DNA of 64,000 bases, taken from assembly GCA_903879715.1 (NCBI GenBank), contig CAIRMR010000005.1, positions 1-64,000 of the forward strand. The letters are read 5' to 3'. The DNA is from an uncultured Bacteroidales bacterium. GTDB taxonomy: Bacteria; Bacteroidota; Bacteroidia; Bacteroidales; UBA4417. The notes below the pieces were generated by a model that made no database searches, was not told the origin of the DNA, and was given only the letters and a program-made list of their open reading frames with translations. This document shows positions 1 to 64,000 of the stretch, in pieces (within the stretch, counting starts at the first letter, position 1; every line of letters begins with the position of its first letter). A program made the position numbers and the translations under genes.

Positions 1-60
1 TGAACCCTTGAACGCGAAGCATTTGAACCCTTGAACGCTGCAGGCATTTGAACAATTAAC
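1..60. repeat. TTGAACCNTTGAAC heptad repeat tract
   Basis: The first 60 bases hold repeated TTGAACC/TTGAACG units (TTGAACCCTTGAACG occurs twice, then TTTGAAC). The same kind of tract returns at 12147-12262. It lies just upstream of the MerR-family gene and has no coding potential that I can see. The left end of the tract is cut by the window edge. Confidence 0.7.
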
Positions 61-73
61 CTAAAGAAAAGCT

Positions 74-412
74 ATGGCTCTCAGAAAAGAACCCATCGGA
101 AAACTTTATTATCGCATTGGCGAAGTGGCTGATATGTTTAAAGTTAATACTTCATTAATAAGGTTTTACGAGAAAGAATTCGATATCATTAAACCACACC
201 GCAATAAAAAAGGAAACCGCCTTTTTACACAAAACGATGTGGATCACTTCCATACTATTTTTCATTTGATAAAAGAGAAAGGCTACACTTTGGAAGGCGC
301 AAAACTGCAGCTAAAAGAAAATCGCGCTCCTAACAATGCCCCGGAACAGGATATTAAAAATTCGTTACTCCGAATGAAAAGGTTTCTGATGGAACTCAGA
401 GAACAACTGTAA
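74..412 (+). CDS. MerR-family transcriptional regulator
   Basis: A 112-residue protein with a MerR-type winged helix-turn-helix at about residues 12-80. The segment YRIGEVADMFKVNTSLIRFY followed by EKEFDIIKPHRNKKGNRLF is the usual MerR DNA-binding start, and a short helical tail (90-112) would form the dimerisation coil. There is no metal-binding cysteine set or effector domain, so this is a short one-domain form that is common in Bacteroidota. The ligand and target genes cannot be read from the sequence. It is convergent with hldD, with only 4 bases between the two stop codons. Confidence 0.85.
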   Translation: MALRKEPIGKLYYRIGEVADMFKVNTSLIRFYEKEFDIIKPHRNKKGNRLFTQNDVDHFHTIFHLIKEKGYTLEGAKLQLKENRAPNNAPEQDIKNSLLRMKRFLMELREQL

Positions 413-416
413 AAGA

Positions 417-1391
417 TCAGAAATATTTTTTCTCTGCCAGAAATTCAGTAACATATTCATAAACACCTTCTTCAAGTGTATAAAACTGTGCAGGATATCC
501 GGCAACCGTTTTGAGTTTGGTCATATCAGCTTCAGTAAAGTATTGGTATTTCTCGCGGATATCAAGGGGAGTATCAACAAATTCAATTTTTTCGGGTATT
601 TCAAGTGCATGGAAAACGGCTTTGGCAAGGTGAAGAAAAGCCCGTGCCTGACCTGTTCCAAGATTGTAAAGTCCGGATTGGGGCTTGGTATGTATCATGA
701 AATACAAAACATCAACAACATCTTTAACATACACAAAATCACGCAGTTGCATGCCATCAGCAAACCCGGAACGGTGCGAACGGAAAAGTTTTACACCGCC
801 GGTTTCGTTAATCTGCTTGAAAGCATGTAATATAACCGAAGCCATACGTCCTTTGTGGTACTCATTCGGACCATAAACATTAAAAAATTTCATTCCGGCC
901 CAAAATGGAGGAGATTTCTCCTGTTTCAAAGCCCAGATATCAAAATCGTTTTTCGATTCACCATAAGGATTTAAAGGACGAAGACTTTCTACAATGGAAT
1001 GATCGTCAATATAGCCATGTTCACCCATGCCATAGGTAGCTGCTGAGGAAGCGTAAATTAAAGGAATTCTGTATTGTGAACATGCGTCCCATACCTGTTT
1101 TGAATAATTCAGGTTAAGGCGGTTAAAAATTTCGACATCAAATTCAGTAGTATCGGTGCGGGCCCCAAGGTGATAAACAGAGTCTACTTCATCCTGGTGT
1201 TTCTGAAGCCAGTTTATAAATTCATCCCGATGCACATGACCGGCAATGGACTTATGGTCCAGGTTATGGTTTTTCAAAGGATTGCTGAAATCATCAACAA
1301 CAATAATGTTGGTTAATCCCTTGTTATTGAGTTTGTTCACCATACAACTGCCAATAAACCCTGCAGCTCCTGTTACCACTGTATATTTCAT
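417..1391 (-). CDS. hldD: ADP-L-glycero-D-manno-heptose 6-epimerase
   Basis: A 324-residue NAD(P)-dependent short-chain dehydrogenase/epimerase. It converts ADP-D-glycero-beta-D-manno-heptose to the L-glycero epimer, the activated heptose for lipopolysaccharide core, in the cytoplasm. The Rossmann glycine motif GAAGFIG is at residues 8-14, the catalytic S115/S116 and Y143-x3-K147 (PYGESK) are present, and the segment FFNVYGPNEYHKGRMASVI is characteristic of HldD rather than of GalE or other epimerases. Length is normal for the family (about 310-330). A TATCTTTG -7 box lies about 22 bases upstream of the start codon. No other heptose gene is adjacent. Confidence 0.9.
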   Translation of the reverse strand: MKYTVVTGAAGFIGSCMVNKLNNKGLTNIIVVDDFSNPLKNHNLDHKSIAGHVHRDEFINWLQKHQDEVDSVYHLGARTDTTEFDVEIFNRLNLNYSKQVWDACSQYRIPLIYASSAATYGMGEHGYIDDHSIVESLRPLNPYGESKNDFDIWALKQEKSPPFWAGMKFFNVYGPNEYHKGRMASVILHAFKQINETGGVKLFRSHRSGFADGMQLRDFVYVKDVVDVLYFMIHTKPQSGLYNLGTGQARAFLHLAKAVFHALEIPEKIEFVDTPLDIREKYQYFTEADMTKLKTVAGYPAQFYTLEEGVYEYVTEFLAEKKYF

Positions 1392-1412
1392 GATACTCGC
1401 ATTTTATGGATA

Positions 1413-1420
1413 CAAAGATA
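1413..1420 (-). promoter_or_regulatory. Bacteroidota -7 promoter box for hldD
   Basis: On the minus strand this reads TATCTTTG, an exact match to TAnnTTTG, about 22 bases before the hldD start codon. A clear -33 TTTG was not identified. The call is from pattern match and position only. Confidence 0.5.
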
Positions 1421-1576
1421 CGGGAAAAGGATAAAAATAGTGTGATGAGTTGGAGATATGAGTTATGAATAATTCCTAATGACGATTTATTCCTCTATTC
1501 CCTGATACCTTTCATTACGACTAAATAATTTAAAATATTTTATCCTGAAAATTACCCGAAAGACCACATAGTTAAT

Positions 1577-1584
1577 TAAATTCG
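1577..1584 (+). promoter_or_regulatory. Probable -7 box for pcm
   Basis: TAAATTCG followed by CAC, one mismatch from TAnnTTTG, about 27 bases upstream of the pcm start codon. No clear -33 element. Confidence 0.3.
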
Positions 1585-1610
1585 CACTCTTTAATTTCTC
1601 TTTCGTTTAT

Positions 1611-2276
1611 ATGGCTTCAACACTACTTACCGATACATTCAGGCACAAAGGATTACGCAAAAAACTCATTGATTTGTTACGCACTAAGGGCATTACAGAT
1701 GAAAATGTGTTGAACTCCATGAATACCATTCCGCGACATTATTTTTTCGATTCTTCATTTCTGGAGTTTGCTTACGAAGATAAAGCTTTCCCTATAGGAT
1801 CAGGACAAACCATTTCACAACCTTATACTGTAGCATTCCAAAGTGAACTCTTGCAAGTCGGAAAAGGAATGAGAGTTCTCGAAGTAGGAACCGGTTCGGG
1901 ATACCAGGCAAGTGTTCTGGCTGAAATGGGTGCCCGAGTTTTTACAATCGAAAGGCAAAAACTGCTTTATGATAATTTGAAATCGTTGAACCCACCACTT
2001 AGTTACCGTATCCGCTTGTTTTATGGTGATGGCTACGCCGGATTACCGGCATATGCGCCTTTCGACAGGATTCTGATCACAGCTGCAGCGCCTTTTATAC
2101 CGGAAGCTTTGGTTGCACAATTGAAAACCGGGGGCAGACTTGTAGCTCCGGTTGGCAAAAATGATATCCAAATTATGACACTTGTTACTAAATTATCAGA
2201 AACGGAAATTAATACCGAGACTTTTGGCACTTTCCGCTTTGTACCGATGCTTACTGATAAAGCCCAGGATTTATAA
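1611..2276 (+). CDS. pcm: Protein-L-isoaspartate O-methyltransferase
   Basis: A 221-residue SAM-dependent methyltransferase that methylates isoaspartyl residues in aged proteins so that they can be repaired. The family hallmark PIGSGQTISQPY is at residues 61-72 and SAM motif I (VLEVGTGSGYQASVLA) starts at residue 89; the downstream motif YGDGYAGLPAYAPFDRIL is also typical. Full length for the bacterial family (about 210-225). The start codon ATG at 1611 follows a probable promoter box at 1577-1584. It is monocistronic or perhaps reads into the small open frame at 2327. Bacteroidota often carry pcm away from surE and rpoS, as here. Confidence 0.9.
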   Translation: MASTLLTDTFRHKGLRKKLIDLLRTKGITDENVLNSMNTIPRHYFFDSSFLEFAYEDKAFPIGSGQTISQPYTVAFQSELLQVGKGMRVLEVGTGSGYQASVLAEMGARVFTIERQKLLYDNLKSLNPPLSYRIRLFYGDGYAGLPAYAPFDRILITAAAPFIPEALVAQLKTGGRLVAPVGKNDIQIMTLVTKLSETEINTETFGTFRFVPMLTDKAQDL

Positions 2277-2326
2277 AGAAAGAAAGTTTCGATTAACACG
2301 GGTTTAAAATACAATTTGTTTTATTC

Positions 2327-2524
2327 ATGACGAACAATGCCAGGTTCTACAGCCTGCATGTTTTTAATAAGGGGACCCTAATTAAACATCAGCATACCGT
2401 TGGAAAAGCTGAGGTTACCATTATTAATGCCGATGCTACTACCGGCATACTTAACAATAAATCGCTTGAGGATTTCGCATGCGAAGTAACTAAGGAATTA
2501 AGGAAAGTATTCAGAAAAATCTAG
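2327..2524 (+). CDS. Small hypothetical protein (65 residues)
   Basis: Not recognised. A 65-residue soluble protein, basic at the C-terminus (TKELRKVFRKI), no signal peptide or membrane segment, no cysteine. It lies 50 bases after pcm on the same strand. A weak TAcaaTTTG box (one extra spacer base) precedes the start codon. It could be a real small gene or a chance open frame; the absence of a family match in my memory keeps confidence low. Confidence 0.35.
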   Translation: MTNNARFYSLHVFNKGTLIKHQHTVGKAEVTIINADATTGILNNKSLEDFACEVTKELRKVFRKI

Positions 2525-2589
2525 ATATTTTCAGCTATGAAACGTCTTATTATCTCTATATCAGCCAAATCTATGTATCTCAGAAATAA

Positions 2590-2597
2590 TACTTTTG
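2590..2597 (+). promoter_or_regulatory. Orphan Bacteroidota -7 box
   Basis: TACTTTTG is an exact TAnnTTTG match pointing right, but no plus-strand gene follows before the convergent histidine kinase gene ends at 2685. An inverted repeat AAACAGG (2628-2634) / CCTGTTT (2667-2673) lies downstream. It may be a chance match or drive a short or antisense RNA. Confidence 0.2.
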
Positions 2598-2684
2598 CTC
2601 TGATTTTTCAATTAAATATTATATCCCAAACAGGATTGCCAGATAGTTCGCTTTACTTGTGAGTTGCCTGTTTACTTTCACCCA

Positions 2685-5372
2685 TCAATTGCTATGGGCA
2701 TTTAAATAATCAATTTCCTGCCTGATCTCTATAACTGCATTCTCAACCTCAGTTTGCACAAAAGTATCCATAGTTTCAAGCTCACTTAATTGCCTGGCCA
2801 ATATTTCAAAACACGCCGAAAGAGCAGTTCCTTTCATTTTATGCACTACACTTCTAATAGATCCTACTTCCCTATTTTCTAACGACTTATCAAGTTCCAT
2901 CAAGGTACTATTCAGGTTTATTATTGCCATAGAAAGAATTTTTTCAATAAAATTCTCATCGTCCCCAACTAAATCCTTCAGATGTTCAGCATTAAAATGC
3001 AGATTATAAACTTTATGAATGATTTCTGGCCCTGATTCCGCTATATCGTAACCGAATCTCAACCACTTACCTATAACATTAACAATAGTTTCACGTACGA
3101 CTGGTTTGGTCACATAATCATCCATTCCGACTGCAAGGCACTTCTCTCTTTCGCCTTTCACCGTTCCGGCTGTAAGGGCCACAATCGGAACCCGTTTGCC
3201 ATTTTCCAACTCACGGATGGCCTGAACGGCATCATATCCGTTCATCACAGGCATTTGGATATCCATAAATATCAAATCCGGCTTAACATCAATAAACATA
3301 TCTACAGCCAATTTTCCGTTGCGGGCATCAACAAGTGTGGAATTTGGAACAATATCTTTCAATAAGGTTTTTAACAGTAATAAATTAACAGCATTATCTT
3401 CAACAATCATTAGAGTAAGAGCCCTGCTATCATTATTCAAAGATGCAGGAATGTTGGATTTAGTAATGAAATCATCCGTATTATTTTCTTTAACATTCAG
3501 CAACGAAAGAGTCGAAAAAAGCTGTTGCCTTTTTATCGGTTTCATAAGGCGGTGCCTTATTTTCAATTCGGAACAAGCAGCCTTTATTATATCATCATCG
3601 GAAGAGCTGTACAACAGAATAACAGGAAATTGGCCAGATGTATCATTAATCAGCGTCTTAATCTGTCGAACAGTTTCAATTCCATCCATTCCGGGCATGT
3701 GATAATCCATAAGTATTGAATCATATCTGTTACCTTCTCCGATAAGGGCTAAAGCTTCACGTCCATCTTTTGCTTCGACAGAAGCAATGCCCTTATGTGT
3801 AAGTAATTCTTTTAGAATAAATCGGTTGTGATCATTATCATCAACAATGAGTACATTCTTAATGAGTTCCAGATTACCTTTTTCTTCAATATTGTTTTCC
3901 ATCGCCTGGAACGAAACATCAAAATAAAAAGTGCTGCCAAACCCGGGCTCACTGATTAACAGCAATTTACTACCCATCAGGCCAAGCAGTTTATTGGATA
4001 TTGAAAGCCCAAGACCGGTTCCGCCGAATTTCCTGCTGGTGGAGGTGTCTTCCTGTGAAAAAGCTTCAAATATTTTATTCTGATATTTCAACGAAATTCC
4101 AACACCGGTATCCCTGACCGAAAACCTAAAATCAGATTTCCCGTCAGGATTGACATGGAGGCATTCAATTTTGAATTCAATCTCTCCTTCCTGGGTGAAC
4201 TTAACAGCATTTCCCAGTACATTAACCAAGATCTGCCTGAGCCTGATGGCATCTACCATAACAAACCTGGGCATCTCAGGTGAAATGTTTAACAAAAGTT
4301 CCAGGCTTTTCTGATGAGCCTGGAATTTAATCATATCGGCAACCTGTATGCTTATCTCATGTAAATCGTTTTGAGTCAGATCGAGTTCCAGCTTTCCGGC
4401 TTCAATTTTTGAGAAATCAAGGATATCGTTAATTATATCGAGCAGGGAATTTGCCGATTGCGATACTGTTGAGAGATATTGGTACTGTATACTATTGAGC
4501 TGCGTTTTCAGTAGCAGGTCAGTGAATCCGATGACTCCATTAAGCGGAGTCCGGATTTCGTGGCTCATACTTGCCAGGAAATCAGATTTGGCGATATTTG
4601 CCAGCTGAGCAGCTTCTTTAGCTTTAATAACCTCAGCTTCAGCTTGTTTTCGGACAGTGATATCTACAAATGATTCAACGAAGCACTTTCTGTGGTTGAA
4701 AGTTGTATGCACTACAGATTTAAGAATAGGAATTCTTTCACCATGTACATTTAGCAAAACTTTTTCAGCAGAGGGATGTCCATTTTGAGTATGTGACAGA
4801 ATGCAATCACCACATTTTGTCGGGCAAATAAATTCGTGGCATACTTTTCCGACAATCTCTTCTTTTGGGGCCCCGTACAAGCTTGCTCCTTTTTGGTTGA
4901 TAAATGAAATTTCATAGGTTTCAGAATCTATTATAAGTATCCCAACTTCTTGCGAATCAAGTATCTCACGCAAATAGAATTCACTTTCTTTTAATGAAAC
5001 CTCCATCTGTTTATGCTCCCTGATGAGATCAAGTAATGACTCAAAAAGTCTGGAAGCCATATTCTGATCACCTTCTGTATTTTCAACCACTCGATCCGGA
5101 TTCAGTGTCGAAATGGCTTTTTTTATTTTAAGGATAACATCCTTCTGGATGTCTGAATCAAGTTTTTGCTTGAGATAAGCATCCCGAAGTTCCTGCGAAC
5201 TAATATCGAGTGAACGCTGATACATTTGAGTATCATCTTCCAGGCTATTATACGTATCACTTATGTCAGAAATAAAATTTTTTAACTCCTCCGATAATTC
5301 CGGAGCAATTCCAAAGTGTCTTTTTACCTGTCGTTGTATAAGTCTGTTTAAACTTTGGTCCATTATATGCAT
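2685..5372 (-). CDS. Hybrid sensor histidine kinase with two receivers and HPt
   Basis: An 895-residue cytoplasmic hybrid kinase. Order: N-terminal helical segment (1-125), PAS (about 130-245, with an unusual cysteine group CPTKCGDC at 183-190), HisKA with phospho-acceptor H271 (SHEIRTPLNG), HATPase (about 375-490, N-box NVLGNAVKFT, GTGLGLS), receiver 1 (D556), receiver 2 (D704) and an HPt domain with H844 (VVHKMKGTA). No membrane segment, so its signal must come from inside the cell or from the partner. It overlaps the FIST gene upstream: ATG at 5372 overlaps by 10 bases, while the alternative start at residue 4 (5363) gives a TAATG stop-start overlap, typical of translational coupling. FIST plus kinase therefore form one two-component sensory unit; the PAS cysteines might bind metal or haem, which is inference. 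Confidence 0.93.
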   Translation of the reverse strand: MHIMDQSLNRLIQRQVKRHFGIAPELSEELKNFISDISDTYNSLEDDTQMYQRSLDISSQELRDAYLKQKLDSDIQKDVILKIKKAISTLNPDRVVENTEGDQNMASRLFESLLDLIREHKQMEVSLKESEFYLREILDSQEVGILIIDSETYEISFINQKGASLYGAPKEEIVGKVCHEFICPTKCGDCILSHTQNGHPSAEKVLLNVHGERIPILKSVVHTTFNHRKCFVESFVDITVRKQAEAEVIKAKEAAQLANIAKSDFLASMSHEIRTPLNGVIGFTDLLLKTQLNSIQYQYLSTVSQSANSLLDIINDILDFSKIEAGKLELDLTQNDLHEISIQVADMIKFQAHQKSLELLLNISPEMPRFVMVDAIRLRQILVNVLGNAVKFTQEGEIEFKIECLHVNPDGKSDFRFSVRDTGVGISLKYQNKIFEAFSQEDTSTSRKFGGTGLGLSISNKLLGLMGSKLLLISEPGFGSTFYFDVSFQAMENNIEEKGNLELIKNVLIVDDNDHNRFILKELLTHKGIASVEAKDGREALALIGEGNRYDSILMDYHMPGMDGIETVRQIKTLINDTSGQFPVILLYSSSDDDIIKAACSELKIRHRLMKPIKRQQLFSTLSLLNVKENNTDDFITKSNIPASLNNDSRALTLMIVEDNAVNLLLLKTLLKDIVPNSTLVDARNGKLAVDMFIDVKPDLIFMDIQMPVMNGYDAVQAIRELENGKRVPIVALTAGTVKGEREKCLAVGMDDYVTKPVVRETIVNVIGKWLRFGYDIAESGPEIIHKVYNLHFNAEHLKDLVGDDENFIEKILSMAIINLNSTLMELDKSLENREVGSIRSVVHKMKGTALSACFEILARQLSELETMDTFVQTEVENAVIEIRQEIDYLNAHSN

Positions 5373-6511
5373 ATTTCTTTAAAAACAGTAATTGTCATAG
5401 TCTGATTATGGAGTTCACAATGATTTTCAAAAGGTTCCACCGGGCTTATTTCTCCGTAAGAATAAAATCCTGTCATTAGTGTGGTTATGCCAAGCACTTC
5501 CCGGACATTATAAAGCTCTTCTTCAACTCTTTGCTTCATAACCAGCTTTCGACCCACACAACTTATAAGAATAGCCAGGTCAGGATCATTATTTTTCAGA
5601 CTTATTTTAGACATTTCGGCAGCACCATATGCTCCATCAACCAATTTCTCAAAATTTGCTTTCATAAGCCTGACATAACTTCCAACAGGGATATCACCGG
5701 CAAAAGTCATGCTTCCTTTTTGTTCATCTACAGATAATACCGTTCGTACAATAGGTGACTGCGAATCATTCTGAATTAAACTTAATGGGAAAAGCAAAGC
5801 TGAAGAAGGAAGATTTGCCGCATAGGAACCTAGATATTTCTTGTAAAGTGCCAGCGCAGGTTGACCATCCACTTCGTATAAAATATTTGATTCCGATTTG
5901 GTTACAAGTCTGTCAACGCCAAAAGAATCCCAACCTCCCTGGGAGCCGTAACCAATCTGTATATTTTCACCATAAAATCCGATAGCCAGTACTATATTTT
6001 TTATTCCCGGCTGATTGTGTACAATAACAGTTTCTTTAAAGTTAGCCTGGTCACCAGCCAGCCCCCCGGTAACAGAAACATTATCCTTCAGTTGAAAGTT
6101 GATACCTTTGGTAAGCTCGCTACCGTTAATATTTAATCCTTCGGATAATACCAGAACATGGGACAAATTATCCATCTCCAGCTGCTCAACCAGCCTTGCC
6201 CCTACTCTAAAGCTATCTTCCGATGAATCAATATGCTCACAAACAACTTGTATGGGCGTATTTTCAAAATAAACTGCTGTGCAGACAATACTGTTGCTTA
6301 ATATTTCTTCCTGACAAATTTCACCGGCAGTAGAACATCCGACAATTTCGGCATTTGGATAAAATGAATTGATATAATTAAAAGGCTGCTGTTGAATTAG
6401 TAAATCCTTATTCCCGAAAACCAAAACAAGCTGAGCTATTTCTTTCAGATTGTTGTCGCTTTTTACTTCCCATCCATTCGCAACGGTAAAAACGAGTTGT
6501 TCTGTTTTCAT
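5363..6511 (-). CDS. FIST N/C domain sensory protein
   Basis: A 382-residue protein with FIST_N (about 25-225, signature GCSTAGEI near residues 58-65) and FIST_C (about 225-370, signatures SCVGRKLVMKQRVEEEL and GFYSYGEISP). FIST domains are proposed small-ligand sensors, possibly for amino acids or their derivatives, and are usually encoded beside kinases or cyclic-di-GMP enzymes. It lacks a signal peptide and membrane segment. It is the first gene of a two-gene operon with the hybrid kinase, with overlapping stop and start codons, so the protein probably feeds its signal to that kinase. The ligand is unknown. Confidence 0.88.
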   Translation of the reverse strand: MKTEQLVFTVANGWEVKSDNNLKEIAQLVLVFGNKDLLIQQQPFNYINSFYPNAEIVGCSTAGEICQEEILSNSIVCTAVYFENTPIQVVCEHIDSSEDSFRVGARLVEQLEMDNLSHVLVLSEGLNINGSELTKGINFQLKDNVSVTGGLAGDQANFKETVIVHNQPGIKNIVLAIGFYGENIQIGYGSQGGWDSFGVDRLVTKSESNILYEVDGQPALALYKKYLGSYAANLPSSALLFPLSLIQNDSQSPIVRTVLSVDEQKGSMTFAGDIPVGSYVRLMKANFEKLVDGAYGAAEMSKISLKNNDPDLAILISCVGRKLVMKQRVEEELYNVREVLGITTLMTGFYSYGEISPVEPFENHCELHNQTMTITVFKEICI

Positions 6512-6812
6512 AAAAATAAGTAAATAATAGATTTATCAGTCGGGGAAAGAATCAATAATCTATTCCCATCAACTTTAAAAGTAACTCAATATCAGAAGCT
6601 TTATATAAATTATCTTACAATTATTAATAATTACCTTACACCAAGACTAAAGTTCAGGCATTAATACTATTAAGTATCACGCTTTAGTCCAGTCTCTACT
6701 TAATACAAAACAGCTTTCAAGTCACGTAATATTTTTTTACTAAAGGAAATCTGACAAGGGAATGGATTTAGAAATCAGACTTTAAACATGTAAATACATC
6801 AATTTCTAATCA
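6512..6812. other. Intergenic region with nested palindrome
   Basis: An AT-rich 301-base stretch between the FIST gene (its upstream side) and the end of the CotH-like gene. It holds ACTAAAG (6646-6652) paired with CTTTAGT (6682-6688), enclosing a second inverted repeat ATACT (6664-6668) / AGTAT (6673-6677). No exact TAnnTTTG box was seen on the minus strand. No gene is seen. Confidence 0.4.
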
Positions 6813-8339
6813 TCACATTTTAACAAACCTTTTATTTATCATACTTCCATTATTTTCGATTACAAGTAGATACATTCCAGGAAGTAAATCATTCACGGGA
6901 AATGCTTCTTCTGTTTGACCTGCACTCAGTATAAATGTTTTTTGTAGCCTGGCAACCCTATCATAAACCATCACCTTCCTTGCTATTACTGATTTTTTTA
7001 TTCGAATGTTTATCTGTTCGTTAGAAGGATTGGGAAAAAGTAAAACAGAAAGATTGCCATTTTCTGCTTCAGCAACCGAAGTTATAGTTAGTTGCTGCAA
7101 AATTGACGCAGAGCGCACTGTAAGAAATGGTTTGATTCCATAGGGTGTATGTCCATCCACTGTAGCAATAAACCCGTCATTGAAATCAGAAACCGTGTAG
7201 CCATAATCGAGAGTACGGTATGTATCTTCCATTGCGGCTTGCGTAATTAAAGTTTTCAAAGCATCGATATGTGGAAAAATAAAATCGGGATTAATAATGT
7301 CCCGGGTAATGGTATCAAGATAATGCTGGAATTTTGAATCAAATTCAGGGATTGACAATAGTTTTGTAGCTAATGGCCGTGATTCACTGTGAGTAAACCA
7401 ATCAAGACAATTACGTGTAGCCCAGTCGCGGCCAATCCAATCCACTCCAAAAGTGTTGTCGGCATCATAGGTAATAAATTCAAACTTGCCGGTTTCGTTA
7501 TTATGATACAGAAAATAGTTGTTTTTATTGTACATATAATCATCCCAGTTCCCGGAAGCCACATCCAGGGCAAAAGCTTTCAATAAGACGTCAACATTCA
7601 CCTTTTGTGCTATCATAGTTGCGAAAGCGGCATCAACCGGCTGATTAAGAGCGGTAATAAATTCAACCAGATCGGTATAATCATCCTCTTCTTCGTTGGT
7701 CTGCAAATCATAAGCACGGCCACCTGTTGAAGAACTACTCGGGATATCTTTATAGGTTTGCTGATCGGTTCCTTTATAAACCAGGTCGGCAGGATAAGTG
7801 CATTTATACAGATTGCCGCTCTTTTCACCATACACCTTTTGCAACCAATCCTTATCCATTTCTTCCAGATTGGTATATAACCCATAATAAGCCTGGTTTA
7901 CATAAACCCGGACAAAACTTGTACGCCGCTCGACCATTCCTGATTTTTTCCAGGTATCATAAAATAGTTTCTCGCGGATCAACGTAGGATCGTTGTGCTG
8001 CCCGTTAAGATTAATTTTCTTAACTCCCTGGTATCTGCGTCCGGAAACATATTCGTTAAAACTGATCTTGAATGATTTCTTCTTTGCATACCTCGAAGTG
8101 TTTCCACGTAACCTGAACCCGACATCCTGTATAGTATCCCGGCCAGTCCCATAGTCATAAATAAACCTGGCCATAAAATAATGTTCCGAAAGCACTTCTG
8201 TCATTATAACTTTAAGCGAGTCTGGCGGAATTTCAATATATACCGATGAGACACGGGATTCATCGAAAAGAGTAATTTGGGAAAATAATACGGAGAAAGG
8301 AAATGAGACCAGGAAGATCAGGGAGCAAAGATTTTTCAT
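6813..8339 (-). CDS. Secreted CotH-kinase-family protein with T9SS sorting domain
   Basis: A 508-residue protein with an N-terminal signal peptide (residues 1-20, ending LFSQ), a CotH-like domain (about 30-400) and a C-terminal type A T9SS sorting domain (about 428-508: LFPNPSNEQINIRI ... LLPGMYLLVIENNG ... KRFVKM). In the CotH domain FRLRGNTSRYAKKKSFKISF gives the probable nucleotide-binding lysines and YDADNTFG the acidic metal-binding motif. CotH proteins of spore formers are atypical protein kinases; what this outer-surface relative does is not known. The sorting domain predicts export across the outer membrane and attachment to the cell surface. Monocistronic. Confidence 0.85.
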   Translation of the reverse strand: MKNLCSLIFLVSFPFSVLFSQITLFDESRVSSVYIEIPPDSLKVIMTEVLSEHYFMARFIYDYGTGRDTIQDVGFRLRGNTSRYAKKKSFKISFNEYVSGRRYQGVKKINLNGQHNDPTLIREKLFYDTWKKSGMVERRTSFVRVYVNQAYYGLYTNLEEMDKDWLQKVYGEKSGNLYKCTYPADLVYKGTDQQTYKDIPSSSSTGGRAYDLQTNEEEDDYTDLVEFITALNQPVDAAFATMIAQKVNVDVLLKAFALDVASGNWDDYMYNKNNYFLYHNNETGKFEFITYDADNTFGVDWIGRDWATRNCLDWFTHSESRPLATKLLSIPEFDSKFQHYLDTITRDIINPDFIFPHIDALKTLITQAAMEDTYRTLDYGYTVSDFNDGFIATVDGHTPYGIKPFLTVRSASILQQLTITSVAEAENGNLSVLLFPNPSNEQINIRIKKSVIARKVMVYDRVARLQKTFILSAGQTEEAFPVNDLLPGMYLLVIENNGSMINKRFVKM

Positions 8340-8548
8340 CGAAGTATTGGTAGCTTATTGTTTGACCAGGACTAAAATACTTTCAGGCACTCCTGAAAAC
8401 AGTTCCGGAATTCTTTCAATCCTTGCTCTCCATTTAATTTATAAATCAGAGTGCCAACAAATTAATTTACGACAAAATTACGAATTACCGGCAGAATTCC
8501 CACTACTACTTTCATCAGCTACAAACTTTAAAGTGTGTATATTAATTG

Positions 8549-8556
8549 TACCTTTG
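8549..8556 (+). promoter_or_regulatory. -7 promoter box for LytTR regulator
   Basis: TACCTTTG followed by CAG, an exact TAnnTTTG match 19 bases upstream of the ATG at 8575, with TTTA at 8527-8530 near the expected -33 position. It decides the start: the longer reading frame beginning at 8347 would start far upstream of this promoter. Confidence 0.6.
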
Positions 8557-8574
8557 CAGGTGAAAACAGCGGTG

Positions 8575-9435
8575 ATGTTCGAGAATCTGAATCAACCATA
8601 TCCTTTCAATAATAATTTCAAGCATAACCTTCGTACAATCGCATTTGTATGTATGGGATTTATGTTGATTACGCTGTATTTTCAACCTTTCGGCATAAAT
8701 TTCCTGGCTTCACCAAATGATGGTTATTTTGTACTTATAATCGGATTGGTAAGTGCTGCCAATTTCTTTTTCAATACGCTTTTCCTTCCGGGATTATTTC
8801 CTAGACTATTTGAATCCGAACGGTGGACTGTAAAGAAAGAAATGATATGGAATGTCTGGATGTTTGCTGTTTTGATCGTGGCATTCACGCTGATAGCTAA
8901 GGTTTTCAGGATATCAGGCATGGAATCGCTAACATTTTTCCGTTCAGCGGCACTGGCTTTGTTGCCATTAATTCTTTTTAACCTTTCCAATTATAATAAT
9001 TCCCTGAAATCGAAAGTAACGCAGGTTATTGACAGTGGTCGGCACTGGTTGGCCGAAGAGCGAAAAGGCATTCACCCTACTGAAAATGAGCATATTAAAA
9101 TTGAATCAGATAATGGAAAGGAAATTTTTGAAGAGGATCTGAAAAATATTATCCTGATACAGTCAGCCAGTAATTACATCGAGATTTTCTTTCGCGAAGG
9201 AGCAAATGTTCGCAAACAAATGGTCCGGCAAACGTTGACAAATGTCGAAAGAAGTTTATCCGGTTTTCAGAATATCAAAAAATGTCATCGTTGCTGCCTG
9301 GTGAACATCGACCAGATTTCGAGGGTAACAGGCATCTCTCCGAATTACACACTTGAAGCAAACGGGCTCGATTTCCGCATTCCCATAGCAAGGCAAAATG
9401 TTACCAGGTTCAGGAAGCTTATCTCTCTTAAATAG
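8575..9435 (+). CDS. Membrane-anchored LytTR-family transcriptional regulator
   Basis: A 286-residue protein with four predicted membrane helices (about 20-37, 51-72, 92-111, 121-137) and a C-terminal LytTR DNA-binding domain (about 180-285; LKNIILIQSASNYIEIFF, KCHRCCLVNIDQI). It has no receiver domain, so it is a one-component membrane regulator of a type frequent in Bacteroidota. The open frame extends upstream to 8347, but that extension lacks domain character and contains the promoter, so I chose the ATG at 8575. Direct repeats at 9524-9602, just downstream, have the roughly two-helical-turn spacing that LytTR proteins recognise and may be its binding sites. Confidence 0.85.
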   Translation: MFENLNQPYPFNNNFKHNLRTIAFVCMGFMLITLYFQPFGINFLASPNDGYFVLIIGLVSAANFFFNTLFLPGLFPRLFESERWTVKKEMIWNVWMFAVLIVAFTLIAKVFRISGMESLTFFRSAALALLPLILFNLSNYNNSLKSKVTQVIDSGRHWLAEERKGIHPTENEHIKIESDNGKEIFEEDLKNIILIQSASNYIEIFFREGANVRKQMVRQTLTNVERSLSGFQNIKKCHRCCLVNIDQISRVTGISPNYTLEANGLDFRIPIARQNVTRFRKLISLK

Positions 9436-9523
9436 AAGCTTTTCTCCGGAATTTATTTGGTCATTTCATCCGTTACGCTACCCTTAGACCGGCAAAAACA
9501 AGTACTATTCGAGTAAACACACC

Positions 9524-9602
9524 GCATTTCATCCCTCAATATGCGGCATTTCGTCCCTCAGATTGACACTTCCGCCCATTTTAGGCAGTGCAGCCCATTT
9601 TT
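9524..9602. repeat. Direct-repeat array, possible LytTR operator
   Basis: GCATTTCATCCCTCA (9524-9538) and GCATTTCGTCCCTCA (9546-9560) are near-identical 15-mers 22 bases apart. They are followed by GCCCATTTT at 9574-9582 and again at 9594-9602, 20 bases apart. The spacing of about two helical turns is what LytTR regulators use. The array lies between the LytTR gene and the nitronate monooxygenase promoter at 9626. The regulatory role is inferred. Confidence 0.5.
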
Positions 9603-9625
9603 CAGCGCGACATTCTTTTCAGCAG

Positions 9626-9633
9626 TAATTTTG
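9626..9633 (+). promoter_or_regulatory. -7 promoter box for nitronate monooxygenase gene
   Basis: TAATTTTG, an exact TAnnTTTG match about 91 bases upstream of the start codon and immediately downstream of the direct-repeat array, which would cover the -33 region. Confidence 0.45.
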
Positions 9634-9723
9634 TGTCAGTAAAAGTTCAGGAGGTAGTATTCTACGCAATAACAAACATTTAATTCCTGGCATAAAACAA
9701 GGCTTTTACTTTCCCAAAAACTC

Positions 9724-10830
9724 ATGCAAATGACAAAGATGAAAGAATTGAACATCGGTGGATTGATTATACCTACTCCTATCATACAGGGAGGAATGGG
9801 CGTTGGGATATCTCTTTCGGGGCTTGCTTCAGCGGTTGCTGCCGAAGGCGGTGTTGGTGTTATATCAGCAGCCGGATTAGGCATGCTGTATAAAAGTCAT
9901 TCAAACGATTATCTGGCGAATTGTATTTTTGGATTAAAAGAGGAAATCAGGATAGCCAGGAGCAAAACGAAAGGCATACTTGGCGTAAATATAATGGTAG
10001 CGCTTACCAATTATGAGGACCTGGTGCGCACTTCAATTGAGGAGGGTATAGATATTGTTATCTCCGGAGCCGGGCTTCCGCTCGATCTGCCTAAATTCCT
10101 GACACCAGGCTGCAAAACCCGACTGGTTCCTATTGTTTCATCAGCGAGGGCAGCTTCATTGATATGCAACAAATGGCTGGCTAACTATAATTATCTTCCT
10201 GACGCAGTTATTGTCGAAGGCCCTAAAGCAGGTGGCCACCTGGGATTTAAACCTGAACAGATTTTTGATGAAAATTTTTCCATTGAAAAACTAATCCCGG
10301 AAGTGGTTTCAGTTGTAAACCCGATCGGATTGCTGAACGGGAAGGAAATTCCTGTAATTGCTGCCGGTGGAATATATTCCGGGGCTGATATTATTAAAAT
10401 ACTCGATTTAGGCGCTTCTGGTGTTCAGATGGGTACACGTTTTGTAACAACCGATGAATGCGATGCTTCATTTGAGTTTAAGCAAGCCTACCTGGATGCA
10501 ACAAAAGAAGATGTTACTATCATTAAAAGTCCGGTAGGAATGCCGGGACGGGCCATTAAATCACCCTTCCTGGATGAAGTTATGGCCGGTAAACGCCAAC
10601 CTAAGACTTGCCCGGTAAACTGTATCCGAACCTGCGATATCAGCACCGCTCCTTATTGCATCATTGCTTCGCTGACATCAGCACTCAGAGGCAACTTCCG
10701 CAGAGGTTATGCTTTTGCAGGCAGCAATGTATGGCGGACCAATAAAATTATCCCTGTTAAAGAGCTTATGGATACGATCAGGCAGGAATACCAGGTGTAT
10801 CAATTACAAGGGGAATTGGTGGGGTGCTAG
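9724..10830 (+). CDS. Nitronate monooxygenase / FabK-like flavoprotein
   Basis: A 368-residue TIM-barrel flavoenzyme of the 2-nitropropane dioxygenase superfamily. FMN-binding features: PIIQGGMGVGIS (19-30), GGVGVISAAGLG (42-53), AAGGIYSGADI and GVQMGTRFVTTDEC. The conserved histidine of the family is at H172 in EGPKAGGHLGF. The C-terminal part carries a cysteine group, CPVNCIRTCD and a further PYCI, that is not found in classical nitronate monooxygenases, which suggests an iron-sulfur or redox feature. The family includes nitronate-detoxifying enzymes and enoyl-ACP reductase FabK; the sequence alone does not decide. Start at 9724, with alternatives at 9730 and 9739. Confidence 0.82.
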   Translation: MQMTKMKELNIGGLIIPTPIIQGGMGVGISLSGLASAVAAEGGVGVISAAGLGMLYKSHSNDYLANCIFGLKEEIRIARSKTKGILGVNIMVALTNYEDLVRTSIEEGIDIVISGAGLPLDLPKFLTPGCKTRLVPIVSSARAASLICNKWLANYNYLPDAVIVEGPKAGGHLGFKPEQIFDENFSIEKLIPEVVSVVNPIGLLNGKEIPVIAAGGIYSGADIIKILDLGASGVQMGTRFVTTDECDASFEFKQAYLDATKEDVTIIKSPVGMPGRAIKSPFLDEVMAGKRQPKTCPVNCIRTCDISTAPYCIIASLTSALRGNFRRGYAFAGSNVWRTNKIIPVKELMDTIRQEYQVYQLQGELVGC

Positions 10831-10932
10831 GGAAAATAAGTTAATTGTTAATGATTAATGGTTAATAGTTATTTGTTGAAGGTTGAAGATTTAAAACAAA
10901 TAAGCAATTGATATATTTAGTAAAAAAAAAGG

Positions 10933-10967
10933 AAATCCCTGCAACTGAAAAGTAGCGGGGATTTTTA
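10933..10967. terminator. Bidirectional rho-independent terminator
   Basis: A 10-bp stem, AAATCCCTGC (10933-10942) with GCGGGGATTT (10955-10964), has a T-run on the right and an A-run on the left, so it can stop transcription in both directions. It sits between the convergent nitronate monooxygenase and methyltransferase genes. The bases before it (10838-10880) hold TTAATGGTTAATAG-like repeats. Confidence 0.8.
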
Positions 10968-11040
10968 TTTACAGATTCTATAAATTTAAAACAAATAGCA
11001 GAATTCACATTTACTAACCGGATCTTTGATTGAATTTGGT

Positions 11041-11805
11041 TTAGGCTTTTATAGCGATCACAAGCATTTCGAAATTTTCGGTTGTCAGTTTGTCCTGCCT
11101 GTTGAAAGCGCCAAGCGATGCCCCGAAAATGTCAATAGTTTTAAAATCAAGGGTTTTCAGTAACCAGGTAATTTCCGAAGGCACATAATACCTTTCGTTA
11201 CAATGTAATTCTTTCTGCGATCTGTTATCGTCTTCAAAAGTAGTTGTGTTATAATCGCGGAATGTCATTAAATCGAACGAATTTTCGGTTGTCACCGCGT
11301 TTCCTTCTTCCGCTTTAGATTGAAGAAAATCCTTTACCGAATGAAAAAGGGGAAATAATCCATTCAGGGTTGTAAATATCAGCTTACTTCCAGGCTTAAG
11401 TGCTTTGGAAGCGCTTTGAAGAATCTGAAAATTCATTTCATCCGTTTCCATCAACGGGAATGAGCCTTCGCACAGCATAATGGCAAGGTCAAATTCATTA
11501 CTGAATGGCAATTGCCGGGCATCCTGCTTTTGAAAATCAATCTGTAGTTTTTGTTCAGCGGCTTTTTCCCTTGCTCTTTGCAGTTGTGAATCAGAAAGAT
11601 CAATACCGGTCATGTTGTAGCCGCGTTTTGTTAATTCAATGGAATGTCGGCCGGTTCCACAGCCAATATCCAGGATTTTCAGGCCCTTGTTGTATGCAAT
11701 TTCGCTTTCGATAAAATCGCATTCGCCTAATGTTCCCTGCGTGAAAACTTCGTTGTCGTAAGTTAAACCATAATTTTCGAACAAGGATTCGTACCATTGT
11801 TTCAT
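11041..11805 (-). CDS. Class I SAM-dependent methyltransferase
   Basis: A 254-residue protein with SAM motif I at about residues 44-52 (ILDIGCGTGRHSIEL) and an acidic residue for ribose binding in GIDLSDSQLQRAREKA. The remainder follows the Methyltransf_25 layout (AIMLCEGSFPLM, LKPGSKLIFTTLNG). The substrate cannot be inferred. It is the second gene of a two-gene operon with the S4-domain protein, 12 bases downstream of it. Confidence 0.8.
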   Translation of the reverse strand: MKQWYESLFENYGLTYDNEVFTQGTLGECDFIESEIAYNKGLKILDIGCGTGRHSIELTKRGYNMTGIDLSDSQLQRAREKAAEQKLQIDFQKQDARQLPFSNEFDLAIMLCEGSFPLMETDEMNFQILQSASKALKPGSKLIFTTLNGLFPLFHSVKDFLQSKAEEGNAVTTENSFDLMTFRDYNTTTFEDDNRSQKELHCNERYYVPSEITWLLKTLDFKTIDIFGASLGAFNRQDKLTTENFEMLVIAIKA

Positions 11806-11817
11806 TTTCGTATGATT

Positions 11818-12024
11818 TTAAGTGATTGTGATTTGTTTCCTTTCAAAGATAACAATATCTCCTTTACGTAATTTCTTCCGCTTCTGGTATTCAATTTCAT
11901 TATTTACTTTTACTTCCCCATCCACAATCCGTTGGTTGGCTTCGCCGCCGGTATCTACAAGTCCTAATAATTTAAGTAGTTGGTTCAGTTGGATATATTC
12001 ATGATCGATAAGTTCGAATTCCAT
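11818..12024 (-). CDS. S4-domain RNA-binding protein (YbcJ/YaaA-like)
   Basis: A 68-residue protein that is almost entirely an S4 domain: IQLNQLLKLLGLVDTGGEAN, then IVDGEVKVNNE and RKGDIVIFERKQI. Such one-domain S4 proteins bind structured RNA, often rRNA or tRNA; the exact target is not known. It precedes the methyltransferase gene on the same strand with a 12-base gap, so the two are probably co-transcribed, and an RNA substrate for the methyltransferase is a reasonable but unproven guess. Confidence 0.8.
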   Translation of the reverse strand: MEFELIDHEYIQLNQLLKLLGLVDTGGEANQRIVDGEVKVNNEIEYQKRKKLRKGDIVIFERKQITIT

Positions 12025-12139
12025 AAAGGTTTTGGTGTTTAGGATTTGGGGATTGAAGAGTAAATTGTCATTCTATGGTCATTCAATGGTTGTGTGAGGA
12101 TTGGAAATTGAGACTAGAGATTATTTCGTAAATTTAAAC

Positions 12140-12262
12140 GCCGAAGGCATTTGAACCTTTGAACCTGTCACTGCGAGGAACGAAGCAGTAACCTTTGAAC
12201 TTTTAAACTTTTGAACCTTTGAACTTTTGAACCTGTCACTGCGAGGAACGAAGCAGGAACTT
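12140..12262. repeat. TTTGAAC tract with two CACTGCGAGGAACGAAGCAG copies
   Basis: Repeated TTTGAACCTTTGAAC units, with two identical 22-base copies beginning GTCACTGCGAGG and ending ACGAAGCAG at 12167-12188 and 12235-12256 (68 bases apart). GTCATTGCGAGGAACGAAGCAATC-like strings are known to me as a widely dispersed intergenic repeat in unrelated bacteria. The right end runs into the stop codon of the POT transporter gene. The stretch 12025-12139 before it holds nothing I recognise. Confidence 0.75.
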
Positions 12263-13567
12263 TTAAACCTCTTCCCTCGGCAAAACAAACCTGTTATACA
12301 GCAACAACCCGATAATAGTCGCCACTCCGATCAGGCTGAATATAAACCACAAAACTCCCGGCTGGTGAAGCTTGTCGACAAAATGCACATAGAGTGTGGC
12401 GCCAAGTATTCCTCCTATACCACTGCCTATTACTCCATACAGAAAAGCATATCCCTGGTACAAGGCTTTCTTATCTGCAGGAGCAATTAACCCGACATAC
12501 GAGATAAACTTGGGATGCGCGGTCATTTCACCAATGGAGAACATTACAATACCTCCAATGAAAACCCAGGCATAGGTGGAAATCGAGAGTACAGCCATTC
12601 CAATAGTTCCCAAAGCAATACCCGCAATCATAGTAGGTAATGCTGGTGTTTTACGAACAATTTTTGATACTATAAGCTGCAATAGGATAATACAACCCGA
12701 ACTTATCACCGTCACATGTTCAGTATCAAATTGCCAGGAAGGATTTTGAACGAAAATCCCCAGAAATGAGTTCACTGCACTGTTAACCGGAGTCATGTCA
12801 ACATAATCTTTCAGATACCAAAGTACTGTATCGAACATTTGAAAATAGAGTATCCAGAATCCGGAATAGATGAATATCATCAGTAGAAAGCGGTAATCTT
12901 TTAATACCAGGAATATACCTTTAAAAACATCAATCAGAGGTTTTGTGCTTTTAGGCCTTGGAGGTTCGCGGTAAATAAAAATGTTTAAAAGCAACATGGA
13001 ACCTGTTCCTACAGCTGCCATTATAAAAATATAACTCCAGCCTATGGTTTTAAGATACGGGACAAATATCAATGGAAAGATAAAAGCTCCCAGGTTAATG
13101 CTCCAATAATATATTCCAAATCCTAGAGATGAGTTGCTCTCATCAGTAACTCTTGCGATAGTACCTGCAATAATTGGTTTGAAAAAGCCTGCTCCTATTG
13201 CCATAAGCACCAGGCTAAGAAAAACCATCCCATAAGAGGTTGAAAGACTTGTAAAAAAGTAGCCCATACTCATTACACTAAAAGCCGTCATCAATGTGCG
13301 CCTGTATCCGAACCTGTCGGCCAGCGCTCCGGCAAGGATTGGCAGAAAATACAATAAAGGAGTGATTGTACTTTTAATCACACCCACGCTTTCTTTCGAA
13401 AAACCCAATCCGCCTTCGGGTACGCTCATTACCAGGTAAACCGAAAGCACCGACATTACGCCATAATACGATCCTCGCTCGAAAAACTCCATGGTGATTA
13501 CGGTCCAGAAACTCCGGGGAAACGATTTGAAGCCAGGTTTATCTGAAGAAGCCGGTAAATTTTTCAT
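12263..13567 (-). CDS. POT/PTR-family proton-coupled peptide transporter (MFS)
   Basis: A protein of about 434 residues with 12 predicted membrane helices. The POT signature E27-x2-E30-R31 followed by YYG (MEFFERGSYYG) near the first helix points to the proton-dependent oligopeptide transporter family. GFSKESVGVIKSTITPLLYFLPILAGALADRFGYRR is the MFS helix 2-3 loop. It would import di- or tripeptides or related compounds. I chose the ATG at 13567 (MKNLPASSDK); the frame is open to 13621 (MTFFSFFCNQ), a less likely start. The stop codon lies at the edge of the TTTGAAC repeat tract. fadL upstream has its own terminator. Confidence 0.8.
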   Translation of the reverse strand: MKNLPASSDKPGFKSFPRSFWTVITMEFFERGSYYGVMSVLSVYLVMSVPEGGLGFSKESVGVIKSTITPLLYFLPILAGALADRFGYRRTLMTAFSVMSMGYFFTSLSTSYGMVFLSLVLMAIGAGFFKPIIAGTIARVTDESNSSLGFGIYYWSINLGAFIFPLIFVPYLKTIGWSYIFIMAAVGTGSMLLLNIFIYREPPRPKSTKPLIDVFKGIFLVLKDYRFLLMIFIYSGFWILYFQMFDTVLWYLKDYVDMTPVNSAVNSFLGIFVQNPSWQFDTEHVTVISSGCIILLQLIVSKIVRKTPALPTMIAGIALGTIGMAVLSISTYAWVFIGGIVMFSIGEMTAHPKFISYVGLIAPADKKALYQGYAFLYGVIGSGIGGILGATLYVHFVDKLHQPGVLWFIFSLIGVATIIGLLLYNRFVLPREEV

Positions 13568-13680
13568 AAAGTTTTCTGAATTTTCATTTTGCTGGTTGCA
13601 AAAGAAAGAAAAAAAAGTCATATTCTGCTTAGTATTTTAGGCCGGACTGAATTTGAGCATTTTCCCGGATGAATATCCAT

Positions 13681-13715
13681 AAAAAAAGTCCCGATCATTC
13701 GACCGGGACTTTTTC
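13681..13715 (-). terminator. Rho-independent terminator after fadL-like gene
   Basis: AAAAAGTCCCG (13683-13693) pairs with CGGGACTTTTT (13704-13714), with a short loop and a T-run on the minus strand. It lies 18 bases past the porin stop codon and separates that gene from the downstream transporter. Confidence 0.85.
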
Positions 13716-13732
13716 AGTATAAGCTTATTTTT

Positions 13733-15379
13733 TTATTTACCAATTCTAACATCAAGTCCAACTGCAAGTAACCAGGTTGTTTTTGCATAATCTTCTGTAA
13801 CTGGCACTAATGATGTGCCTAAATGGTCAAAATGTTTCTGACCGTCGTTGTAAAAAGTATTCAATGCGCCAAGATTTACTGCAATATCTTTAGTGATTTT
13901 ATATTGCCCTCCAATTCCAATTGTATTTGAAGTAAGACTATAACTTAAATCAGATTGATACGCTTCCGATACACCAGTTTTTGCAAGAAGGTATCCGGCA
14001 CTTACCAGGAATTTATCGGTAATATTGTACTCCAGGCCTAATGCCAGTTCGTAGTAGTTTTTATCAATTACAGATTCATTGGTTACAAATTCACCACCTA
14101 TCTTTTTTCCATAATCAGCGCTTTTATCGAAATACAAATTATATCCGAGCGAAGCAGTCAATTTAGATGTTAAAGGATACGAAGCACCGATAGAAAGCAA
14201 AGCCGGCATATCACTGCGGGATATGTCACCATCAGTAAATAAACCTGAACCATCTATTTTGGTTTCGTTGGTCAGTTCAATATTAGTCTGAAATTCGTAT
14301 TTGATAGCAAGGGTAAGTTTTTCAGCCAGAGTAAGATTTACACCCAACATCGGGGTATAACCCATACCTTTTTGAACCGCATCTACTTCTACATCATTTG
14401 TTGCTGTTGCATTTGTAGTCATTGCATTCGCTTTTACAGTAAATACAGGAGCTGCATTAGTCAGAATTCCCTGAGTTGAAGCAATTGTCTGGGCTCCTAT
14501 CTGAGCAGGAGTTAAACCAGCAGCACCAAGTATCTGTTGTATTTGAGTAACTTGTTCCGCTGTTAATCCAACTGCAGTACCACTTGATAGAGGTACTGAT
14601 CCATATCCCTGATCAATAATTGGTTGAACACCGTTTGCATATTGTGAAGCTCCTCCAGCCAATGTATTTAGCTTAGTTGCACCTGCAGTAAAGAAATCCT
14701 TAGCCGGCACCATTTGACCATTATAATCGGCGCCAAAGGCCGGATAAGTCGGATTGATCATGATATTCTTAATGCCTCCTTTGTAGGTATTCTTTGCTGT
14801 TACATATCGCAGACCAGCAAATACAGAAACTGCCGGGCTGATCTCGTATGAAACGCCAGCCTGGTACCCAAAAAATACGGACGTGCCTTCAAAGTTAATA
14901 TCAGCGGAATAATTAGTTGTTGGAATCCCGTTTCTAGTTAATGAAGGAGCAATATCCGAAATTCCCATTTCGAATGAAGGCAAACCTGTATCATAGGTAG
15001 CGCCGCCTCCGCCGCCAACCGGATTAAATCCAAATGAAAAAGCAAATTTATTCATTTTGTAAACTGCGTAAACGCCAGGGAATACTGGGGCTTTAACAAT
15101 TCCGGTATACGTAGTTGGACTACCGTTTAAATTGGTGTAATCATTGGTAGCATCCTTGGTTTGAAAAATGGATTGATTGTTCAGGGAAAAGTGAAAGCCA
15201 TTTCCTAATTTGGTAAGGCCGGCAGGATTGTAGTAAACGGCATCAATCCCTAAAGAAGCATTTCGGGCTAGCATACGCGCGTAAGCAGCACTTTGATTTG
15301 AATTAGTCATAATTCCACCAGCCATCAGGCCTGAACTTAGCAACGCTGCTGAAAGAGCAAGAAGTAGTTTTCTTTTCAT
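13733..15379 (-). CDS. OmpP1/FadL/TodX-family outer membrane transport protein
   Basis: A precursor of about 548 residues with a signal peptide (residues 1-20, ending GLMA) and the FadL signature NPAGLTKL at 51-58 after the N-terminal hatch segment. The rest is a long beta-barrel with extended hydrophilic loops; residues about 225-320 are low-complexity and alanine/glutamine/threonine-rich, longer than in most FadL homologues. FadL proteins carry long-chain fatty acids or other hydrophobic compounds across the outer membrane; substrate here is unknown. The reading frame is open to 15451, but the promoter lies inside that extension, so the start is the ATG at 15379. Confidence 0.87.
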   Translation of the reverse strand: MKRKLLLALSAALLSSGLMAGGIMTNSNQSAAYARMLARNASLGIDAVYYNPAGLTKLGNGFHFSLNNQSIFQTKDATNDYTNLNGSPTTYTGIVKAPVFPGVYAVYKMNKFAFSFGFNPVGGGGGATYDTGLPSFEMGISDIAPSLTRNGIPTTNYSADINFEGTSVFFGYQAGVSYEISPAVSVFAGLRYVTAKNTYKGGIKNIMINPTYPAFGADYNGQMVPAKDFFTAGATKLNTLAGGASQYANGVQPIIDQGYGSVPLSSGTAVGLTAEQVTQIQQILGAAGLTPAQIGAQTIASTQGILTNAAPVFTVKANAMTTNATATNDVEVDAVQKGMGYTPMLGVNLTLAEKLTLAIKYEFQTNIELTNETKIDGSGLFTDGDISRSDMPALLSIGASYPLTSKLTASLGYNLYFDKSADYGKKIGGEFVTNESVIDKNYYELALGLEYNITDKFLVSAGYLLAKTGVSEAYQSDLSYSLTSNTIGIGGQYKITKDIAVNLGALNTFYNDGQKHFDHLGTSLVPVTEDYAKTTWLLAVGLDVRIGK

Positions 15380-15428
15380 TTTACTTTTTTGGGTTAGTAG
15401 TTTAATTCGTTTTGGCAATTTGAGGCAG

Positions 15429-15460
15429 CCAAAATATATAGTTTTTTTCATAATACCAAA
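15429..15460 (-). promoter_or_regulatory. Promoter of the FadL-like gene
   Basis: On the minus strand a TTTGG (-33 type) at 15456-15460 is followed after about 19 bases by TATATTTTGG at 15429-15438, close to TAnnTTTG. It lies inside the longer open frame from 15451 and so supports the start at 15379. Confidence 0.5.
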
Positions 15461-15860
15461 TTAAATTAAATGCCAGAACGTTACAATTATTCTACATCCT
15501 TACGTATATGGGTGTTTGAATATGTTTTCCGGTTAACATTTTTTTAACAATTTTCTGACAAAAGCAAAACTGACTTGGTTTTATTGAATAATGAATCAGT
15601 ATTCCTGAATTACAATCCTATGAACGGAAAAGAAATATTAAACACTTTGGGAAAACAAAAAAAAAGCCTGGCAGATCATTAGAATTGTAATTTAACAGTA
15701 CTATATTTGTTAAAATTGTAATTTTGTTTCCTCAATAATCATAAGAACCTTGTATTTCCAATGGCTTGAAGTCTAAAAATCAAATCATTGAATGTATGAA
15801 TACAGATATTACAGAAATATTTAATTTTTTTTTCTTCCCTATTGCCCGGATAAAAAAAAG
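15461..15860. other. Long intergenic region
   Basis: About 400 AT-rich bases between the fadL promoter and the tRNA-Glu promoter. It holds an inverted repeat TTTAACA (15691-15697) / TGTTAAA (15708-15714), flanked by direct repeats ATTGTAATTT (15684-15693 and 15715-15724), with an exact -7 box TATATTTG at 15702-15709 inside. A 20-codon open frame at 15620-15682 (MNGKEILNTLGKQKK...) may be chance. No gene is supported. Confidence 0.4.
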
Positions 15861-15863
15861 TAT

Positions 15864-15871
15864 TACCTTTG
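15864..15871 (+). promoter_or_regulatory. -7 promoter box for tRNA-Glu / rpsT
   Basis: TACCTTTG followed by CAG, an exact TAnnTTTG match 20 bases before the tRNA. Confidence 0.65.
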
Positions 15872-15890
15872 CAGCCTCAAAAAACGATAT

Positions 15891-15962
15891 GGTCCGTTCG
15901 TCTAGGGGTTAGGACGTCAGGTTTTCATCCTGGTAACAGGGGTTCGATTCCCCTACGGACTA
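15891..15962 (+). tRNA. tRNA-Glu (anticodon TTC)
   Basis: A 72-base cloverleaf. Acceptor arms GGTCCGT and ACGGACT pair (with a terminal G-U), the anticodon stem TCAGG/CCTGG encloses the loop TTTTCAT with anticodon TTC, and the T arm AGGGG-TTCGATT-CCCCT is perfect. The CCA end is not encoded (CTA follows the discriminator A). It lies between a TAnnTTTG promoter and rpsT, 24 bases before the rpsT start, and may be co-transcribed with it. Confidence 0.95.
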
Positions 15963-15986
15963 CTAACAACATTATAAAGTTTAACA

Positions 15987-16238
15987 ATGGCAAATCACAA
16001 GTCATCCTTAAAAAGGATCAGAGCAAACGACAAGAAAAGGCTTCGCAACCGTTATTATGCAAAAACCATGCGTAATTCAATTAAAGCTTTTCGTGAATTA
16101 GAAGACAAAACCGTTGCCTCCGAAAAACTACCATCCCTGGTTTCTCTTATTGATAAACTCGCTAAGAAAAGCATCATTCACAAAAACAAAGCTGCGAACT
16201 TAAAATCGAAGCTTACTAAAAAAGTGAACGCGCTGTAG
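15987..16238 (+). CDS. rpsT: 30S ribosomal protein S20
   Basis: An 83-residue basic, helical protein beginning MANHKSSLKRIRANDKKRLR, the typical S20 start. It binds 16S rRNA in the small subunit. Length is normal for the family (83-88). It follows tRNA-Glu closely and is followed by a strong terminator at 16257-16286, so tRNA-Glu and rpsT probably form one transcript. Confidence 0.96.
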   Translation: MANHKSSLKRIRANDKKRLRNRYYAKTMRNSIKAFRELEDKTVASEKLPSLVSLIDKLAKKSIIHKNKAANLKSKLTKKVNAL

Positions 16239-16256
16239 TCAAAATCTTTACATGTT

Positions 16257-16286
16257 AAAAGCCTCTGATTTTCAGGGGCTTTTTCG
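16257..16286 (+). terminator. Rho-independent terminator after rpsT
   Basis: AAAAGCCTCTG (16257-16267) pairs with CAGGGGCTTTT (16273-16283), closing on a 5-base loop and followed by a T-run. Confidence 0.88.
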
Positions 16287-16335
16287 TTTTAGATAGTTTT
16301 GTATTTTAGCATCTCCTATTATTAATTATCCGCTG

Positions 16336-17031
16336 ATGGACAAACTACCTAAAACTTCAATTAAAGACTGGGCCGAAGATGACAAACCACGGGAAAAGCT
16401 CCTTAATAAAGGACCCGCAGCGCTCAGCAACGCCGAATTGATTGCTATTCTTATTGGCTCCGGAAACAATGAGGAATCAGCGGTGGCTTTATCAAAAAGA
16501 ATCATGAATGAGGTAAGTGACAATTTTGCCGAATTAGCCAGGCTTACTATTTCAGATCTTCAAAAATACAAAGGCATAGGTGAAGCCAAAGCCATCACTA
16601 TAGCTGCTGCTCTTGAACTTGGACGAAGAAGAGGAACTTCAGTGCTTAACGAAAAACCCCTGGTTAAAGACAGCAAAACCGCTTTTATCCTGTTTCAGAA
16701 AGAACTTGGCGATCTGAATTATGAAAATTTCTGTGTATTGCTGCTTAACAGGGCTAACAAAGTATTGAAAACAGTAAGGATCAGCGATGGAGGCATAACA
16801 GGTACTGTGGTCGATCAGCGCAAAGTATTTAAAGTGGCGCTTGATAATAATGCCACTTCTATTATTTTAGGCCATAACCATCCTTCGGGACAATTAACAC
16901 CAAGTACCGCTGATATTGAACTGACAAAAAAGATGAAAGCTGCAGGCGAAACGCTGGATCTGCCGGTTCTGGATCACATTATTGTCGGCGATGGAAATTA
17001 TTATAGTTTTGCAGATGAGGGAATCATGTAG
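16336..17031 (+). CDS. radC: RadC family protein (JAB/MPN domain)
   Basis: A 231-residue protein with an N-terminal helix-hairpin-helix part (LSDLQKYKGIGEAKAITIAAALELGRR, about 75-102) and a C-terminal JAB/MPN metalloprotease-fold domain with the RadC metal motif HNHPSGQLTPSTAD (about 178-191). Historically named a DNA repair protein; its function is disputed. Full length (about 225-232). Its TAG stop codon (17029-17031) is embedded in the first palindrome of the 56-base tandem repeat that follows. It is preceded by the rpsT terminator, so it has its own promoter. Confidence 0.92.
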   Translation: MDKLPKTSIKDWAEDDKPREKLLNKGPAALSNAELIAILIGSGNNEESAVALSKRIMNEVSDNFAELARLTISDLQKYKGIGEAKAITIAAALELGRRRGTSVLNEKPLVKDSKTAFILFQKELGDLNYENFCVLLLNRANKVLKTVRISDGGITGTVVDQRKVFKVALDNNATSIILGHNHPSGQLTPSTADIELTKKMKAAGETLDLPVLDHIIVGDGNYYSFADEGIM

Positions 17032-17190
17032 AGACGCGATGTTCGCGTCTCTACATCCCGGATTTAAATTTCATTAATGGATGTTAGAGACGCGATGTTC
17101 GCGTCTCTACATCCCGGATTTATATTTCATTAATGGATGTTAGAGACGCGATATTCGCGTCTCTACATCCCGGATTTAAATTTCAATTTT
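17029..17190. repeat. Three 56-bp tandem units with perfect palindromes
   Basis: Palindromes TAGAGACGCGA / TCGCGTCTCTA (11-bp arms, 3-base loop) occur at 17029-17053, 17085-17109 and 17141-17165, spaced exactly 56 bases apart. The spacer between them (CATCCCGGATTTAAATTTC, then ATTAATGGATGT) is nearly identical in all copies, and the third is incomplete. The stem could fold as a hairpin in RNA or DNA and may act as a terminator-like or REP-like element for radC. Copy 1 contains the radC stop codon. Confidence 0.9.
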
Positions 17191-17245
17191 CAATAAAAGA
17201 ATAAAATTGCCTTTTTAAAAAAAACAATATAATAAGAAGAATTAA

Positions 17246-18403
17246 ATGCTTAAAATTGTAACCGTAGTTGGCGCAAGGCCCCAGATTATTAAAGCTGCTG
17301 CTTTGAGCCGCGCTATCCGGAATTCATTTTCTGATCAGATAGAAGAAATCATAATACATACCGGGCAACATTACGATGCCAATATGTCGCAGGTGTTTTT
17401 TGAGGAACTTGGCATCCCAAACCCACATATTAACCTTAATATCGGCTCGGCTTCGCATGGCAAGCAAACAGCGCAGATGATACAGGAAATTGAAAAGGTT
17501 TTACTGGCCGAAAAGCCTGATTATATTGTCCTGTTTGGCGATACCAATTCGACCCTGGCAGGAGCCATTGCTGCAAGCAAAATTCATATTCCGATTGTAC
17601 ACATTGAAGCAGGTTTACGCTCGTTTAACAAGAGCATGCCAGAGGAAATCAACCGCATTATGTGCGACCACGCCTCTACCCTATTGTTTGTTCCTACTGA
17701 AACCGGGGTAAAAAACCTGCAAAAAGAAGGCTTTAAAACAGGCACTTCAGCGCCTTATACTTCCGATCATCCGGGAGTCTTTCATTGCGGTGATATTATG
17801 TTCGATAACCTGGTATATTTTTCGGAAATGGCCGGACAAAAAACTGATATCATGCAAACGCTGAATCTGAAAGAGAATGAATTTGTACTCTGCACTATTC
17901 ACCGCGACAATAACACCGATTCGCCGGAACGCCTGAACGCGATTATAAGTGCCATGTGTTATATCGAGGAAAACCTGCATTTAAAGATTGTTATTCCTTT
18001 GCATCCGCGTACTTCAAAGATTATTGAAAGCAAATTGCCCAAAGATTTATATCACAGGTTAAATGGCAACAAGAACATCCATCTTATTCCGCCCGTTTCC
18101 TACCTCGAAATGATTATGCTTGAGAAAAACTCCTGCCTTATTCTTTCTGATTCAGGAGGAGTGCAGAAAGAAGCATATTTCTTCCATAAACCTTTAGTTG
18201 TGGCCCGCCCTGAAACCGAATGGATCGAAATTATCGAAAACGGTGCTGGCATAATTGCGGATGCGGATGAACTCAAAATCATTGAATCTGTGAAGTATTT
18301 TATGGAAGCAGGCCAGCTTGATTTCCCGAATGTATTTGGCGACGGACACGCGGCTGAATTTATCTGCAGAACGATGTTGGAACAGAGAACGATTACGGCT
18401 TGA
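17246..18403 (+). CDS. wecB: UDP-N-acetylglucosamine 2-epimerase (non-hydrolysing)
   Basis: A 385-residue enzyme that interconverts UDP-GlcNAc and UDP-ManNAc for surface polysaccharide synthesis. Signatures: GARPQIIKAAALSRAI near residue 9, HTGQHYD, HIEAGLRSFNKSMPEEINRI and SDSGGVQKEAYFFHKP, the two Rossmann-fold halves of the WecB family. Length is normal (370-390). It stands apart from a polysaccharide cluster here, between the palindromic repeat of radC and a broken GIY-YIG gene. Confidence 0.92.
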   Translation: MLKIVTVVGARPQIIKAAALSRAIRNSFSDQIEEIIIHTGQHYDANMSQVFFEELGIPNPHINLNIGSASHGKQTAQMIQEIEKVLLAEKPDYIVLFGDTNSTLAGAIAASKIHIPIVHIEAGLRSFNKSMPEEINRIMCDHASTLLFVPTETGVKNLQKEGFKTGTSAPYTSDHPGVFHCGDIMFDNLVYFSEMAGQKTDIMQTLNLKENEFVLCTIHRDNNTDSPERLNAIISAMCYIEENLHLKIVIPLHPRTSKIIESKLPKDLYHRLNGNKNIHLIPPVSYLEMIMLEKNSCLILSDSGGVQKEAYFFHKPLVVARPETEWIEIIENGAGIIADADELKIIESVKYFMEAGQLDFPNVFGDGHAAEFICRTMLEQRTITA

Positions 18404-18439
18404 GCATTTTCGGTCGGCAGTAATTGCAAAACGAATAAT

Positions 18440-18890
18440 ATGAAGACACGAAAAGAACTTAAAGAAGAATACAAACAGATAAAATATAAAATGGGTGTAT
18501 TCCAGATCAGGAATACAGTTACTGGCAAGATTTATATCGGCAGTAGCCTGGATTTAAAGGCAATATGGTTTACTCAGAAGCTACAACTCGAAATGGGAAC
18601 TCATCCGAACAGCGATTTGCAGAAAGACTGGAAAGAATATGGCCCGGAAAGTTTTATTTATGAAACGAGCCATGCCAATAATTTGTCTCACAGAGCGATG
18701 ATTATTTCCATGGCGAGTTCCATGTGACCCGTAAAAAATTAAAAAATAAACACATGAAATACTTGAGGAAATTCATGAAAGCGAAGCTAAGCCTTTAGAT
18801 TATAAGAAAGAAATCAAAGCTCTTGAACAAATGATTATTGAAGATTTACAACCTTTTGAAAACAAAGGATATAACCGAAAACCAAAATAA
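18440..18890 (+). pseudogene. GIY-YIG family protein gene split by a 94-bp element
   Basis: The left part (18440-18664) encodes a GIY-YIG N-terminus: EYKQIKYKMGVFQIRN, GKIYIGSS and HPNSDLQKDWKEYGPESFIYE. Translation then enters a 94-base inserted element and stops at TGA 18725-18727. After the element the frame resumes: EILEEIHESEAKPLDYKKE, then IKALEQMIIEDLQPFENKGY and NRKPK before TAA at 18888-18890. Joining the two at the duplicated ATGAAA restores SFIYEILEEI exactly, giving a protein of about 118 residues, as in intact Bacteroidota homologues I remember. The insert is 94 bases (94 mod 3 = 1), so it also shifts the frame. GIY-YIG proteins are small nuclease-like proteins, usually of unknown role. 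Confidence 0.88.
18660..18759. mobile_element. 94-bp hairpin repeat element, copy 1
   Basis: Bounded by ATGAAA at 18660-18665 and 18754-18759, consistent with a duplicated target. The unique part can fold: GCCATG pairs with CATGGC, and AATAAT with ATTATT, around an 18-base loop holding CTC/GAG. A 3' A/T-rich tail follows GTGACCCGT. The first about 70 bases are identical to the copy at 60583-60681; the tails differ. It carries no gene, so any mobility would need proteins from elsewhere. It interrupts the GIY-YIG gene at 18440. Confidence 0.8.
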
Positions 18891-19048
18891 ATCAAGCTTA
18901 GGAATTCCTATATTCAATTCCATCTATTTTACACATATCCGATTTTTTTTACGAATAAAATGGGAAGGTTCAATATATTCTGAGCCATCCTTGACATAGG
19001 TTTTCATTGCTCCAGGCTCCTGAAAACTTAAGTTTGTTTTTTGTTTCG

Positions 19049-19056
19049 TACTTTTG
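19049..19056 (+). promoter_or_regulatory. -7 promoter box for proA-proB
   Basis: TACTTTTG, an exact TAnnTTTG match about 78 bases before the proA ATG. The 18891-19048 stretch before it holds nothing else I recognise. Confidence 0.5.
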
Positions 19057-19133
19057 TAAACTCAGAATCAGTCATTGAGTAAAACCAGACTGCACGGTTG
19101 GTTTTACAAATCCCTAACAAAATTCCGATTGTC

Positions 19134-20321
19134 ATGCTTACTGATATAAAGAATAAGACCTTATCCGACCTGGCAGAGCTTATTTCAACGCATAAATCTG
19201 AAATAATCCAGCAAAATAAAATTGACCTTGCCGGTACAGATGAACTTGATCCAACGTTGGCTGACAGGTTAAAAGTGGACGAAAAAAAAGTTGATGCCAT
19301 GGTCGCATCCATCAACGAAGTAATTCACCTTGAAGATCCTGAAGGACAGGTGCTTCACCACTACGATCATCCTAACGGAATGAACGTGGAAAACAGGTCG
19401 GTTCCATTTGGCCGTATTCTGATCATTTATGAATCCAGGCCTGATGTTACCATAGAAGCAGCTATCAATGCCTTTAAAGCAGGAAACAAAATCTATTTAA
19501 AGGGCGGAAAAGAATCAAAAAACACAAATGTCTTCCTGGTAAATTTATGGGCACAAGCCTTGCAAATGAATAACTTATCCTCAGATATAGTAACCTACCT
19601 GGATATTGACCGGCATGAAACACAAAAACTATTGAAAGAAAATCACCTCAGGTTGGATCTGATCATACCACGTGGAGGCGAAGCCTTGATAAATTATATA
19701 AAACAAAATACCTCTGTACCACTTATTATCAGTGGCAGAGGCAATAATTTTGTATATGTGCATTCGGATGCTGATTTTACAATGGCTCAGGATATTATTA
19801 TAAATGGAAAAAGCAGGCTGAGTGTTTGCAATGCAATTGACAAGGTCTTGTTTAACGCAAACACTGAAAATTTAAAGCAGAAAGTTGACCTGGTTATTGC
19901 CAAAGCGTTAGAAATGAAGCTGGATGTTTATGGTGACGGAGATTTCTTTTCGTCATATAAATCGATCAAACCTATGGAAGATCCGCAGATGTATGAGCAG
20001 GAATTTCTTTCGCCGAAAATACTCTTCGGAATTGTTGATACTGCTGATAACGCAATACTTACTATCAATAAATATTCAGGCGGCCACTCAGCGGTAATTG
20101 TAACTGAAGATAAAACAGTGGCAGAAAAATTTCAGAACGAAGTGGATTGCGCTGCCGTTTATCATAACGCATCTTCGCGGTTTACCGATGGCGGACAGTT
20201 TGGATTTGGAGCTGAAATTGCTATCAGCACCCAAAAACTTCATTTCCGCGGACCGGTAGGATTAGCTCAACTCGTTACAAATAAATGGTTTATCACAGGA
20301 AACGGACAAATACGGAATTAA
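19134..20321 (+). CDS. proA: Glutamate-5-semialdehyde dehydrogenase
   Basis: A 395-residue NADP-dependent enzyme of proline synthesis that reduces glutamyl-5-phosphate. The catalytic cysteine is C232 in RLSVCNAIDKVL, with the cofactor-loop motif FGRILIIYESRPDVTIEA before it. A frame open from a TTG at 19098 gives 12 more residues, but the ATG at 19134 is better. It lies directly upstream of proB, one base apart, in the order proA-proB common in Bacteroidota. Confidence 0.92.
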   Translation: MLTDIKNKTLSDLAELISTHKSEIIQQNKIDLAGTDELDPTLADRLKVDEKKVDAMVASINEVIHLEDPEGQVLHHYDHPNGMNVENRSVPFGRILIIYESRPDVTIEAAINAFKAGNKIYLKGGKESKNTNVFLVNLWAQALQMNNLSSDIVTYLDIDRHETQKLLKENHLRLDLIIPRGGEALINYIKQNTSVPLIISGRGNNFVYVHSDADFTMAQDIIINGKSRLSVCNAIDKVLFNANTENLKQKVDLVIAKALEMKLDVYGDGDFFSSYKSIKPMEDPQMYEQEFLSPKILFGIVDTADNAILTINKYSGGHSAVIVTEDKTVAEKFQNEVDCAAVYHNASSRFTDGGQFGFGAEIAISTQKLHFRGPVGLAQLVTNKWFITGNGQIRN

Positions 20322-20322
20322 G

Positions 20323-21093
20323 ATGAAGGGAATTATTGTTGTTAAGATTGGCACATCAACACTCACAGCGGGAACCAATAAAATTTCGAGAGGTAAAATC
20401 GAAGATATAGCCCGGCAATTAGACAGGTTAAAAGAAAATTACGATATAGTTTTAGTTTCGTCGGGTGCTATTGCTACAGCCCGCCAATTTGTAAACATCG
20501 AAGGCTGGGAAAATATTGTTCAGTCCAAACAAGCCTTATCAGCCATTGGTCAGCCTAAATTAATGCAGATTTACAGCGAAGTATTCGGTGATTTCAATCT
20601 CAGAATTGCCCAATGTTTAATGACATACCGCGATTTTGAAAATGAGGTTTCAAGAATCAATACGGCAAATACCATCAGTGAATTATTGGCGCACAATTAT
20701 ATTCCGGTTATTAATGAAAATGATACGGTTGCTGTTGAAGAACTGATATTGGGCGATAACGATAAATTATCCGCGCTGGTTGCAAATTTAATTGACGCTG
20801 ACAGGTTGATTATAGCTTCGGATATTGACGGTTTATTTGATAAAAACCCAAAACTTCACAGTGATGCCCGGTTAATCACAGAAATTTCTGATTTGGGATC
20901 AATCAGCCAGTTTATTGAAGAAAATGATAACGGCCTGGGAACAGGTGGAATGACCTCAAAAATAAACGCGGTAAAAATCTGTTTTGAGAAATACATTACG
21001 GTTTATATTGTGAATGGATCAAAACCAAATTTTATTGAAGATAGCCTGAATGATGCAATGCCGTTCACAAAACTGATCCCAATCAAAGAATAA
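20323..21093 (+). CDS. proB: Glutamate 5-kinase (short form without PUA)
   Basis: A 256-residue amino acid kinase that phosphorylates glutamate at the first step of proline synthesis. Motifs: VVKIGTSTLTAG (5-16), VLVSSGAIATAR, INENDTVAVEEL and GTGGMTSKINAV. It lacks the C-terminal PUA domain of the enterobacterial enzyme (about 360 residues) and so represents the single-domain form. Its ATG starts one base after the proA stop codon, indicating a two-gene operon. Confidence 0.9.
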   Translation: MKGIIVVKIGTSTLTAGTNKISRGKIEDIARQLDRLKENYDIVLVSSGAIATARQFVNIEGWENIVQSKQALSAIGQPKLMQIYSEVFGDFNLRIAQCLMTYRDFENEVSRINTANTISELLAHNYIPVINENDTVAVEELILGDNDKLSALVANLIDADRLIIASDIDGLFDKNPKLHSDARLITEISDLGSISQFIEENDNGLGTGGMTSKINAVKICFEKYITVYIVNGSKPNFIEDSLNDAMPFTKLIPIKE

Positions 21094-21168
21094 TTCTTCA
21101 GAAATCACTTGATTCAGCATATTCTGATTTCATTTATAATAAATTCATCGTATTCATAAAAGAATTTG

Positions 21169-21176
21169 TACTTATG
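21169..21176 (+). promoter_or_regulatory. Probable -7 box of the disrupted outer-membrane gene
   Basis: TACTTATG (one mismatch to TAnnTTTG) about 58 bases before the ATG at 21234. Confidence 0.3.
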
Positions 21177-21676
21177 CATAACTTTTAACCAAATTCATCC
21201 ATGTTATTTTCAATTTCAAACAAATATCATTTTATGAAAATCCAACTTATTGCTTTATTACTCATCGGTAGTGTAAGCGCTATCGGACAAATCAACTTTG
21301 AAAAAGGTTATTTTATAAACAATAACAACCAACGGATTGAATGCCTCATAAAAAATGCAGACTGGAAAAACAATCCGACTGAATTTGAGTATAAAACATC
21401 AGCTTTAGCTGAATCTGAAAAAGGCACACTCAACTCGGTGAAAGAGTTTGGAGTTACAGGTTTTTCGCGGTATGTGAGGGTGGATACAAAAATTGATCTG
21501 TCGACGACTGATGTAAATACCCTTTCAAAGACGCGTGATCCGGAATGGTCGCAGCAGATAATGTTCCTAAAAGTGTTGGTTGAAGGGAACGCATCACTGT
21601 ATTACTACGAAAAGAATGGTTTGATACGTTTTTTCTATTCAACCGCCGCAGATACAATTGTAAATCAATTAATTTA

Positions 21677-22667
21677 TATGCTCATCCGTTATTGTACCAG
21701 TAATTATATGTCATTGCAATTGTAAGTCTGTCGAAGAGTTTTTCGCCAAAGTATCTGCGGTTTAGTTTGTAACAGAATTCATCCAGATAAAGCTGTAAGT
21801 ATTTTCCTTTGATCTTATGGTAAATGCCTAACAGAGTTCTCTTTGCGTTACTAATTGCAATATGCACCCAAGGCAATGTTTTAGTAGTTGTTTCTTTTGA
21901 CGATTTTTCTGTAACATGCACTTCAACAAAGTTTGATATATCCACGTAGCTGGTACTTTTATCACTAAACACAATGGTCTTTTCAGTAATGCTTACTTTG
22001 ATGACCTGGTTAATCTCTTCTTTTAAATAGGATTCCAACACTTTCATCTTGAAATACCTGCAATGATTTGACCTTTTGCCAGTTACAACATCTTCTAATG
22101 GTGTGGACTCCGCCATGATAGCAACATTTACCTGTCTTTCGCTCCCTCTTCCACGTTTGAGTGATGTTCGGGATTCATTATCAATTTCTGTTTCAAAGCA
22201 CCCTTCGTCAAATTCAACCATATCGGTTAACTTATATAAGGCATCTCTGTTTCCCATTGCCTTCCTGATCTTGTGCATCATGAACCAGATTGGTTCGTAG
22301 CGTTTGTGTCCCAGTTGCCTTTGTAACTCAGTAGCGGATAAGCCTTTCTTAGAAAAACTCATGAAAGCCATAGCCAAATACCACTTCCTGAAAGGCAATT
22401 TGGCATTTTCCATCATTGTTCCGCTGCGTAGCGTAGTCCGGAATCTACATTCCGAGCACTGCCATTGCCATTTGCCATGTAACCAATAATGATTTTTACT
22501 GCCACAACTTTTACAAATAATTCCTTCTTGTTCCCGAATCCTCTTAAAATGGAGCCTGCAGCTCGTTTCATCAGGAAATTCTTCGATAAATTTGATTAGA
22601 TTCACGTCAAAATATTTTCGTCAAGATAATCAATTTTTATTTTGTGGTACATTTACGGATGAGCATA
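21677..22667. mobile_element. IS1595-family insertion sequence (991 bp)
   Basis: Ends are imperfect inverted repeats beginning TATGCTCATCCGT and continuing with GTACCA after a few mismatches. It is flanked by TTAATTTA on both sides (21669-21676 and 22668-22675), an 8-base target duplication typical of IS1595. It contains one transposase gene on the minus strand, whose stop codon lies in the left inverted repeat. It is intact by inspection and disrupts an outer-membrane protein gene. Confidence 0.92.
21682..22605 (-). CDS. IS1595-family transposase
   Basis: A 307-residue transposase. N-terminal zinc ribbon with C31, C34, C50 and C53 (CKSCGS ... CSEC), then an RNase-H-like catalytic core with D133 (VEFDEGCFE), D215 (VFSDKSTSY) and the HIAISNAKRTLLG stretch near residue 248. 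Length fits the family. No frameshift or internal stop is seen, so it may be active. Confidence 0.9.
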   Translation of the reverse strand: MNLIKFIEEFPDETSCRLHFKRIREQEGIICKSCGSKNHYWLHGKWQWQCSECRFRTTLRSGTMMENAKLPFRKWYLAMAFMSFSKKGLSATELQRQLGHKRYEPIWFMMHKIRKAMGNRDALYKLTDMVEFDEGCFETEIDNESRTSLKRGRGSERQVNVAIMAESTPLEDVVTGKRSNHCRYFKMKVLESYLKEEINQVIKVSITEKTIVFSDKSTSYVDISNFVEVHVTEKSSKETTTKTLPWVHIAISNAKRTLLGIYHKIKGKYLQLYLDEFCYKLNRRYFGEKLFDRLTIAMTYNYWYNNG

Positions 22668-23632
22668 TTAATTTATAAGGAATACTATGACCAGGAGAAT
22701 AAAGATTATGTTGAAGCATTTGAAATTTCGGCGAATAACAAATTCCACGCCCAACTCTGGACTGATGTAAGGTGCCCGAATACCGCTACAAGCGTTGTAG
22801 AGCAGTTAAAATACCAAAAATCTGAACTCCGGAAATATTTCATCAAGTATAATAAGTGTTTCAACAATGCATCTGTTGTATATGAAAAGAAAACCGGAAA
22901 AGATTTTTTTCACCTTAAAATAAGCCCGGGAATTAATTATTCATCTTTAGGTGTAACTAATATTTCCAGCTCTACTTATGACGGATTTACTACTGATTTT
23001 GGCAATCAGGCAAGTTTCAGGATTGGATTGGAAGGCGAATTAATATTGCCCTTTAACAGGAATAAATGGGGTATCCTTTTTGAGCCCACATTTCAATATT
23101 ACTCCTCCGGAAAAGAATTGAGTAATGTCAAATTAACGGTACATTTTAATACAATCGAATTCCCGGTTGGATTGCGGTATTATTGCTTTTTAAATCATGA
23201 GCTAAAGCTATTTGCAGATGTGATTTTTATACCTGCATATTTTGTTCCTTTTGATTCAGAATTAATTAAAGAAAATACTGTATCATCAATACTACCAGAG
23301 AGTTATAAACTACAATCCAGTCCAAGTTATGCTTTTGGAGGAGGATTTGTATATAAAAAATATAGTGCCGAATTCCGATACTATGCTAACAGGGATATTT
23401 TGAATAATTACGTAAGGTGGGATTCTGATTATAAGAGATTGTCACTCATTCTTGGTTTCAGAATACTTTAAGCAATATATTCTGTTCCGGGCTTCACCTA
23501 TCCGTAAAATTAGTTTTATTTAAACTTAAATTCAGCTGTTTGATAGTTTGATTGCAAATAATTTATACACTTGTACAACTTTTCAAATGAATTTAAAAAC
23601 ATAAAATCATTTATTCACATAATTCTATTTTC

Positions 23633-24808
23633 ATGAAAACCAATCTGATAACTGTATTCCTTGTATTTATCACCCTGCTCTCCATCGGGCAGATTAACTT
23701 TGAAAGTGGTTACTTTATTGATAATAACAACAACAGGGTTGAATGCCTGATTAAAAATTCGGACTGGAAAAATAATCCAACTCAATTTGAATACAAACTA
23801 ACGACGAATGATGAAACTCAAAAGGGCACGCTGATAACTGCCAAAGAGTTTGGAATTAAAGGTTTCTCCAGATTTGTAAAGGCAGATACTAAAATTGACA
23901 TTTCTCCCTCTGATATCGATAATCTTTCGAGGGACCGTAATCCTGTTTGGTCGCAGGAGCGAATATTCCTTAAAGTGCTGGTTGAAGGGAAAGCAACGCT
24001 ATACTATTATGAGAACAAAGGTTTGATCCGTTTTTTTTACTCGGTTTCAGATACTGCAATAAATCAGTTGATTTATAAAGAATATTATACCCCTGAAAAC
24101 CAGGTTGCGGAAAATCGCCAATTTCGCGGTCAACTTTGGAACGATGTCAGACTTACAAACGCAAACATGAATTCAGTACAGGATATACGATATTATATTT
24201 CCGATCTTGTCCGCTATTTTAAAAAGTATAACGAAGGAGATGGGAATTCATCGACGGTATTTGGTTCGAAAGAAAAAAAGGACTCGTTTCATATAAGGGT
24301 TACACCTGGTATTAGTTTTGCGTCAATGTCAATTTCTGATCTCGAAGGCTCAGGCGAAGTAATTGATTTTGGAGAAAAAGCAACATTCAGTTTCGGGTTC
24401 GATGCCGAATTAATTTTGCCATTTAACAAGAACAAATGGGGATTGTTTATAAATCCTACCTATCAATATTTTAATTCATCCATACCATATTTCAATTCAA
24501 CCATCTCTGCAAACTACCAATCGCTTGAATTTCCGTTGGGACTCAGGTACTATATCTTTTTAAACCAGAATATGAAATTGTTTGCCAATGCAGAATTCAT
24601 ACTTATGAGAAGTATTTCGTTCGATTCAAAAATTTATGGCATGAACGTTAATACCAGGAATAGCTATGCTATAGGATGTGGTGTTGCGTATAAAAAACTG
24701 AGTGCTGAAATACGTTACTATACCGACCGGGAATTACTTTACGATTACATCAGTGTAAATACAGATTATACAAGGCTTTCAATACTATTCGGGTACAAGA
24801 TTTTTTAA
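23633..24808 (+). CDS. Outer membrane beta-barrel protein, intact paralogue
   Basis: A 391-residue precursor with a signal peptide (MKTNLITVFLVFITLLSIGQ). The N-terminal half (NFESGYFIDNNNNRVECLIK ... DISPSDIDNLSRDRNPVWSQ ... KEYYTPENQ) matches the disrupted gene upstream, so the two arose by tandem duplication; the C-terminal half (about 210-391) has the alternating hydrophobic pattern and repeated FSFGFDAELILPFNKNKWG of an outer-membrane beta-barrel. I do not recognise a named family. Its upstream box TACACTTG (one mismatch) resembles that of the paralogue. Confidence 0.7.
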   Translation: MKTNLITVFLVFITLLSIGQINFESGYFIDNNNNRVECLIKNSDWKNNPTQFEYKLTTNDETQKGTLITAKEFGIKGFSRFVKADTKIDISPSDIDNLSRDRNPVWSQERIFLKVLVEGKATLYYYENKGLIRFFYSVSDTAINQLIYKEYYTPENQVAENRQFRGQLWNDVRLTNANMNSVQDIRYYISDLVRYFKKYNEGDGNSSTVFGSKEKKDSFHIRVTPGISFASMSISDLEGSGEVIDFGEKATFSFGFDAELILPFNKNKWGLFINPTYQYFNSSIPYFNSTISANYQSLEFPLGLRYYIFLNQNMKLFANAEFILMRSISFDSKIYGMNVNTRNSYAIGCGVAYKKLSAEIRYYTDRELLYDYISVNTDYTRLSILFGYKIF

Positions 24809-24901
24809 GATGTACCTTTTTCTCATCTGTTAATGAAAAACCGCCAGGTGTTTCAATCAAATAATAATTCAAAAATATGTTTATAACTTAAAAAGAATTT
24901 G

Positions 24902-24909
24902 TACTTTTG
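24902..24909 (+). promoter_or_regulatory. -7 promoter box for rpsF-rpsR-rplI
   Basis: TACTTTTG followed by CAC, an exact TAnnTTTG match about 53 bases before rpsF, with TTTA at 24880-24883 near the expected -33 position. Confidence 0.6.
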
Positions 24910-24961
24910 CACTCCATTTGTAAAAATCACGCATTACAATAACTAAAATAAAGTAAAACAA

Positions 24962-25321
24962 ATGATTAGACAGTACGAAGCCGTTTTCATTATGACTCCC
25001 GTTTTATCTGATGAACAGATGAAGGAAACGGTAAGCAAGTTCCAGAAGTTCCTTAATGACAAAGGGGCTACAATTATTAACGACGACAATTGGGGTTTAC
25101 GTAAGTTAGCTTACCCTATTCAGAAAAAATCGACAGGGTTTTATCACCAGTTCGAATTTCTTGCTGAAGGTAACCTGATCAACGATTTCGAAATCGCCAT
25201 GAAACGTGATGAGCGTATACTTCGCTTTCTCACAGTCGTTTGCGACAAACACGCTGTTGCATACAGCGCAAAACGTCGTGCTAAGAAAGCTGAAAAAGCT
25301 GCAGAAAAAGCACAGGCTTAA
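24962..25321 (+). CDS. rpsF: 30S ribosomal protein S6
   Basis: A 119-residue protein with the S6 start [20 protein letters not shown] and the conserved core [20 protein letters not shown]; the C-terminus is a lysine/alanine-rich tail as often seen in Bacteroidota. It binds 16S rRNA together with S18 and heads the operon rpsF-rpsR-rplI. Confidence 0.96.
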
Positions 25322-25345
25322 TTGTAACCCTAAAAAATCAGAAAA

Positions 25346-25618
25346 ATGGCCACACAAGGAAATTCGGATATCAAATACCTGACTCCCATTACGGTTGACG
25401 TCAAAAAGAAAAAATACTGCCGTTTCAAAAAGAGCGGTATAAAGTACATCGATTACAAAGATGCAGACTTCTTGCTCAAGTTTATTAACGAGCAGGGTAA
25501 GATTTTACCACGCCGGTTAACCGGAACAAGTACCAAGTACCAGCGCAAAGTAGCCCAGGCTGTTAAACGTGCCCGTCACTTGTCGTTATTACCTTACGTT
25601 GCAGATTTATTAAAATAG
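25346..25618 (+). CDS. rpsR: 30S ribosomal protein S18
   Basis: A 90-residue S18 with the usual core [40 protein letters not shown] and [11 protein letters not shown]. It lies 24 bases after rpsF and 12 before rplI, in the conserved operon order, without an ssb gene between as found in many other phyla. Confidence 0.96.
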
Positions 25619-25630
25619 TAGGAGGCTCCA

Positions 25631-26080
25631 ATGGAAATTATACTTAAAAAAGATGTAACCAATGTAGGTTACGCACACGATGTTGTGACAGTTAAAGACG
25701 GCTTTGCGCGCAATTTTCTTATTCCCCAGGGACATGCTGTAATGGCAACCGTTCCAAACAGGAAGATTAATGCCGAAGACCTCCGTCAGAAATCATTCAA
25801 AGCTCAGAAAACCAAGAAAGAAGCTGAATTGGTTGCTCAGTCACTTGAGAACATTACAGTTAAAATCGGAGCTAAAGCTGCTGAAACCGGAAAAATTTAC
25901 GGATCAGTGAATGCTATACAAATTGCGGATGCATTGCGCGATCAATTCAAAATTGATATCGATCGTAAGAAAATCCATGTTGATGGCGAATCCATCAAGG
26001 AAACCGGTAGCTATACTGCCAGTATCCGTCTTCACAAGGATCTGCTTGTAAACATCAATTTCGAGGTTATTGCTGAATAA
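25631..26080 (+). CDS. rplI: 50S ribosomal protein L9
   Basis: A 149-residue L9 with the N-terminal domain MEIILKKDVTNVGYAHDVVT and VKDGFARNFLIPQGHAV, a connecting helix (about 40-75) and the C-terminal rRNA-binding domain. It is the third gene of the S6-S18-L9 operon, ended by a strong hairpin at 26112-26141. A GGAGG-like AGGAGG sits before the start codon, a clear ribosome-binding site that is uncommon in this phylum. Confidence 0.96.
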   Translation: MEIILKKDVTNVGYAHDVVTVKDGFARNFLIPQGHAVMATVPNRKINAEDLRQKSFKAQKTKKEAELVAQSLENITVKIGAKAAETGKIYGSVNAIQIADALRDQFKIDIDRKKIHVDGESIKETGSYTASIRLHKDLLVNINFEVIAE

Positions 26081-26111
26081 TCGTAACCTTGCAACAATAT
26101 TATTGTTAATT

Positions 26112-26141
26112 TAATCCCGGATTATTCCGGGATTTTTTTTT
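26112..26141 (+). terminator. Rho-independent terminator after rplI
   Basis: AATCCCGGA pairs with TCCGGGATT around a 4-base loop and is followed by eight T bases. Confidence 0.9.
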
Positions 26142-26164
26142 GCACTTACCTAACCTTTAATCAC

Positions 26165-26950
26165 ATGCTTTCACACAACCAGATTAAACACATCAACTCC
26201 CTTAAAATAAAGAAATTCAGGCTGTTGCATAAATCTTTTATTGTCGAAGGCGAAAAAGGAGTGGATGAACTGCTTAGAAGTCCGTTGCAAACTTTAAAAA
26301 TATATGCTTTGCCTGAATGGTGTGATAAGAATATTTCCATTCTGAAAAGGAAGAACATTGAACTGCACGAAATATCGGAAATTGAACTCAATAAAATTAC
26401 AGACCTTATAAACCCAAACCAGGTATTGGCAATCGCTAAAATACCTGCTGCCACTTTACCTGCCCCATCTGAATTTTCAGGAATGACGCTTGCCCTGGAT
26501 GGAATCCGCGATCCAGGCAATATGGGAACCATGATCCGTACAGCCGATTGGTTCGGAATCAGTAAAATTATTTGTTCATCCGACTCGGTTGATATGTACA
26601 ATCCAAAAGTTGTCCAGGCAACGATGGGATCATTCAGCAGGGTGAATGTTTTTTATATCAATCTTCCTGATTTCTTTAAAAGTCTGCCAGCTGAAATTCC
26701 TGTATTCGGGGCTTTGCTTGAAGGCCCCGATATTACGCAAAAAGTATTTACCCGCCCTGGGATAGTGCTGATTGGCAGTGAATCGCATGGAATATCAGGA
26801 AGTCTGATACCATTCATTAACGAACCACTTCATATCCCTCACTTTTCAGTTTCAGGAACGAAAAATCATGCCGAATCCTTAAATGCTTCCATAGCCAATG
26901 GAATCATATGTTACGAAATTTGCAAACAGCTTTATAAAAATATTTTTTGA
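26165..26950 (+). CDS. TrmH/SpoU-family RNA 2'-O-methyltransferase
   Basis: A 261-residue SPOUT methyltransferase. An N-terminal substrate-binding part (HKSFIVEGEKGVDELL) is followed by the catalytic knot with motif 1 LDGIRDPGNMGTMIRTADWF (about 110-130), motif 2 VLIGSESHGIS and motif 3 IPHFSVSGTKNHAESLNASIA. It probably methylates ribose in rRNA or tRNA. It follows the L9 terminator, so it is transcribed separately. Confidence 0.9.
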   Translation: MLSHNQIKHINSLKIKKFRLLHKSFIVEGEKGVDELLRSPLQTLKIYALPEWCDKNISILKRKNIELHEISEIELNKITDLINPNQVLAIAKIPAATLPAPSEFSGMTLALDGIRDPGNMGTMIRTADWFGISKIICSSDSVDMYNPKVVQATMGSFSRVNVFYINLPDFFKSLPAEIPVFGALLEGPDITQKVFTRPGIVLIGSESHGISGSLIPFINEPLHIPHFSVSGTKNHAESLNASIANGIICYEICKQLYKNIF

Positions 26951-26990
26951 TTTCTCAGGTATTTTATGTAAAATTCACTAAATTTTTGCT

Positions 26991-26998
26991 TAAATTTG
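26991..26998 (+). promoter_or_regulatory. -7 promoter box of the sigma4-like gene
   Basis: TAAATTTG, an exact TAnnTTTG match 27 bases before the GTG at 27026, and supports that start. Confidence 0.5.
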
Positions 26999-27025
26999 TA
27001 TGTTTAACATAAAAACCAAAACACC

Positions 27026-28543
27026 GTGGCCCCATTATCAAAACTTATAAATTATCATATAGAGGAACTGAAAAGGATGGAAAACCTTTCGGAAAGAACA
27101 AAAAATGTATGCATTGAGGGCTCTCTTGATACACTGTTCAAAATCCTCTATTATTTCCTTGAACGGAATACGTTCCGCGATATAAGGAATTGTGGCCTTA
27201 AGACTGACATCGAATTATTAAATCTATCAAAGAAGTACCTGAGCATCTCAGGACTTACACTCGAGGATTTGAGAATGAACGAACCGTTACTGGGATTTGA
27301 AGATTTTAAACTTTTCTGTTATGTAAACTTTAAAGTCCCCTCAGAAGTAACTGAATCATATAAAAACGATTTCATCTCAAAGAATTTCCCGTTTTTCAGT
27401 TATGTACAAACCATGATCAAATATATTTTAAATGATCGTGAGCAGTATATCTTTAACAATAACTATGGCTTCGTTGAAAAGTCACAGAAACGCACATTAC
27501 AAGCCATTGGCGACCACTACAGCATTACCCGCGAACGAGTACGCCAGATCTCCCAAAAAGTGCCCGACAAGGTGTTTAATGCAATTACAAAGATTTCACA
27601 TCGCTTTGTAAATATTGACAAGCACTTTGATTATGGGTTGGACCTGAAAAAAGAAATTATTGTCATCAACCAGGAACTGGTTGATCTGATAAACAAGAAG
27701 GAAAACCTGACTTACACAGGTAAACTTTATTCTCTTGTATTTTCAGGGATTTTTCAACGCTATTTTATCGGCACCCAAAGCATCGAAAACAATTATCAGC
27801 ATTATTACCTGGTAAGCCGTAAGTATAAAGAAGTATTTAACTTCATGGCATTTATAAATGATATTGAAGAACGAAATTCAACACGTATGGTCAATGATGT
27901 ACCTGTTGACTTACTCAGTTATCTTAACCTTTTTGTTTTGCCTGGGCAAATAGTAAACGACAGGCTTAAACAAATCTGTAAACGAATGGCTACGGAAGAA
28001 TTTGGTCTTGGATACGATAAAACCAACATTGTTTTCAGACGTAATTCGCTGGTAAAGCTTTCAGAACATATTATAAGCATTCTTCAGGCCGTTGGGCGCC
28101 CAATGAAACTTACCGAAATATGTAAAGAATTGAAAACCCGCTCAAAGCGCATTCCTCCAAATATTGAATCCTTACGTTCGTCCATTTTGAGTATTGAAGA
28201 GGTTGCGGCGATCGGTAAAACCAGTACCTATGCACTTAAGGAATGGGATATGGTAAAAACCGGTACTATTAAAGAACTGGTTAAAGAATTTCTGGAATCA
28301 TCCGCTGAGCCCAAACATATTTCGGAAATAGCTGTTTATGTAAACAAGTTCAGAAAGACAACGGATAAAAATATACTTTCAAATCTGAAACTTGATAAAA
28401 CAAATACATATGTTTTCTTTAAGCTTGGTTACATAGGTTTGAAATACAAACAGTATAAAAATATCCAGATTCAGAGCGATAAAAAAACAAGAGGCCGGAA
28501 ACCTAAAACCTCCAATGCTGATAATCAACTAAGCCTGATTTAA
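27026..28543 (+). CDS. Protein with alpha-CTD-like, sigma-4-like and winged-helix parts
   Basis: A 505-residue soluble protein (GTG start) not recognised as a named family. Residues about 18-70 resemble the RNA polymerase alpha C-terminal domain (NLSERTKNVCIEG, then FRDIRNCGLKTDIELL). Residues about 137-186 match sigma-70 region 4, with LNDREQYIFNNNYGF and TLQAIGDHYSITRERVRQIS. Residues about 350-410 look like a HARE-type winged helix (IISILQAVGRPMKLTEICKE ... TSTYALKEW), with a second similar segment at about 415-480, and a basic tail KKTRGRKPKTS. All parts are used by RNA polymerase or its accessory factors (the delta factor carries a HARE domain). It may be an RNA-polymerase-binding transcription factor; it lacks sigma regions 2 and 3, so it should not act as a full sigma factor. 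Confidence 0.72.
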   Translation: MAPLSKLINYHIEELKRMENLSERTKNVCIEGSLDTLFKILYYFLERNTFRDIRNCGLKTDIELLNLSKKYLSISGLTLEDLRMNEPLLGFEDFKLFCYVNFKVPSEVTESYKNDFISKNFPFFSYVQTMIKYILNDREQYIFNNNYGFVEKSQKRTLQAIGDHYSITRERVRQISQKVPDKVFNAITKISHRFVNIDKHFDYGLDLKKEIIVINQELVDLINKKENLTYTGKLYSLVFSGIFQRYFIGTQSIENNYQHYYLVSRKYKEVFNFMAFINDIEERNSTRMVNDVPVDLLSYLNLFVLPGQIVNDRLKQICKRMATEEFGLGYDKTNIVFRRNSLVKLSEHIISILQAVGRPMKLTEICKELKTRSKRIPPNIESLRSSILSIEEVAAIGKTSTYALKEWDMVKTGTIKELVKEFLESSAEPKHISEIAVYVNKFRKTTDKNILSNLKLDKTNTYVFFKLGYIGLKYKQYKNIQIQSDKKTRGRKPKTSNADNQLSLI

Positions 28544-28607
28544 ATTCAATAATGCTTAGTGATTAAATAAAATTGAGTTTCATACTTTACGGAAGTTTAC
28601 AAAAACA

Positions 28608-28793
28608 ATGCTGAAATTAATCCTGGTTGCCACAATTCTATTGGGTCTTGCATTTGCAGGTATTGCGATAAAAATGTTTTTCTTTAAAGATGCTGAATTC
28701 CGTAAATCGTGCAGCAGTATTGATCCGCAAAGCGGGCAGCGTTTAGGTTGTAGCTGTGGAGGCGATGAAAATACATCTTGTGAGAATGGCTAG
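28608..28793 (+). CDS. Small cysteine membrane protein, NqrM-like
   Basis: A 61-residue protein with one N-terminal membrane helix (residues 2-25) and four cysteines (C35, C48, C50, C58) in a short C-terminal tail. This layout resembles NqrM, the proteobacterial maturation factor of Na+-NQR that is a small membrane protein with four cysteines needed for its iron site. The window carries a full nqr operon about 8 kb away, and Bacteroidota lack a classical nqrM beside theirs. Homology is not shown. It is followed by a terminator at 28864-28893. Confidence 0.5.
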   Translation: MLKLILVATILLGLAFAGIAIKMFFFKDAEFRKSCSSIDPQSGQRLGCSCGGDENTSCENG

Positions 28794-28863
28794 GAAGAGT
28801 TAGTGGTTAATCGAAAACCGGAAAAACAGTAATTTATTAATCGGAATTAGTTTATGAAAATAT

Positions 28864-28893
28864 AGAGCTGTCGTTATTGGCAGCTCTTTTTGT
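28864..28893 (+). terminator. Rho-independent terminator after the small cysteine protein
   Basis: AGAGCTG (28864-28870) pairs with CAGCTCT (28881-28887) and is followed by a T-run. The next 150 bases up to the helicase promoter hold nothing I recognise. Confidence 0.75.
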
Positions 28894-29046
28894 TTGTTGC
28901 CGTGGGTAAAAGTAAACGGGAGCAAGAACCTGGATTTTGATCATGACCTGTATTATGATTTCGGTTATTTACCTGTTTATCAATACTATGTATTCAACAC
29001 TATAACTTCCCCATTTTCACTTCTGTATTACCAACCGGTTTTGTTG

Positions 29047-29054
29047 TACCTTCG
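29047..29054 (+). promoter_or_regulatory. -7 promoter box for the helicase gene
   Basis: TACCTTCG, one mismatch from TAnnTTTG, 24 bases before the TTG start at 29078. Confidence 0.4.
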
Positions 29055-29077
29055 CCACATACTATAAAAACCTGAAA

Positions 29078-30385
29078 TTGATTAAAAAAATACTCCAAAC
29101 CCTGAACATAGAAGCGCTGAACGCTATGCAGATAGCATCAGTTGAAGCCATCTCCAAAAATAAAAACATCATTTTACTTTCGCCAACCGGTTCGGGAAAA
29201 ACACTTGCCTTCCTTTTACCCGTTTTAACCAGTCTTGAAAAGGACAACAACAAAGTTCAGACAATGGTTATTACGCCATCGCGTGAATTAGCCCTCCAGA
29301 TAGAAGACGTTTTCAAATCGATGAATACCGGGCTTAAAGTGAGTTGCTGCTATGGCGGGCATAAAATGAGCGTTGAGAAGAATAATCTCCTGGAACCACC
29401 AGCTATCCTGGTAGGAACTCCCGGACGCATTCTGGATCATATCACGCGTAATAACTTTGCTACTGAAGGAATTCACACACTTATTCTCGATGAGTTTGAC
29501 AAATCTCTTGAGCTAGGCTTCCAGACTGAAATGGCATCAATTATTGAAACCCTGCATGGTGTTAAAAAACGCATACTGACTTCTGCTACCAAAGCGCTTG
29601 AAATCCCGGTATTTACAGGCATTACTGAACCGTTTATTATTGACTATTTAAACGAAAGCCAGGTGGTGCAAGGACTCAGGTGCAATATTGTACGATCGGA
29701 CCATAAGGATAAATTATCAACTTTATTCCAATTGTTATGTCACCTGGGAGGAGAACAGACACTTGTATTTTGCAATCACCGGGAAGCCGCACAGCGTGTG
29801 AGCGATTCGTTAACGGATAGTTTGGTTGTGAATGAATATTTTCATGGTGGATTGGAGCAGCATATCAGGGAACGTGTGCTGGGAAAATTCAGGAATGGAA
29901 GCTGCAATATACTGGTATGTACCGACCTGGCTTCGCGCGGATTGGATATCCCTGAAATAAAGCATGTAATACATTATCATTTGCCACCAAATGAAGAAGG
30001 ATATATTCACCGCAACGGACGCACAGCCCGAATGAATGCTGAAGGGGATTCGTACCTGATTTTGAGTGCGGATGAAACAGTTCCAACTTATATAAAAGAG
30101 GAACTGAATATTATTACATTGCCTGATACCAGGATATTGCCGGTAAAACCACAGTGGGGAACTCTTTATATTGGTAAAGGCAAAAAAGACAAGCTGAATA
30201 AAGTGGATATCGTAGGCTTCCTTATGCAAAAAGGAAACCTGAAGAAAGAAGAAATCGGGCTGATTGAAGTAAAGGATTTCTTTTCGTACGTTGCCGTTAA
30301 ACAAAACAAAATCAGGGAATTACTCAGGGTGATCCGCGATGAGAAAATTAAAAACAAAAAGACGGTGATAGAGGAATGTGATTAG
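29078..30385 (+). CDS. DEAD-box-type RNA helicase, DbpA-like
   Basis: A 435-residue ATP-dependent RNA helicase. Motifs in order: Walker A SPTGSGKT (about 33-40), TPSRELALQ, GTPGRILDH, motif II DEFD in place of DEAD (ILDEFDKSLELGF), SAT (LTSATK), HRNGRTAR (motif VI). A C-terminal DbpA-type RNA-binding domain (about 360-430: TLYIGKGKKDKLNKVDIVGF ... VKDFFSYVAV) suggests a role in 50S ribosome assembly through 23S rRNA. The start is a TTG at 29078 since the first ATG falls within the Q-motif region. The next gene, on the minus strand, is separated by a short repeat-bearing stretch. Confidence 0.85.
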   Translation: MIKKILQTLNIEALNAMQIASVEAISKNKNIILLSPTGSGKTLAFLLPVLTSLEKDNNKVQTMVITPSRELALQIEDVFKSMNTGLKVSCCYGGHKMSVEKNNLLEPPAILVGTPGRILDHITRNNFATEGIHTLILDEFDKSLELGFQTEMASIIETLHGVKKRILTSATKALEIPVFTGITEPFIIDYLNESQVVQGLRCNIVRSDHKDKLSTLFQLLCHLGGEQTLVFCNHREAAQRVSDSLTDSLVVNEYFHGGLEQHIRERVLGKFRNGSCNILVCTDLASRGLDIPEIKHVIHYHLPPNEEGYIHRNGRTARMNAEGDSYLILSADETVPTYIKEELNIITLPDTRILPVKPQWGTLYIGKGKKDKLNKVDIVGFLMQKGNLKKEEIGLIEVKDFFSYVAVKQNKIRELLRVIRDEKIKNKKTVIEECD

Positions 30386-30445
30386 AGGTTGGTTATTGAT
30401 AACTACTTATTAATTGTGGTGGTTTACATGCTTCATTCTTTTCAA

Positions 30446-30505
30446 CCAATCCGCCTCAGGCAGACGGGCGACTATCCAGATAGCTACCGGGATCCCAATT
30501 ATGTA
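30446..30505. repeat. Degenerate palindromic intergenic repeat
   Basis: A degenerate palindrome ATCCAGATAGCTACCGGGAT (30474-30493, ATCC/GGAT and GATAGCTA core) sits next to CCGCCTCAGGCAG (30451-30463). Strings like this recur between genes in many Bacteroidota. No gene is present here. Confidence 0.5.
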
Positions 30506-30541
30506 CTTCATCCGCTAAAATTTATAGCATTTGTACTGCCT

Positions 30542-31483
30542 CTATTTTATCAATGTATTATATACTTTTATATCCCTTTTTGTTAATAAATTTCCCAATT
30601 CCCCCCAATCCTTTTTTAAAAAGTTGGCAATAGGGATTGTTTTTTGTTTACTGTCAGAGGTTATTATTCTAATCGCATTAGGTGATTTATATCCAGAGCT
30701 TTCGATATAAACCTGCTGAATATCTTTAAGTCTGAATACTGTTTGTATAGGGAAATAATAATTCTTTTTGACCAGATAGTTATCTGAGATTCCAATCTTG
30801 CCCATGCCAAGTATTCCTGCAAGAAATGACAAAGCTGCTATTATTGAACCCATTATTATTCCAATCATTGGAATATATTCAGCTGTTACCATCTTATAAA
30901 TTCCAAAAAATCCTAAAAAAGGATAAAAACTTCTTAGGTTAGTAACTGGAATGCGTGAAACATATTCGAATTGTTCATATCGGATTTTATTTTTACTTAT
31001 AGGTGCAATTTTTATTGGTGTAAATAATTTTAAATCAATGTCGTTCCCCAATTTATAAGAATCAAAACAGTATTTAATAGCTTCTGTAAATATGCTTGAA
31101 TTCGCATAAAGAGAATGGTAGATTAAAACAGGATTTCCGGAACTTTTAGTTTTTATTTTTATCGTCACCATTCTTAAAAATCCGTTTTGTCCATCATAAT
31201 CAATATCCGAAATTTCACTCCATTTTATTTCTTTCTTTTCATTTTTCCTTGTCAGAATTATTCCATTATTTAAAATGGTGATTTTTTGAGTATAGAGTGC
31301 TTGTCTATAAAGTAGAAAAATAAAAATTGCATAAATTATTAAAACTATAGGCATTATTATATCTCCTACAGGAAGGAAAAAATCCAAAAGGAATAAGATT
31401 AACAGCACAATTAAGCTGGACGAAAATATCGCAAGCCCAACATAGATTTCAATCCAGTATTTTCTATTTCTAATGCTGTCCAT
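30542..31483 (-). CDS. Hypothetical membrane protein with two PH-like halves
   Basis: A 313-residue protein with four predicted membrane helices, two at about 12-35 and 40-58 and two at about 194-212 and 215-235, each pair followed by a soluble segment of about 100 residues (VTIKIKTKSSGNPVLIYHSL; AIRIITSDSKQKTIPIANFL). The duplicated plan recalls bacterial PH-domain (bPH) membrane proteins, but I cannot name the family. The gene is AT-richer than its neighbours. It is 38 bases downstream of the ATP-grasp gene on the same strand and is probably in one operon with it. Confidence 0.6.
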   Translation of the reverse strand: MDSIRNRKYWIEIYVGLAIFSSSLIVLLILFLLDFFLPVGDIIMPIVLIIYAIFIFLLYRQALYTQKITILNNGIILTRKNEKKEIKWSEISDIDYDGQNGFLRMVTIKIKTKSSGNPVLIYHSLYANSSIFTEAIKYCFDSYKLGNDIDLKLFTPIKIAPISKNKIRYEQFEYVSRIPVTNLRSFYPFLGFFGIYKMVTAEYIPMIGIIMGSIIAALSFLAGILGMGKIGISDNYLVKKNYYFPIQTVFRLKDIQQVYIESSGYKSPNAIRIITSDSKQKTIPIANFLKKDWGELGNLLTKRDIKVYNTLIK

Positions 31484-31521
31484 TTTTTTATTAAATAGGG
31501 TTTATATATTGGTTACCAATC

Positions 31522-32688
31522 CTATTTCACATATTCCTTCAAATCCGACATCAGAATCCGATCCAGTTCCTGCATATTTTGTTCCCTGGATTCACAGAAT
31601 AAAAAGCCAAACAGGGGAAATTTGCCAAAGTCAGTCTTCCTGAGTTCGAGCGGTTTTTCGAAATCGGCAAGAAGTTTTTCATAATTGAAAAATCGGATGT
31701 TCTTACCTTCAATTCCGGTGCTGTTATTTAGAACTATATTACTGAAAACAGCCCCATCCATATTTTTAAGAATTGTGAACCAATCGGGTTCTTTGCGCTG
31801 AAATAAATATTCATAAAGGTTTATTCCGAAAGCATGCCAAGCCAGGTCAGGTGTGGAACACCAGCCACCAAAACGGAGCGGGTTAACTTCGATTGGTGCA
31901 ACCATTCCGTTTTCATCGATACGCACTTCAACATGTGCAGGGAAATTGCGAAGTTCAGCACGTTTCCCTATTTCAGAAAGGAATTCAGTAAATGGATTTT
32001 TGTAGGTTTCGATAATTTCTTTCGAAGTAATATACACCCTGTCGTTCACATCAGTACCAGAGGAAAAAATGTGCTTCATTATATTTAAAATTACTGGTTT
32101 GCCAAGGTTATTAAAATAACAATCGATGGCAAACTCCTCTCCGTTAATACATTCCTCGATAATAAATTCACCGGTATGCAAAACTTCAGGCGGGTATAAA
32201 TTTTTGATGAGATCAATCTCTTTTAAGATTGATTGTACAGTATCCGTCCAATCCTCATGATTTTCAACTTTATAAACACCAAGACTAAAAAATCCAACTG
32301 CCGGCTTTATGATAAATGGAAGTGGGAAACCAGTTATGTCAAGGGTTTCAAGAGCATCAACCGAGACACTTCTATAGAAATAATCAGGAAACATATCCCG
32401 GATCAGGTCGCGGAAGAGGACTTTGTTTTTAAACAATTTGATTTTCCCTGGCAGGCTTGTATGCTGAAGGTTATTTTCGATCCAGCTGATTGAGTTTTCG
32501 GAATTGGTGTAAAGCAAACTATTGTTACCTTCCTCAAATTGAGCAATAGCCTCCTCCGGGGAAAGCAACATTAAATTCCTGCCTGTAGCATATTCATCAA
32601 CCACACTGGTGTGAATAACCGGAATTTTATTTCTTTCCAGCGTATCGAGCAAAAATTCAGAGATATATGGTTTGTCGAGTATTATCAT
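31522..32688 (-). CDS. ATP-grasp domain protein
   Basis: A 388-residue ATP-grasp enzyme. Visible features: KNKVLFRDLIRDMFPDYF, the ATP-binding segment GFPLPFIIKPAVGFFSLGVY (about 124-143), EFIIEECINGEEFAIDCYF, and a metal-binding end PIEVNPLRFGGW. The family ligates a carboxylate to an amine or thiol with ATP; the substrate is unknown. It lies upstream of the membrane protein gene on the same strand. The transposase gene is on its 5' side, 39 bases away. Confidence 0.75.
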   Translation of the reverse strand: MIILDKPYISEFLLDTLERNKIPVIHTSVVDEYATGRNLMLLSPEEAIAQFEEGNNSLLYTNSENSISWIENNLQHTSLPGKIKLFKNKVLFRDLIRDMFPDYFYRSVSVDALETLDITGFPLPFIIKPAVGFFSLGVYKVENHEDWTDTVQSILKEIDLIKNLYPPEVLHTGEFIIEECINGEEFAIDCYFNNLGKPVILNIMKHIFSSGTDVNDRVYITSKEIIETYKNPFTEFLSEIGKRAELRNFPAHVEVRIDENGMVAPIEVNPLRFGGWCSTPDLAWHAFGINLYEYLFQRKEPDWFTILKNMDGAVFSNIVLNNSTGIEGKNIRFFNYEKLLADFEKPLELRKTDFGKFPLFGFLFCESREQNMQELDRILMSDLKEYVK

Positions 32689-32727
32689 TTAGAGTTTCTT
32701 AGTACTTGTCATAAGATTTTTAATAGC

Positions 32728-33180
32728 CTAATCCCAAACATATCGTTCATCATATTCAACATTATATTCATTAAGGTATTTTCTGAATTCATTCTGAAAA
32801 TCTTTCTTTTTATGATGGTTATGTTGGTTCTCAATATAAGCAACGACTTTATTGACTTGTGCCGGATTAACAGAAAAGGCGCCATAGCCGTCTTGCCAGT
32901 AAAAGTTATTAAGAGATATATCTTTAGTTTTCATCCATTTCGATGAATGTGATTTAACTTCTTCAAGCAGTTTCATTAAAGCTATCTTTTTTGAGAGCAT
33001 GCAAAGTATATGCACATGATCGGTATAACCGCCTATTTTTATTGGATAACATTCGAGGTTGTTACATATTCCACCAAGGTAAGCATGAAGTTCCTGCTCA
33101 TATGGCGGATGAATGATCGGAGCGCGATATTTAGTGCTGAACACTATATGTAGGTAATTTTTAACCAGTGACTGGCCCAT
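32728..33180 (-). CDS. IS200/IS605-type Y1 transposase, RAYT-like
   Basis: A 150-residue HUH transposase. The metal-binding HUH motif is H55-V-H57 (GYTDHVHILCML) and the nucleophile Y115 lies in VVAYIENQHNHH with Q119. It carries no other IS gene, and REP-like palindromes lie right upstream (33206-33359), which fits a REP-associated tyrosine transposase (RAYT) rather than a full IS200. Reading frame is intact. Confidence 0.85.
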   Translation of the reverse strand: MGQSLVKNYLHIVFSTKYRAPIIHPPYEQELHAYLGGICNNLECYPIKIGGYTDHVHILCMLSKKIALMKLLEEVKSHSSKWMKTKDISLNNFYWQDGYGAFSVNPAQVNKVVAYIENQHNHHKKKDFQNEFRKYLNEYNVEYDERYVWD

Positions 33181-33205
33181 ACTCTAATTCTTTAGTATAT
33201 GCTTA

Positions 33206-33359
33206 GCCTGATACGATGGACTGTGGCCATCGTTGATATATTACGCCCTTTCAGTGCTTTTTAGAGATTAGCCCTGAAAGGGCGTGATATCAGAACGAAG
33301 GGCTCAGCCTTTTGTTTATAAGGAACAGAGTCAGTCAAGCCCTGAAGGGGCGTAATAAA
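33206..33359. repeat. REP-like palindromes beside RAYT gene
   Basis: Three structures: CGATGG (33214-33219) with CCATCG (33227-33232); ACGCCCTTTCAG (33243-33254) with CTGAAAGGGCGT (33274-33285), extended by TGATAT on both sides; and AAGCCCTGAAGGGGCGTAAT (33337-33356), a single-strand match to the same motif. Short palindromes of this type are RAYT substrates in other bacteria. They separate the transposase from the GH20 gene. Confidence 0.8.
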
Positions 33360-35246
33360 CTAATTCCCTGCCCTTCTCTCCAGTTCTTCTCTTTTCAAGG
33401 TAATGAGATGACCAATAGGTTTGCCATCGCGATAGGTGATAACACGCAACGTAATGGGGCCATAAGGAAGCTCAATCGGCTGTGTATATTTAGCCGTAAA
33501 TTTGTCAGGCATGGCATCATCAATCGTATAATAAATTTCCAGATCAGGTAACTCCGATTCCATCGTAACTGTTAGTTTCCCATCTTTCAGACCAGCTTTT
33601 ACAATGGCGTCATAAATGGCTTTTGAATAATTGATTTCAGCCACATCTGAACGTTCAAATTGGTTTTCGACACGTTTGGTGAAATTGTTCCAGTTTTTGC
33701 TTTCTTTCGGCGACCAGTAAACCTCCGCCAGGGCCCATGCTCGTGGGAAAGTCATGTATTGAGCATAACGAAGTGTAGCAACCTGCTCAGTCCATAAATT
33801 TCCCTGGCCTCCCAAAATATATTTTGCATCAACACCATCAGGAACCGGTTCAAAACTATAGCATTTATTCAAGCGTAAGCCTGCATAAATCGGAGGATCA
33901 ACAGTACGATCGCCCTGGGTATAGTCGAGGTACGCAAATGTAGTTGGCGTCATTACAACATCGTGGCCTAACCTGGCAGCTTCTATTCCGCCTTTAATTC
34001 CACGCCAGCTCATTACAGTTGCTTCAGGTGATATCCCGCCATCCAGGATTTCGTCCCAACCAATAAGCTTTTTGCCTTTTGCTTTAAGGATTTCCTCTAC
34101 CCTGTTCATAAAATATCCCTGCAGATCTTCCACATGCCGGATTCCAAGTTTTTTCATCAAATCCTGGCAACCTTCATCCTGAGCCCAATAGCCTTTGTAA
34201 CATTCGTCGCCACCTACATGTATATACTTACCTGGAAATAAAGCCGCAACTTCAGTAAATACCTTATCCAGAAATACATACACATTCTCATCAGAAGGAT
34301 TAAGTGCATTTTCCACATTCATCTTAAAAGTATTGTTTCCATACCATTCTGAAAATCCACATCCGGGACTAACAAATGTATTTGTATCTTTTTTGCAACT
34401 CAGCTCAGGATAAGATGCAATAGCAGCCATACTATGCCCGGGTACATCAATTTCCGGAACAATGGTAATGTTTCGCTCTGCCGCATATTTTATCACTTCA
34501 CGAATATCATCCTGTGTATAAAATCCACCATCTGTTGCTTTTTCACCTGGTTTCGGGAAATCGCGATCACCAAAGTGTCCATAACGCTGAACGCGCCAAG
34601 CTCCGACTTCCGTTAATTTAGGCAACGATTTAATTTCGATCCGCCATCCTTCATCATCGGTAAGATGCCAGTGAAACGTATTGAATTTCAAGCGGGCCAT
34701 TTCATCGATATACAACTTTACATCTTCTTTCGTAAAGAAATGACGGCTTACATCCAACATAAGTCCACGCCAGCCAAAACGAGGATAATCGGTTATCTTA
34801 ACAGCAGGAATTGTCCATTTGGTTTTCACCACATTCTTATTCTCAATCTCTTTAGGCAGGAGTTGTATTAATGTCTGCATTCCATAATAAAGACCGGCAG
34901 GTTGGTTAGCCGTGATACTAATTCCTTTAGAAGTCGAAACCAGTGTATATCCTTCTTTTCCCAGCACCTGATCAGGAACAGCATTTAAATTCAATTGAAT
35001 TGTAGTTTTATTGCCTTGTACTGCTTTGATTCCAAAACCAGTAGGAGTGTTTAATTTCTGAACCAGCATCAAGGCAATTTCACGGCTTTCGGGTTTGTTA
35101 AATCCAACGGTTGCGGATTCTGTCAGAGTAAACGAACCACTATTCTGCTTTATTTCAACAGGTTGAGGTATCAGGTTTAATGTTTTGTTCTGCGCCTGTA
35201 CCAGATTCATGGTCAGGATGAGCAGTAATGATGGAATAAATTTCAT
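33360..35246 (-). CDS. Beta-N-acetylhexosaminidase, GH20
   Basis: A precursor of about 628 residues with a signal peptide (MKFIPSLLLILTMNLVQAQ). It has a GH20b N-terminal domain (about 25-150), a GH20 TIM barrel with catalytic D347-E348 (HVGGDECYKG), HWHLTDDEGWRIEIKS and PEIDVPGHS, and a C-terminal chitobiase-like beta domain (YYTIDDAMPDKFTAKYTQPI). It would remove terminal GlcNAc or GalNAc from glycans or chitin oligomers in the periplasm or outside. The reading frame is open to 35321, but the signal peptide begins at the ATG at 35246. Confidence 0.9.
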   Translation of the reverse strand: MKFIPSLLLILTMNLVQAQNKTLNLIPQPVEIKQNSGSFTLTESATVGFNKPESREIALMLVQKLNTPTGFGIKAVQGNKTTIQLNLNAVPDQVLGKEGYTLVSTSKGISITANQPAGLYYGMQTLIQLLPKEIENKNVVKTKWTIPAVKITDYPRFGWRGLMLDVSRHFFTKEDVKLYIDEMARLKFNTFHWHLTDDEGWRIEIKSLPKLTEVGAWRVQRYGHFGDRDFPKPGEKATDGGFYTQDDIREVIKYAAERNITIVPEIDVPGHSMAAIASYPELSCKKDTNTFVSPGCGFSEWYGNNTFKMNVENALNPSDENVYVFLDKVFTEVAALFPGKYIHVGGDECYKGYWAQDEGCQDLMKKLGIRHVEDLQGYFMNRVEEILKAKGKKLIGWDEILDGGISPEATVMSWRGIKGGIEAARLGHDVVMTPTTFAYLDYTQGDRTVDPPIYAGLRLNKCYSFEPVPDGVDAKYILGGQGNLWTEQVATLRYAQYMTFPRAWALAEVYWSPKESKNWNNFTKRVENQFERSDVAEINYSKAIYDAIVKAGLKDGKLTVTMESELPDLEIYYTIDDAMPDKFTAKYTQPIELPYGPITLRVITYRDGKPIGHLITLKREELERRAGN

Positions 35247-35346
35247 GCTGAAAGGATTTAATAAAGATTCAATTTTGTTTTTGAATATGTGTGCGTGAAA
35301 TTGGAATGTTGAATTGGTCACTTACCAGGTTTAGCAAATTATTTCT

Positions 35347-36369
35347 TTATTTGTCATTACGCAGATGTTTCCTGAATCCTTTTGTATAGTATGTATTCAT
35401 ACTTCCATCAGGTGCTGTATAAATAAAATACACATCGAGTTTAGGATGTTTTTTCAGGTATTCTTTGCCTTTATCAACCCCCATAACCATAAATGCTGTG
35501 GCATATGCATCAGCCGTAATACAATCTTTGGCAAGTACTGACACACTTAATGTAGTATGTTTTACCGGATAGCCTTTTGAGGGATCAATAGTGTGCGAAT
35601 ACCGAACCCCGTTTTCTTCATAAAATTTGCGGTAGCTTCCTGATGTAGAAATAGCCATATCCTGAAGCATAACAACAGCCTGGATTTTACGCGGGTCGTC
35701 GGCAGTTTTGGTTGGCATTTCGATAGCTACACTCCATTTCTCCCCACCTGGTTTTGTACGGCGGGCAAGTACTTCGCCACCAATATCGATAAGATATGAT
35801 TGAATTCCCTTTGAATCAAGAAAACCGGCGACAACATCCACAGCATAACCCTGGGCAATGGCATTATAATCGATACGGATCCGCGGATCCGTTTTAATAA
35901 GTTTACCATTATCAAGCATTACTTTGTGATATCCAACCAATGGCATCAGGCTGTCTACAATATGCTGATTCATTTTTACCCGGTTTACCAGGCCAAATCC
36001 CCAGGCTGAAACCAGTGGACCAACTGTGATATCGAATGCACCTGCAGTTTTTTCTGAAACTTCCATGGCTTTCTGAAAAATCACGCTAAACATTTCATCA
36101 GCCTTTACAGTAGGATCATTATTATTCATTCGTGAAATAATAGAATTGGGTTTGTAAGTTGATGCAGTTGAATCGAACCTGCGTAACAACGAATCAACAG
36201 ATGGCTGTAAATTGGTACTATCATCGTGATAATATGTTATTGCATAGTAAGTCCCCTGGGTTTCGCCACCTATTTTGATAAGCACTGGTTCTTTACGATG
36301 TCTGCATGATGAAAGCAGAATCATACAAAGCATCGAAAACAGAGTTAATTTCCGGGTAAAGGAATTCAT
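35347..36369 (-). CDS. apbE: FAD:protein FMN transferase (ApbE), lipoprotein
   Basis: A lipoprotein of about 340 residues: signal peptide MNSFTRKLTLFSMLCM and lipobox LLSSC give C22. The ApbE domain (about 40-330) has AISTSGSYR, HTIDPSKGYPV and the metal-binding DAYATAFMVMG. ApbE transfers FMN to a Thr in SGAT-type motifs of NqrB and NqrC, which matches the nqr operon just upstream on the same strand; a terminator lies between. The reading frame is open from 36483, but the lipoprotein start at 36369 is better. Confidence 0.9.
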   Translation of the reverse strand: MNSFTRKLTLFSMLCMILLSSCRHRKEPVLIKIGGETQGTYYAITYYHDDSTNLQPSVDSLLRRFDSTASTYKPNSIISRMNNNDPTVKADEMFSVIFQKAMEVSEKTAGAFDITVGPLVSAWGFGLVNRVKMNQHIVDSLMPLVGYHKVMLDNGKLIKTDPRIRIDYNAIAQGYAVDVVAGFLDSKGIQSYLIDIGGEVLARRTKPGGEKWSVAIEMPTKTADDPRKIQAVVMLQDMAISTSGSYRKFYEENGVRYSHTIDPSKGYPVKHTTLSVSVLAKDCITADAYATAFMVMGVDKGKEYLKKHPKLDVYFIYTAPDGSMNTYYTKGFRKHLRNDK

Positions 36370-36428
36370 TGTGAAGTATATTGAGAATATCTTTGTGAAA
36401 ATTATTTGAAAGAGCGAAAATAATAAAA

Positions 36429-36450
36429 AACCTGGCGTAAAGGCCGGGTT
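36429..36450 (-). terminator. Rho-independent terminator between nqrF and apbE
   Basis: AACCTGGC (36429-36436) pairs with GCCGGGTT (36443-36450), with a T-rich run on the minus-strand side. It is a plausible nqr terminator or attenuator, so apbE may be transcribed less than the nqr genes. Confidence 0.65.
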
Positions 36451-36457
36451 ATCTTTT

Positions 36458-37729
36458 TTATCCACCGAAATCATCAAGTGCAATATTTTCGGGTGGGACT
36501 CCGAGATTATCCAGCATTTTTAGTACAGCAGAATTCATCATTGGCGGGCCACAAAGATAGTATTCAATATCTTCAGGTTCAGCGTGTTTGCTCAGGTAAT
36601 TATCCAATGCAACCTGGTGAATAAACCCGGTATAACCTGTCCAGTTATCCTCCTTCATTGGTTCACTCAAAGCTATGTTGAATTTGAAGTCAGGGTTTTT
36701 CTTTTCAATAACTTTCAATTCATCTTCATAGAACACCTCGCGCAGGGAGCGGGCGCCATACCAGTAACTTGCTTTCCGATCGGTATGTTTGGTTAGGAAC
36801 TGGTCGAAAATCATCGATCGTAACGGAGCCATTCCTGCTCCACCTCCGATAAACATCATTTCCCGGTTTGTTTTCTTCACATGAAATTCTCCGTAAGGAC
36901 CACTTACCATCACCATATCACCAGGTTTGCGCGAGAAGATATAGGACGAACAAATACCCGGATTTACATTCATGAATTGATTTTTCCCCCTATCCCATGG
37001 TGGTGTTGCAATACGAATATTGAGTTTTATTATATTTCCTTCTGCTGGATGGTTAGCCATGGAATAGGCTCGGAATATTGGTTCAGGATTCTTCATTTTG
37101 AGATTCCACATTTTCAGTTTGTCCCAATCTTCACGGTACTCCGGCTGAACGTCCATGGTGCGGAAATAAACATCAACCTTCGGAACATCAATCTGGATGT
37201 AACCTCCGCTCACGAAATCAAGCTCTTCGCCTTCCGGCAGCTTAACAACAAACTCCTTGATAAAGGTTGCAACATTATCATTTGAAATTACTTCACATTC
37301 CCATTTCTTAATACCAAATACTTCTTTCGGAATTTCAATAGTCAGATTTTCCCGTACTTTTACCTGGCATCCCAGACGCCAGTCGTCAAGTATTTGTTTA
37401 CGGGTAAAGAAACCCACTTCTGTAGGCAGAATTGATCCCCCCCCCGCATGAACCTGGCATTTGCACATTCCGCAGGTACCACCGCCGCCACAAGCTGAAG
37501 GCAGAAATAATTTTGCATCCGAAAGTGTTGATAATAAGCTGGATCCGCCTGTGGCAGCCAATTCGCGTTCACCGTTAATATTTATAGTAACCAGTCCGGA
37601 AGGAGCAAGTTTGGCTTTAGCGACAAGCAGCATAACAACAAGCAGAATCGTAACCATCAGGAATATGAAAGTTCCTACAATTAACGGACCTGACAGAGTG
37701 CCAAGAAATAATAAATTTGATTTTATCAT
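36458..37729 (-). CDS. nqrF: Na+-translocating NADH:quinone reductase subunit F
   Basis: A 423-residue subunit with one N-terminal membrane helix (about 15-37), a 2Fe-2S ferredoxin domain (C80, C86, C89, C121; ACGGGGTCGMCKC) and a FAD/NAD(P) reductase part (RAYSMANHP, GAGMAPLRSM, YLCGPPMM). It takes electrons from NADH. It is the last gene of the nqr operon; a C-terminal end of FGG is normal. Confidence 0.96.
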   Translation of the reverse strand: MIKSNLLFLGTLSGPLIVGTFIFLMVTILLVVMLLVAKAKLAPSGLVTININGERELAATGGSSLLSTLSDAKLFLPSACGGGGTCGMCKCQVHAGGGSILPTEVGFFTRKQILDDWRLGCQVKVRENLTIEIPKEVFGIKKWECEVISNDNVATFIKEFVVKLPEGEELDFVSGGYIQIDVPKVDVYFRTMDVQPEYREDWDKLKMWNLKMKNPEPIFRAYSMANHPAEGNIIKLNIRIATPPWDRGKNQFMNVNPGICSSYIFSRKPGDMVMVSGPYGEFHVKKTNREMMFIGGGAGMAPLRSMIFDQFLTKHTDRKASYWYGARSLREVFYEDELKVIEKKNPDFKFNIALSEPMKEDNWTGYTGFIHQVALDNYLSKHAEPEDIEYYLCGPPMMNSAVLKMLDNLGVPPENIALDDFGG

Positions 37730-37745
37730 AACAAAGTATAGTCGT

Positions 37746-38363
37746 TTAAATTTTTATTCCCATAAAGCTCATGAATGCAATTGCCATGAGCCCTGTGATT
37801 ATAAAAGAAATACCTAATCCACGCAATGGTTTTGGAATGTTAGAGTAAGTGATTTTCTCGCGGATTGCTGCCAATGTAACAATTGCAAGAAACCAGCCTA
37901 TCCCTGAGCCAACAGCATACACAGTAACTTCGCTGATAGTGGTATATTCGCGTTCCTGAACAAAAAGAGCCACACCCAGAATTGCACAATTCACGGCAAT
38001 CAACGGAAGAAATATTCCTAGGGCATTATAAAGTGATGGAGAGAATTTCTCAACAACCATTTCGACAAGCTGAACTATAGCCGCAATAACGGCAATAAAA
38101 ATCATGAAACTCAGGTAACTGAGATCGAGGTCAGCTAAATCCTTACTTAGCCAGGCTAAAGCACCGGGTTTGAGCAAATAATAATCTACCAGCCAGTTAA
38201 CAGGAGCCGTAACCAATAATACAAAAGTCACAGCAATACCTAAACCGACGGATGTTTTAACGGTTTTAGAAACTGCCAGGTACGAACACATCCCAAGGAA
38301 ATATGCAAAAATCATATTGTCGATGAAGATGCTACGTACAAAGAGGTTGAATAAATTGTCCAT
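37746..38363 (-). CDS. nqrE: Na+-NQR subunit E
   Basis: A 205-residue membrane subunit with six predicted helices; it pairs with NqrD and carries a cysteine (MCSYLAVSK, and NCAILGVALFVQE) for the 2Fe-2S or Fe site between the two. It is separated by 16 bases from nqrF. Confidence 0.95.
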   Translation of the reverse strand: MDNLFNLFVRSIFIDNMIFAYFLGMCSYLAVSKTVKTSVGLGIAVTFVLLVTAPVNWLVDYYLLKPGALAWLSKDLADLDLSYLSFMIFIAVIAAIVQLVEMVVEKFSPSLYNALGIFLPLIAVNCAILGVALFVQEREYTTISEVTVYAVGSGIGWFLAIVTLAAIREKITYSNIPKPLRGLGISFIITGLMAIAFMSFMGIKI

Positions 38364-38374
38364 ATGTTTTTTCT

Positions 38375-38417
38375 GCGTTAATCGTTAATCGCTAATCGAA
38401 AATGGTTAATCGTTAAA
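38375..38417. repeat. TTAATCG tandem repeat inside the nqr operon
   Basis: Units of CGTTAAT or CGCTAAT are repeated between nqrE and nqrD (gap 38364-38450). They resemble the TTAATGG-like strings after the nitronate monooxygenase gene and at 49480-49607. Unusual inside an operon. Confidence 0.6.
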
Positions 38418-38450
38418 GGTGGTTATCCCTAAAACCTAACTACTAACCCC

Positions 38451-39110
38451 CTATTTCTCTTGCAGTTCCTTAGTCCGGCTTCGTTGCACCCAAATGATGA
38501 TCCCGATGGTAATAAGAGCCATTGGAGGAAGTATCATCAGTCCGTTATCCACATAACCAATTTCATAAAAGCCCTTGGGAATAACGGGTATTCCAATAAA
38601 TTTTCCGGATCCGAATAATTCGCGGAAAAATGCTACGATTACCAGGATTAATCCGTAACCAATTCCATTCCCAATTCCATCCACAAACGAAGGCCAGGGT
38701 TTATTAGCCATGGCATACGCTTCGAGGCGTCCCATCAGAATACAGTTGGTGATGATAAGACCTACAAAAACAGAAAGTTTTTTACTTACATCATAAACAT
38801 ATGCTTTTAACAACTGGTCAACAATAATAACCAAAGCAGCTACCACAACCAGCTGAACGATAATACGAATGCGCGAAGGAATGGTATTACGCAAGGCCGA
38901 GATAATGAGGTTTGAAAAGGCTGTTACAACGGTAACTGAAAGAGCCATAACAATTGCCGGCTTCATCTGTACAGTAACAGCCAGTGCTGAGCATATACCC
39001 AAAACCTGCACTGTAACAGGGTTCTCTAGGTTTAAAGGATTCTTAAGCAACTTAAGAACTTTGGCCGAGAACATGGGTTCTTTTTCTTTTGCCTTCTTCT
39101 GTTCTCTCAT
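38451..39110 (-). CDS. nqrD: Na+-NQR subunit D
   Basis: A 219-residue membrane subunit with six predicted helices and a conserved cysteine in the paired motif (LGICSALAVTVQM, and NCILMGRLEAYAM). It overlaps nqrC by the 4-base ATGA, indicating translational coupling. Confidence 0.95.
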   Translation of the reverse strand: MREQKKAKEKEPMFSAKVLKLLKNPLNLENPVTVQVLGICSALAVTVQMKPAIVMALSVTVVTAFSNLIISALRNTIPSRIRIIVQLVVVAALVIIVDQLLKAYVYDVSKKLSVFVGLIITNCILMGRLEAYAMANKPWPSFVDGIGNGIGYGLILVIVAFFRELFGSGKFIGIPVIPKGFYEIGYVDNGLMILPPMALITIGIIIWVQRSRTKELQEK

Positions 39111-39826
39111 TTTGTCATGTGTTTTTTAAAGTAAGCTTCATAATTGGTAAGATTGTCGAGAATCATTTTCTCAACACCTTTGCTAGTGATAGTACCTCCC
39201 GAAATAGCATCTACACCGTGAATATCGCCAGGTTTAGCGCCACCTTTTACAATTGAGATGGATACAAGTTTACCATCCTCGGCAAAAATATGCTTTCCAA
39301 TAAAAGGCTTTTCAAACCAATCCTGGTTTATCTCGGCACCCAGGCCGGGAGTTTCACCTTTATGATCGAAAGTAGTTCCAAATATTGTATTAAAGTCCGT
39401 TTTAAATGACATGTAACCCCAAACTGGTCCCCATAATCCTTTGCCGCGCAACGGAACAATATAGGCAGAATCACCACCTTCAAGAACTGCTGCATAAACC
39501 GGCAGTATTTGCTGTTCAACAGACTTTTTCAGTTCATTAGCCAATTCAATGGCAAAAATTTTGGCTGCGTCTTTTTCTATTACTTCACCTTTATTATTTA
39601 CACCAAATGCAGTTTTGATGAATTTTTTATACACATCAATTACCAGTTTCTTTGGGATTTCCGTTGTAGAAATATTAACCGAGGAGAGAATATTCTGCAT
39701 TTTCTCGATACGGATATTATCTTCCTGCGCAGGCTTAAGTTTAACAGCCACAACGGTAAGCGCAACGGCTATGACCACCACCATAATGATGGAATAGATA
39801 AAAATATATTTGTTACTATGTTGCAT
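39107..39826 (-). CDS. nqrC: Na+-NQR subunit C
   Basis: A 239-residue subunit with one N-terminal membrane helix (about 8-29) and a periplasmic FMN-binding domain. The flavinylation motif reads DAISGGTITSKG, with FMN expected on T212; SGGT replaces the more common SGAT. ApbE (downstream) would attach the FMN. It overlaps nqrD by 4 bases. Confidence 0.95.
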   Translation of the reverse strand: MQHSNKYIFIYSIIMVVVIAVALTVVAVKLKPAQEDNIRIEKMQNILSSVNISTTEIPKKLVIDVYKKFIKTAFGVNNKGEVIEKDAAKIFAIELANELKKSVEQQILPVYAAVLEGGDSAYIVPLRGKGLWGPVWGYMSFKTDFNTIFGTTFDHKGETPGLGAEINQDWFEKPFIGKHIFAEDGKLVSISIVKGGAKPGDIHGVDAISGGTITSKGVEKMILDNLTNYEAYFKKHMTK

Positions 39827-39840
39827 ATCGGATGTCCGGA

Positions 39841-41007
39841 TTAGGATTTAACAAGTTTTGCTGCTCTTTTCAGCCGTTTCTTGATGTTGGCTTCTACCAC
39901 GTAATAGTCGATGAGTGGAGCAAAAGCATTCATAAGCAGGATGGAGAGCATAACTCCTTCGGGATAAGCCGGATTAAATACGCGAATCATAATGGCAAAT
40001 AAACCGGCCAGGAAACCGTAAATCCATTTGCCACGATTAGTTTGTGAGGCAGTAACCGGATCTGTTGCCATGAACACCATTCCAAACATGAAACTACCCA
40101 TCATGATTTGAGTGAGCGGGCTTAATGTCATATATGCATTTGCTGCAAATACATTAAATATTAAGGTCATTGTAACTCCACCAAGCAATGCCGCAAGCAT
40201 GATACGCCAACTTCCGATACCTGTTATAATCAGAATTGCCGCTCCGATAAGGATTGCCAGTTTTGAGGTTTCACCGATTGATCCGGGAATAAAGCCAAAA
40301 AACAAATCGTGTATAGAAGGTATCTGATCAATTGCTCCGGAGGCAGCTTTTGATAAAGGTGTGGCGCCCGAGAAGCCATCTATCACGCCTTCGCCTTTGG
40401 TGAGTCCGCCGGTCCAGATAGTATCGCCAGTAATTTTTGCAGGATATGCGAAAAATATAAATGCCCTGGCAAGTAACGCCGGGTTAAAAACATTCATTCC
40501 TGTTCCGCCGAAAGCTTCTTTTCCGATAATCACAGCAAAAATAGTTGCTATGGCTACCATCCAGAGAGGTACATCGACAGGCATTACCAAAGGAATCAGC
40601 ATTCCCGAAACCAGAAAGCCTTCGTTAACTTCTTCGTGCCTGATCTGGGCAAAAATAAATTCAACACCCAAACCTGCAATATATGATACAGCTACTATCG
40701 GGATAACTTTTAACAAACCATAACCGACAATCTGCATGAAATCAGCCTGCTGACCGAGTGATAGAAAATGCTGATAACCTGTATTCCAGATACCAAACAA
40801 CAAGGCTGGTATCATAGCAATGATAACCATCGACATGGTGCGTTTCAGATCGATAACATCGCGTATATGACTTCCTTTAAAAGTAGTTTTATCGGGCACA
40901 AAAAGGAAGGATTCGAATGCATCGAAAGTTGAGTGTAGTTTCTCAAACTTCCCGCCTTCCTTAAATTGTGGCTTTATCTTATCAAGATAATTGCGTAGTG
41001 ATTTCAT
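39841..41007 (-). CDS. nqrB: Na+-NQR subunit B
   Basis: A 388-residue membrane subunit with about ten predicted helices. The flavinylation motif GFSGATPLSK carries T216, the FMN attachment site, and there is a conserved GKEAFGGTGMNVFNPALLARAF stretch. NqrB is a main part of the sodium channel and binds riboflavin. It lies 14 bases before nqrC. Confidence 0.96.
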   Translation of the reverse strand: MKSLRNYLDKIKPQFKEGGKFEKLHSTFDAFESFLFVPDKTTFKGSHIRDVIDLKRTMSMVIIAMIPALLFGIWNTGYQHFLSLGQQADFMQIVGYGLLKVIPIVAVSYIAGLGVEFIFAQIRHEEVNEGFLVSGMLIPLVMPVDVPLWMVAIATIFAVIIGKEAFGGTGMNVFNPALLARAFIFFAYPAKITGDTIWTGGLTKGEGVIDGFSGATPLSKAASGAIDQIPSIHDLFFGFIPGSIGETSKLAILIGAAILIITGIGSWRIMLAALLGGVTMTLIFNVFAANAYMTLSPLTQIMMGSFMFGMVFMATDPVTASQTNRGKWIYGFLAGLFAIMIRVFNPAYPEGVMLSILLMNAFAPLIDYYVVEANIKKRLKRAAKLVKS

Positions 41008-41150
41008 TTACTAATATTGTAGTTTCTAATTCTTTTTGAATGTTGTTTATCAGGTTGAGAGTTCCGTATTCGGATTTCCGGGTTCCGCGATGCCTTATAA
41101 TCCCCTATTTTCAAATTTTAAAATCCTCAAATCCCCAAATTTCCAATTCC

Positions 41151-42491
41151 TTAACTCATTTCTTTCCGGATCAAATCCAGTCCTTTGCGAATAATCTGCT
41201 GAATTTCGGTTTTAGAAGTATCAATAAACTCGATAAGCGCAAAATCCTCTTCATCCACTTCATAAATTCCAAGATTTTCCATTAACTCGATATTTTCGGC
41301 CAGGCAGGATTTTATCAACTGCATCGGGTAAATATCCATTGGAAATACCTTTTCGTATTGGCCTGTCATAACATAAGCACGTTCGGCACCGTGAAAATTA
41401 GTATCGAGACGGTATTTCCTGTCCGGAGTGAGGTACGAAAAGAATGATTTTGAAAAGCTGAATTTATTAAAACCCGGCAGCGCCCATCCAAAAAATTCAA
41501 AGTAGTTTCCTTCTGGAATTACGGTGAACTGGTTATGATAAAAACCAAGATAGCCATTTGATTTAATACGTGAACCTGTGAGTACATTTCCACTTATCAG
41601 GCGAACCAAACCTTCATTCTGGTTATTTTTAACCAGCGATTGTATTGAAACGCCTTTATATGTTTTAAAATATTTCGGGTTTTTAACTTCAGAACCACAA
41701 AGCGGGACGATTATTGATGTATCATAAATTCCTTTAGAAAACAACCGACCGATAATAATAACATCCAGTAGATTCACAACCCAAACGACATCACCTTTAT
41801 TTATCGGATTTGTATTATGAATCTGAATGCCGACATTTCCTGCAGGATGAGGACCTTTAAAATAAGTGATATCAGCATTGCTGACTTTCGGAAAGTCGCT
41901 TTTCACACCCGGTAAACCAAGTTTAACAGAAGATCCGGCAAGTTTTGACAAAACATCCAACCCCATCTGAAAATCAGCTGTACTTTCCTTAACTATCATC
42001 GAATAATCTGGAGCCAGAGGTGAAGTATCGAAACCAGATACATAAATTCCTTTTGGCGTATTGGCGGGATTTGCGATAATTGTATAGGGCCGCTGCCTTA
42101 TCATAGCCCAGGCTCCGCTTTGAAGCAACTTTCCGATGATATCTTCACGACTTGATTTTAATGGATCGGCTTTACCAAAATCTTCAAATTCGGGTTTATC
42201 GCCCGATTTAATCCTGATTTCTTCCAAAACACGTTTATCGCCCCGGCTGATTTCTTCAATTATCCCGCTAACCGGTGACGTAAAAATGATGTTTTCGCGG
42301 TATTTGTCAATAAAAAGAGGTGTTCCTGCTTTTACAGCATCACCTTCTTTTACCAGCAAACGGGGGAAAACACCTATAAAATCAGTTGGTTTTATAGCGT
42401 AATGTCCGGCAGCAATAGCGGAAATTTCTTTTTTAGCCTCTCCTATCAAATTGATATTCAGACCTTTTTTTATTCTTATGGTGTTGGCCAT
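41151..42491 (-). CDS. nqrA: Na+-NQR subunit A
   Basis: A 446-residue soluble subunit (MANTIRIKKGLNINLIGEAK, then FPRLLVKEGDAVKAGTPLF), first gene of the nqrABCDEF operon. The gap to nqrB (41008-41150) holds decayed TTTTAAAATCC/CAAATCC repeats and no gene. A -7 box TATATTTG on the minus strand lies about 44 bases upstream of the start. Confidence 0.95.
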   Translation of the reverse strand: MANTIRIKKGLNINLIGEAKKEISAIAAGHYAIKPTDFIGVFPRLLVKEGDAVKAGTPLFIDKYRENIIFTSPVSGIIEEISRGDKRVLEEIRIKSGDKPEFEDFGKADPLKSSREDIIGKLLQSGAWAMIRQRPYTIIANPANTPKGIYVSGFDTSPLAPDYSMIVKESTADFQMGLDVLSKLAGSSVKLGLPGVKSDFPKVSNADITYFKGPHPAGNVGIQIHNTNPINKGDVVWVVNLLDVIIIGRLFSKGIYDTSIIVPLCGSEVKNPKYFKTYKGVSIQSLVKNNQNEGLVRLISGNVLTGSRIKSNGYLGFYHNQFTVIPEGNYFEFFGWALPGFNKFSFSKSFFSYLTPDRKYRLDTNFHGAERAYVMTGQYEKVFPMDIYPMQLIKSCLAENIELMENLGIYEVDEEDFALIEFIDTSKTEIQQIIRKGLDLIRKEMS

Positions 42492-42534
42492 AATATATTA
42501 GTATCTACTTTAGTATGGTTGACTGTCGAAAAAA

Positions 42535-42542
42535 CAAATATA
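42535..42542 (-). promoter_or_regulatory. -7 promoter box of the nqr operon
   Basis: TATATTTG on the minus strand, an exact match, about 44 bases before the nqrA start codon. No other -7 box is nearer. Confidence 0.55.
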
Positions 42543-42770
42543 AACAAAAATAGATGTGTATTATGGCATTTATCTATTCCTAATAAACAGTAAACTACAT
42601 CTTAAGTTTATGATCATAAGTTTATCATCTTGTGATAGAAATGCTGATATATTTGCCATTTTGCAGATCACATCTACCATGACAATTTCCTGAAAACTTA
42701 TTTGATCTTAATTTCTCAAATAATAATCCGGCATAGTTTGTGTTATTTGAAAGCATACTTGCATATGTTT

Positions 42771-42778
42771 TACATTTG
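42771..42778 (+). promoter_or_regulatory. -7 promoter box for the T9SS plug gene
   Basis: TACATTTG followed by CAG, an exact match 31 bases before the start codon, with TTTG at 42746-42749 near the -33 position. Confidence 0.6.
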
Positions 42779-42809
42779 CAGAAGGAAATTTCTCATCATT
42801 TAAAGAAAT

Positions 42810-44138
42810 ATGAAATTCAGAAACATTGCACCATTACTCATCTTATCACTTTTGGTAATTTCCGAACAGAATGTGTCAGCAGCAATTTCAGGAATCGATC
42901 CCGATACTGCTGATTTTTATTCGGATAACTATTTGCGTAACGATAATCATGTATATCAGAAATACATACAGGCTGTTGAACTTTCGCGCGTAGGATTTGA
43001 TCTTGCCGATCCCATTATCACATTAGGCAGCGACGAACAATTTCATGTGGTTTTTGACGATTTACACCGGAATTTCACACAATATTATTACCAGGTTCAG
43101 CATTGCAATGCAGATTGGGCAAAATCGGAAATCTGGACAAATGAATACCTCGAAGGCTCCGAGGAAGATCAGGTTGAAAACTATGAACCTTCATTTAATA
43201 CCCGCACCATCTATACTCATTATGAATTCAGTTTCCCGAATGACCGGTTTATTTTAAAGAAATCGGGGAATTATATATTAAGGGTGTATTCGCGCGACCA
43301 ATCAGGACAGGAAATCAATGCATTTACACGAAGATTCATGGTGGTTGAGCCAAAGGTTTCTGTAGAAGCAACTATCAGCCGGGCAGGAACTTCGGAAGAT
43401 TATGAAACAAAGCAGGAAGTCGATTTTACCATTAATACAGCAGGGTTCCGGATAGATGCCCCGTACCAGTACCTAAAAGTTGTGATACTCCAGAACTGGC
43501 GCTGGGACATAGCTCTTACCAATCTTAAACCGTATATGGTTCGTAATGATGAGTTGGATTATTCATTCGATAATGGTACCAATTTGTTTGATGGAATCAA
43601 TGAATTCAGAAGATTTGATTTGAAGAGCATTAAATTAATATCGGAAAAAGTCCGGGAAATCACCTTTGATGATTCTATGTTTTATGCCAGTCTTTGGGAA
43701 AGTGAAAAACGAACCTATAAAGAATATACATCTGATGATGATATAAACGGGAAATTCCTTTTGAAAACCACTGATTATCCTAATGTTTCAAATTATGGTG
43801 AATACGCTATGGTGAAATTCTTTCTTCCCTTCGATGCACCGATTGTTGAAGGAAATCTGTACGTGGCAGGAGGATTTAATTGCTGGCAATACACGTCTGA
43901 AAACAAGATGGAATACAATTACCGAAAGAAAGCCTACGAAGCCAGTATACTTTTCAAGCAGGGATATTATAATTATTTATATGTAATGCTTCCCAATAAC
44001 TCGAAGGCAGGCGACGCAACATGGATTGAAGGAAACCATTCGGAAACGAAAAACAATTATACCATCCTGGTTTACCACAGGTCGCGAGGTGAACTATATG
44101 ATGAATTGATAGGAACAGGAAGTTTTGAAAAAAAATGA
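42810..44138 (+). CDS. T9SS plug-family protein (DUF5103)
   Basis: A 442-residue secreted protein with a signal peptide (1-24) and three beta-rich parts: ELSRVGFDLADPIITLGSDE near residue 52, EVDFTINTAGFRIDAPYQYL, and FDAPIVEGNLYVAGGFNCWQ near residue 348. The family, once named DUF5103, contains the plug of the SprA translocon of the type IX secretion system. It is not beside other T9SS genes in this window, as the plug often is not. The T9SS-tagged CotH-like protein at 6813 is a likely client of the system. Confidence 0.8.
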   Translation: MKFRNIAPLLILSLLVISEQNVSAAISGIDPDTADFYSDNYLRNDNHVYQKYIQAVELSRVGFDLADPIITLGSDEQFHVVFDDLHRNFTQYYYQVQHCNADWAKSEIWTNEYLEGSEEDQVENYEPSFNTRTIYTHYEFSFPNDRFILKKSGNYILRVYSRDQSGQEINAFTRRFMVVEPKVSVEATISRAGTSEDYETKQEVDFTINTAGFRIDAPYQYLKVVILQNWRWDIALTNLKPYMVRNDELDYSFDNGTNLFDGINEFRRFDLKSIKLISEKVREITFDDSMFYASLWESEKRTYKEYTSDDDINGKFLLKTTDYPNVSNYGEYAMVKFFLPFDAPIVEGNLYVAGGFNCWQYTSENKMEYNYRKKAYEASILFKQGYYNYLYVMLPNNSKAGDATWIEGNHSETKNNYTILVYHRSRGELYDELIGTGSFEKK

Positions 44139-44172
44139 TCCTGATGAAAAACCAATAACCCGCACTGAAACT

Positions 44173-45051
44173 TTAACGATTAAATCGCAGAAACGTTCCC
44201 AAAGGAAGATTCTTGCCAAACTTGTCAGCAAGGTATAATTCCCCAAATTCATTTTTCTCTTTCCTGTCGAAATAGCTGTTAATCAAATTATTCCCGACCA
44301 GAGCTGAAAACCCGATTGAATACATATTCAGGATCAGAAAACTGTTTTGGGGAAGCAGCAGTTTACTGCACAGCATTATCATCTCATTCAGGTTATCATC
44401 AAGAATCCATTTTTCACCATCGGCACCGCGGCCATATGCCGGCGGATCGAGGATAATTCCTGAATAAGTATTGCCACGGCGAACTTCGCGTTGCACAAAC
44501 TTCAATGCATCTTCCACTACCCAGCGAATATTGTCAAGCTGGCTGTTTTCCATATTTTCGCGTGCCCAGCTGATGACCGGTTTCACCGAATCAACATGAA
44601 CCACCTCTGCTCCTGCCGCACGGGCAGCCAGTGACGCAGCGCCGGTATAAGCAAAGAGGTTAAGTACTTTTAAGTGTGGATCTTTTGAAGCCGTTACCTG
44701 CTCATAAATGTAATCCCAATTTGGTGCCTGTTCGGGAAAAACACCAATATGCCGGAAAGATGTAAGACCGAGCCTCACATTGAAATTCATTTGTTTGTAC
44801 GAATAATTGATACGCCACTGCTCAGGCATACTTTTCTTCAGTATCCAGCGTCCTTTTTCGGTATCATTTTTCTCCAGCTTAAAAGCTGCCGACGACATTT
44901 TATCCCATTCAGCTTCACTCATCGAGCGGTTCCAGATAGCCTGCGGCTCAGGACGGATTATTATATATTGTCCGAAACGTTCCAGCTTTTCGAAACTTCC
45001 TGAATCAATAAGTTCATAATCTGTGAAATGAGTTGGAGTAAGAAGTTGCAT
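44173..45051 (-). CDS. RlmI/RlmK-like SAM-dependent methyltransferase
   Basis: A 292-residue methyltransferase: an N-terminal part, then SAM motif I VLNLFAYTGAASLAARAAGA (about 129-148), DSVKPVISWARENMENSQL, and the DPPAYGRG catalytic motif (about 201-208). The pattern follows the RlmI/K family of 23S rRNA methylases, but the PUA domain of RlmI is absent. Target base unknown. Confidence 0.8.
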   Translation of the reverse strand: MQLLTPTHFTDYELIDSGSFEKLERFGQYIIIRPEPQAIWNRSMSEAEWDKMSSAAFKLEKNDTEKGRWILKKSMPEQWRINYSYKQMNFNVRLGLTSFRHIGVFPEQAPNWDYIYEQVTASKDPHLKVLNLFAYTGAASLAARAAGAEVVHVDSVKPVISWARENMENSQLDNIRWVVEDALKFVQREVRRGNTYSGIILDPPAYGRGADGEKWILDDNLNEMIMLCSKLLLPQNSFLILNMYSIGFSALVGNNLINSYFDRKEKNEFGELYLADKFGKNLPLGTFLRFNR

Positions 45052-45161
45052 CGTTGTATCAGGGACTTTAGAATTATTAGGATTACTCAGATCAAATAGG
45101 TAACAATCTGTTTAATACTGCCTCATTCCTGAATAATACCAGTTCAGACAGTTCAGGCAAA

Positions 45162-45728
45162 TTACTTTATCGGATTTTGAAGGCTGAGATTAAATTTTTC
45201 GGGATATTTTGCGACTTTCTCCGAATAAAAAGCTTCAATTTTCTTTAAATCAGCATCATAATCTCCTGTTGTATTCAACCAACCACCAATTCCGCCAATT
45301 TTATTTTTATAGTCGAGAAACCCAAAGGCTATAGGAACATTCGCGTTTGCGGCAATATAGTAAAAACCGCGCTTCCAGTTCAGGTTCAGGCTTCGGGTTC
45401 CTTCGGGGGTTATTGTAATGTAAAGGCTATCATATTTTTTAAACATCTCACCCACCTGTAACACAATATTGGTACTGGCTTTCCGATCGACAGGAATTCC
45501 TCCTACCGCTTTTAAAATCCCGCCAAGCGGGAAGACAAATGCTTCCTTTTTTACAAGATATTTCGAATCCACTCCGATTGACATATAGCCAAGAAATCCA
45601 ATCAGGAAATCCCAGTTACTGGTATGAGGAGCCATCATCACTACCATTTTTTTTTCACCAGGAGGAAGATTGACTACCACTTTCCATCCAAATAGTTTTA
45701 ATATAAATCGGGCGATTTTTTTTTTCAT
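45162..45728 (-). CDS. PlsC-type acyltransferase
   Basis: A 188-residue protein of the 1-acyl-glycerol-3-phosphate acyltransferase superfamily. The H-x4-D catalytic motif is HTSNWD (about 35-40) and the substrate-binding motif is ITPEGTRS. It has an amphipathic N-terminal segment. Likely transfers an acyl chain to a lipid precursor; the acceptor is unknown. Monocistronic by inspection. Confidence 0.78.
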   Translation of the reverse strand: MKKKIARFILKLFGWKVVVNLPPGEKKMVVMMAPHTSNWDFLIGFLGYMSIGVDSKYLVKKEAFVFPLGGILKAVGGIPVDRKASTNIVLQVGEMFKKYDSLYITITPEGTRSLNLNWKRGFYYIAANANVPIAFGFLDYKNKIGGIGGWLNTTGDYDADLKKIEAFYSEKVAKYPEKFNLSLQNPIK

Positions 45729-45825
45729 AAATATGTAGTTCAGTTGTTGGCTGGATGTAACGAAAGTTTAAAATATCTTGTCAGAATTCAGGGCTAAGAC
45801 AGCCCCGATGTGAAGTAATGGAATT

Positions 45826-47700
45826 TTAAATATCTAATTCCAGGTTCAGTTGATCCCTGAGCCTGTTCACATTTGGATTCTGCGCGGCCATGGCATCCAG
45901 TTTATCGCGGTCGTTCATGTATTTTTTGGTTTCAGTCTGCTGCTCTGTAACAACTATTTGCATCGTAATGAAGTCGTTTTTCAGCTCATCGCGAAGGAAT
46001 TCGAGAAGCAGGTTACGCCGGTCATTTAATTCTTTTGCCAGAACTGTATTGCCGACTGTCAGCAAAAGCACATTATCAGGCTGCAAAACAGCTTTATACG
46101 ATGTAAGGGCAGCGTAAAATAAAGCAGAATCAAATTTCTTTAGCTCAGCAAAACGCAATAGCGCTTCTTCAATCTGCTCAAATGTAAAAATTCCGGTCCG
46201 GTCTTTTACCTGGTCAGCTTTTACCGAACCAGCTAACTGATCCGCCTGCATAACAGATTTTATCGAAAAACTTGACCGGTGATGTGATTGAACAGGCACA
46301 TCATGTTCAGGTGTTTCAACAACTTCAGGTTCAGATACTTTCAGTGGTTCAGGTTGGGGTATAACCCCGGAAACAGGAGCCGGCTGGAGTATAGTTTCAG
46401 TAACAGAAGTTTCAGATATAGTTGGAACTGAAACCTGGACAGGAATGGGCTCCGGAATTGCGGCTACCGGCACCACAGAAGGATTAGCCACTGGTGGAAC
46501 TGGTTCAGCAATTACCTGGGGTTGGGAAACAACTGTTGGTGCTGGTTTCGTTTCTGTAATAACAGACACTTGTGCCGCAGGTTGAATCCCAGCCTGCATC
46601 TGCATTTGTCCGCTCAATTTGCATATCTGGATCAGAGGGACTTCAAGTGCCAGTCTCTTATTGTTTGATGTACGGTAAGTAATATCACACTTGTTGATGA
46701 TATCCATTGCATCTATCAACAGTTGCATTGGCACTGCGCAAGCCTGGTTCGAATACTTTGCACGGATTGCATCACTGGTTTCGATTAGCTTAACTGTGGC
46801 AGGATCAATGCTCATGAGCAGGTTCCGCAAATGTTCGCCCATCCCGGTAATAAAGTGCTGACCATCGAATCCTTTCTCTATAACCTCGTTGATAATCAGC
46901 AAAGTATCCTTAAAATTCCCGTTTCGCATGTATTCCATGATACGGAAGTAATATTCGTAATCGAGTACGTTCAGGTTTTCGAGCACAAGTTCCCGGCTGA
47001 TATTGCGGTCGCCAAGGTTAACCATCTGATCAAAAACTGACAAAGCATCGCGAAGAGCGCCATCTGCTTTATGGGCAATAATATGAAGAGCTTCAGGATC
47101 AGCCGCAACTCCTTCGCTGTTAGCAACAAACAAAAGGTGCTTTGCGATATCATCGACAGTAATACGTTTGAAATCAAAAATCTGGCAACGCGAAAGAATG
47201 GTAGGAATAATCTTATGTTTCTCTGTCGTAGCGAGAATAAACTTAGCATAAGCGGGCGGCTCTTCCAGTGTCTTCAGAAATGCGTTAAACGCTGCTGAAG
47301 AAAGCATATGAACCTCATCAATGATATACACTTTATATTTCCCCATTTGCGGTGGAATCCTGACCTGGTCCACCAGGTTGCGAATATCATCAACACTGTT
47401 GTTGGAAGCCGCATCCAGTTCATGAATATTGAAAGAGGCCGAATCGTTAAACGCAATACAGGAGGAGCATTCGTTACAAGGCTCTGTATCGGAAGTAGGA
47501 TGCAGGCAGTTTATCGTTTTGGCAAGAATGCGGGCGCAAGTGGTTTTGCCAACACCGCGAGGTCCGCAGAAAAGGAAGGCTTGCGCAAGCTGGTTGTTGC
47601 GAATAGCATTCTTGAGGGTTCCGGTAATCGAAATTTGCCCCACAACTGTGCTGAAGGTAACAGGACGATATTTTCGTGCCGATACTATAAAATTATCCAT
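45826..47700 (-). CDS. dnaX: DNA polymerase III subunit gamma/tau
   Basis: A 624-residue clamp-loader subunit. AAA+ core with Walker A GPRGVGKT (46-53), zinc cysteines C65, C75, C78, C81, DEVH (128-131) and the SRC sensor. A proline/valine-rich linker occupies about 370-480, followed by a tau-like C-terminal domain that binds the polymerase. A DNA promoter box CAAAAGTA (minus-strand TACTTTTG) lies about 80 bases upstream. Confidence 0.95.
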   Translation of the reverse strand: MDNFIVSARKYRPVTFSTVVGQISITGTLKNAIRNNQLAQAFLFCGPRGVGKTTCARILAKTINCLHPTSDTEPCNECSSCIAFNDSASFNIHELDAASNNSVDDIRNLVDQVRIPPQMGKYKVYIIDEVHMLSSAAFNAFLKTLEEPPAYAKFILATTEKHKIIPTILSRCQIFDFKRITVDDIAKHLLFVANSEGVAADPEALHIIAHKADGALRDALSVFDQMVNLGDRNISRELVLENLNVLDYEYYFRIMEYMRNGNFKDTLLIINEVIEKGFDGQHFITGMGEHLRNLLMSIDPATVKLIETSDAIRAKYSNQACAVPMQLLIDAMDIINKCDITYRTSNNKRLALEVPLIQICKLSGQMQMQAGIQPAAQVSVITETKPAPTVVSQPQVIAEPVPPVANPSVVPVAAIPEPIPVQVSVPTISETSVTETILQPAPVSGVIPQPEPLKVSEPEVVETPEHDVPVQSHHRSSFSIKSVMQADQLAGSVKADQVKDRTGIFTFEQIEEALLRFAELKKFDSALFYAALTSYKAVLQPDNVLLLTVGNTVLAKELNDRRNLLLEFLRDELKNDFITMQIVVTEQQTETKKYMNDRDKLDAMAAQNPNVNRLRDQLNLELDI

Positions 47701-47779
47701 AATAGACTGAAGGTTAGTTCACTATTCCAGAATTCCGGTTTTTTGTTCTAATTCTGAAAAAAGTAAAAATATACAAATT

Positions 47780-47787
47780 CAAAAGTA
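47780..47787 (-). promoter_or_regulatory. -7 promoter box for dnaX
   Basis: Minus-strand TACTTTTG, an exact match, 80 bases before the dnaX start codon. Confidence 0.45.
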
Positions 47788-47967
47788 AAACAATTCGGCT
47801 AATGAGAGCCGGTTTGTTAATAAAAATGAAAATGGTGAAAACCAGCCTATGCCATCCTTCGATCTTTGCCATTTTTACCATTGATTTATTAATTATAGGA
47901 AACGAAGCCCGTGGAATTAACATGTACAAATTCAAAAATCAATGAGCTCTGTTTTTTCGATCGGGAA

Positions 47968-47993
47968 TCTGGTATAGCATTCTGGTATAGCAT
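47968..47993. repeat. Two tandem 13-base repeats
   Basis: TCTGGTATAGCAT occurs twice in a row, between the divergent dnaX and deacetylase genes. Function unknown; may be simple slippage. The rest of 47788-48049 holds nothing I recognise. Confidence 0.6.
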
Positions 47994-48049
47994 TAAGGAC
48001 TAAATTGTGACTATAAATATCTTAAAAAGAAGTCTTACGATAAAAAACG

Positions 48050-48057
48050 TATTTTTG
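48050..48057 (+). promoter_or_regulatory. -7 promoter box for the deacetylase gene
   Basis: TATTTTTG, an exact match, 19 bases before the start codon at 48077. Confidence 0.45.
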
Positions 48058-48076
48058 CTTAATATCTTCTGCTCTC

Positions 48077-49387
48077 ATGTTATTAATCCTGGTTCCAAAA
48101 GAAACTAACCGCCTGCATTTTACCATGCAGCTTATGCTAACCAATTTGTTGGGGCTGGAGATAAATTACACCAACGACCTTTCATTTTTTGAAAATTATG
48201 ATGGACCAAAGTTTTCGTACGGTGTACCTGTTGGAGAAAGATTTCTGTACGTTGCATCCAATGGATTACTTTTCGAAAGTAAAATATATGCCAGGGAACT
48301 AAGGCATTTTACTTTTGAAGGAGGTTTGGTTTTTTTTCCTGTAAAAGACAAAGATTCAGTTTTGCCGTTCGACCCATTTGCAGCTTCTTTTTACCTGGTG
48401 AGTCGGTATGAGGAATATCTTCCGCACCTCCGCGATAATCATAACCGCTACATGGCTTTAGGTAGTGATGCGTATCAGCAAGGATACCTGCATAAACCAC
48501 TTGTTAATATCTGGTCGGTTCGAATCAAAAATATTTTGCACAAATGGTTCCCTGATCTGGCATTTACGACTCCTGTTTATAGTTTTATTCCCACCATTGA
48601 CATAGACGCTGCCTATGCCTTCAAAAACAAAGGCCTGACAAGAGCCATTGGAGGCATTGCCAAAGCATTTCAGAACAGGGACTACGATGAAGTGCGGCAT
48701 AGGATTAGGGTCCTGTTCAGGCTTGAGCACGATCCTTTCGACACATTTGAACTCCAGATGCAATTGCAGGAAAAATACAATTACCGGGCAATTTATTTCA
48801 TTTTGCTTGCTGATTATGGCCCTAATGACAAGAATTGTCCTTACAACAACAGATATTTTCAAAGACTCATCAGGTACCTGGCTGATTATGCCGAAATCGG
48901 AATACATCCTTCTTATGCTTCATTCCAGCAGCCTTCGCTTATGGTTATGGAAACCGCCCGCTTATCTAAAATCCTGAAGCGCGAGGTGGAGCTAAGCCGC
49001 CAGCATTTTCTCAAATTATCGATGCCTGAAACATACCGAAACCTTATAAATAATGATATAATTCATGATTATACAATGGGCTATGCCGAAGTGGCCGGAT
49101 TCAGGGCATCTATTTGCACACCTTTCCCATTCTTTGATCTTGATCAGGATTCAATTACTAACCTGGTAATCCATCCTTTTGCAGCCATGGACGGGACTCT
49201 TCATGATTATATGAAACTTACTCCCCAAAAAGCAACCGAAACAATAAATGAACTGATACAGGAAGTAAAAAAAGTCGGAGGTACATTTATACCTTTGTGG
49301 CACAACCCTGCGCTTAATGAAGTTGGCAACTGGAAGGGATGGCTTAAGGTGTATATTGATATGGTTGAAGAAGGGATGAAACAATAG
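48077..49387 (+). CDS. Polysaccharide deacetylase-like protein
   Basis: A 436-residue protein. The N-terminal part (about 1-170) is a conserved Bacteroidota segment (DUF7033-type). From about 175 the polysaccharide deacetylase (CE4-like) barrel begins: FIPTIDIDAAYAFKNKG, YAEIGIHPSYASF (metal H), SRQHFLKLSMPETYRNL (R and H of motif 3) and WHNPALNE near the end. It may deacetylate a cell-surface sugar, or act as an inactive homologue; no signal peptide is seen. Confidence 0.75.
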   Translation: MLLILVPKETNRLHFTMQLMLTNLLGLEINYTNDLSFFENYDGPKFSYGVPVGERFLYVASNGLLFESKIYARELRHFTFEGGLVFFPVKDKDSVLPFDPFAASFYLVSRYEEYLPHLRDNHNRYMALGSDAYQQGYLHKPLVNIWSVRIKNILHKWFPDLAFTTPVYSFIPTIDIDAAYAFKNKGLTRAIGGIAKAFQNRDYDEVRHRIRVLFRLEHDPFDTFELQMQLQEKYNYRAIYFILLADYGPNDKNCPYNNRYFQRLIRYLADYAEIGIHPSYASFQQPSLMVMETARLSKILKREVELSRQHFLKLSMPETYRNLINNDIIHDYTMGYAEVAGFRASICTPFPFFDLDQDSITNLVIHPFAAMDGTLHDYMKLTPQKATETINELIQEVKKVGGTFIPLWHNPALNEVGNWKGWLKVYIDMVEEGMKQ

Positions 49388-49394
49388 GAAGGAA

Positions 49395-49607
49395 AGATGT
49401 GGGATGTAGGATGTAGGATGTCGGATGTTGGTTGTCGGTTGTTGGAAAAATGCTATTCCCTTAAATATAACCTAAGTTAACCATTAACTATTTTCCATTA
49501 ACCATTAACTCCTCTATTCTATGAGATGTTGCAAAAATGATATTCTCTTATTTATAACCTCAGTTAAACATTGACTATTTCCCATTCACCATTAACTACT
49601 TTTTTCC
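49395..49607. repeat. Intergenic repeats before the FemAB-like gene
   Basis: GGATGTA/C/T units repeat with a period of about 7-8 bases (49395-49447). They are followed by an 87-base imperfect tandem duplication: copy 1 starts at 49441 and copy 2 at 49528, each with GTTG[GC]AAAAATG and CCATTAACCATTAACT-like units. The stretch contains no gene. Confidence 0.75.
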
Positions 49608-50570
49608 ATGATCCGGTTCCTGCAACATGATAAGATTGATAAATCATTATGGGATGAGTGTATTGGTATTGCTGTTAACGGAAATCTATACGCATATTCC
49701 TGGTACTTGGATATAGTGAGTCCCGGCTGGTGCGCACTCGTTGAAGATGACTATGATAATGTATTTCCGTTACCCGTTTCCACCAAAGCAGGTTTCAGTT
49801 ATATTATGCAACCTTTTTTTACTCAGCAACTTGGGCTTTTCTACAAATCATTTTCAGCGAAAGATAGACTTGAAGAATTTTTAAACTGTATTCCTGCCAA
49901 ATTCAGATATATTGACTTTAACCTGAATACGTCCAATGAAATGCCTGCCTCAGCAAATGTTTCAGAAATGACCAATTTTGAATTGGAACTTACCATTGAG
50001 TATAGGGATTTAATTAAAGGTTACCAAAACAATTTGCAGCGCAATATTAAAAAAGCTGATCAAAACAATTTCACTTTATCCAAACACGTCAGACCGGAAG
50101 AAATAATTTCACTGTTCAGAGCTAACAAAGGCCAGGAGTTAACACATCTAAACAACAAACAATATGCGATTGTAAAAGATATTGCATATAAAAGCATAAA
50201 CAAGGGAATTGGCGAAATATGGGGAGCTTATGATGAATTTAACCAACTGTTAGCAGCAATACTTTGGGTTAGCAGTCATCAGAAAGCTATTTTCCTTTTT
50301 TCTGCATTATCCGGAACAGGTAAAAAACGGAATGCCATGCCCTGGCTTATCGACTCTTTTATAAAACAAAATGCCGGCAAGCCACTGACTCTTGACTTTG
50401 AAGGATCAAATGTGGAAGGGCTGGCAAGATTTTACAGCAGTTTTGGCGCAAAAAAGCTTATTTATCAGCGATATATGCGAACCTCTCTCCCTCCGCTTCT
50501 TAGGATAGGGCTTAAAATATGGAGATTAAGCAGGTTGTATTTAAAAAAATATTTTCTTTTCGCTAAATAA
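49608..50570 (+). CDS. FemAB/GNAT-like acyltransferase-fold protein
   Basis: A 320-residue protein without signal peptide or membrane helix. It reads as a GNAT-fold aminoacyl/acyltransferase of the FemAB or BioF2-like type: LIKGYQNNLQRNIKKADQNN (about 136-155) and IFLFSALSGTGKKRNAMPWL (about 228-247), then DFEGSNVEGLARFYSSFGA (about 263-281). It is 220 bases downstream of the deacetylase gene on the same strand, and so may act on the same surface glycan. No named family is certain. Confidence 0.6.
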   Translation: MIRFLQHDKIDKSLWDECIGIAVNGNLYAYSWYLDIVSPGWCALVEDDYDNVFPLPVSTKAGFSYIMQPFFTQQLGLFYKSFSAKDRLEEFLNCIPAKFRYIDFNLNTSNEMPASANVSEMTNFELELTIEYRDLIKGYQNNLQRNIKKADQNNFTLSKHVRPEEIISLFRANKGQELTHLNNKQYAIVKDIAYKSINKGIGEIWGAYDEFNQLLAAILWVSSHQKAIFLFSALSGTGKKRNAMPWLIDSFIKQNAGKPLTLDFEGSNVEGLARFYSSFGAKKLIYQRYMRTSLPPLLRIGLKIWRLSRLYLKKYFLFAK

Positions 50571-50584
50571 TAACCCAAAGTACT

Positions 50585-50592
50585 TATTTTTG
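50585..50592 (+). promoter_or_regulatory. -7 promoter box for upp
   Basis: TATTTTTG, an exact match, 49 bases before the start codon. Confidence 0.5.
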
Positions 50593-50641
50593 TAAGGAAT
50601 CGGAATCAAGATAAAACATAAACGAAACAACAACCAGTAGT

Positions 50642-51292
50642 ATGGTGATCAATATAGGAAGTAAAAATTCAGTAGTCAACCAGTTTGTGTGTGAACTTCG
50701 TGATGTATCCCTGCAACTGGACAGGATGCGATTCAGGCGGAATATGGAACGCTTAGGCGAAATATTTGCGTATGAAATCAGCAAGACAATGGAGTATGAA
50801 CCCAAGGAAGTAATCACTTCTTTAGGCACAGCTGAAGTTCAGGTAATGAAAAACCATCCGATACTTGCTACTATTTTAAGAGCTGGCTTGCCTTTGCACC
50901 AGGGAATGCTGAATTATTTTGATAGTTCCGACAATGCCTTTGTATCAGCTTACCGTGAACACCGGAAAGATGATAAATTTTCGATTCAGATTGAATATGT
51001 TTCAAGTCCTGAAATTGAAAACCGTGTTTTGATATTAACCGACCCAATGCTTGCTACCGGCCAATCAATGGTAGCTTCCTACAATTCGTTGCTTATTCAC
51101 GGGAAACCTGCCCATACACATTTTGTATCCGTTGTTGCCAGTGTGCAGGGAGTCGAATATTTAAAACGAATGCTCCCAAAAACAGGCACAACCATCTGGG
51201 TAGCTGCCATTGATGATGAACTTACCGCTTTAGGATACATTGTTCCAGGTTTGGGAGATGCAGGCGATCTGGCATTTGGACAAAAAGTATAG
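50642..51292 (+). CDS. upp: Uracil phosphoribosyltransferase
   Basis: A 216-residue enzyme of pyrimidine salvage that makes UMP from uracil and PRPP. The PRPP-binding loop LTDPMLATGQSM (about 139-150) and the conserved ILRAGLPLHQGM are visible, with the C-terminal IVPGLGDAGDLAFGQKV. Full length for the family. Confidence 0.92.
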   Translation: MVINIGSKNSVVNQFVCELRDVSLQLDRMRFRRNMERLGEIFAYEISKTMEYEPKEVITSLGTAEVQVMKNHPILATILRAGLPLHQGMLNYFDSSDNAFVSAYREHRKDDKFSIQIEYVSSPEIENRVLILTDPMLATGQSMVASYNSLLIHGKPAHTHFVSVVASVQGVEYLKRMLPKTGTTIWVAAIDDELTALGYIVPGLGDAGDLAFGQKV

Positions 51293-51384
51293 TATCCCGC
51301 ATTTCCGGATTTATTTTCAAAATTTAACATTTGTAGCTGCAACATTCCCGGGTCTGTTGCGTTATAATACCAAACATTTTTATT

Positions 51385-51870
51385 TTGTCAGGATTTTTAA
51401 AAATACTTATCGTTTTCTTAGTAAGCAGCATCAAATTCCTGTTTGCTCCTGCTATATCATTTGGCTTGGGCTTGAATTTTATACAAACATGGCTTTCAAC
51501 TACAGCAGGTGGCATAGTAGGAGTGGTTGTATTCTTCTTTTTAAGTAAGTGGATACTCCAATTATACACCAGGTATTTTTTCTATTATTTTCATTTGGTT
51601 CGGGTGAAAGTCTACAATTCGCTGAATATTTCAATTCCCAAATTTATTCCCGCAAAACGATTTACAAAGCGTAACAGGCTGATTATTAAAATTGTGAAAA
51701 AATTCGGAATGGCTGGAATTGTAATTCTTACACCTGTTTTACTTTCTATACCTCTAGGTACCTTTATTGCCACAAGATACTATTCGACGAACCGCTTTTT
51801 ATTGGTTTACCTTAGTGCTTCAGTATTGTTCTGGTCGCTGTTCATGTCGTCAGCAATTTCTCTGTTTTAA
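51385..51870 (+). CDS. Conserved membrane protein (possible small multi-drug exporter type)
   Basis: A 161-residue membrane protein with about four predicted helices (about 4-26, 33-53, 108-128, 138-158). The last half (KFGMAGIVILTPVLLSIPLG, TRYYS) recalls small export proteins of the Sm_multidrug_ex type, but this is not certain. The start codon is a TTG; no ATG occurs before residue 109 in frame, so the start is uncertain. It lies 93 bases after upp on the same strand. Confidence 0.5.
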   Translation: MSGFLKILIVFLVSSIKFLFAPAISFGLGLNFIQTWLSTTAGGIVGVVVFFFLSKWILQLYTRYFFYYFHLVRVKVYNSLNISIPKFIPAKRFTKRNRLIIKIVKKFGMAGIVILTPVLLSIPLGTFIATRYYSTNRFLLVYLSASVLFWSLFMSSAISLF

Positions 51871-52018
51871 AAGAGTCTTTCGTTTTATTTTTTTCGGGTT
51901 GTTGTAAATTAAATCATTAATTTTACAAAGCTTTTACTGTGATATAAACGCATAGACATTTGGCTTACAGTAAATTATCATACCATCGGACTTAAGTTAT
52001 ACCTATAATATACCTATC

Positions 52019-53272
52019 ATGAAATTATTTGCGGGCAGCCTTGTACTCGAAAATCTTCGCATTTCATTGCAATCAGTACGGAGTCATATGATGCGGACCA
52101 CTTTAACTGTATTGATCATCGCCTTTGGGATTATGGCCCTGGTTGGCATACTCACTTCAATTGATGCGATCAAATATTATCTGAATGATAATTTCCAGAT
52201 GATGGGAGCCAATACTTTTACCATTCGTAACAGAACCATGCAGGTGCGCATTGGCAATAATCGCAGCAAGCCTAAGAATTTCAGGGAAATTTCTTTCGAA
52301 GAAGCGATGCGTTTTAAAGATTTATATTCATTTCCGGCTACACCTTCTGTTTTTATATTTGCCACCAACCTGGCAACAGTAAAATATGCGGCTAATAAGA
52401 CCAATCCAAATGTTCCGGTAATTGGTTGCGACGAAAATTATATCACCACTTCTGGCAACGAAATAGTTACAGGAAGGAATATTTCTCCTACCGAAGTATA
52501 CTATGGTTCTTCAGTTGCTATTGTTGGCAATGATGTTATAAAGAAAGTGTTTAAAAATAAAGAAGATCCGGTAGGAAAATACATCACCATCGGCCCGGGC
52601 AGATATCTCATTGTTGGAATTTTAAAAGAAAAAGGATCAAGCCTTGGTTTCAATCCGGATAATGTTTGCCTGATTCCTATCAATAGCGCCAGACAGCGGT
52701 TTTCGCGCCCCAATGCTTCCTATAGCATTAATATTCATGTAGCTGACGGCGAAAAACTTGAAGCCGCAATTGATGAGGCAACCGGTATTTTCAGAATTGT
52801 GCGGCAGGTTAGTGTCGGAGATGAAGATAGCTTTGATATTTCGAAAAGTGACAACCTGGCAAACATGCTGTTCGACAGCCTTAGTTACCTGCGCCTGGCT
52901 GCAGTAATTATTGGCGCTATTACATTATTGGGCGCGGCCATAGGCCTTATGAATATTATGCTGGTTTCAGTTACTGAAAGGACGCGGGAAATTGGAATCC
53001 GAAAAGCCATTGGTGCCACAAAACGAACCATCAGGAACCAGTTTTTAGCAGAAGCTGTTGTAATTGCTCAACTTGGCGGAATACTTGGAATTATCCTGGG
53101 TATAGCGATAGGCAATGCATTGGCACTTTCCATAGGCACAAGTTTTATCGTTCCATGGCGATGGATTATCTGGGGAGTTGGATTATGCGTTGTTGTAGCA
53201 TTGGCTTCAGGTATTATTCCTGCCGTAAAAGCAGCTAAGCTTGACCCTATCGACGCGCTGAGATACGAATAG
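52019..53272 (+). CDS. ABC transporter permease, MacB/FtsX type
   Basis: A 417-residue permease with an N-terminal helix (about 22-45), a large periplasmic MacB_PCD region (about 48-270) and three C-terminal helices of the FtsX type (about 290-320, 345-370, 380-400; SVTERTREIGIRKAIGATKR, then QLGGILGIILGIAIGNALAL). The MacB family exports macrolides, peptides or lipoproteins or works in cell envelope signalling. No ATPase or membrane fusion gene is next to it in this window, so its partners lie elsewhere. Confidence 0.85.
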   Translation: MKLFAGSLVLENLRISLQSVRSHMMRTTLTVLIIAFGIMALVGILTSIDAIKYYLNDNFQMMGANTFTIRNRTMQVRIGNNRSKPKNFREISFEEAMRFKDLYSFPATPSVFIFATNLATVKYAANKTNPNVPVIGCDENYITTSGNEIVTGRNISPTEVYYGSSVAIVGNDVIKKVFKNKEDPVGKYITIGPGRYLIVGILKEKGSSLGFNPDNVCLIPINSARQRFSRPNASYSINIHVADGEKLEAAIDEATGIFRIVRQVSVGDEDSFDISKSDNLANMLFDSLSYLRLAAVIIGAITLLGAAIGLMNIMLVSVTERTREIGIRKAIGATKRTIRNQFLAEAVVIAQLGGILGIILGIAIGNALALSIGTSFIVPWRWIIWGVGLCVVVALASGIIPAVKAAKLDPIDALRYE

Positions 53273-53374
53273 AGGTATTAGGAATTAGGTTTTAGGGATT
53301 GAGGTAACTGATAACGAGTTTTCCAGTAATTGAATTTCAGGTAATTATAAAATATTTAAAATTTATTTAGACAA

Positions 53375-53395
53375 ATGTCGTTATTTTTACGACAT
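53375..53395. promoter_or_regulatory. Palindromic operator of the Xre-RES pair
   Basis: ATGTCGT (53375-53381) and ACGACAT (53389-53395), a 7-base inverted repeat with a 7-base spacer. It lies at the -33 position of the promoter at 53402-53409, which is where an autoregulating antitoxin would bind. Repressor and role are inferred. Confidence 0.6.
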
Positions 53396-53401
53396 ATTGC
53401 T

Positions 53402-53409
53402 TACCTTTG
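53402..53409 (+). promoter_or_regulatory. -7 promoter box for the Xre-RES operon
   Basis: TACCTTTG, an exact match, 17 bases before the ATG at 53426, and inside the longer frame from 53375. It sets the start. Confidence 0.6.
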
Positions 53410-53425
53410 TGGAAAATTAAATCAA

Positions 53426-53854
53426 ATGGGAACAATGGAAATATTTGATCCAATGGTTACATATGGCTCAATAGATGATATTAATGCCATGTCTTTAATT
53501 ACCATGGTGCGTAAAGGTATTGGATTTGCAGTTTTTGATACGTTTGCTAACAAAAGTCCATTTACCAGTAATGAATGGTCAACCTACCTTCACCTTTCGG
53601 AACGCACCATGCAAAGATACCGAATCGAAAGACGCACCTTTGATCCGTTACAATCTGAAAAAATTATAGAAATAGCTCTTTTTTATAATAAGGGAGTAGA
53701 AGTTTTTGGCACGTCCGAAAAGTTTAACTCATGGCTCGAAACCAGTAATCTTGTTCTGGGAAATAGTAAGCCTAAAATGTTGTTGGATAATTCCTTTGGC
53801 ATTAATATGCTGAGAGATGAGCTGACCCGAATCGAATACGGAATCCTGGCATGA
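53426..53854 (+). CDS. Xre/MbcA/ParS-type antitoxin
   Basis: A protein of about 142 residues. It has an Xre-like N-terminal helical part and a C-terminal DUF2384-type domain (VEVFGTSEKFNSWLETSNL, GNSKPKMLLDNSFGINMLRD). This is the antitoxin of the Xre-RES family, which neutralises the RES toxin and represses its own promoter. It overlaps the toxin gene by 4 bases (ATGA). The reading frame opens at 53375, but the promoter at 53402 shows the start lies at 53426 or 53435. Confidence 0.9.
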   Translation: MGTMEIFDPMVTYGSIDDINAMSLITMVRKGIGFAVFDTFANKSPFTSNEWSTYLHLSERTMQRYRIERRTFDPLQSEKIIEIALFYNKGVEVFGTSEKFNSWLETSNLVLGNSKPKMLLDNSFGINMLRDELTRIEYGILA

Positions 53855-54312
53855 TCGTATTCCGGTTAAGTAAGTCGAAGTTTGCAAATGACCTTTCGGG
53901 AAAAGGTGCTGAAAAGAGCGGCGGCCGCTGGAACAGCAAAGGAACAGCTCTGGTATATACAAGTGCATCAAGAGCTTTGTGTACCACCGAAATTGCTGTT
54001 CATACTCCTTTAGGTAATCTTCCCCTTGATTATGAGCTCATCTCTATTGAAATTCCGGATGAAATGCAAATCCAGGAATTAACAAAGGAACAGCTTCCGC
54101 CAGACTGGAAATCACTACCACACTCGCATGCAACCCAGGAAATTGGTGACAGATTTGTATCAAAAGGAACTTTCCCTGTTTTAAAAGTGCCTTCAGTGGT
54201 AGTTCAGGATGAATTTAATTACCTGATCAATCCGGCACATGCAGATTCTCACAAAATCACAATCAAGTCGATTGAGCCATTCAATTTTGATGAGCGATTA
54301 TTCAACAAATAG
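53851..54312 (+). CDS. RES-domain toxin
   Basis: A 153-residue RES-domain protein. Conserved residues: R26 (GGRWNSKGTALVYTS), Y36, E47 (RALCTTEIAVH), S115 and the NP of EFNYLINPAH. The family degrades NAD+, and several are NAD+ glycohydrolases or phosphorylases that arrest growth. It follows the Xre antitoxin with a 4-base overlap. All key residues are present, so it is likely functional. Confidence 0.92.
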   Translation: MIVFRLSKSKFANDLSGKGAEKSGGRWNSKGTALVYTSASRALCTTEIAVHTPLGNLPLDYELISIEIPDEMQIQELTKEQLPPDWKSLPHSHATQEIGDRFVSKGTFPVLKVPSVVVQDEFNYLINPAHADSHKITIKSIEPFNFDERLFNK

Positions 54313-54480
54313 ACAGTAACTATTTTGGGGAGTTTGCTTTGTAAAGCAGATATCAACTGAAACCGATTTTTTTTCTATCGCAAAGTCGCTACAGTAACGC
54401 AAAGGGAGCAAAGGGCTAATAGGGAAACGTCGAATCCATCAAATCCAATTAAGCCGGTTAAACAAAACGAATAAAGGGTA
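54313..54480. other. Intergenic stretch with CGCAAAG-like repeats
   Basis: Holds a CGCAAAGTCGC / CGCAAAGGGAGCAAAGG repeat, a kind of decayed tract seen in Bacteroidota, and a weak TGCTTTGTAAAGCAG palindrome. No gene or clear promoter. Confidence 0.4.
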
Positions 54481-54981
54481 TCAGATTTTCACTTTCTTTA
54501 ACCTTTCTACAATTTCAAAAACTGCCGGACAGGTTGACATATTTTTCAACGTAATATCCAGCACCTGGTGCATCTTTCGCTGGTCGGTATGTGGGTATTC
54601 GCGACATGCACGCGGGCGGTCTTCATAAATTTTGCATGTATTATCTTCGGCCAGAAATACACAAGGCATAGTACTAAAAACGAAATCATCATCCTCGTCC
54701 ATCCGAAGGTATTTTTGTTCAAACTCTGAAGGTTTTATTCTTAAAGCCCCGGAAATACGACGAATATCGGTACTATTTAATTTTGGCCCCAGCGATTTAC
54801 AGCAGTTCCCACAATCGAGGCAGTTTACTTCTGAAAATACTTCTTCATGAAGTTTTTGAAATGCCTCATCTACTTTTCCGGGAGGTTTGGCAGCAACCTG
54901 CCTAAAAAACGTAGCATTGTCCTTTTTGTTTTTAAAAGCAAGTGCTTTTATATCGGCAATAATTTGCTTGGTAATTTCCAT
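54481..54981 (-). CDS. YkgJ-family cysteine cluster protein
   Basis: A 166-residue protein with the zinc/iron chelating cysteine set of the YkgJ family: CLDCGNCCKSLGP (C54, C57, C60, C61), then PCVFLAEDNTCKIYEDRPRACREYP. It is a soluble, cysteine-rich protein of unknown role, probably metal binding. Alone on the minus strand. Confidence 0.85.
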   Translation of the reverse strand: MEITKQIIADIKALAFKNKKDNATFFRQVAAKPPGKVDEAFQKLHEEVFSEVNCLDCGNCCKSLGPKLNSTDIRRISGALRIKPSEFEQKYLRMDEDDDFVFSTMPCVFLAEDNTCKIYEDRPRACREYPHTDQRKMHQVLDITLKNMSTCPAVFEIVERLKKVKI

Positions 54982-55106
54982 AATTAATTTTGCAGTCGTA
55001 TGCTGGCTAAAAAAGTTTCAGGTTTGAGAAAACCCTGTTTGCTCTGCTGTTATGATATTCAATTGTTAATTCCTTTTATCTCAAATTCTGACAATTGACT
55101 CCTCCC

Positions 55107-55853
55107 CTACACTATTCCTCTTTCCTTCTTGATTTTCTCATAAGCCGCATTTAGTTCCTGGAATTTGGCATTTGCTGCTTTCTGAACATCATCACCGAGG
55201 TGAGCCAGACGATCTGGATGATATTTAAGCGCCATACGGCGGTACGCTTTTTTCAGTTCTTCGGGAGATGCATCGGGAGTAACTTCGAGAATACGGTATG
55301 CACTTGTTGTATCTCTCACAAACATGGCCTTAATACTCTCAAAATCAGTGTTACTGATTCCTAGTATTCCGCCAATACGTGTAATTATGTTTAATTCGGC
55401 TGCATGTACTTGCGCATCAGCAGCAGCTAATCCAAATAGGAAATGCATTAATTGAAGACGTGAAGGGTATTCCATATATTGTTTTATCTGAACACCAACC
55501 TGCTGAAGGTCATAATCTTTTTTTAGAAGTTCGCGAAGGATAAGGAGTTGCCTTTCAGCTTCATCTGTTCCAAACTGCTGGAGCAGGAAACGTTTTACAA
55601 AATCAAGTTCGGAACGAAGGATTTTCTCATCCGATTTCATTACTGCTGAAGCCAAAATAAGCAGGCTCAGGATAAAATCATTCGGAGTAGTCTGGGGCGT
55701 ATTAAAATTAGGCCGTTGCTGTGGTTCATACGCATACACTCCGCTTTGCATCCCATCGATCATTGATCCAAGCGCGAAACCAAGAAGCGCGCCAATCGGT
55801 CCGCCTGCCGCCCATCCTATACCACCACCAAGCCATTTAAGAAATTTTGCCAT
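55107..55853 (-). CDS. TerB- and J-domain protein (DjlA-like)
   Basis: A 248-residue protein. Residues 1-35 are a glycine-rich hydrophobic stretch, a possible membrane anchor. A TerB-like helical domain (about 58-170) and a J-domain (about 183-245, HPD at 212-214) follow. It resembles DjlA, a membrane-bound co-chaperone of DnaK. An exact -7 box lies 20 bases upstream. Confidence 0.85.
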
Positions 55854-55872
55854 TGCTTTTTAAATTGAGGCA

Positions 55873-55880
55873 CAAAAGTA
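55873..55880 (-). promoter_or_regulatory. -7 promoter box for the TerB/J-domain gene
   Basis: Minus-strand TACTTTTG, an exact match, 20 bases before the start codon. Confidence 0.5.
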
Positions 55881-55974
55881 AAGAATATCCTCAGATTTAA
55901 TGGGATTTAGCTTTTACTAAAGCTGCACTTTTAAGACACCTTAACAAATGCATCAGACACAGGCACCCGGAATC

Positions 55975-56745
55975 CTAATTTTCTTTCATTTTCTTTAAAC
56001 TTTCGTAATCAACATTAGGTAACAAATATGAATTTGTCAAGAAATACTCCAGCTTGTAATCAAGAAGCTTTATGAGTCCTGTTTTGATAACCGGTAGCAT
56101 TTCCTGGTCAATTAACAAATTCTGTCGGGAGAATTGATAATCATGTATTGGCAACAAATAATCCATTCCTCTCCAATCGTAATCCACAACTTCTGAATTT
56201 GCTGTTCTTAAAGCGGTAAACCTTGTGGTACTAAATACTGCCACCCAGCTTTTTGCAGGGTTTCCCCGGGTATATAACCCACACGACCGAAGTTTCTGCT
56301 TTTTTGTGTCCATTATGTCATCCTCTTCACCCGATTCAACAAAGATCACGAAATCATATTCGTTTTTGAGCCCCAAAATCCAAGATTTGACATCATTACT
56401 ATTCAATAAATTATAAATACTTCCATTTGCGGGGATCAGTTTATCGGGCGCGGATAGTAAACTAACCGTGTATCTTGTTGACAATACACGCGTAAGTTCC
56501 TGTTCGATATATTTTTTGCAGTTAAACCGGCAGTCGAAGGTGTCGGATTTATCTTTAAAAACAGTAAAGCCAACATGTTTGTAAATAAGGTTCGAATCCG
56601 CCAGATCAATAACTGCGATGCGGGAAGGTTGTTGCGCAAAAGTTTTTTCAACCTGAAAAAGGAGGAAAACTAAAACGGCAGGTATACAGAAGCGAATGAT
56701 TGTTCTATTCAATTTGAATTTTATAAGGTATTTATCCATTTCCAT
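55975..56745 (-). CDS. Hypothetical secreted protein (256 residues)
   Basis: Not recognised. A signal peptide or membrane anchor (about 15-38, ending FAQ) is followed by a soluble domain with motifs RIAVIDLADSNLIYKHVGF and EYDFVIFVESGEEDDI. Residues 72-78 hold CRFNCKK and C152 is in RSCGLYT, possible disulfides. It follows the multi-span membrane protein by 21 bases on the same strand, so the two are probably one operon. Confidence 0.55.
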   Translation of the reverse strand: MEMDKYLIKFKLNRTIIRFCIPAVLVFLLFQVEKTFAQQPSRIAVIDLADSNLIYKHVGFTVFKDKSDTFDCRFNCKKYIEQELTRVLSTRYTVSLLSAPDKLIPANGSIYNLLNSNDVKSWILGLKNEYDFVIFVESGEEDDIMDTKKQKLRSCGLYTRGNPAKSWVAVFSTTRFTALRTANSEVVDYDWRGMDYLLPIHDYQFSRQNLLIDQEMLPVIKTGLIKLLDYKLEYFLTNSYLLPNVDYESLKKMKEN

Positions 56746-56766
56746 GATTGTTTTGCTAATTTTTTT

Positions 56767-57801
56767 TTACGATTTAATTGAAATTAGTTTATCCGTAATA
56801 GTCGAAAACCAAATCGCAAAAACCGGTGTGGCTAGATATAACATCCGTGCAATGTCGGATGAAATAACAATATGTACCAAAACGATGAACAAAAATACCA
56901 GCAGAAATAAAGTAGTTTTTTGTTTTAATGCCATTCGTATTCTACTATTCAGTGCGAAAATAAAAAGCAGGCCCCAAACACCGAATACAGAAACTATCCC
57001 ATAAATACCTTTGAATGAGAACAACAGTTTTAAAGAAACAAATATATTATTTAGGTGCGCAAAATCATTTTTAAGGCCTAAGCCAAAAGTCGCATGGCTA
57101 AACATATCCAGGTAATACCGGAATGAAAAAACTAATATCCCCGAAACCGCAAATAAAAATAGCTGTTTCCATTTATTAATGGATGAGAAAAAGAATAGTA
57201 AAGGCGCGATAAATATGAAAGACTCCTTTGCCCAGGGACCTATAAATATTGCCAATAGTATAAGCTTTGAATTTTTTGTTTTTATACCCAGTAACGTCAT
57301 AGCTGCAACAACAAGGTATAAGCTGTCTACTCCTGGCAACCCTGCATAATAGGCTGTCCACCTGCAAGTTAACACGCTTAAAAGCCCGATAATTGCCGCC
57401 AGACGGGAAGATCCGAATTCTTTACACAAATGATACACAAGCATTCCGAAAACCGACATAAACATGGAGTTTACAATCAGGAAACTCATGCACATCGAAA
57501 AATCGGGTCCGGGGAAGGACTGAGGAGCGATACATGAAAACACCGGCCCAAAAATATAATTAACACCGGATACCAGGAAAGGAATTATAACCCTGTATTT
57601 TCTGATCGGGCTTTGGTCAAAATCAAAATTGGCCAGGCCCAGGTAGGTTTTAAGATCAGGATTGGCAATTGTATCATAATTATACGAATCGAACAAGGCA
57701 TAAGCCGGCCCAAAAATCACAGCAAAGCAAAACAAAAATAATACAAGGTTTTGAACCCATGTTTTATCCTGATATCTTAATAAGTTAAGTTCATATTTCA
57801 T
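56767..57801 (-). CDS. Multi-span membrane protein, GT-C-like
   Basis: A 344-residue membrane protein with about nine predicted helices. Features: WTAYYAGLPGVDSLYLVVAA (about 148-167) and IGPWAKESFIF, then FSFRYYLDMFSHATFGLGLK. The pattern recalls GT-C or DUF2029-type transferases that use lipid-linked sugars, without a clear DXD motif in the first loop. Not identified with certainty. First gene of the operon with the secreted protein at 55975. Confidence 0.5.
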   Translation of the reverse strand: MKYELNLLRYQDKTWVQNLVLFLFCFAVIFGPAYALFDSYNYDTIANPDLKTYLGLANFDFDQSPIRKYRVIIPFLVSGVNYIFGPVFSCIAPQSFPGPDFSMCMSFLIVNSMFMSVFGMLVYHLCKEFGSSRLAAIIGLLSVLTCRWTAYYAGLPGVDSLYLVVAAMTLLGIKTKNSKLILLAIFIGPWAKESFIFIAPLLFFFSSINKWKQLFLFAVSGILVFSFRYYLDMFSHATFGLGLKNDFAHLNNIFVSLKLLFSFKGIYGIVSVFGVWGLLFIFALNSRIRMALKQKTTLFLLVFLFIVLVHIVISSDIARMLYLATPVFAIWFSTITDKLISIKS

Positions 57802-58126
57802 ATAGGGACTATTCTGTTTTAAAAATGGCTGCCAATGGTTGCTACCAGGAAAAGTATCGGTTTATATTTCTGTGGAATGAAACTGTAATGTTGCTGGATT
57901 CTTTCTGTCAACCACTATGAAAGAATTTGAATGCGATACCTGCAATAACTATCAGATTCCAAATTCATAATTTCCCAATAAATTCCCGTCACTAACCGAA
58001 AATTTAAACCACATCAAATTAACGAAAAATAGGCATACCAAAATAGTCCGTTAAAAAGCCTTAAAAAGCCAAGGGAACTATTGCCGGAAAAATGAAATTT
58101 TAGCCTTAGCTCATGCGGTTAAATAA
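57802..58126. other. Intergenic region, nothing recognised
   Basis: An AT-rich 325-base stretch upstream of the multi-span membrane gene and downstream of the small one. It contains a short CCTTAAAAAGCC repeat (58044-58063). No gene, RNA or clear promoter seen. Confidence 0.4.
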
Positions 58127-58510
58127 TCATGAAAGCTTTTTGATAATCCAGCTTGCAACAAATGCTTCCAAAATGCTTAATGGAATTGCATACACTAAAA
58201 GGCCATAAGGCAATACTCCCAGATTACCAAGTACAAACCACATCAGTACAAAACCCACAAACCATGAAAGCAGGGCTGTTTGAAATAAAGTAAATTTCTT
58301 TGAAATAATAAATATAGCTATGGCAAACATCAATGACCAGATTCCCCATACAGCGCCATTTACAGGTTCTGAAGGGAAAGTAAGTCCAAGACCGATGTAA
58401 TGATTGGTCCAGAAAGATTTTACAATAAATTCATTCCGTACAAATTCCGAAATACTGATCCAGAGAGTTGCTGCAAGGATTGGAAGAATAATGTTTCTAA
58501 AATATTTCAT
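58127..58510 (-). CDS. Small four-helix membrane protein
   Basis: A 127-residue membrane protein with four predicted helices (about 7-25, 50-70, 77-98, 102-123). No named family; similar small Bacteroidota proteins of unknown function exist. Its WFVGFVLMWFVLGNLGVLPY core is well conserved-looking. Likely real, because the frame fits the whole length and has a proper ATG. Confidence 0.55.
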   Translation of the reverse strand: MKYFRNIILPILAATLWISISEFVRNEFIVKSFWTNHYIGLGLTFPSEPVNGAVWGIWSLMFAIAIFIISKKFTLFQTALLSWFVGFVLMWFVLGNLGVLPYGLLVYAIPLSILEAFVASWIIKKLS

Positions 58511-58636
58511 GGTTTTTGCTTTTTGTGGATAAAACTAATGAAAGTTCAACAATTAAATAATCCGGAATTATTTCTCATTTTGAGTTTTCATCAAATCATA
58601 TTGTTTATAAAATCCTCTTTTAAAATAGAACATCTT

Positions 58637-60541
58637 TTATTTCTTTCCACCGGAATAATAGTATCTCCAGTCGAAACCAAGTTTTAAGCCTATCATCCAG
58701 ACTGATTTTAATTTAGTGGCTTCCACTTCCGGATGAGTGACCATGGTAACTTTTCCGGGAATATCAACCGCTGTATGAAGTTGAATCACAAGACTTGCGC
58801 TTTGCTTCCGGGAGAAAGTCCTGATGGGCCTGTATTCAAAGAATGGGAAATCGAGTTTAGTGGAACGTACCGAAACTAATGCCCAGGGATCTGAACCCAA
58901 CCTGTCATCAGGAACCAGGAAAGCATCGGCACCCTGGAGAGTGCCATATAAATATACTCCAATTTCCCGCCCTAAGATAAATTGAAACTTGCCCGCGGAT
59001 GTTATTATTCCGGCCTGCCAGGGAATTAATCCTCCCTGGGCTGCAGTGGAAACCATTTTATTAAATGATTTTGGCGCGAAAAAGTAAAGGAAAGGACCCG
59101 CAACCAAAAGATCGCCGGGTATCACATAAAAAGGCATCCGAATTCGGGCATACAGAGCCTCCCGCGACGGAATAGCCGAAAGTATAGAGCCAAACTGATT
59201 GTATCCCGGGTCACTTTCTATTTTTATGGATGAAGCACCATCCTGTCTCCAACCCAGGTCAAGAAATACAAGACCGTCGCCGGATTCATTTAGCACACCA
59301 TCCAAACCCAGGCCCATATGAACCGCAAATTCCAGTCCGGGAATAACACCGCTACGAGTCTGACTTTCACCAAAACCACCGGAAACCAACGAAAAATTAC
59401 CTGCAGGCGCAATGCCTATAAAAGGTCCCAATTGTGATCGGAAACGGGGAATTTCACCAAGTCCGGTAGCAAGTCCGGGAACAGGAGTAGTGATCAGAAT
59501 ATCTTCATATATGATTTTAAAAGCTGTATCAATTTTACGCGGCGGCGTTATATTTGCTTTTGCTATATTAAAAGTATCGGGAACAAATACCTTTGCCTGA
59601 TCATTATATATCATCAGCCTTTTGCTGCTTCGGGTAGCTTCCAGCACTTGCACAAGACTCATTAAAACGGTATTGGCCGCTGTTTCCGCATCAGAAGATC
59701 GCAAGTAAGCATCGCCGGTAAGTACCATCCGCTTTCCATTCCAGGTTATAACTTCAAGCCCATGCTCGTCGTAATAATCGTGGGTACCTTTTCTCACGGC
59801 TGCGATTCCCCAAATTCCGGCAACATGTCCGGCAGAAAAACCGTCTTCCAGGAAATGCAAAGCAAAAGCTTCATCGGCCAGCATAGCCAGGGCAAGTGTT
59901 GATTGCTGCTCCGGGGAAAGGCTTTCAGTTGCAAGTCTTCGGGCTTTTAATATAGCACTGGTGTGGTACCAGGTGTAAGTTCCGATGAGGTTTACCTCAG
60001 AACCTTCCTTATAACAAGTGGCAAAATAATCATTTGCTGATGTATTCACATCAGGCCGGGCAAGCATAAAGTGCACATTGTTCGACCCGGCCCGCGAAAC
60101 ATATAGAGGGTCAACCCGGAGCAAACGCAAATCCGAATCCCTTAGCTCACCCTCGCGTTCACTCCTGTTTTTTGAGGCAGCAATTCCATTTTTAAGCCTG
60201 GCAGCCACATCGGCAACATCAAGTATCCAATCAGTGTTTAGAATAGTGTGCAACATATCTTCCGCTGAAGTGGAATGGTCACCCGCAATAGCAGGGAAAG
60301 CAGCATAATCGAGGTATTTCGGATGCTCATTTTGGGTAGCATCGGCAACCAAAACATCCAACCTGTTTTCATAACCTTTACGTGCTAATTTCCAAAGTTG
60401 ATCGAGAACTACCCTTTGGGAAGAATCCAGTTTCTGAATGGCAAGCAGTGTAATATCCCTGTGTTCGGGATAAACCCAGGCATGGCTATTAAAGGCAAAG
60501 GAAAATACTATCAGAATAATCAGGGCTGGCTTTTTAACCAT
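58637..60541 (-). CDS. Zinc phospholipase C / S1-P1-like protein with C-terminal barrel-like part
   Basis: A 634-residue precursor with a signal peptide (1-21, ending SHA) so that the mature protein begins at W22, as in zinc phospholipase C and S1/P1 nuclease. Candidate metal ligands: W22, H27, H156, H193, H229-x3-D233-x5-H239 (HFLEDGFSAGH) and GTHDYYDEH at 252-260. Residues about 370-634 have alternating hydrophobic strands (LYARIRMPFYVIPGDLLVAG, YLYGTLQGADAF, WMIGLKLGFDWRYYY) that look like an outer-membrane beta-barrel. The combination is unusual and may be a surface or periplasmic lipase or nuclease anchored by a barrel. Function unknown. Confidence 0.65.
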   Translation of the reverse strand: MVKKPALIILIVFSFAFNSHAWVYPEHRDITLLAIQKLDSSQRVVLDQLWKLARKGYENRLDVLVADATQNEHPKYLDYAAFPAIAGDHSTSAEDMLHTILNTDWILDVADVAARLKNGIAASKNRSEREGELRDSDLRLLRVDPLYVSRAGSNNVHFMLARPDVNTSANDYFATCYKEGSEVNLIGTYTWYHTSAILKARRLATESLSPEQQSTLALAMLADEAFALHFLEDGFSAGHVAGIWGIAAVRKGTHDYYDEHGLEVITWNGKRMVLTGDAYLRSSDAETAANTVLMSLVQVLEATRSSKRLMIYNDQAKVFVPDTFNIAKANITPPRKIDTAFKIIYEDILITTPVPGLATGLGEIPRFRSQLGPFIGIAPAGNFSLVSGGFGESQTRSGVIPGLEFAVHMGLGLDGVLNESGDGLVFLDLGWRQDGASSIKIESDPGYNQFGSILSAIPSREALYARIRMPFYVIPGDLLVAGPFLYFFAPKSFNKMVSTAAQGGLIPWQAGIITSAGKFQFILGREIGVYLYGTLQGADAFLVPDDRLGSDPWALVSVRSTKLDFPFFEYRPIRTFSRKQSASLVIQLHTAVDIPGKVTMVTHPEVEATKLKSVWMIGLKLGFDWRYYYSGGKK

Positions 60542-60582
60542 GGGCTGAAGGTTTGATATGTATGATATAGACTAATGGCCAG

Positions 60583-60681
60583 ATGAAACGAGCCATGCCA
60601 ATAATTTGTCTCACAGAGCGATGATTATTTCCATGGCGAGTTCCATGTGACCCGTAAAAAAATAAATAATAACACATGAAA
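60583..60681. mobile_element. 94-bp hairpin repeat element, copy 2
   Basis: The same sequence as at 18660-18759 (identical from ATGAAACGAGCCATG through GTGACCCGTAAAAAA) with a different A/T-rich tail. It is flanked by ATGAAA at 60583-60588 and 60676-60681. It lies between the phospholipase-like gene and the outer-membrane gene at 61114, so disrupts nothing that I can name. Confidence 0.8.
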
Positions 60682-61113
60682 TAGTTGAACTAAATTATGA
60701 AAAAATATAAACAATGTGATTTGAAAATTGTTTCGCAAAAAGATTTCATGAGAAATCAGCGAATTAAGTTTGGTTCAGAGGAATAAAACTGCTCAGGCAT
60801 GCGTCAAAAAAATGCTTCGGGCGCAAGACATGGTTACTTTCATTTTGCAACCCTGGATTGTTGTTATTTGATTTAAATATTATTAATTAGAGCCAATTAC
60901 CAGTTTAATGAGACATAAATACTCATCATCATTTTCTTAGTTTATTTATATAATTCCGAAAAAGGATGAACAATAGTATCAGATATGTGTTTTCAAGAAT
61001 TATTTAAATAATTCACGAAAACACTTTACAAACCTTTTAATGAATTTTCCCATTTTACAAGGCGGTATCCGAAAAGCCTGAATAAGAGTAGGAACAATAA
61101 ATCCAATTAAAGT
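60682..61113. other. Intergenic region, 430 bases
   Basis: Holds a 29-codon open frame at 60697-60786 (MKKYKQCDLKIVSQKDFMRN...) that may be a small gene or a decayed remnant, and no clear promoter. Nothing else is recognised. Confidence 0.35.
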
Positions 61114-61701
61114 ATGAAAAAACTACTTTCATTATCGATGATTATTTTTGCATCGGTGCAATTGTTTGCACAAGTGCAGTTTAATCCGCAGATCGGATTA
61201 ACTTTTATGAAATTCACCGATGCTCCCGCCGGAGTAACGTATGACGGCAAAGTCGGGATGAGTCTTGGTGCTGATTTAAGGTTCGGAGGGAAACTTCAAT
61301 TCCAGCCGGGAGTTCACTATGTTAACTCTGTAACTGCATATCAAGCGGAAGGTGAAGAGGCAACTTCAGGGGATGTTGTGTATAAAAGCCTTAAACTGAA
61401 AACACTTGTTGCCTATAATATTATAGATGCCAAACAATTCAAATTCAGGGCTAATTTTGGGCCTTCCTATGATTTTCTCCTGGGCGCAAAAGACAAGAAA
61501 TCGGGAGATAACATAAAAAGTGATTTTAAAAATGGCACTTTTTTCCTACAGGGTGGCCTGGGTGTTGATATTCTTTTCTTAACAGCCGATTTGGGTTATG
61601 CACATGGATTGTCAAAAACTTTCGATTATGCAGATGCTCCTGACTCAAAAACAGCCGGAATATATTTTATTGTAGGAATTATCTTTGGCAAAGGGAAATA
61701 A
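61114..61701 (+). CDS. Outer membrane beta-barrel protein (PorT-like)
   Basis: A 195-residue precursor with a signal peptide (MKKLLSLSMIIFASVQLFAQ). The rest has alternating barrel strands (VQFNPQIGLTFMKFTDAP, MSLGADLRFGGKLQFQPGVH, YNIIDAKQFKFRANFGPSYD, GIYFIVGIIFGKGK) as in the OMP_b-brl_2 family, of which PorT is one member. Role unknown. Followed by a strong terminator. Confidence 0.75.
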   Translation: MKKLLSLSMIIFASVQLFAQVQFNPQIGLTFMKFTDAPAGVTYDGKVGMSLGADLRFGGKLQFQPGVHYVNSVTAYQAEGEEATSGDVVYKSLKLKTLVAYNIIDAKQFKFRANFGPSYDFLLGAKDKKSGDNIKSDFKNGTFFLQGGLGVDILFLTADLGYAHGLSKTFDYADAPDSKTAGIYFIVGIIFGKGK

Positions 61702-61722
61702 CGATAATACCAATCTTGTCAT

Positions 61723-61757
61723 AAGACTATTTCTATCTGGAAATAGTCTTTTTTTAT
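61723..61757 (+). terminator. Rho-independent terminator
   Basis: AAGACTATTTC (61723-61733) pairs with GAAATAGTCTT (61740-61750) and is followed by a T-run. Terminates the outer-membrane protein gene at 61114. Confidence 0.88.
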
Positions 61758-62111
61758 TCAAATTAAATACTTTCCAAATTTCACTTTTAGTACTTCGATC
61801 CTATTTACCTTCTCAATACCAAGAATATTTCCTGAAAAGCTATTGGTTTAGAAACCAAATTGCAATGTGATTTTTTGTCATTATTCAGAAAAGTTTTAAA
61901 TTTATGCTGGAATATGACTGATAGCGAATATTCAGATTCAGTACTGAAGTACAATTGATAAGTTCGAATACACAAAATTGTGCTTATTACTTATCCTAAA
62001 AAAAATGACAGGCTTCAAAATGATTAAAGAAACCAAACTCTAAATTTCATTAAAATAAAGCATGTTGATCACAATTCCGGTCTGGAAATTTAATCTTCAA
62101 ATTGACATACT
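61758..62111. other. Intergenic region, nothing recognised
   Basis: About 350 AT-rich bases with no open frame above chance length and no exact promoter box that I could fit to the gene at 62112. Confidence 0.4.
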
Positions 62112-63245
62112 ATGAGAAACAGGTTCCGCCATATTTTCTCTGCTCTTTTAGTGCGAAATCTACTTCATCTAAAAAAATTTATTTTCCTTTTTTCGTTTGT
62201 ACTCCTGTTTAACTTTTATAATGGCAGGGTTTACGCTCAGAATAGTTCTGATACAACTGCGATTAGCAAGCCTGCAGTAAAATATATCGAGAAGTTTGAT
62301 ACCATTATCAGCATTAAACTCAACGTCAATACCGAATTTGACGAATTTGAACAAAAGGGAGATAATTTTCATTGGGATCTTCGGCCAAATATCAGCCTAT
62401 CGACCAAGTTATCATTCAGTTACAGGTATATTTCATTTGGTATCGGATTTAAACCAAAGTTTATTCCGGGAAATAATGATAATGATATGCAGGGAAAAAC
62501 CAAAGCTTTGGGTTTTGGGCTAAATATTCTCACTATACATTGGATGCAGGAACTGCAATTTGCTTATGTTTCCGGCTTCTATATTTATAATTCCGAAGAC
62601 GCAATCCCCGGATGGATAAAGGGCCAGGACCCTTACTTTTTGCTTCCGGATCTGAAAGTAGCCATGCTCCGAGGTTCGACCGGGTATAAAATCAATAAAA
62701 ACTTTTCACTTAAGGCAGTCAGCAGCAAAACTGAAATCCAATTGAAAAGCTGCGGAAGTATTATCCCATACCTGACTTATAATTACAATGAAATTGATAA
62801 TAAAAGCAGTGATACCAGCCAGCATTCAAGCCAGAGATCACACAATCTTGATGTTGCGGCATCTCTAGGTTATATATACACCTTTGTAATCAAATCTAAA
62901 TTTTATGCAACCCTGGGATTGTTTCCGGGCATTGGTTTTCATCATGCAAACCTGCTGACACGTTACCCTGATGAGAACGTAAGAACAAAATACACTGATC
63001 CGCTGTATGAAATAAAGGAGACAATCGGTATAGGGTACAATTCGAAGAAATTTTATTCCGGGGCAGAGTTAACGGCAGAGCAATTTACGCACAATGATAA
63101 CCATTCATCTGTACAAACCAAGGCAACAAGGGGATATTTTCAGATTTTTATAGGTTACAGGTTTAACGCACCAAAATTCCTCAAACAAAAAGCTGATGAA
63201 GTTAAAAACTTAGCTCCAACACCCGTACAAAAATTTCTGAATTAA
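62112..63245 (+). CDS. DUF4421-type outer membrane protein
   Basis: A 377-residue precursor with an N-terminal hydrophobic segment (about 21-42, LKKFIFLFSFVLLFNFYNGR), cleaved probably near VYAQ, and a long beta-strand-rich region (YIEKFDTIISIKLNVNTEFD ... IKETIGIGYNSKKFYSGAEL ... GYFQIFIGYRFNAPKFLKQK). It is like the DUF4421 family of Bacteroidota outer membrane proteins, whose role is unknown. The 63268 pseudogene follows after 22 bases. Confidence 0.55.
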   Translation: MRNRFRHIFSALLVRNLLHLKKFIFLFSFVLLFNFYNGRVYAQNSSDTTAISKPAVKYIEKFDTIISIKLNVNTEFDEFEQKGDNFHWDLRPNISLSTKLSFSYRYISFGIGFKPKFIPGNNDNDMQGKTKALGFGLNILTIHWMQELQFAYVSGFYIYNSEDAIPGWIKGQDPYFLLPDLKVAMLRGSTGYKINKNFSLKAVSSKTEIQLKSCGSIIPYLTYNYNEIDNKSSDTSQHSSQRSHNLDVAASLGYIYTFVIKSKFYATLGLFPGIGFHHANLLTRYPDENVRTKYTDPLYEIKETIGIGYNSKKFYSGAELTAEQFTHNDNHSSVQTKATRGYFQIFIGYRFNAPKFLKQKADEVKNLAPTPVQKFLN

Positions 63246-63267
63246 TTACTACAAAAAGGTTGAAACC

Positions 63268-64000
63268 ATGCATAGAATAATCAGAAAAATGCAATTTACG
63301 ATAGCCATTTTAATATCGGCATTTACTCTTCATCAACCTGTAAGTGCTTTTGCGCAGAAGGAACCTGACCTTATTACTGATCAGCAGTCGGATACTATAA
63401 TAAACGCGCCATTAATAAATTATCTGCTTAAAACCCTTCAGCCTGGATCCAGAATAATATTAACAAGCTAAATATTTCTACTGCCATCCATCTTCCAAGC
63501 ATCGATACCGTTGATGTAATTAAAAAGTTGCGCAAAATCGATAATTCAAATGGAATGATACGCCGAAACCTGCAGTTTAATAATATTTCATTACGGAACC
63601 GACAGGCCAGTGACCTGAGGAATGAACTTATGGTAGAAATTAAAGACCTGGAATGATTACAGAAAAAAGTAGTTCAATACAACAATTACCTGCTGAAAGA
63701 AGTAACAAAGGCAATGGCGATTCAAAAAGAGATCGACTACTTTTATACCTATGCAGATTCGACAATTGTGTCCATTTATATGCCTGAGATTGAATTACTG
63801 GATTCAACCATCAGGCAAACAAATAACTTTTTTACCAGCCGGCTTATGATCCTGGTCAGGATCGAAGATTCAATCAACAATACCGGTTTGCGCTTACAGG
63901 AATCAAACAGGTATACTCAGTCTCTGATCCGCACTATTAAGTCAAACTCCACCAAAGCCACGCTTCCACCAGTCTGGAAATCAAGCATAGCCGATTATCC
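63268..64000 (+). pseudogene. Decayed N-terminal part of an MscS-like membrane protein gene
   Basis: The first 67 codons (signal-like MHRIIRKMQFTIAILISAFT) end at a stop at 63469-63471. Then the frame one base earlier carries NISTAIHLPSIDTVDVIKKL ... NRQASDLRNELMVEIKDLE, ended by TGA at 63654-63656, and continues in that frame with QYNNYLLKEVTKAMAIQKEI ... RIEDSINNTGLRLQESNRYT to the window edge. So one frameshift (near 63455-63465) and one in-frame stop are needed to explain the pattern. The extracellular helical region resembles that of large Bacteroidota mechanosensitive channels, as I remember it. Sequencing error cannot be excluded, and the gene runs off the window. Confidence 0.6.

Follow-up and report, generated by a model that had tools for sequence, protein, structure and literature searches.

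The stretch of DNA analysed here (the window) comprises 64,000 nucleotides from an uncultured Bacteroidales bacterium and contains two closely similar hairpin-forming sequences, one of them within a gene. This raises the question whether such a sequence moves and, if so, how it finds its sites and what becomes of the genes at which it settles. The best explanation overall is probably that of a non-autonomous mobile DNA family of Bacteroidota that inserts at ATGAA and of which the surviving copies are concentrated at start codons. This position at start codons is the main new result. Compared with an earlier note on the same DNA, the start-codon preference, the phylum-wide spread, a second stem and one internal word complementary to both ends are new.

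Two copies in the window and their target word

The features of the first copy and its host gene, and the location of the second copy, are as follows.

18440..18664, + strand: 5′ part of the interrupted host gene, GIY-YIG-like (intact protein of relative G003 against Pfam)
18660..18664, + strand: left ATGAA, the target copy, inside the host gene (single copy in G003)
18665..18753, + strand: element body of copy 1 (sequence, BLAST, covariance model)
18669..18714, + strand: left-end hairpin with stem GCCATG/CATGGC (fold prediction)
18717..18724, + strand: internal guide-like word GTTCCATG, complementary to left ATGAAAC and right CATGAA with one mismatch or bulge
18721..18756, + strand: right-end hairpin with stem CATGTG/CACATG, right ATG included (fold prediction, alignment)
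18733..18750, + strand: A-rich tail, candidate translation-initiation region (sequence)
18754..18758, + strand: right ATGAA (sequence, G003 alignment, right-end comparison)
18754..18890, + strand: 3′ part of the interrupted host gene (G003 alignment)
60583..60681, + strand: copy 2, with the left end of copy 1 and the tail of another subfamily

Copy 1 (18660-18759) and copy 2 (60583-60681) have their first 79 bases in common and differ in the A/T-rich tail, as the earlier note had described, and a 30-base core pattern matches the window twice, against no match in 100 shuffles. Each copy has ATGAAA on both sides, neither contains a gene, and the nested hairpin claimed for them (GCCATG at 18669-18674 with CATGGC at 18709-18714) is present in fold predictions, with z-scores of -3.45 and -3.81 on the + strand. 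A second stem, missed by the earlier note, is predicted between CATGTG (18721-18726) and CACATG (18751-18756) and includes the right-hand ATG. The sequences around the two copies show no apparent relationship, so a longer duplicated segment does not account for them. Copy 2 has an ORF on the - strand (start 60541) on one side and an ORF on the + strand (61114) on the other. Shortly 5′ of the latter, at 61059-61094 (+), there is a match to the DUF805b cis-regulatory RNA (Rfam, 48.7 bits).

That the element has moved, as had been proposed from the reading frame of the host gene, is borne out by relatives in which this gene is intact. Window positions 17401-18665 align to positions 476-1726 of the G003 locus (L091), and the window from 18754 onward aligns from position 1721. 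The 6 bases of overlap read ATGAAA, which is present as a single copy in the uninterrupted G003 gene. In relative G009 the gene is uninterrupted at this site as well, with ATGAGA there. By sequence, the host gene at 18440 resembles a GIY-YIG nuclease gene, the intact G003 protein scoring 20.5 bits against GIY-YIG, just below the Pfam cut-off of 22.6. The left flank of copy 2 had no match in six relatives.

The earlier note named ATGAAA as the insertion site. The strong site preference stands, but the word itself is ATGAA, the right ends also reading ATGAAC, ATGAAT and ATGAAG. Since any of the four bases can follow ATGAA at the right end, the sixth base there is part of the flank; at the left end, the base after ATGAA is nearly always A, which is the first base of the element. 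The same note had offered site preference or terminal direct repeats. As ATGAA is single in element-free orthologues, it is the target and also part of the right end of the element. A phylum-wide set was collected from named genomes with an internal pattern that makes no use of the ends; 7 edge copies were dropped for the present count. ATGAA there stands at the expected distance on the left in 98 of 101 copies, on the right in 95 and on both sides in 92, whereas random windows gave 13% on the left and 9% on the right. Sequence comparison has shown that ATGAA is the insertion site and that a copy of it remains on each side of the element, and the view that it is mobile and gene-less with a strong site preference is supported.

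The family and its position at start codons

Both window copies belong to a larger family. A whole-genome BLAST search gave 60 matches, and a covariance model gave 101 matches in the own genome at E up to 0.1, partial ones counted. As this model (R1) was used to score only 150 out of 4862 first-look candidates, the latter number may be a lower bound. The model was built on 41 copies picked by a pattern demanding ATGAAA at both ends, so that the own-genome set favours such ends, whereas the phylum-wide set is free of this preference. Three copies are identical over 100 bases at separate places in the genome. Without cassettes, a unit is roughly 85-105 bases long, and units occur singly or in head-to-tail arrays in which one ATGAA is common to each junction. 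Four left-end types were told apart by eye: ATGAAACGAGCC, ATGAAACGAACATGAC, ATGAAATAGCC and ATGAAATGAGCC. Several copies lie at contig ends, as is expected of repeats that break an assembly. A long autonomous version was not recognised among the own-genome matches, the fetched loci or 296 genomes, the last of these screened with a single pattern for right ends that are not accompanied by the usual left end. Some elements carry extra cassettes between the left-end hairpin and the guide word. These cassettes measure about 45-50 bases or multiples thereof, contain ACACCyKTAAAAATAAGC (L014, L015, L023, L033, L044 and others) and resemble the loop of the right-end hairpin.

To classify the positions in the own genome, 76 arrays were delimited, of which 22 were set aside because an end was not ATGAA and 2 because of edges. 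The right ATGAA was called a start codon when it opens a frame of at least 60 codons and the joined flanks give an in-frame stop at most 20 codons upstream. This holds for 28 of the remaining 52 arrays; 20 lie elsewhere, and 4 are open frames with longer upstream openings, which resemble signal-peptide starts but were left out of the start count. Under this rule, the ATGAAA words of the window, the four words of both window copies included, gave 16 start codons in 132 (Fisher p = 1e-8). Phylum-wide, the right ATGAA is a start codon in 40 of 67 elements, against 61 of 697 ATGAAA words (p = 1e-21); here each right end is counted once and 8 edge elements are set aside, an earlier figure of 42/74 having counted some elements twice. 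Of 133 ATGAAA words in the window, 88 lie inside genes, and 14 of the 45 outside are start codons. Against this background of words outside gene interiors, the excess at start codons is modest (28/51 versus 14/45, p = 0.02). The concentration is probably mostly a matter of survivorship, as insertion at a start codon leaves the protein unbroken. In these sequence comparisons, surviving copies were shown to be concentrated at ATGAA start codons, where the old start codon then opens a short frame in most copies and the right-hand ATGAA starts the intact gene.

The genes concerned could be named through orthologues in relatives, with or without the element. They include purA, encoding adenylosuccinate synthase (NCBIfam), and genes for glutamate formiminotransferase, a menaquinone-biosynthesis family protein, a WbqC-like protein (Pfam) and a POR subunit. 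In other genomes, genes at elements were read as gatC-, purE- and pfk-like, with only their first residues as evidence.

A search in 15 relatives covered fifteen gene starts, 13 of which were compared in detail. For 11 of these 13 start-codon insertions, purA included, at least one relative has an element-free orthologue, and in 8 of the 11 genes the alignment of the left flank reaches the start codon unbroken. In 10 genes, ATGAAA is the opening of the element-free orthologue (C7_800 has one further orthologue with ATGAAG); in the eleventh gene, C40_14200, the G003 start reads ATGAGG. At this site, as at the window site in G009 (ATGAGA), the target word itself is different, which weakens these two comparisons. 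Two genes carry the element in every relative compared, namely the POR subunit gene (91% element identity in G003) and the menaquinone-type gene (94% in G003, 89% in G008), so the element can persist there through speciation. At two other genes, the own genome (G000) and G008 carry unlike elements (73% identity at formiminotransferase, 67% at purA) and G003 and G009 are empty, which suggests that these start codons were hit repeatedly. C40_14200 has a tandem in G000, the first unit of which closely matches the single element of G009 (L179); the second unit was therefore probably added at the right ATGAA of the first. G003 (L166) has neither C40_14200 element, though it is closer to G000 at the window locus than G009 is, and may have lost the element.

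These orthologues also bear on the idea that the sequence is a conserved cis-regulatory RNA of Bacteroidota leaders that is mobile in appearance only. Such an RNA would likewise be found upstream of many genes, would fold and would covary. The element-free orthologues with exact joins contradict it, however, as do identical copies at different sites, one of them inside a gene, and the tandem arrays. Moreover, Rfam 15 gave no match to the element at the gathering score in the window, and none near it for the two copies. This reading is considered highly improbable.

The earlier note was reminded of retroelement tails by the A-rich tail, and RNA-mediated copying, as of a SINE-like retroelement, would indeed agree with a structured 5′ part followed by an A-rich 3′ part and with the orientation of the element on the strand of the gene at start codons. 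The tail variants are nevertheless shared subfamily modules. The tail of copy 2 (60583), AAAAAAATAAATAATAACAC, is the one usual for the ATGAAACGAACATGAC type (L030, L034, L035, L038, L040). As it occurs in another subfamily, it represents an exchanged module rather than a variable poly-A tail, and the comparison with retroelements finds no support in tails that are swapped between subfamilies of the same genome. In addition, both ends are fixed nearly to the base, the duplication is ATGAA, and the left ATGAA is kept in 98 of the 101 phylum-wide copies, although the pattern used, which needs the foot of the left hairpin, would miss strongly 5′-truncated copies. Copying through RNA is therefore regarded as very unlikely.

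The internal word and candidate mobilising enzymes

Within the element, the word RTTCCATN is complementary to the left ATGAAAY, with one A.C mismatch, and to the right N′ATGAA. This was followed in 149 elements picked by a pattern in which ATGAA and TTCCAT are constant, which leaves only two variable positions to test the pairing. On the left, the Y-R pair (base 7 and the base before TTCCAT) is Watson-Crick in 135 of the 149 elements (T-A in 89, C-G in 46); on the right, the N-N′ pair (the base after CAT and the base before the right ATG) is so in 136 (C-G 62, G-C 58, A-T 16). Among 20 clusters at 75% identity, 15 are Watson-Crick on the left and 18 on the right, which was matched by 7 and 0 of 5000 shuffles, respectively. 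In an alignment of 41 rows, each helix has about 98% paired cells, far above slid versions. The two pairings are mutually exclusive, with a predicted mean occupancy over 148 elements of 0.32 for the left and 0.38 for the right. At the right end, guide word, hairpin and cleavage site follow the order known from IS200/IS605. The left ATGAA, only two to four bases away from the left stem, is complementary to a word that follows the left hairpin on its 3′ side. In the proposed mechanism, RTTCCATN would select the insertion site through base pairing to the ATGAA of each end and to that of the target.

A duplication of five bases could also point to a MITE of a DDE transposase with a preference for ATGAA, as the same 5 bases stand on both sides and are single in the element-free orthologues. 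Inside the duplication, though, there are no terminal inverted repeats, the body starting with ACGAGCC on the left and ending with ACAC on the right. The target is nearly always ATGAA, and a near-fixed target word is unusual for DDE duplications. The bases next to ATGAA, moreover, covary with the internal word in a single-strand pairing. A DDE transposase is thus an unlikely source of the element.

Cutting of a single strand by a candidate enzyme acting in trans fits the anatomy best. Such an enzyme would be a single-strand nuclease that recognises the folded strand, most likely of the HUH type as in IS200/IS605, whose non-autonomous derivatives are the PATEs/MITEs. The element resembles IS200/IS605 in having subterminal hairpins near both ends and no terminal inverted repeats, in being inserted 3′ of a fixed short word that is single in the empty site and has a matching word at the right end, and in the pairing of a short internal word with the cleavage site, in the known order at the right end. 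As described in PMC8266576 and PMC6006769, the cleavage sites of IS200/IS605 are chosen by guide words located 5′ of each end hairpin. In the element, by contrast, one common word serves both ends, and the partner of the left word lies 3′ of the left hairpin, so that the left end appears to depart from the usual IS200/IS605 layout. It further differs in its five-base ATGAA target used at start codons, and no tnpA-bearing relative was found.

The own genome contains 16 matches to PF01797 (Y1), which makes it possible that the element is of the REP type and is moved by a resident TnpA_REP/Y1 protein, a reading that is judged rather doubtful. Like the REP/BIME repeats that are mobilised in trans by TnpA_REP (RAYT), the element is small, palindromic, gene-less and multi-copy, with tens of copies and sometimes arrays. 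In addition, Bacteroidetes genes of subclass 2.6 are flanked by atypical hairpins according to an extract of PMC6006769. Corrected for genome size, element and Y1 counts are only weakly correlated (partial rho 0.31, p 0.03, 52 genomes); outside the genus, the plain rho is 0.26 (p 0.11, 39 genomes). The Y1 loci themselves speak against this origin. Besides the 16 own loci, 30 loci were taken from 13 other carriers (43 Y1 matches in 13 of 16 genomes, the Y1 ORF being located in 22 of the 30). Models of the left and right end, run on all 46 loci, detected no element end with an E-value under 0.4; 5 of the loci contain the short core TTCCATN(T/C)GA, with the rest of the element absent. No single Y1 subclass, as judged by motifs, is common to the element-bearing genomes, and some carriers have no Y1 match at all: G046 (7 elements), G053 (3), G067 (1), G070 (1) and G074 (5). 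The hallmark of REP/RAYT systems, a 5′ GT[AG]G (or CGTC) tetranucleotide at the foot of the hairpin, as described in passages of PMC6006769 and PMC3733652, is not present either. With about 100 bases and two stems, the element is also longer than REPs, and it sits at start codons.

Many of 14 own Y1 genes, inspected by eye with L054 and L058 left out, adjoin other palindromic or tandem repeats, which again argues against the REP reading. Several unrelated REP-like families were seen in the own genome, each beside a different Y1 gene (L053, L057, L059, L061). Within the window, a Y1 transposase-like gene lies at 32728-33180 (-), with REP-like palindromes AGCCCTGAAAGGGCG just upstream at 33270-33289 and 33338-33357. 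This gene and five others in the genome read, by their motifs, as subclass 1.2 of PMC6006769, for which the table in that source lists no associated repeat structures. Several of these six genes adjoin palindromic or tandem repeats.

The neighbourhood of the elements was considered as well. Among 614 clustered ORFs from the loci of the phylum-wide scan, no candidate mobiliser was found: the family present at most loci (8) resembles a sensor/response-regulator group, and the next widest (5 loci) represents one shared glutaminase-like segment. In L183, L208, L212, L263 and L284, from Chryseobacterium and Flavobacterium macacae, the element lies beside the near-identical end of a glutaminase-like gene, a context that was read for L183, L208 and L212. 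A longer segment seems to have been shared horizontally together with the element.

Candidate leader, spread and meaning for Bacteroidota

Insertion at a start codon places the A-rich tail directly before the gene. In the last 20 bases before the right ATG of the 149 elements, the fraction of A is 0.67 and that of G 0.04, against 0.40 and 0.11 at 51 native starts of the window. An excerpt of PMC6847099 describes Bacteroidota mRNAs as lacking Shine-Dalgarno sequences, with upstream bases and structure being important and extra AUGs avoided. Judged by its composition, the tail looks like a translation leader. Being A-rich and G-poor, it would offer a preformed leader to ribosomes that initiate independently of Shine-Dalgarno pairing, and genes such as purA would tolerate the element because the tail works in this way. 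An optimised, Kozak-like leader was considered too and fits only partly: the composition suits, but position -3 is C in the elements. In F. johnsoniae, A at -3 favours initiation, as stated in the same excerpt (PMC6847099). The right AUG is moreover predicted by folding to be largely paired (unpaired 0.22 on average), and together with the C at -3 this implies that the leader may lower expression.

The frame opened by the left ATG stops by codon 14 in 133 of the 149 elements. The short frames read Met-Lys-stop (88 elements), Met-Lys-Arg-Thr-stop or about 13 codons, and the early stop is TAG in one type and TGA in another, which hints at selection for an early stop of the left frame. A more specific and rather doubtful proposal is that of a phylum-wide element class specialised for start codons, in which the old start would yield a mini-ORF, a new start would come with its leader, and UUCCAU would pair with either the old or the new AUG as a two-state translational switch before a core gene.

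Other small elements are tolerated at genes as well. Rickettsia palindromic elements (RPEs) are small hairpin elements that insert in frame inside coding sequence, whereas the present element, which duplicates the start codon, does not enter the protein. Two of them, RPE-4 and RPE-6, are mentioned in PMC3733652. Group I introns, in the portion of PMC3984707 consulted, are likewise mobile, and their insertion can be neutral to the gene that receives it; they splice out of the RNA, whereas the element would remain in the transcript as a leader.

The family is widespread in the phylum. Model matches at E up to 0.001 were obtained in 30 of 59 genomes, the own genome included, and a scan of one genome per species gave at least 105 stretches; of the 80 with a title among the matches listed, 79 are named as Bacteroidota groups and one is a MAG called Chlorobiota. 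Isolates rich in copies include Arenibacter sp. P308M17, Winogradskyella flava and Niabella ginsengisoli. A pattern search of viral contigs gave no match, nor did a BLAST search of plasmids and phages with one copy. In the one paper collection searched, no described family was recognised as the ATGAA hairpin element.

Mobile DNA near genes usually breaks them. The element appears to avoid this, the start codon being both the target and restored, with a leader composition that suits ribosomes ignoring Shine-Dalgarno sequences. For annotation, this means that the left ATG before genes with the element at their start codon is not the protein start. The element also points to a candidate enzyme with a five-base target, perhaps set by base pairing. 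The natural paired alleles, with and without the element, lend themselves to the study of start-codon choice in Bacteroidota, and the element could explain the turnover of leaders before core genes in this phylum.
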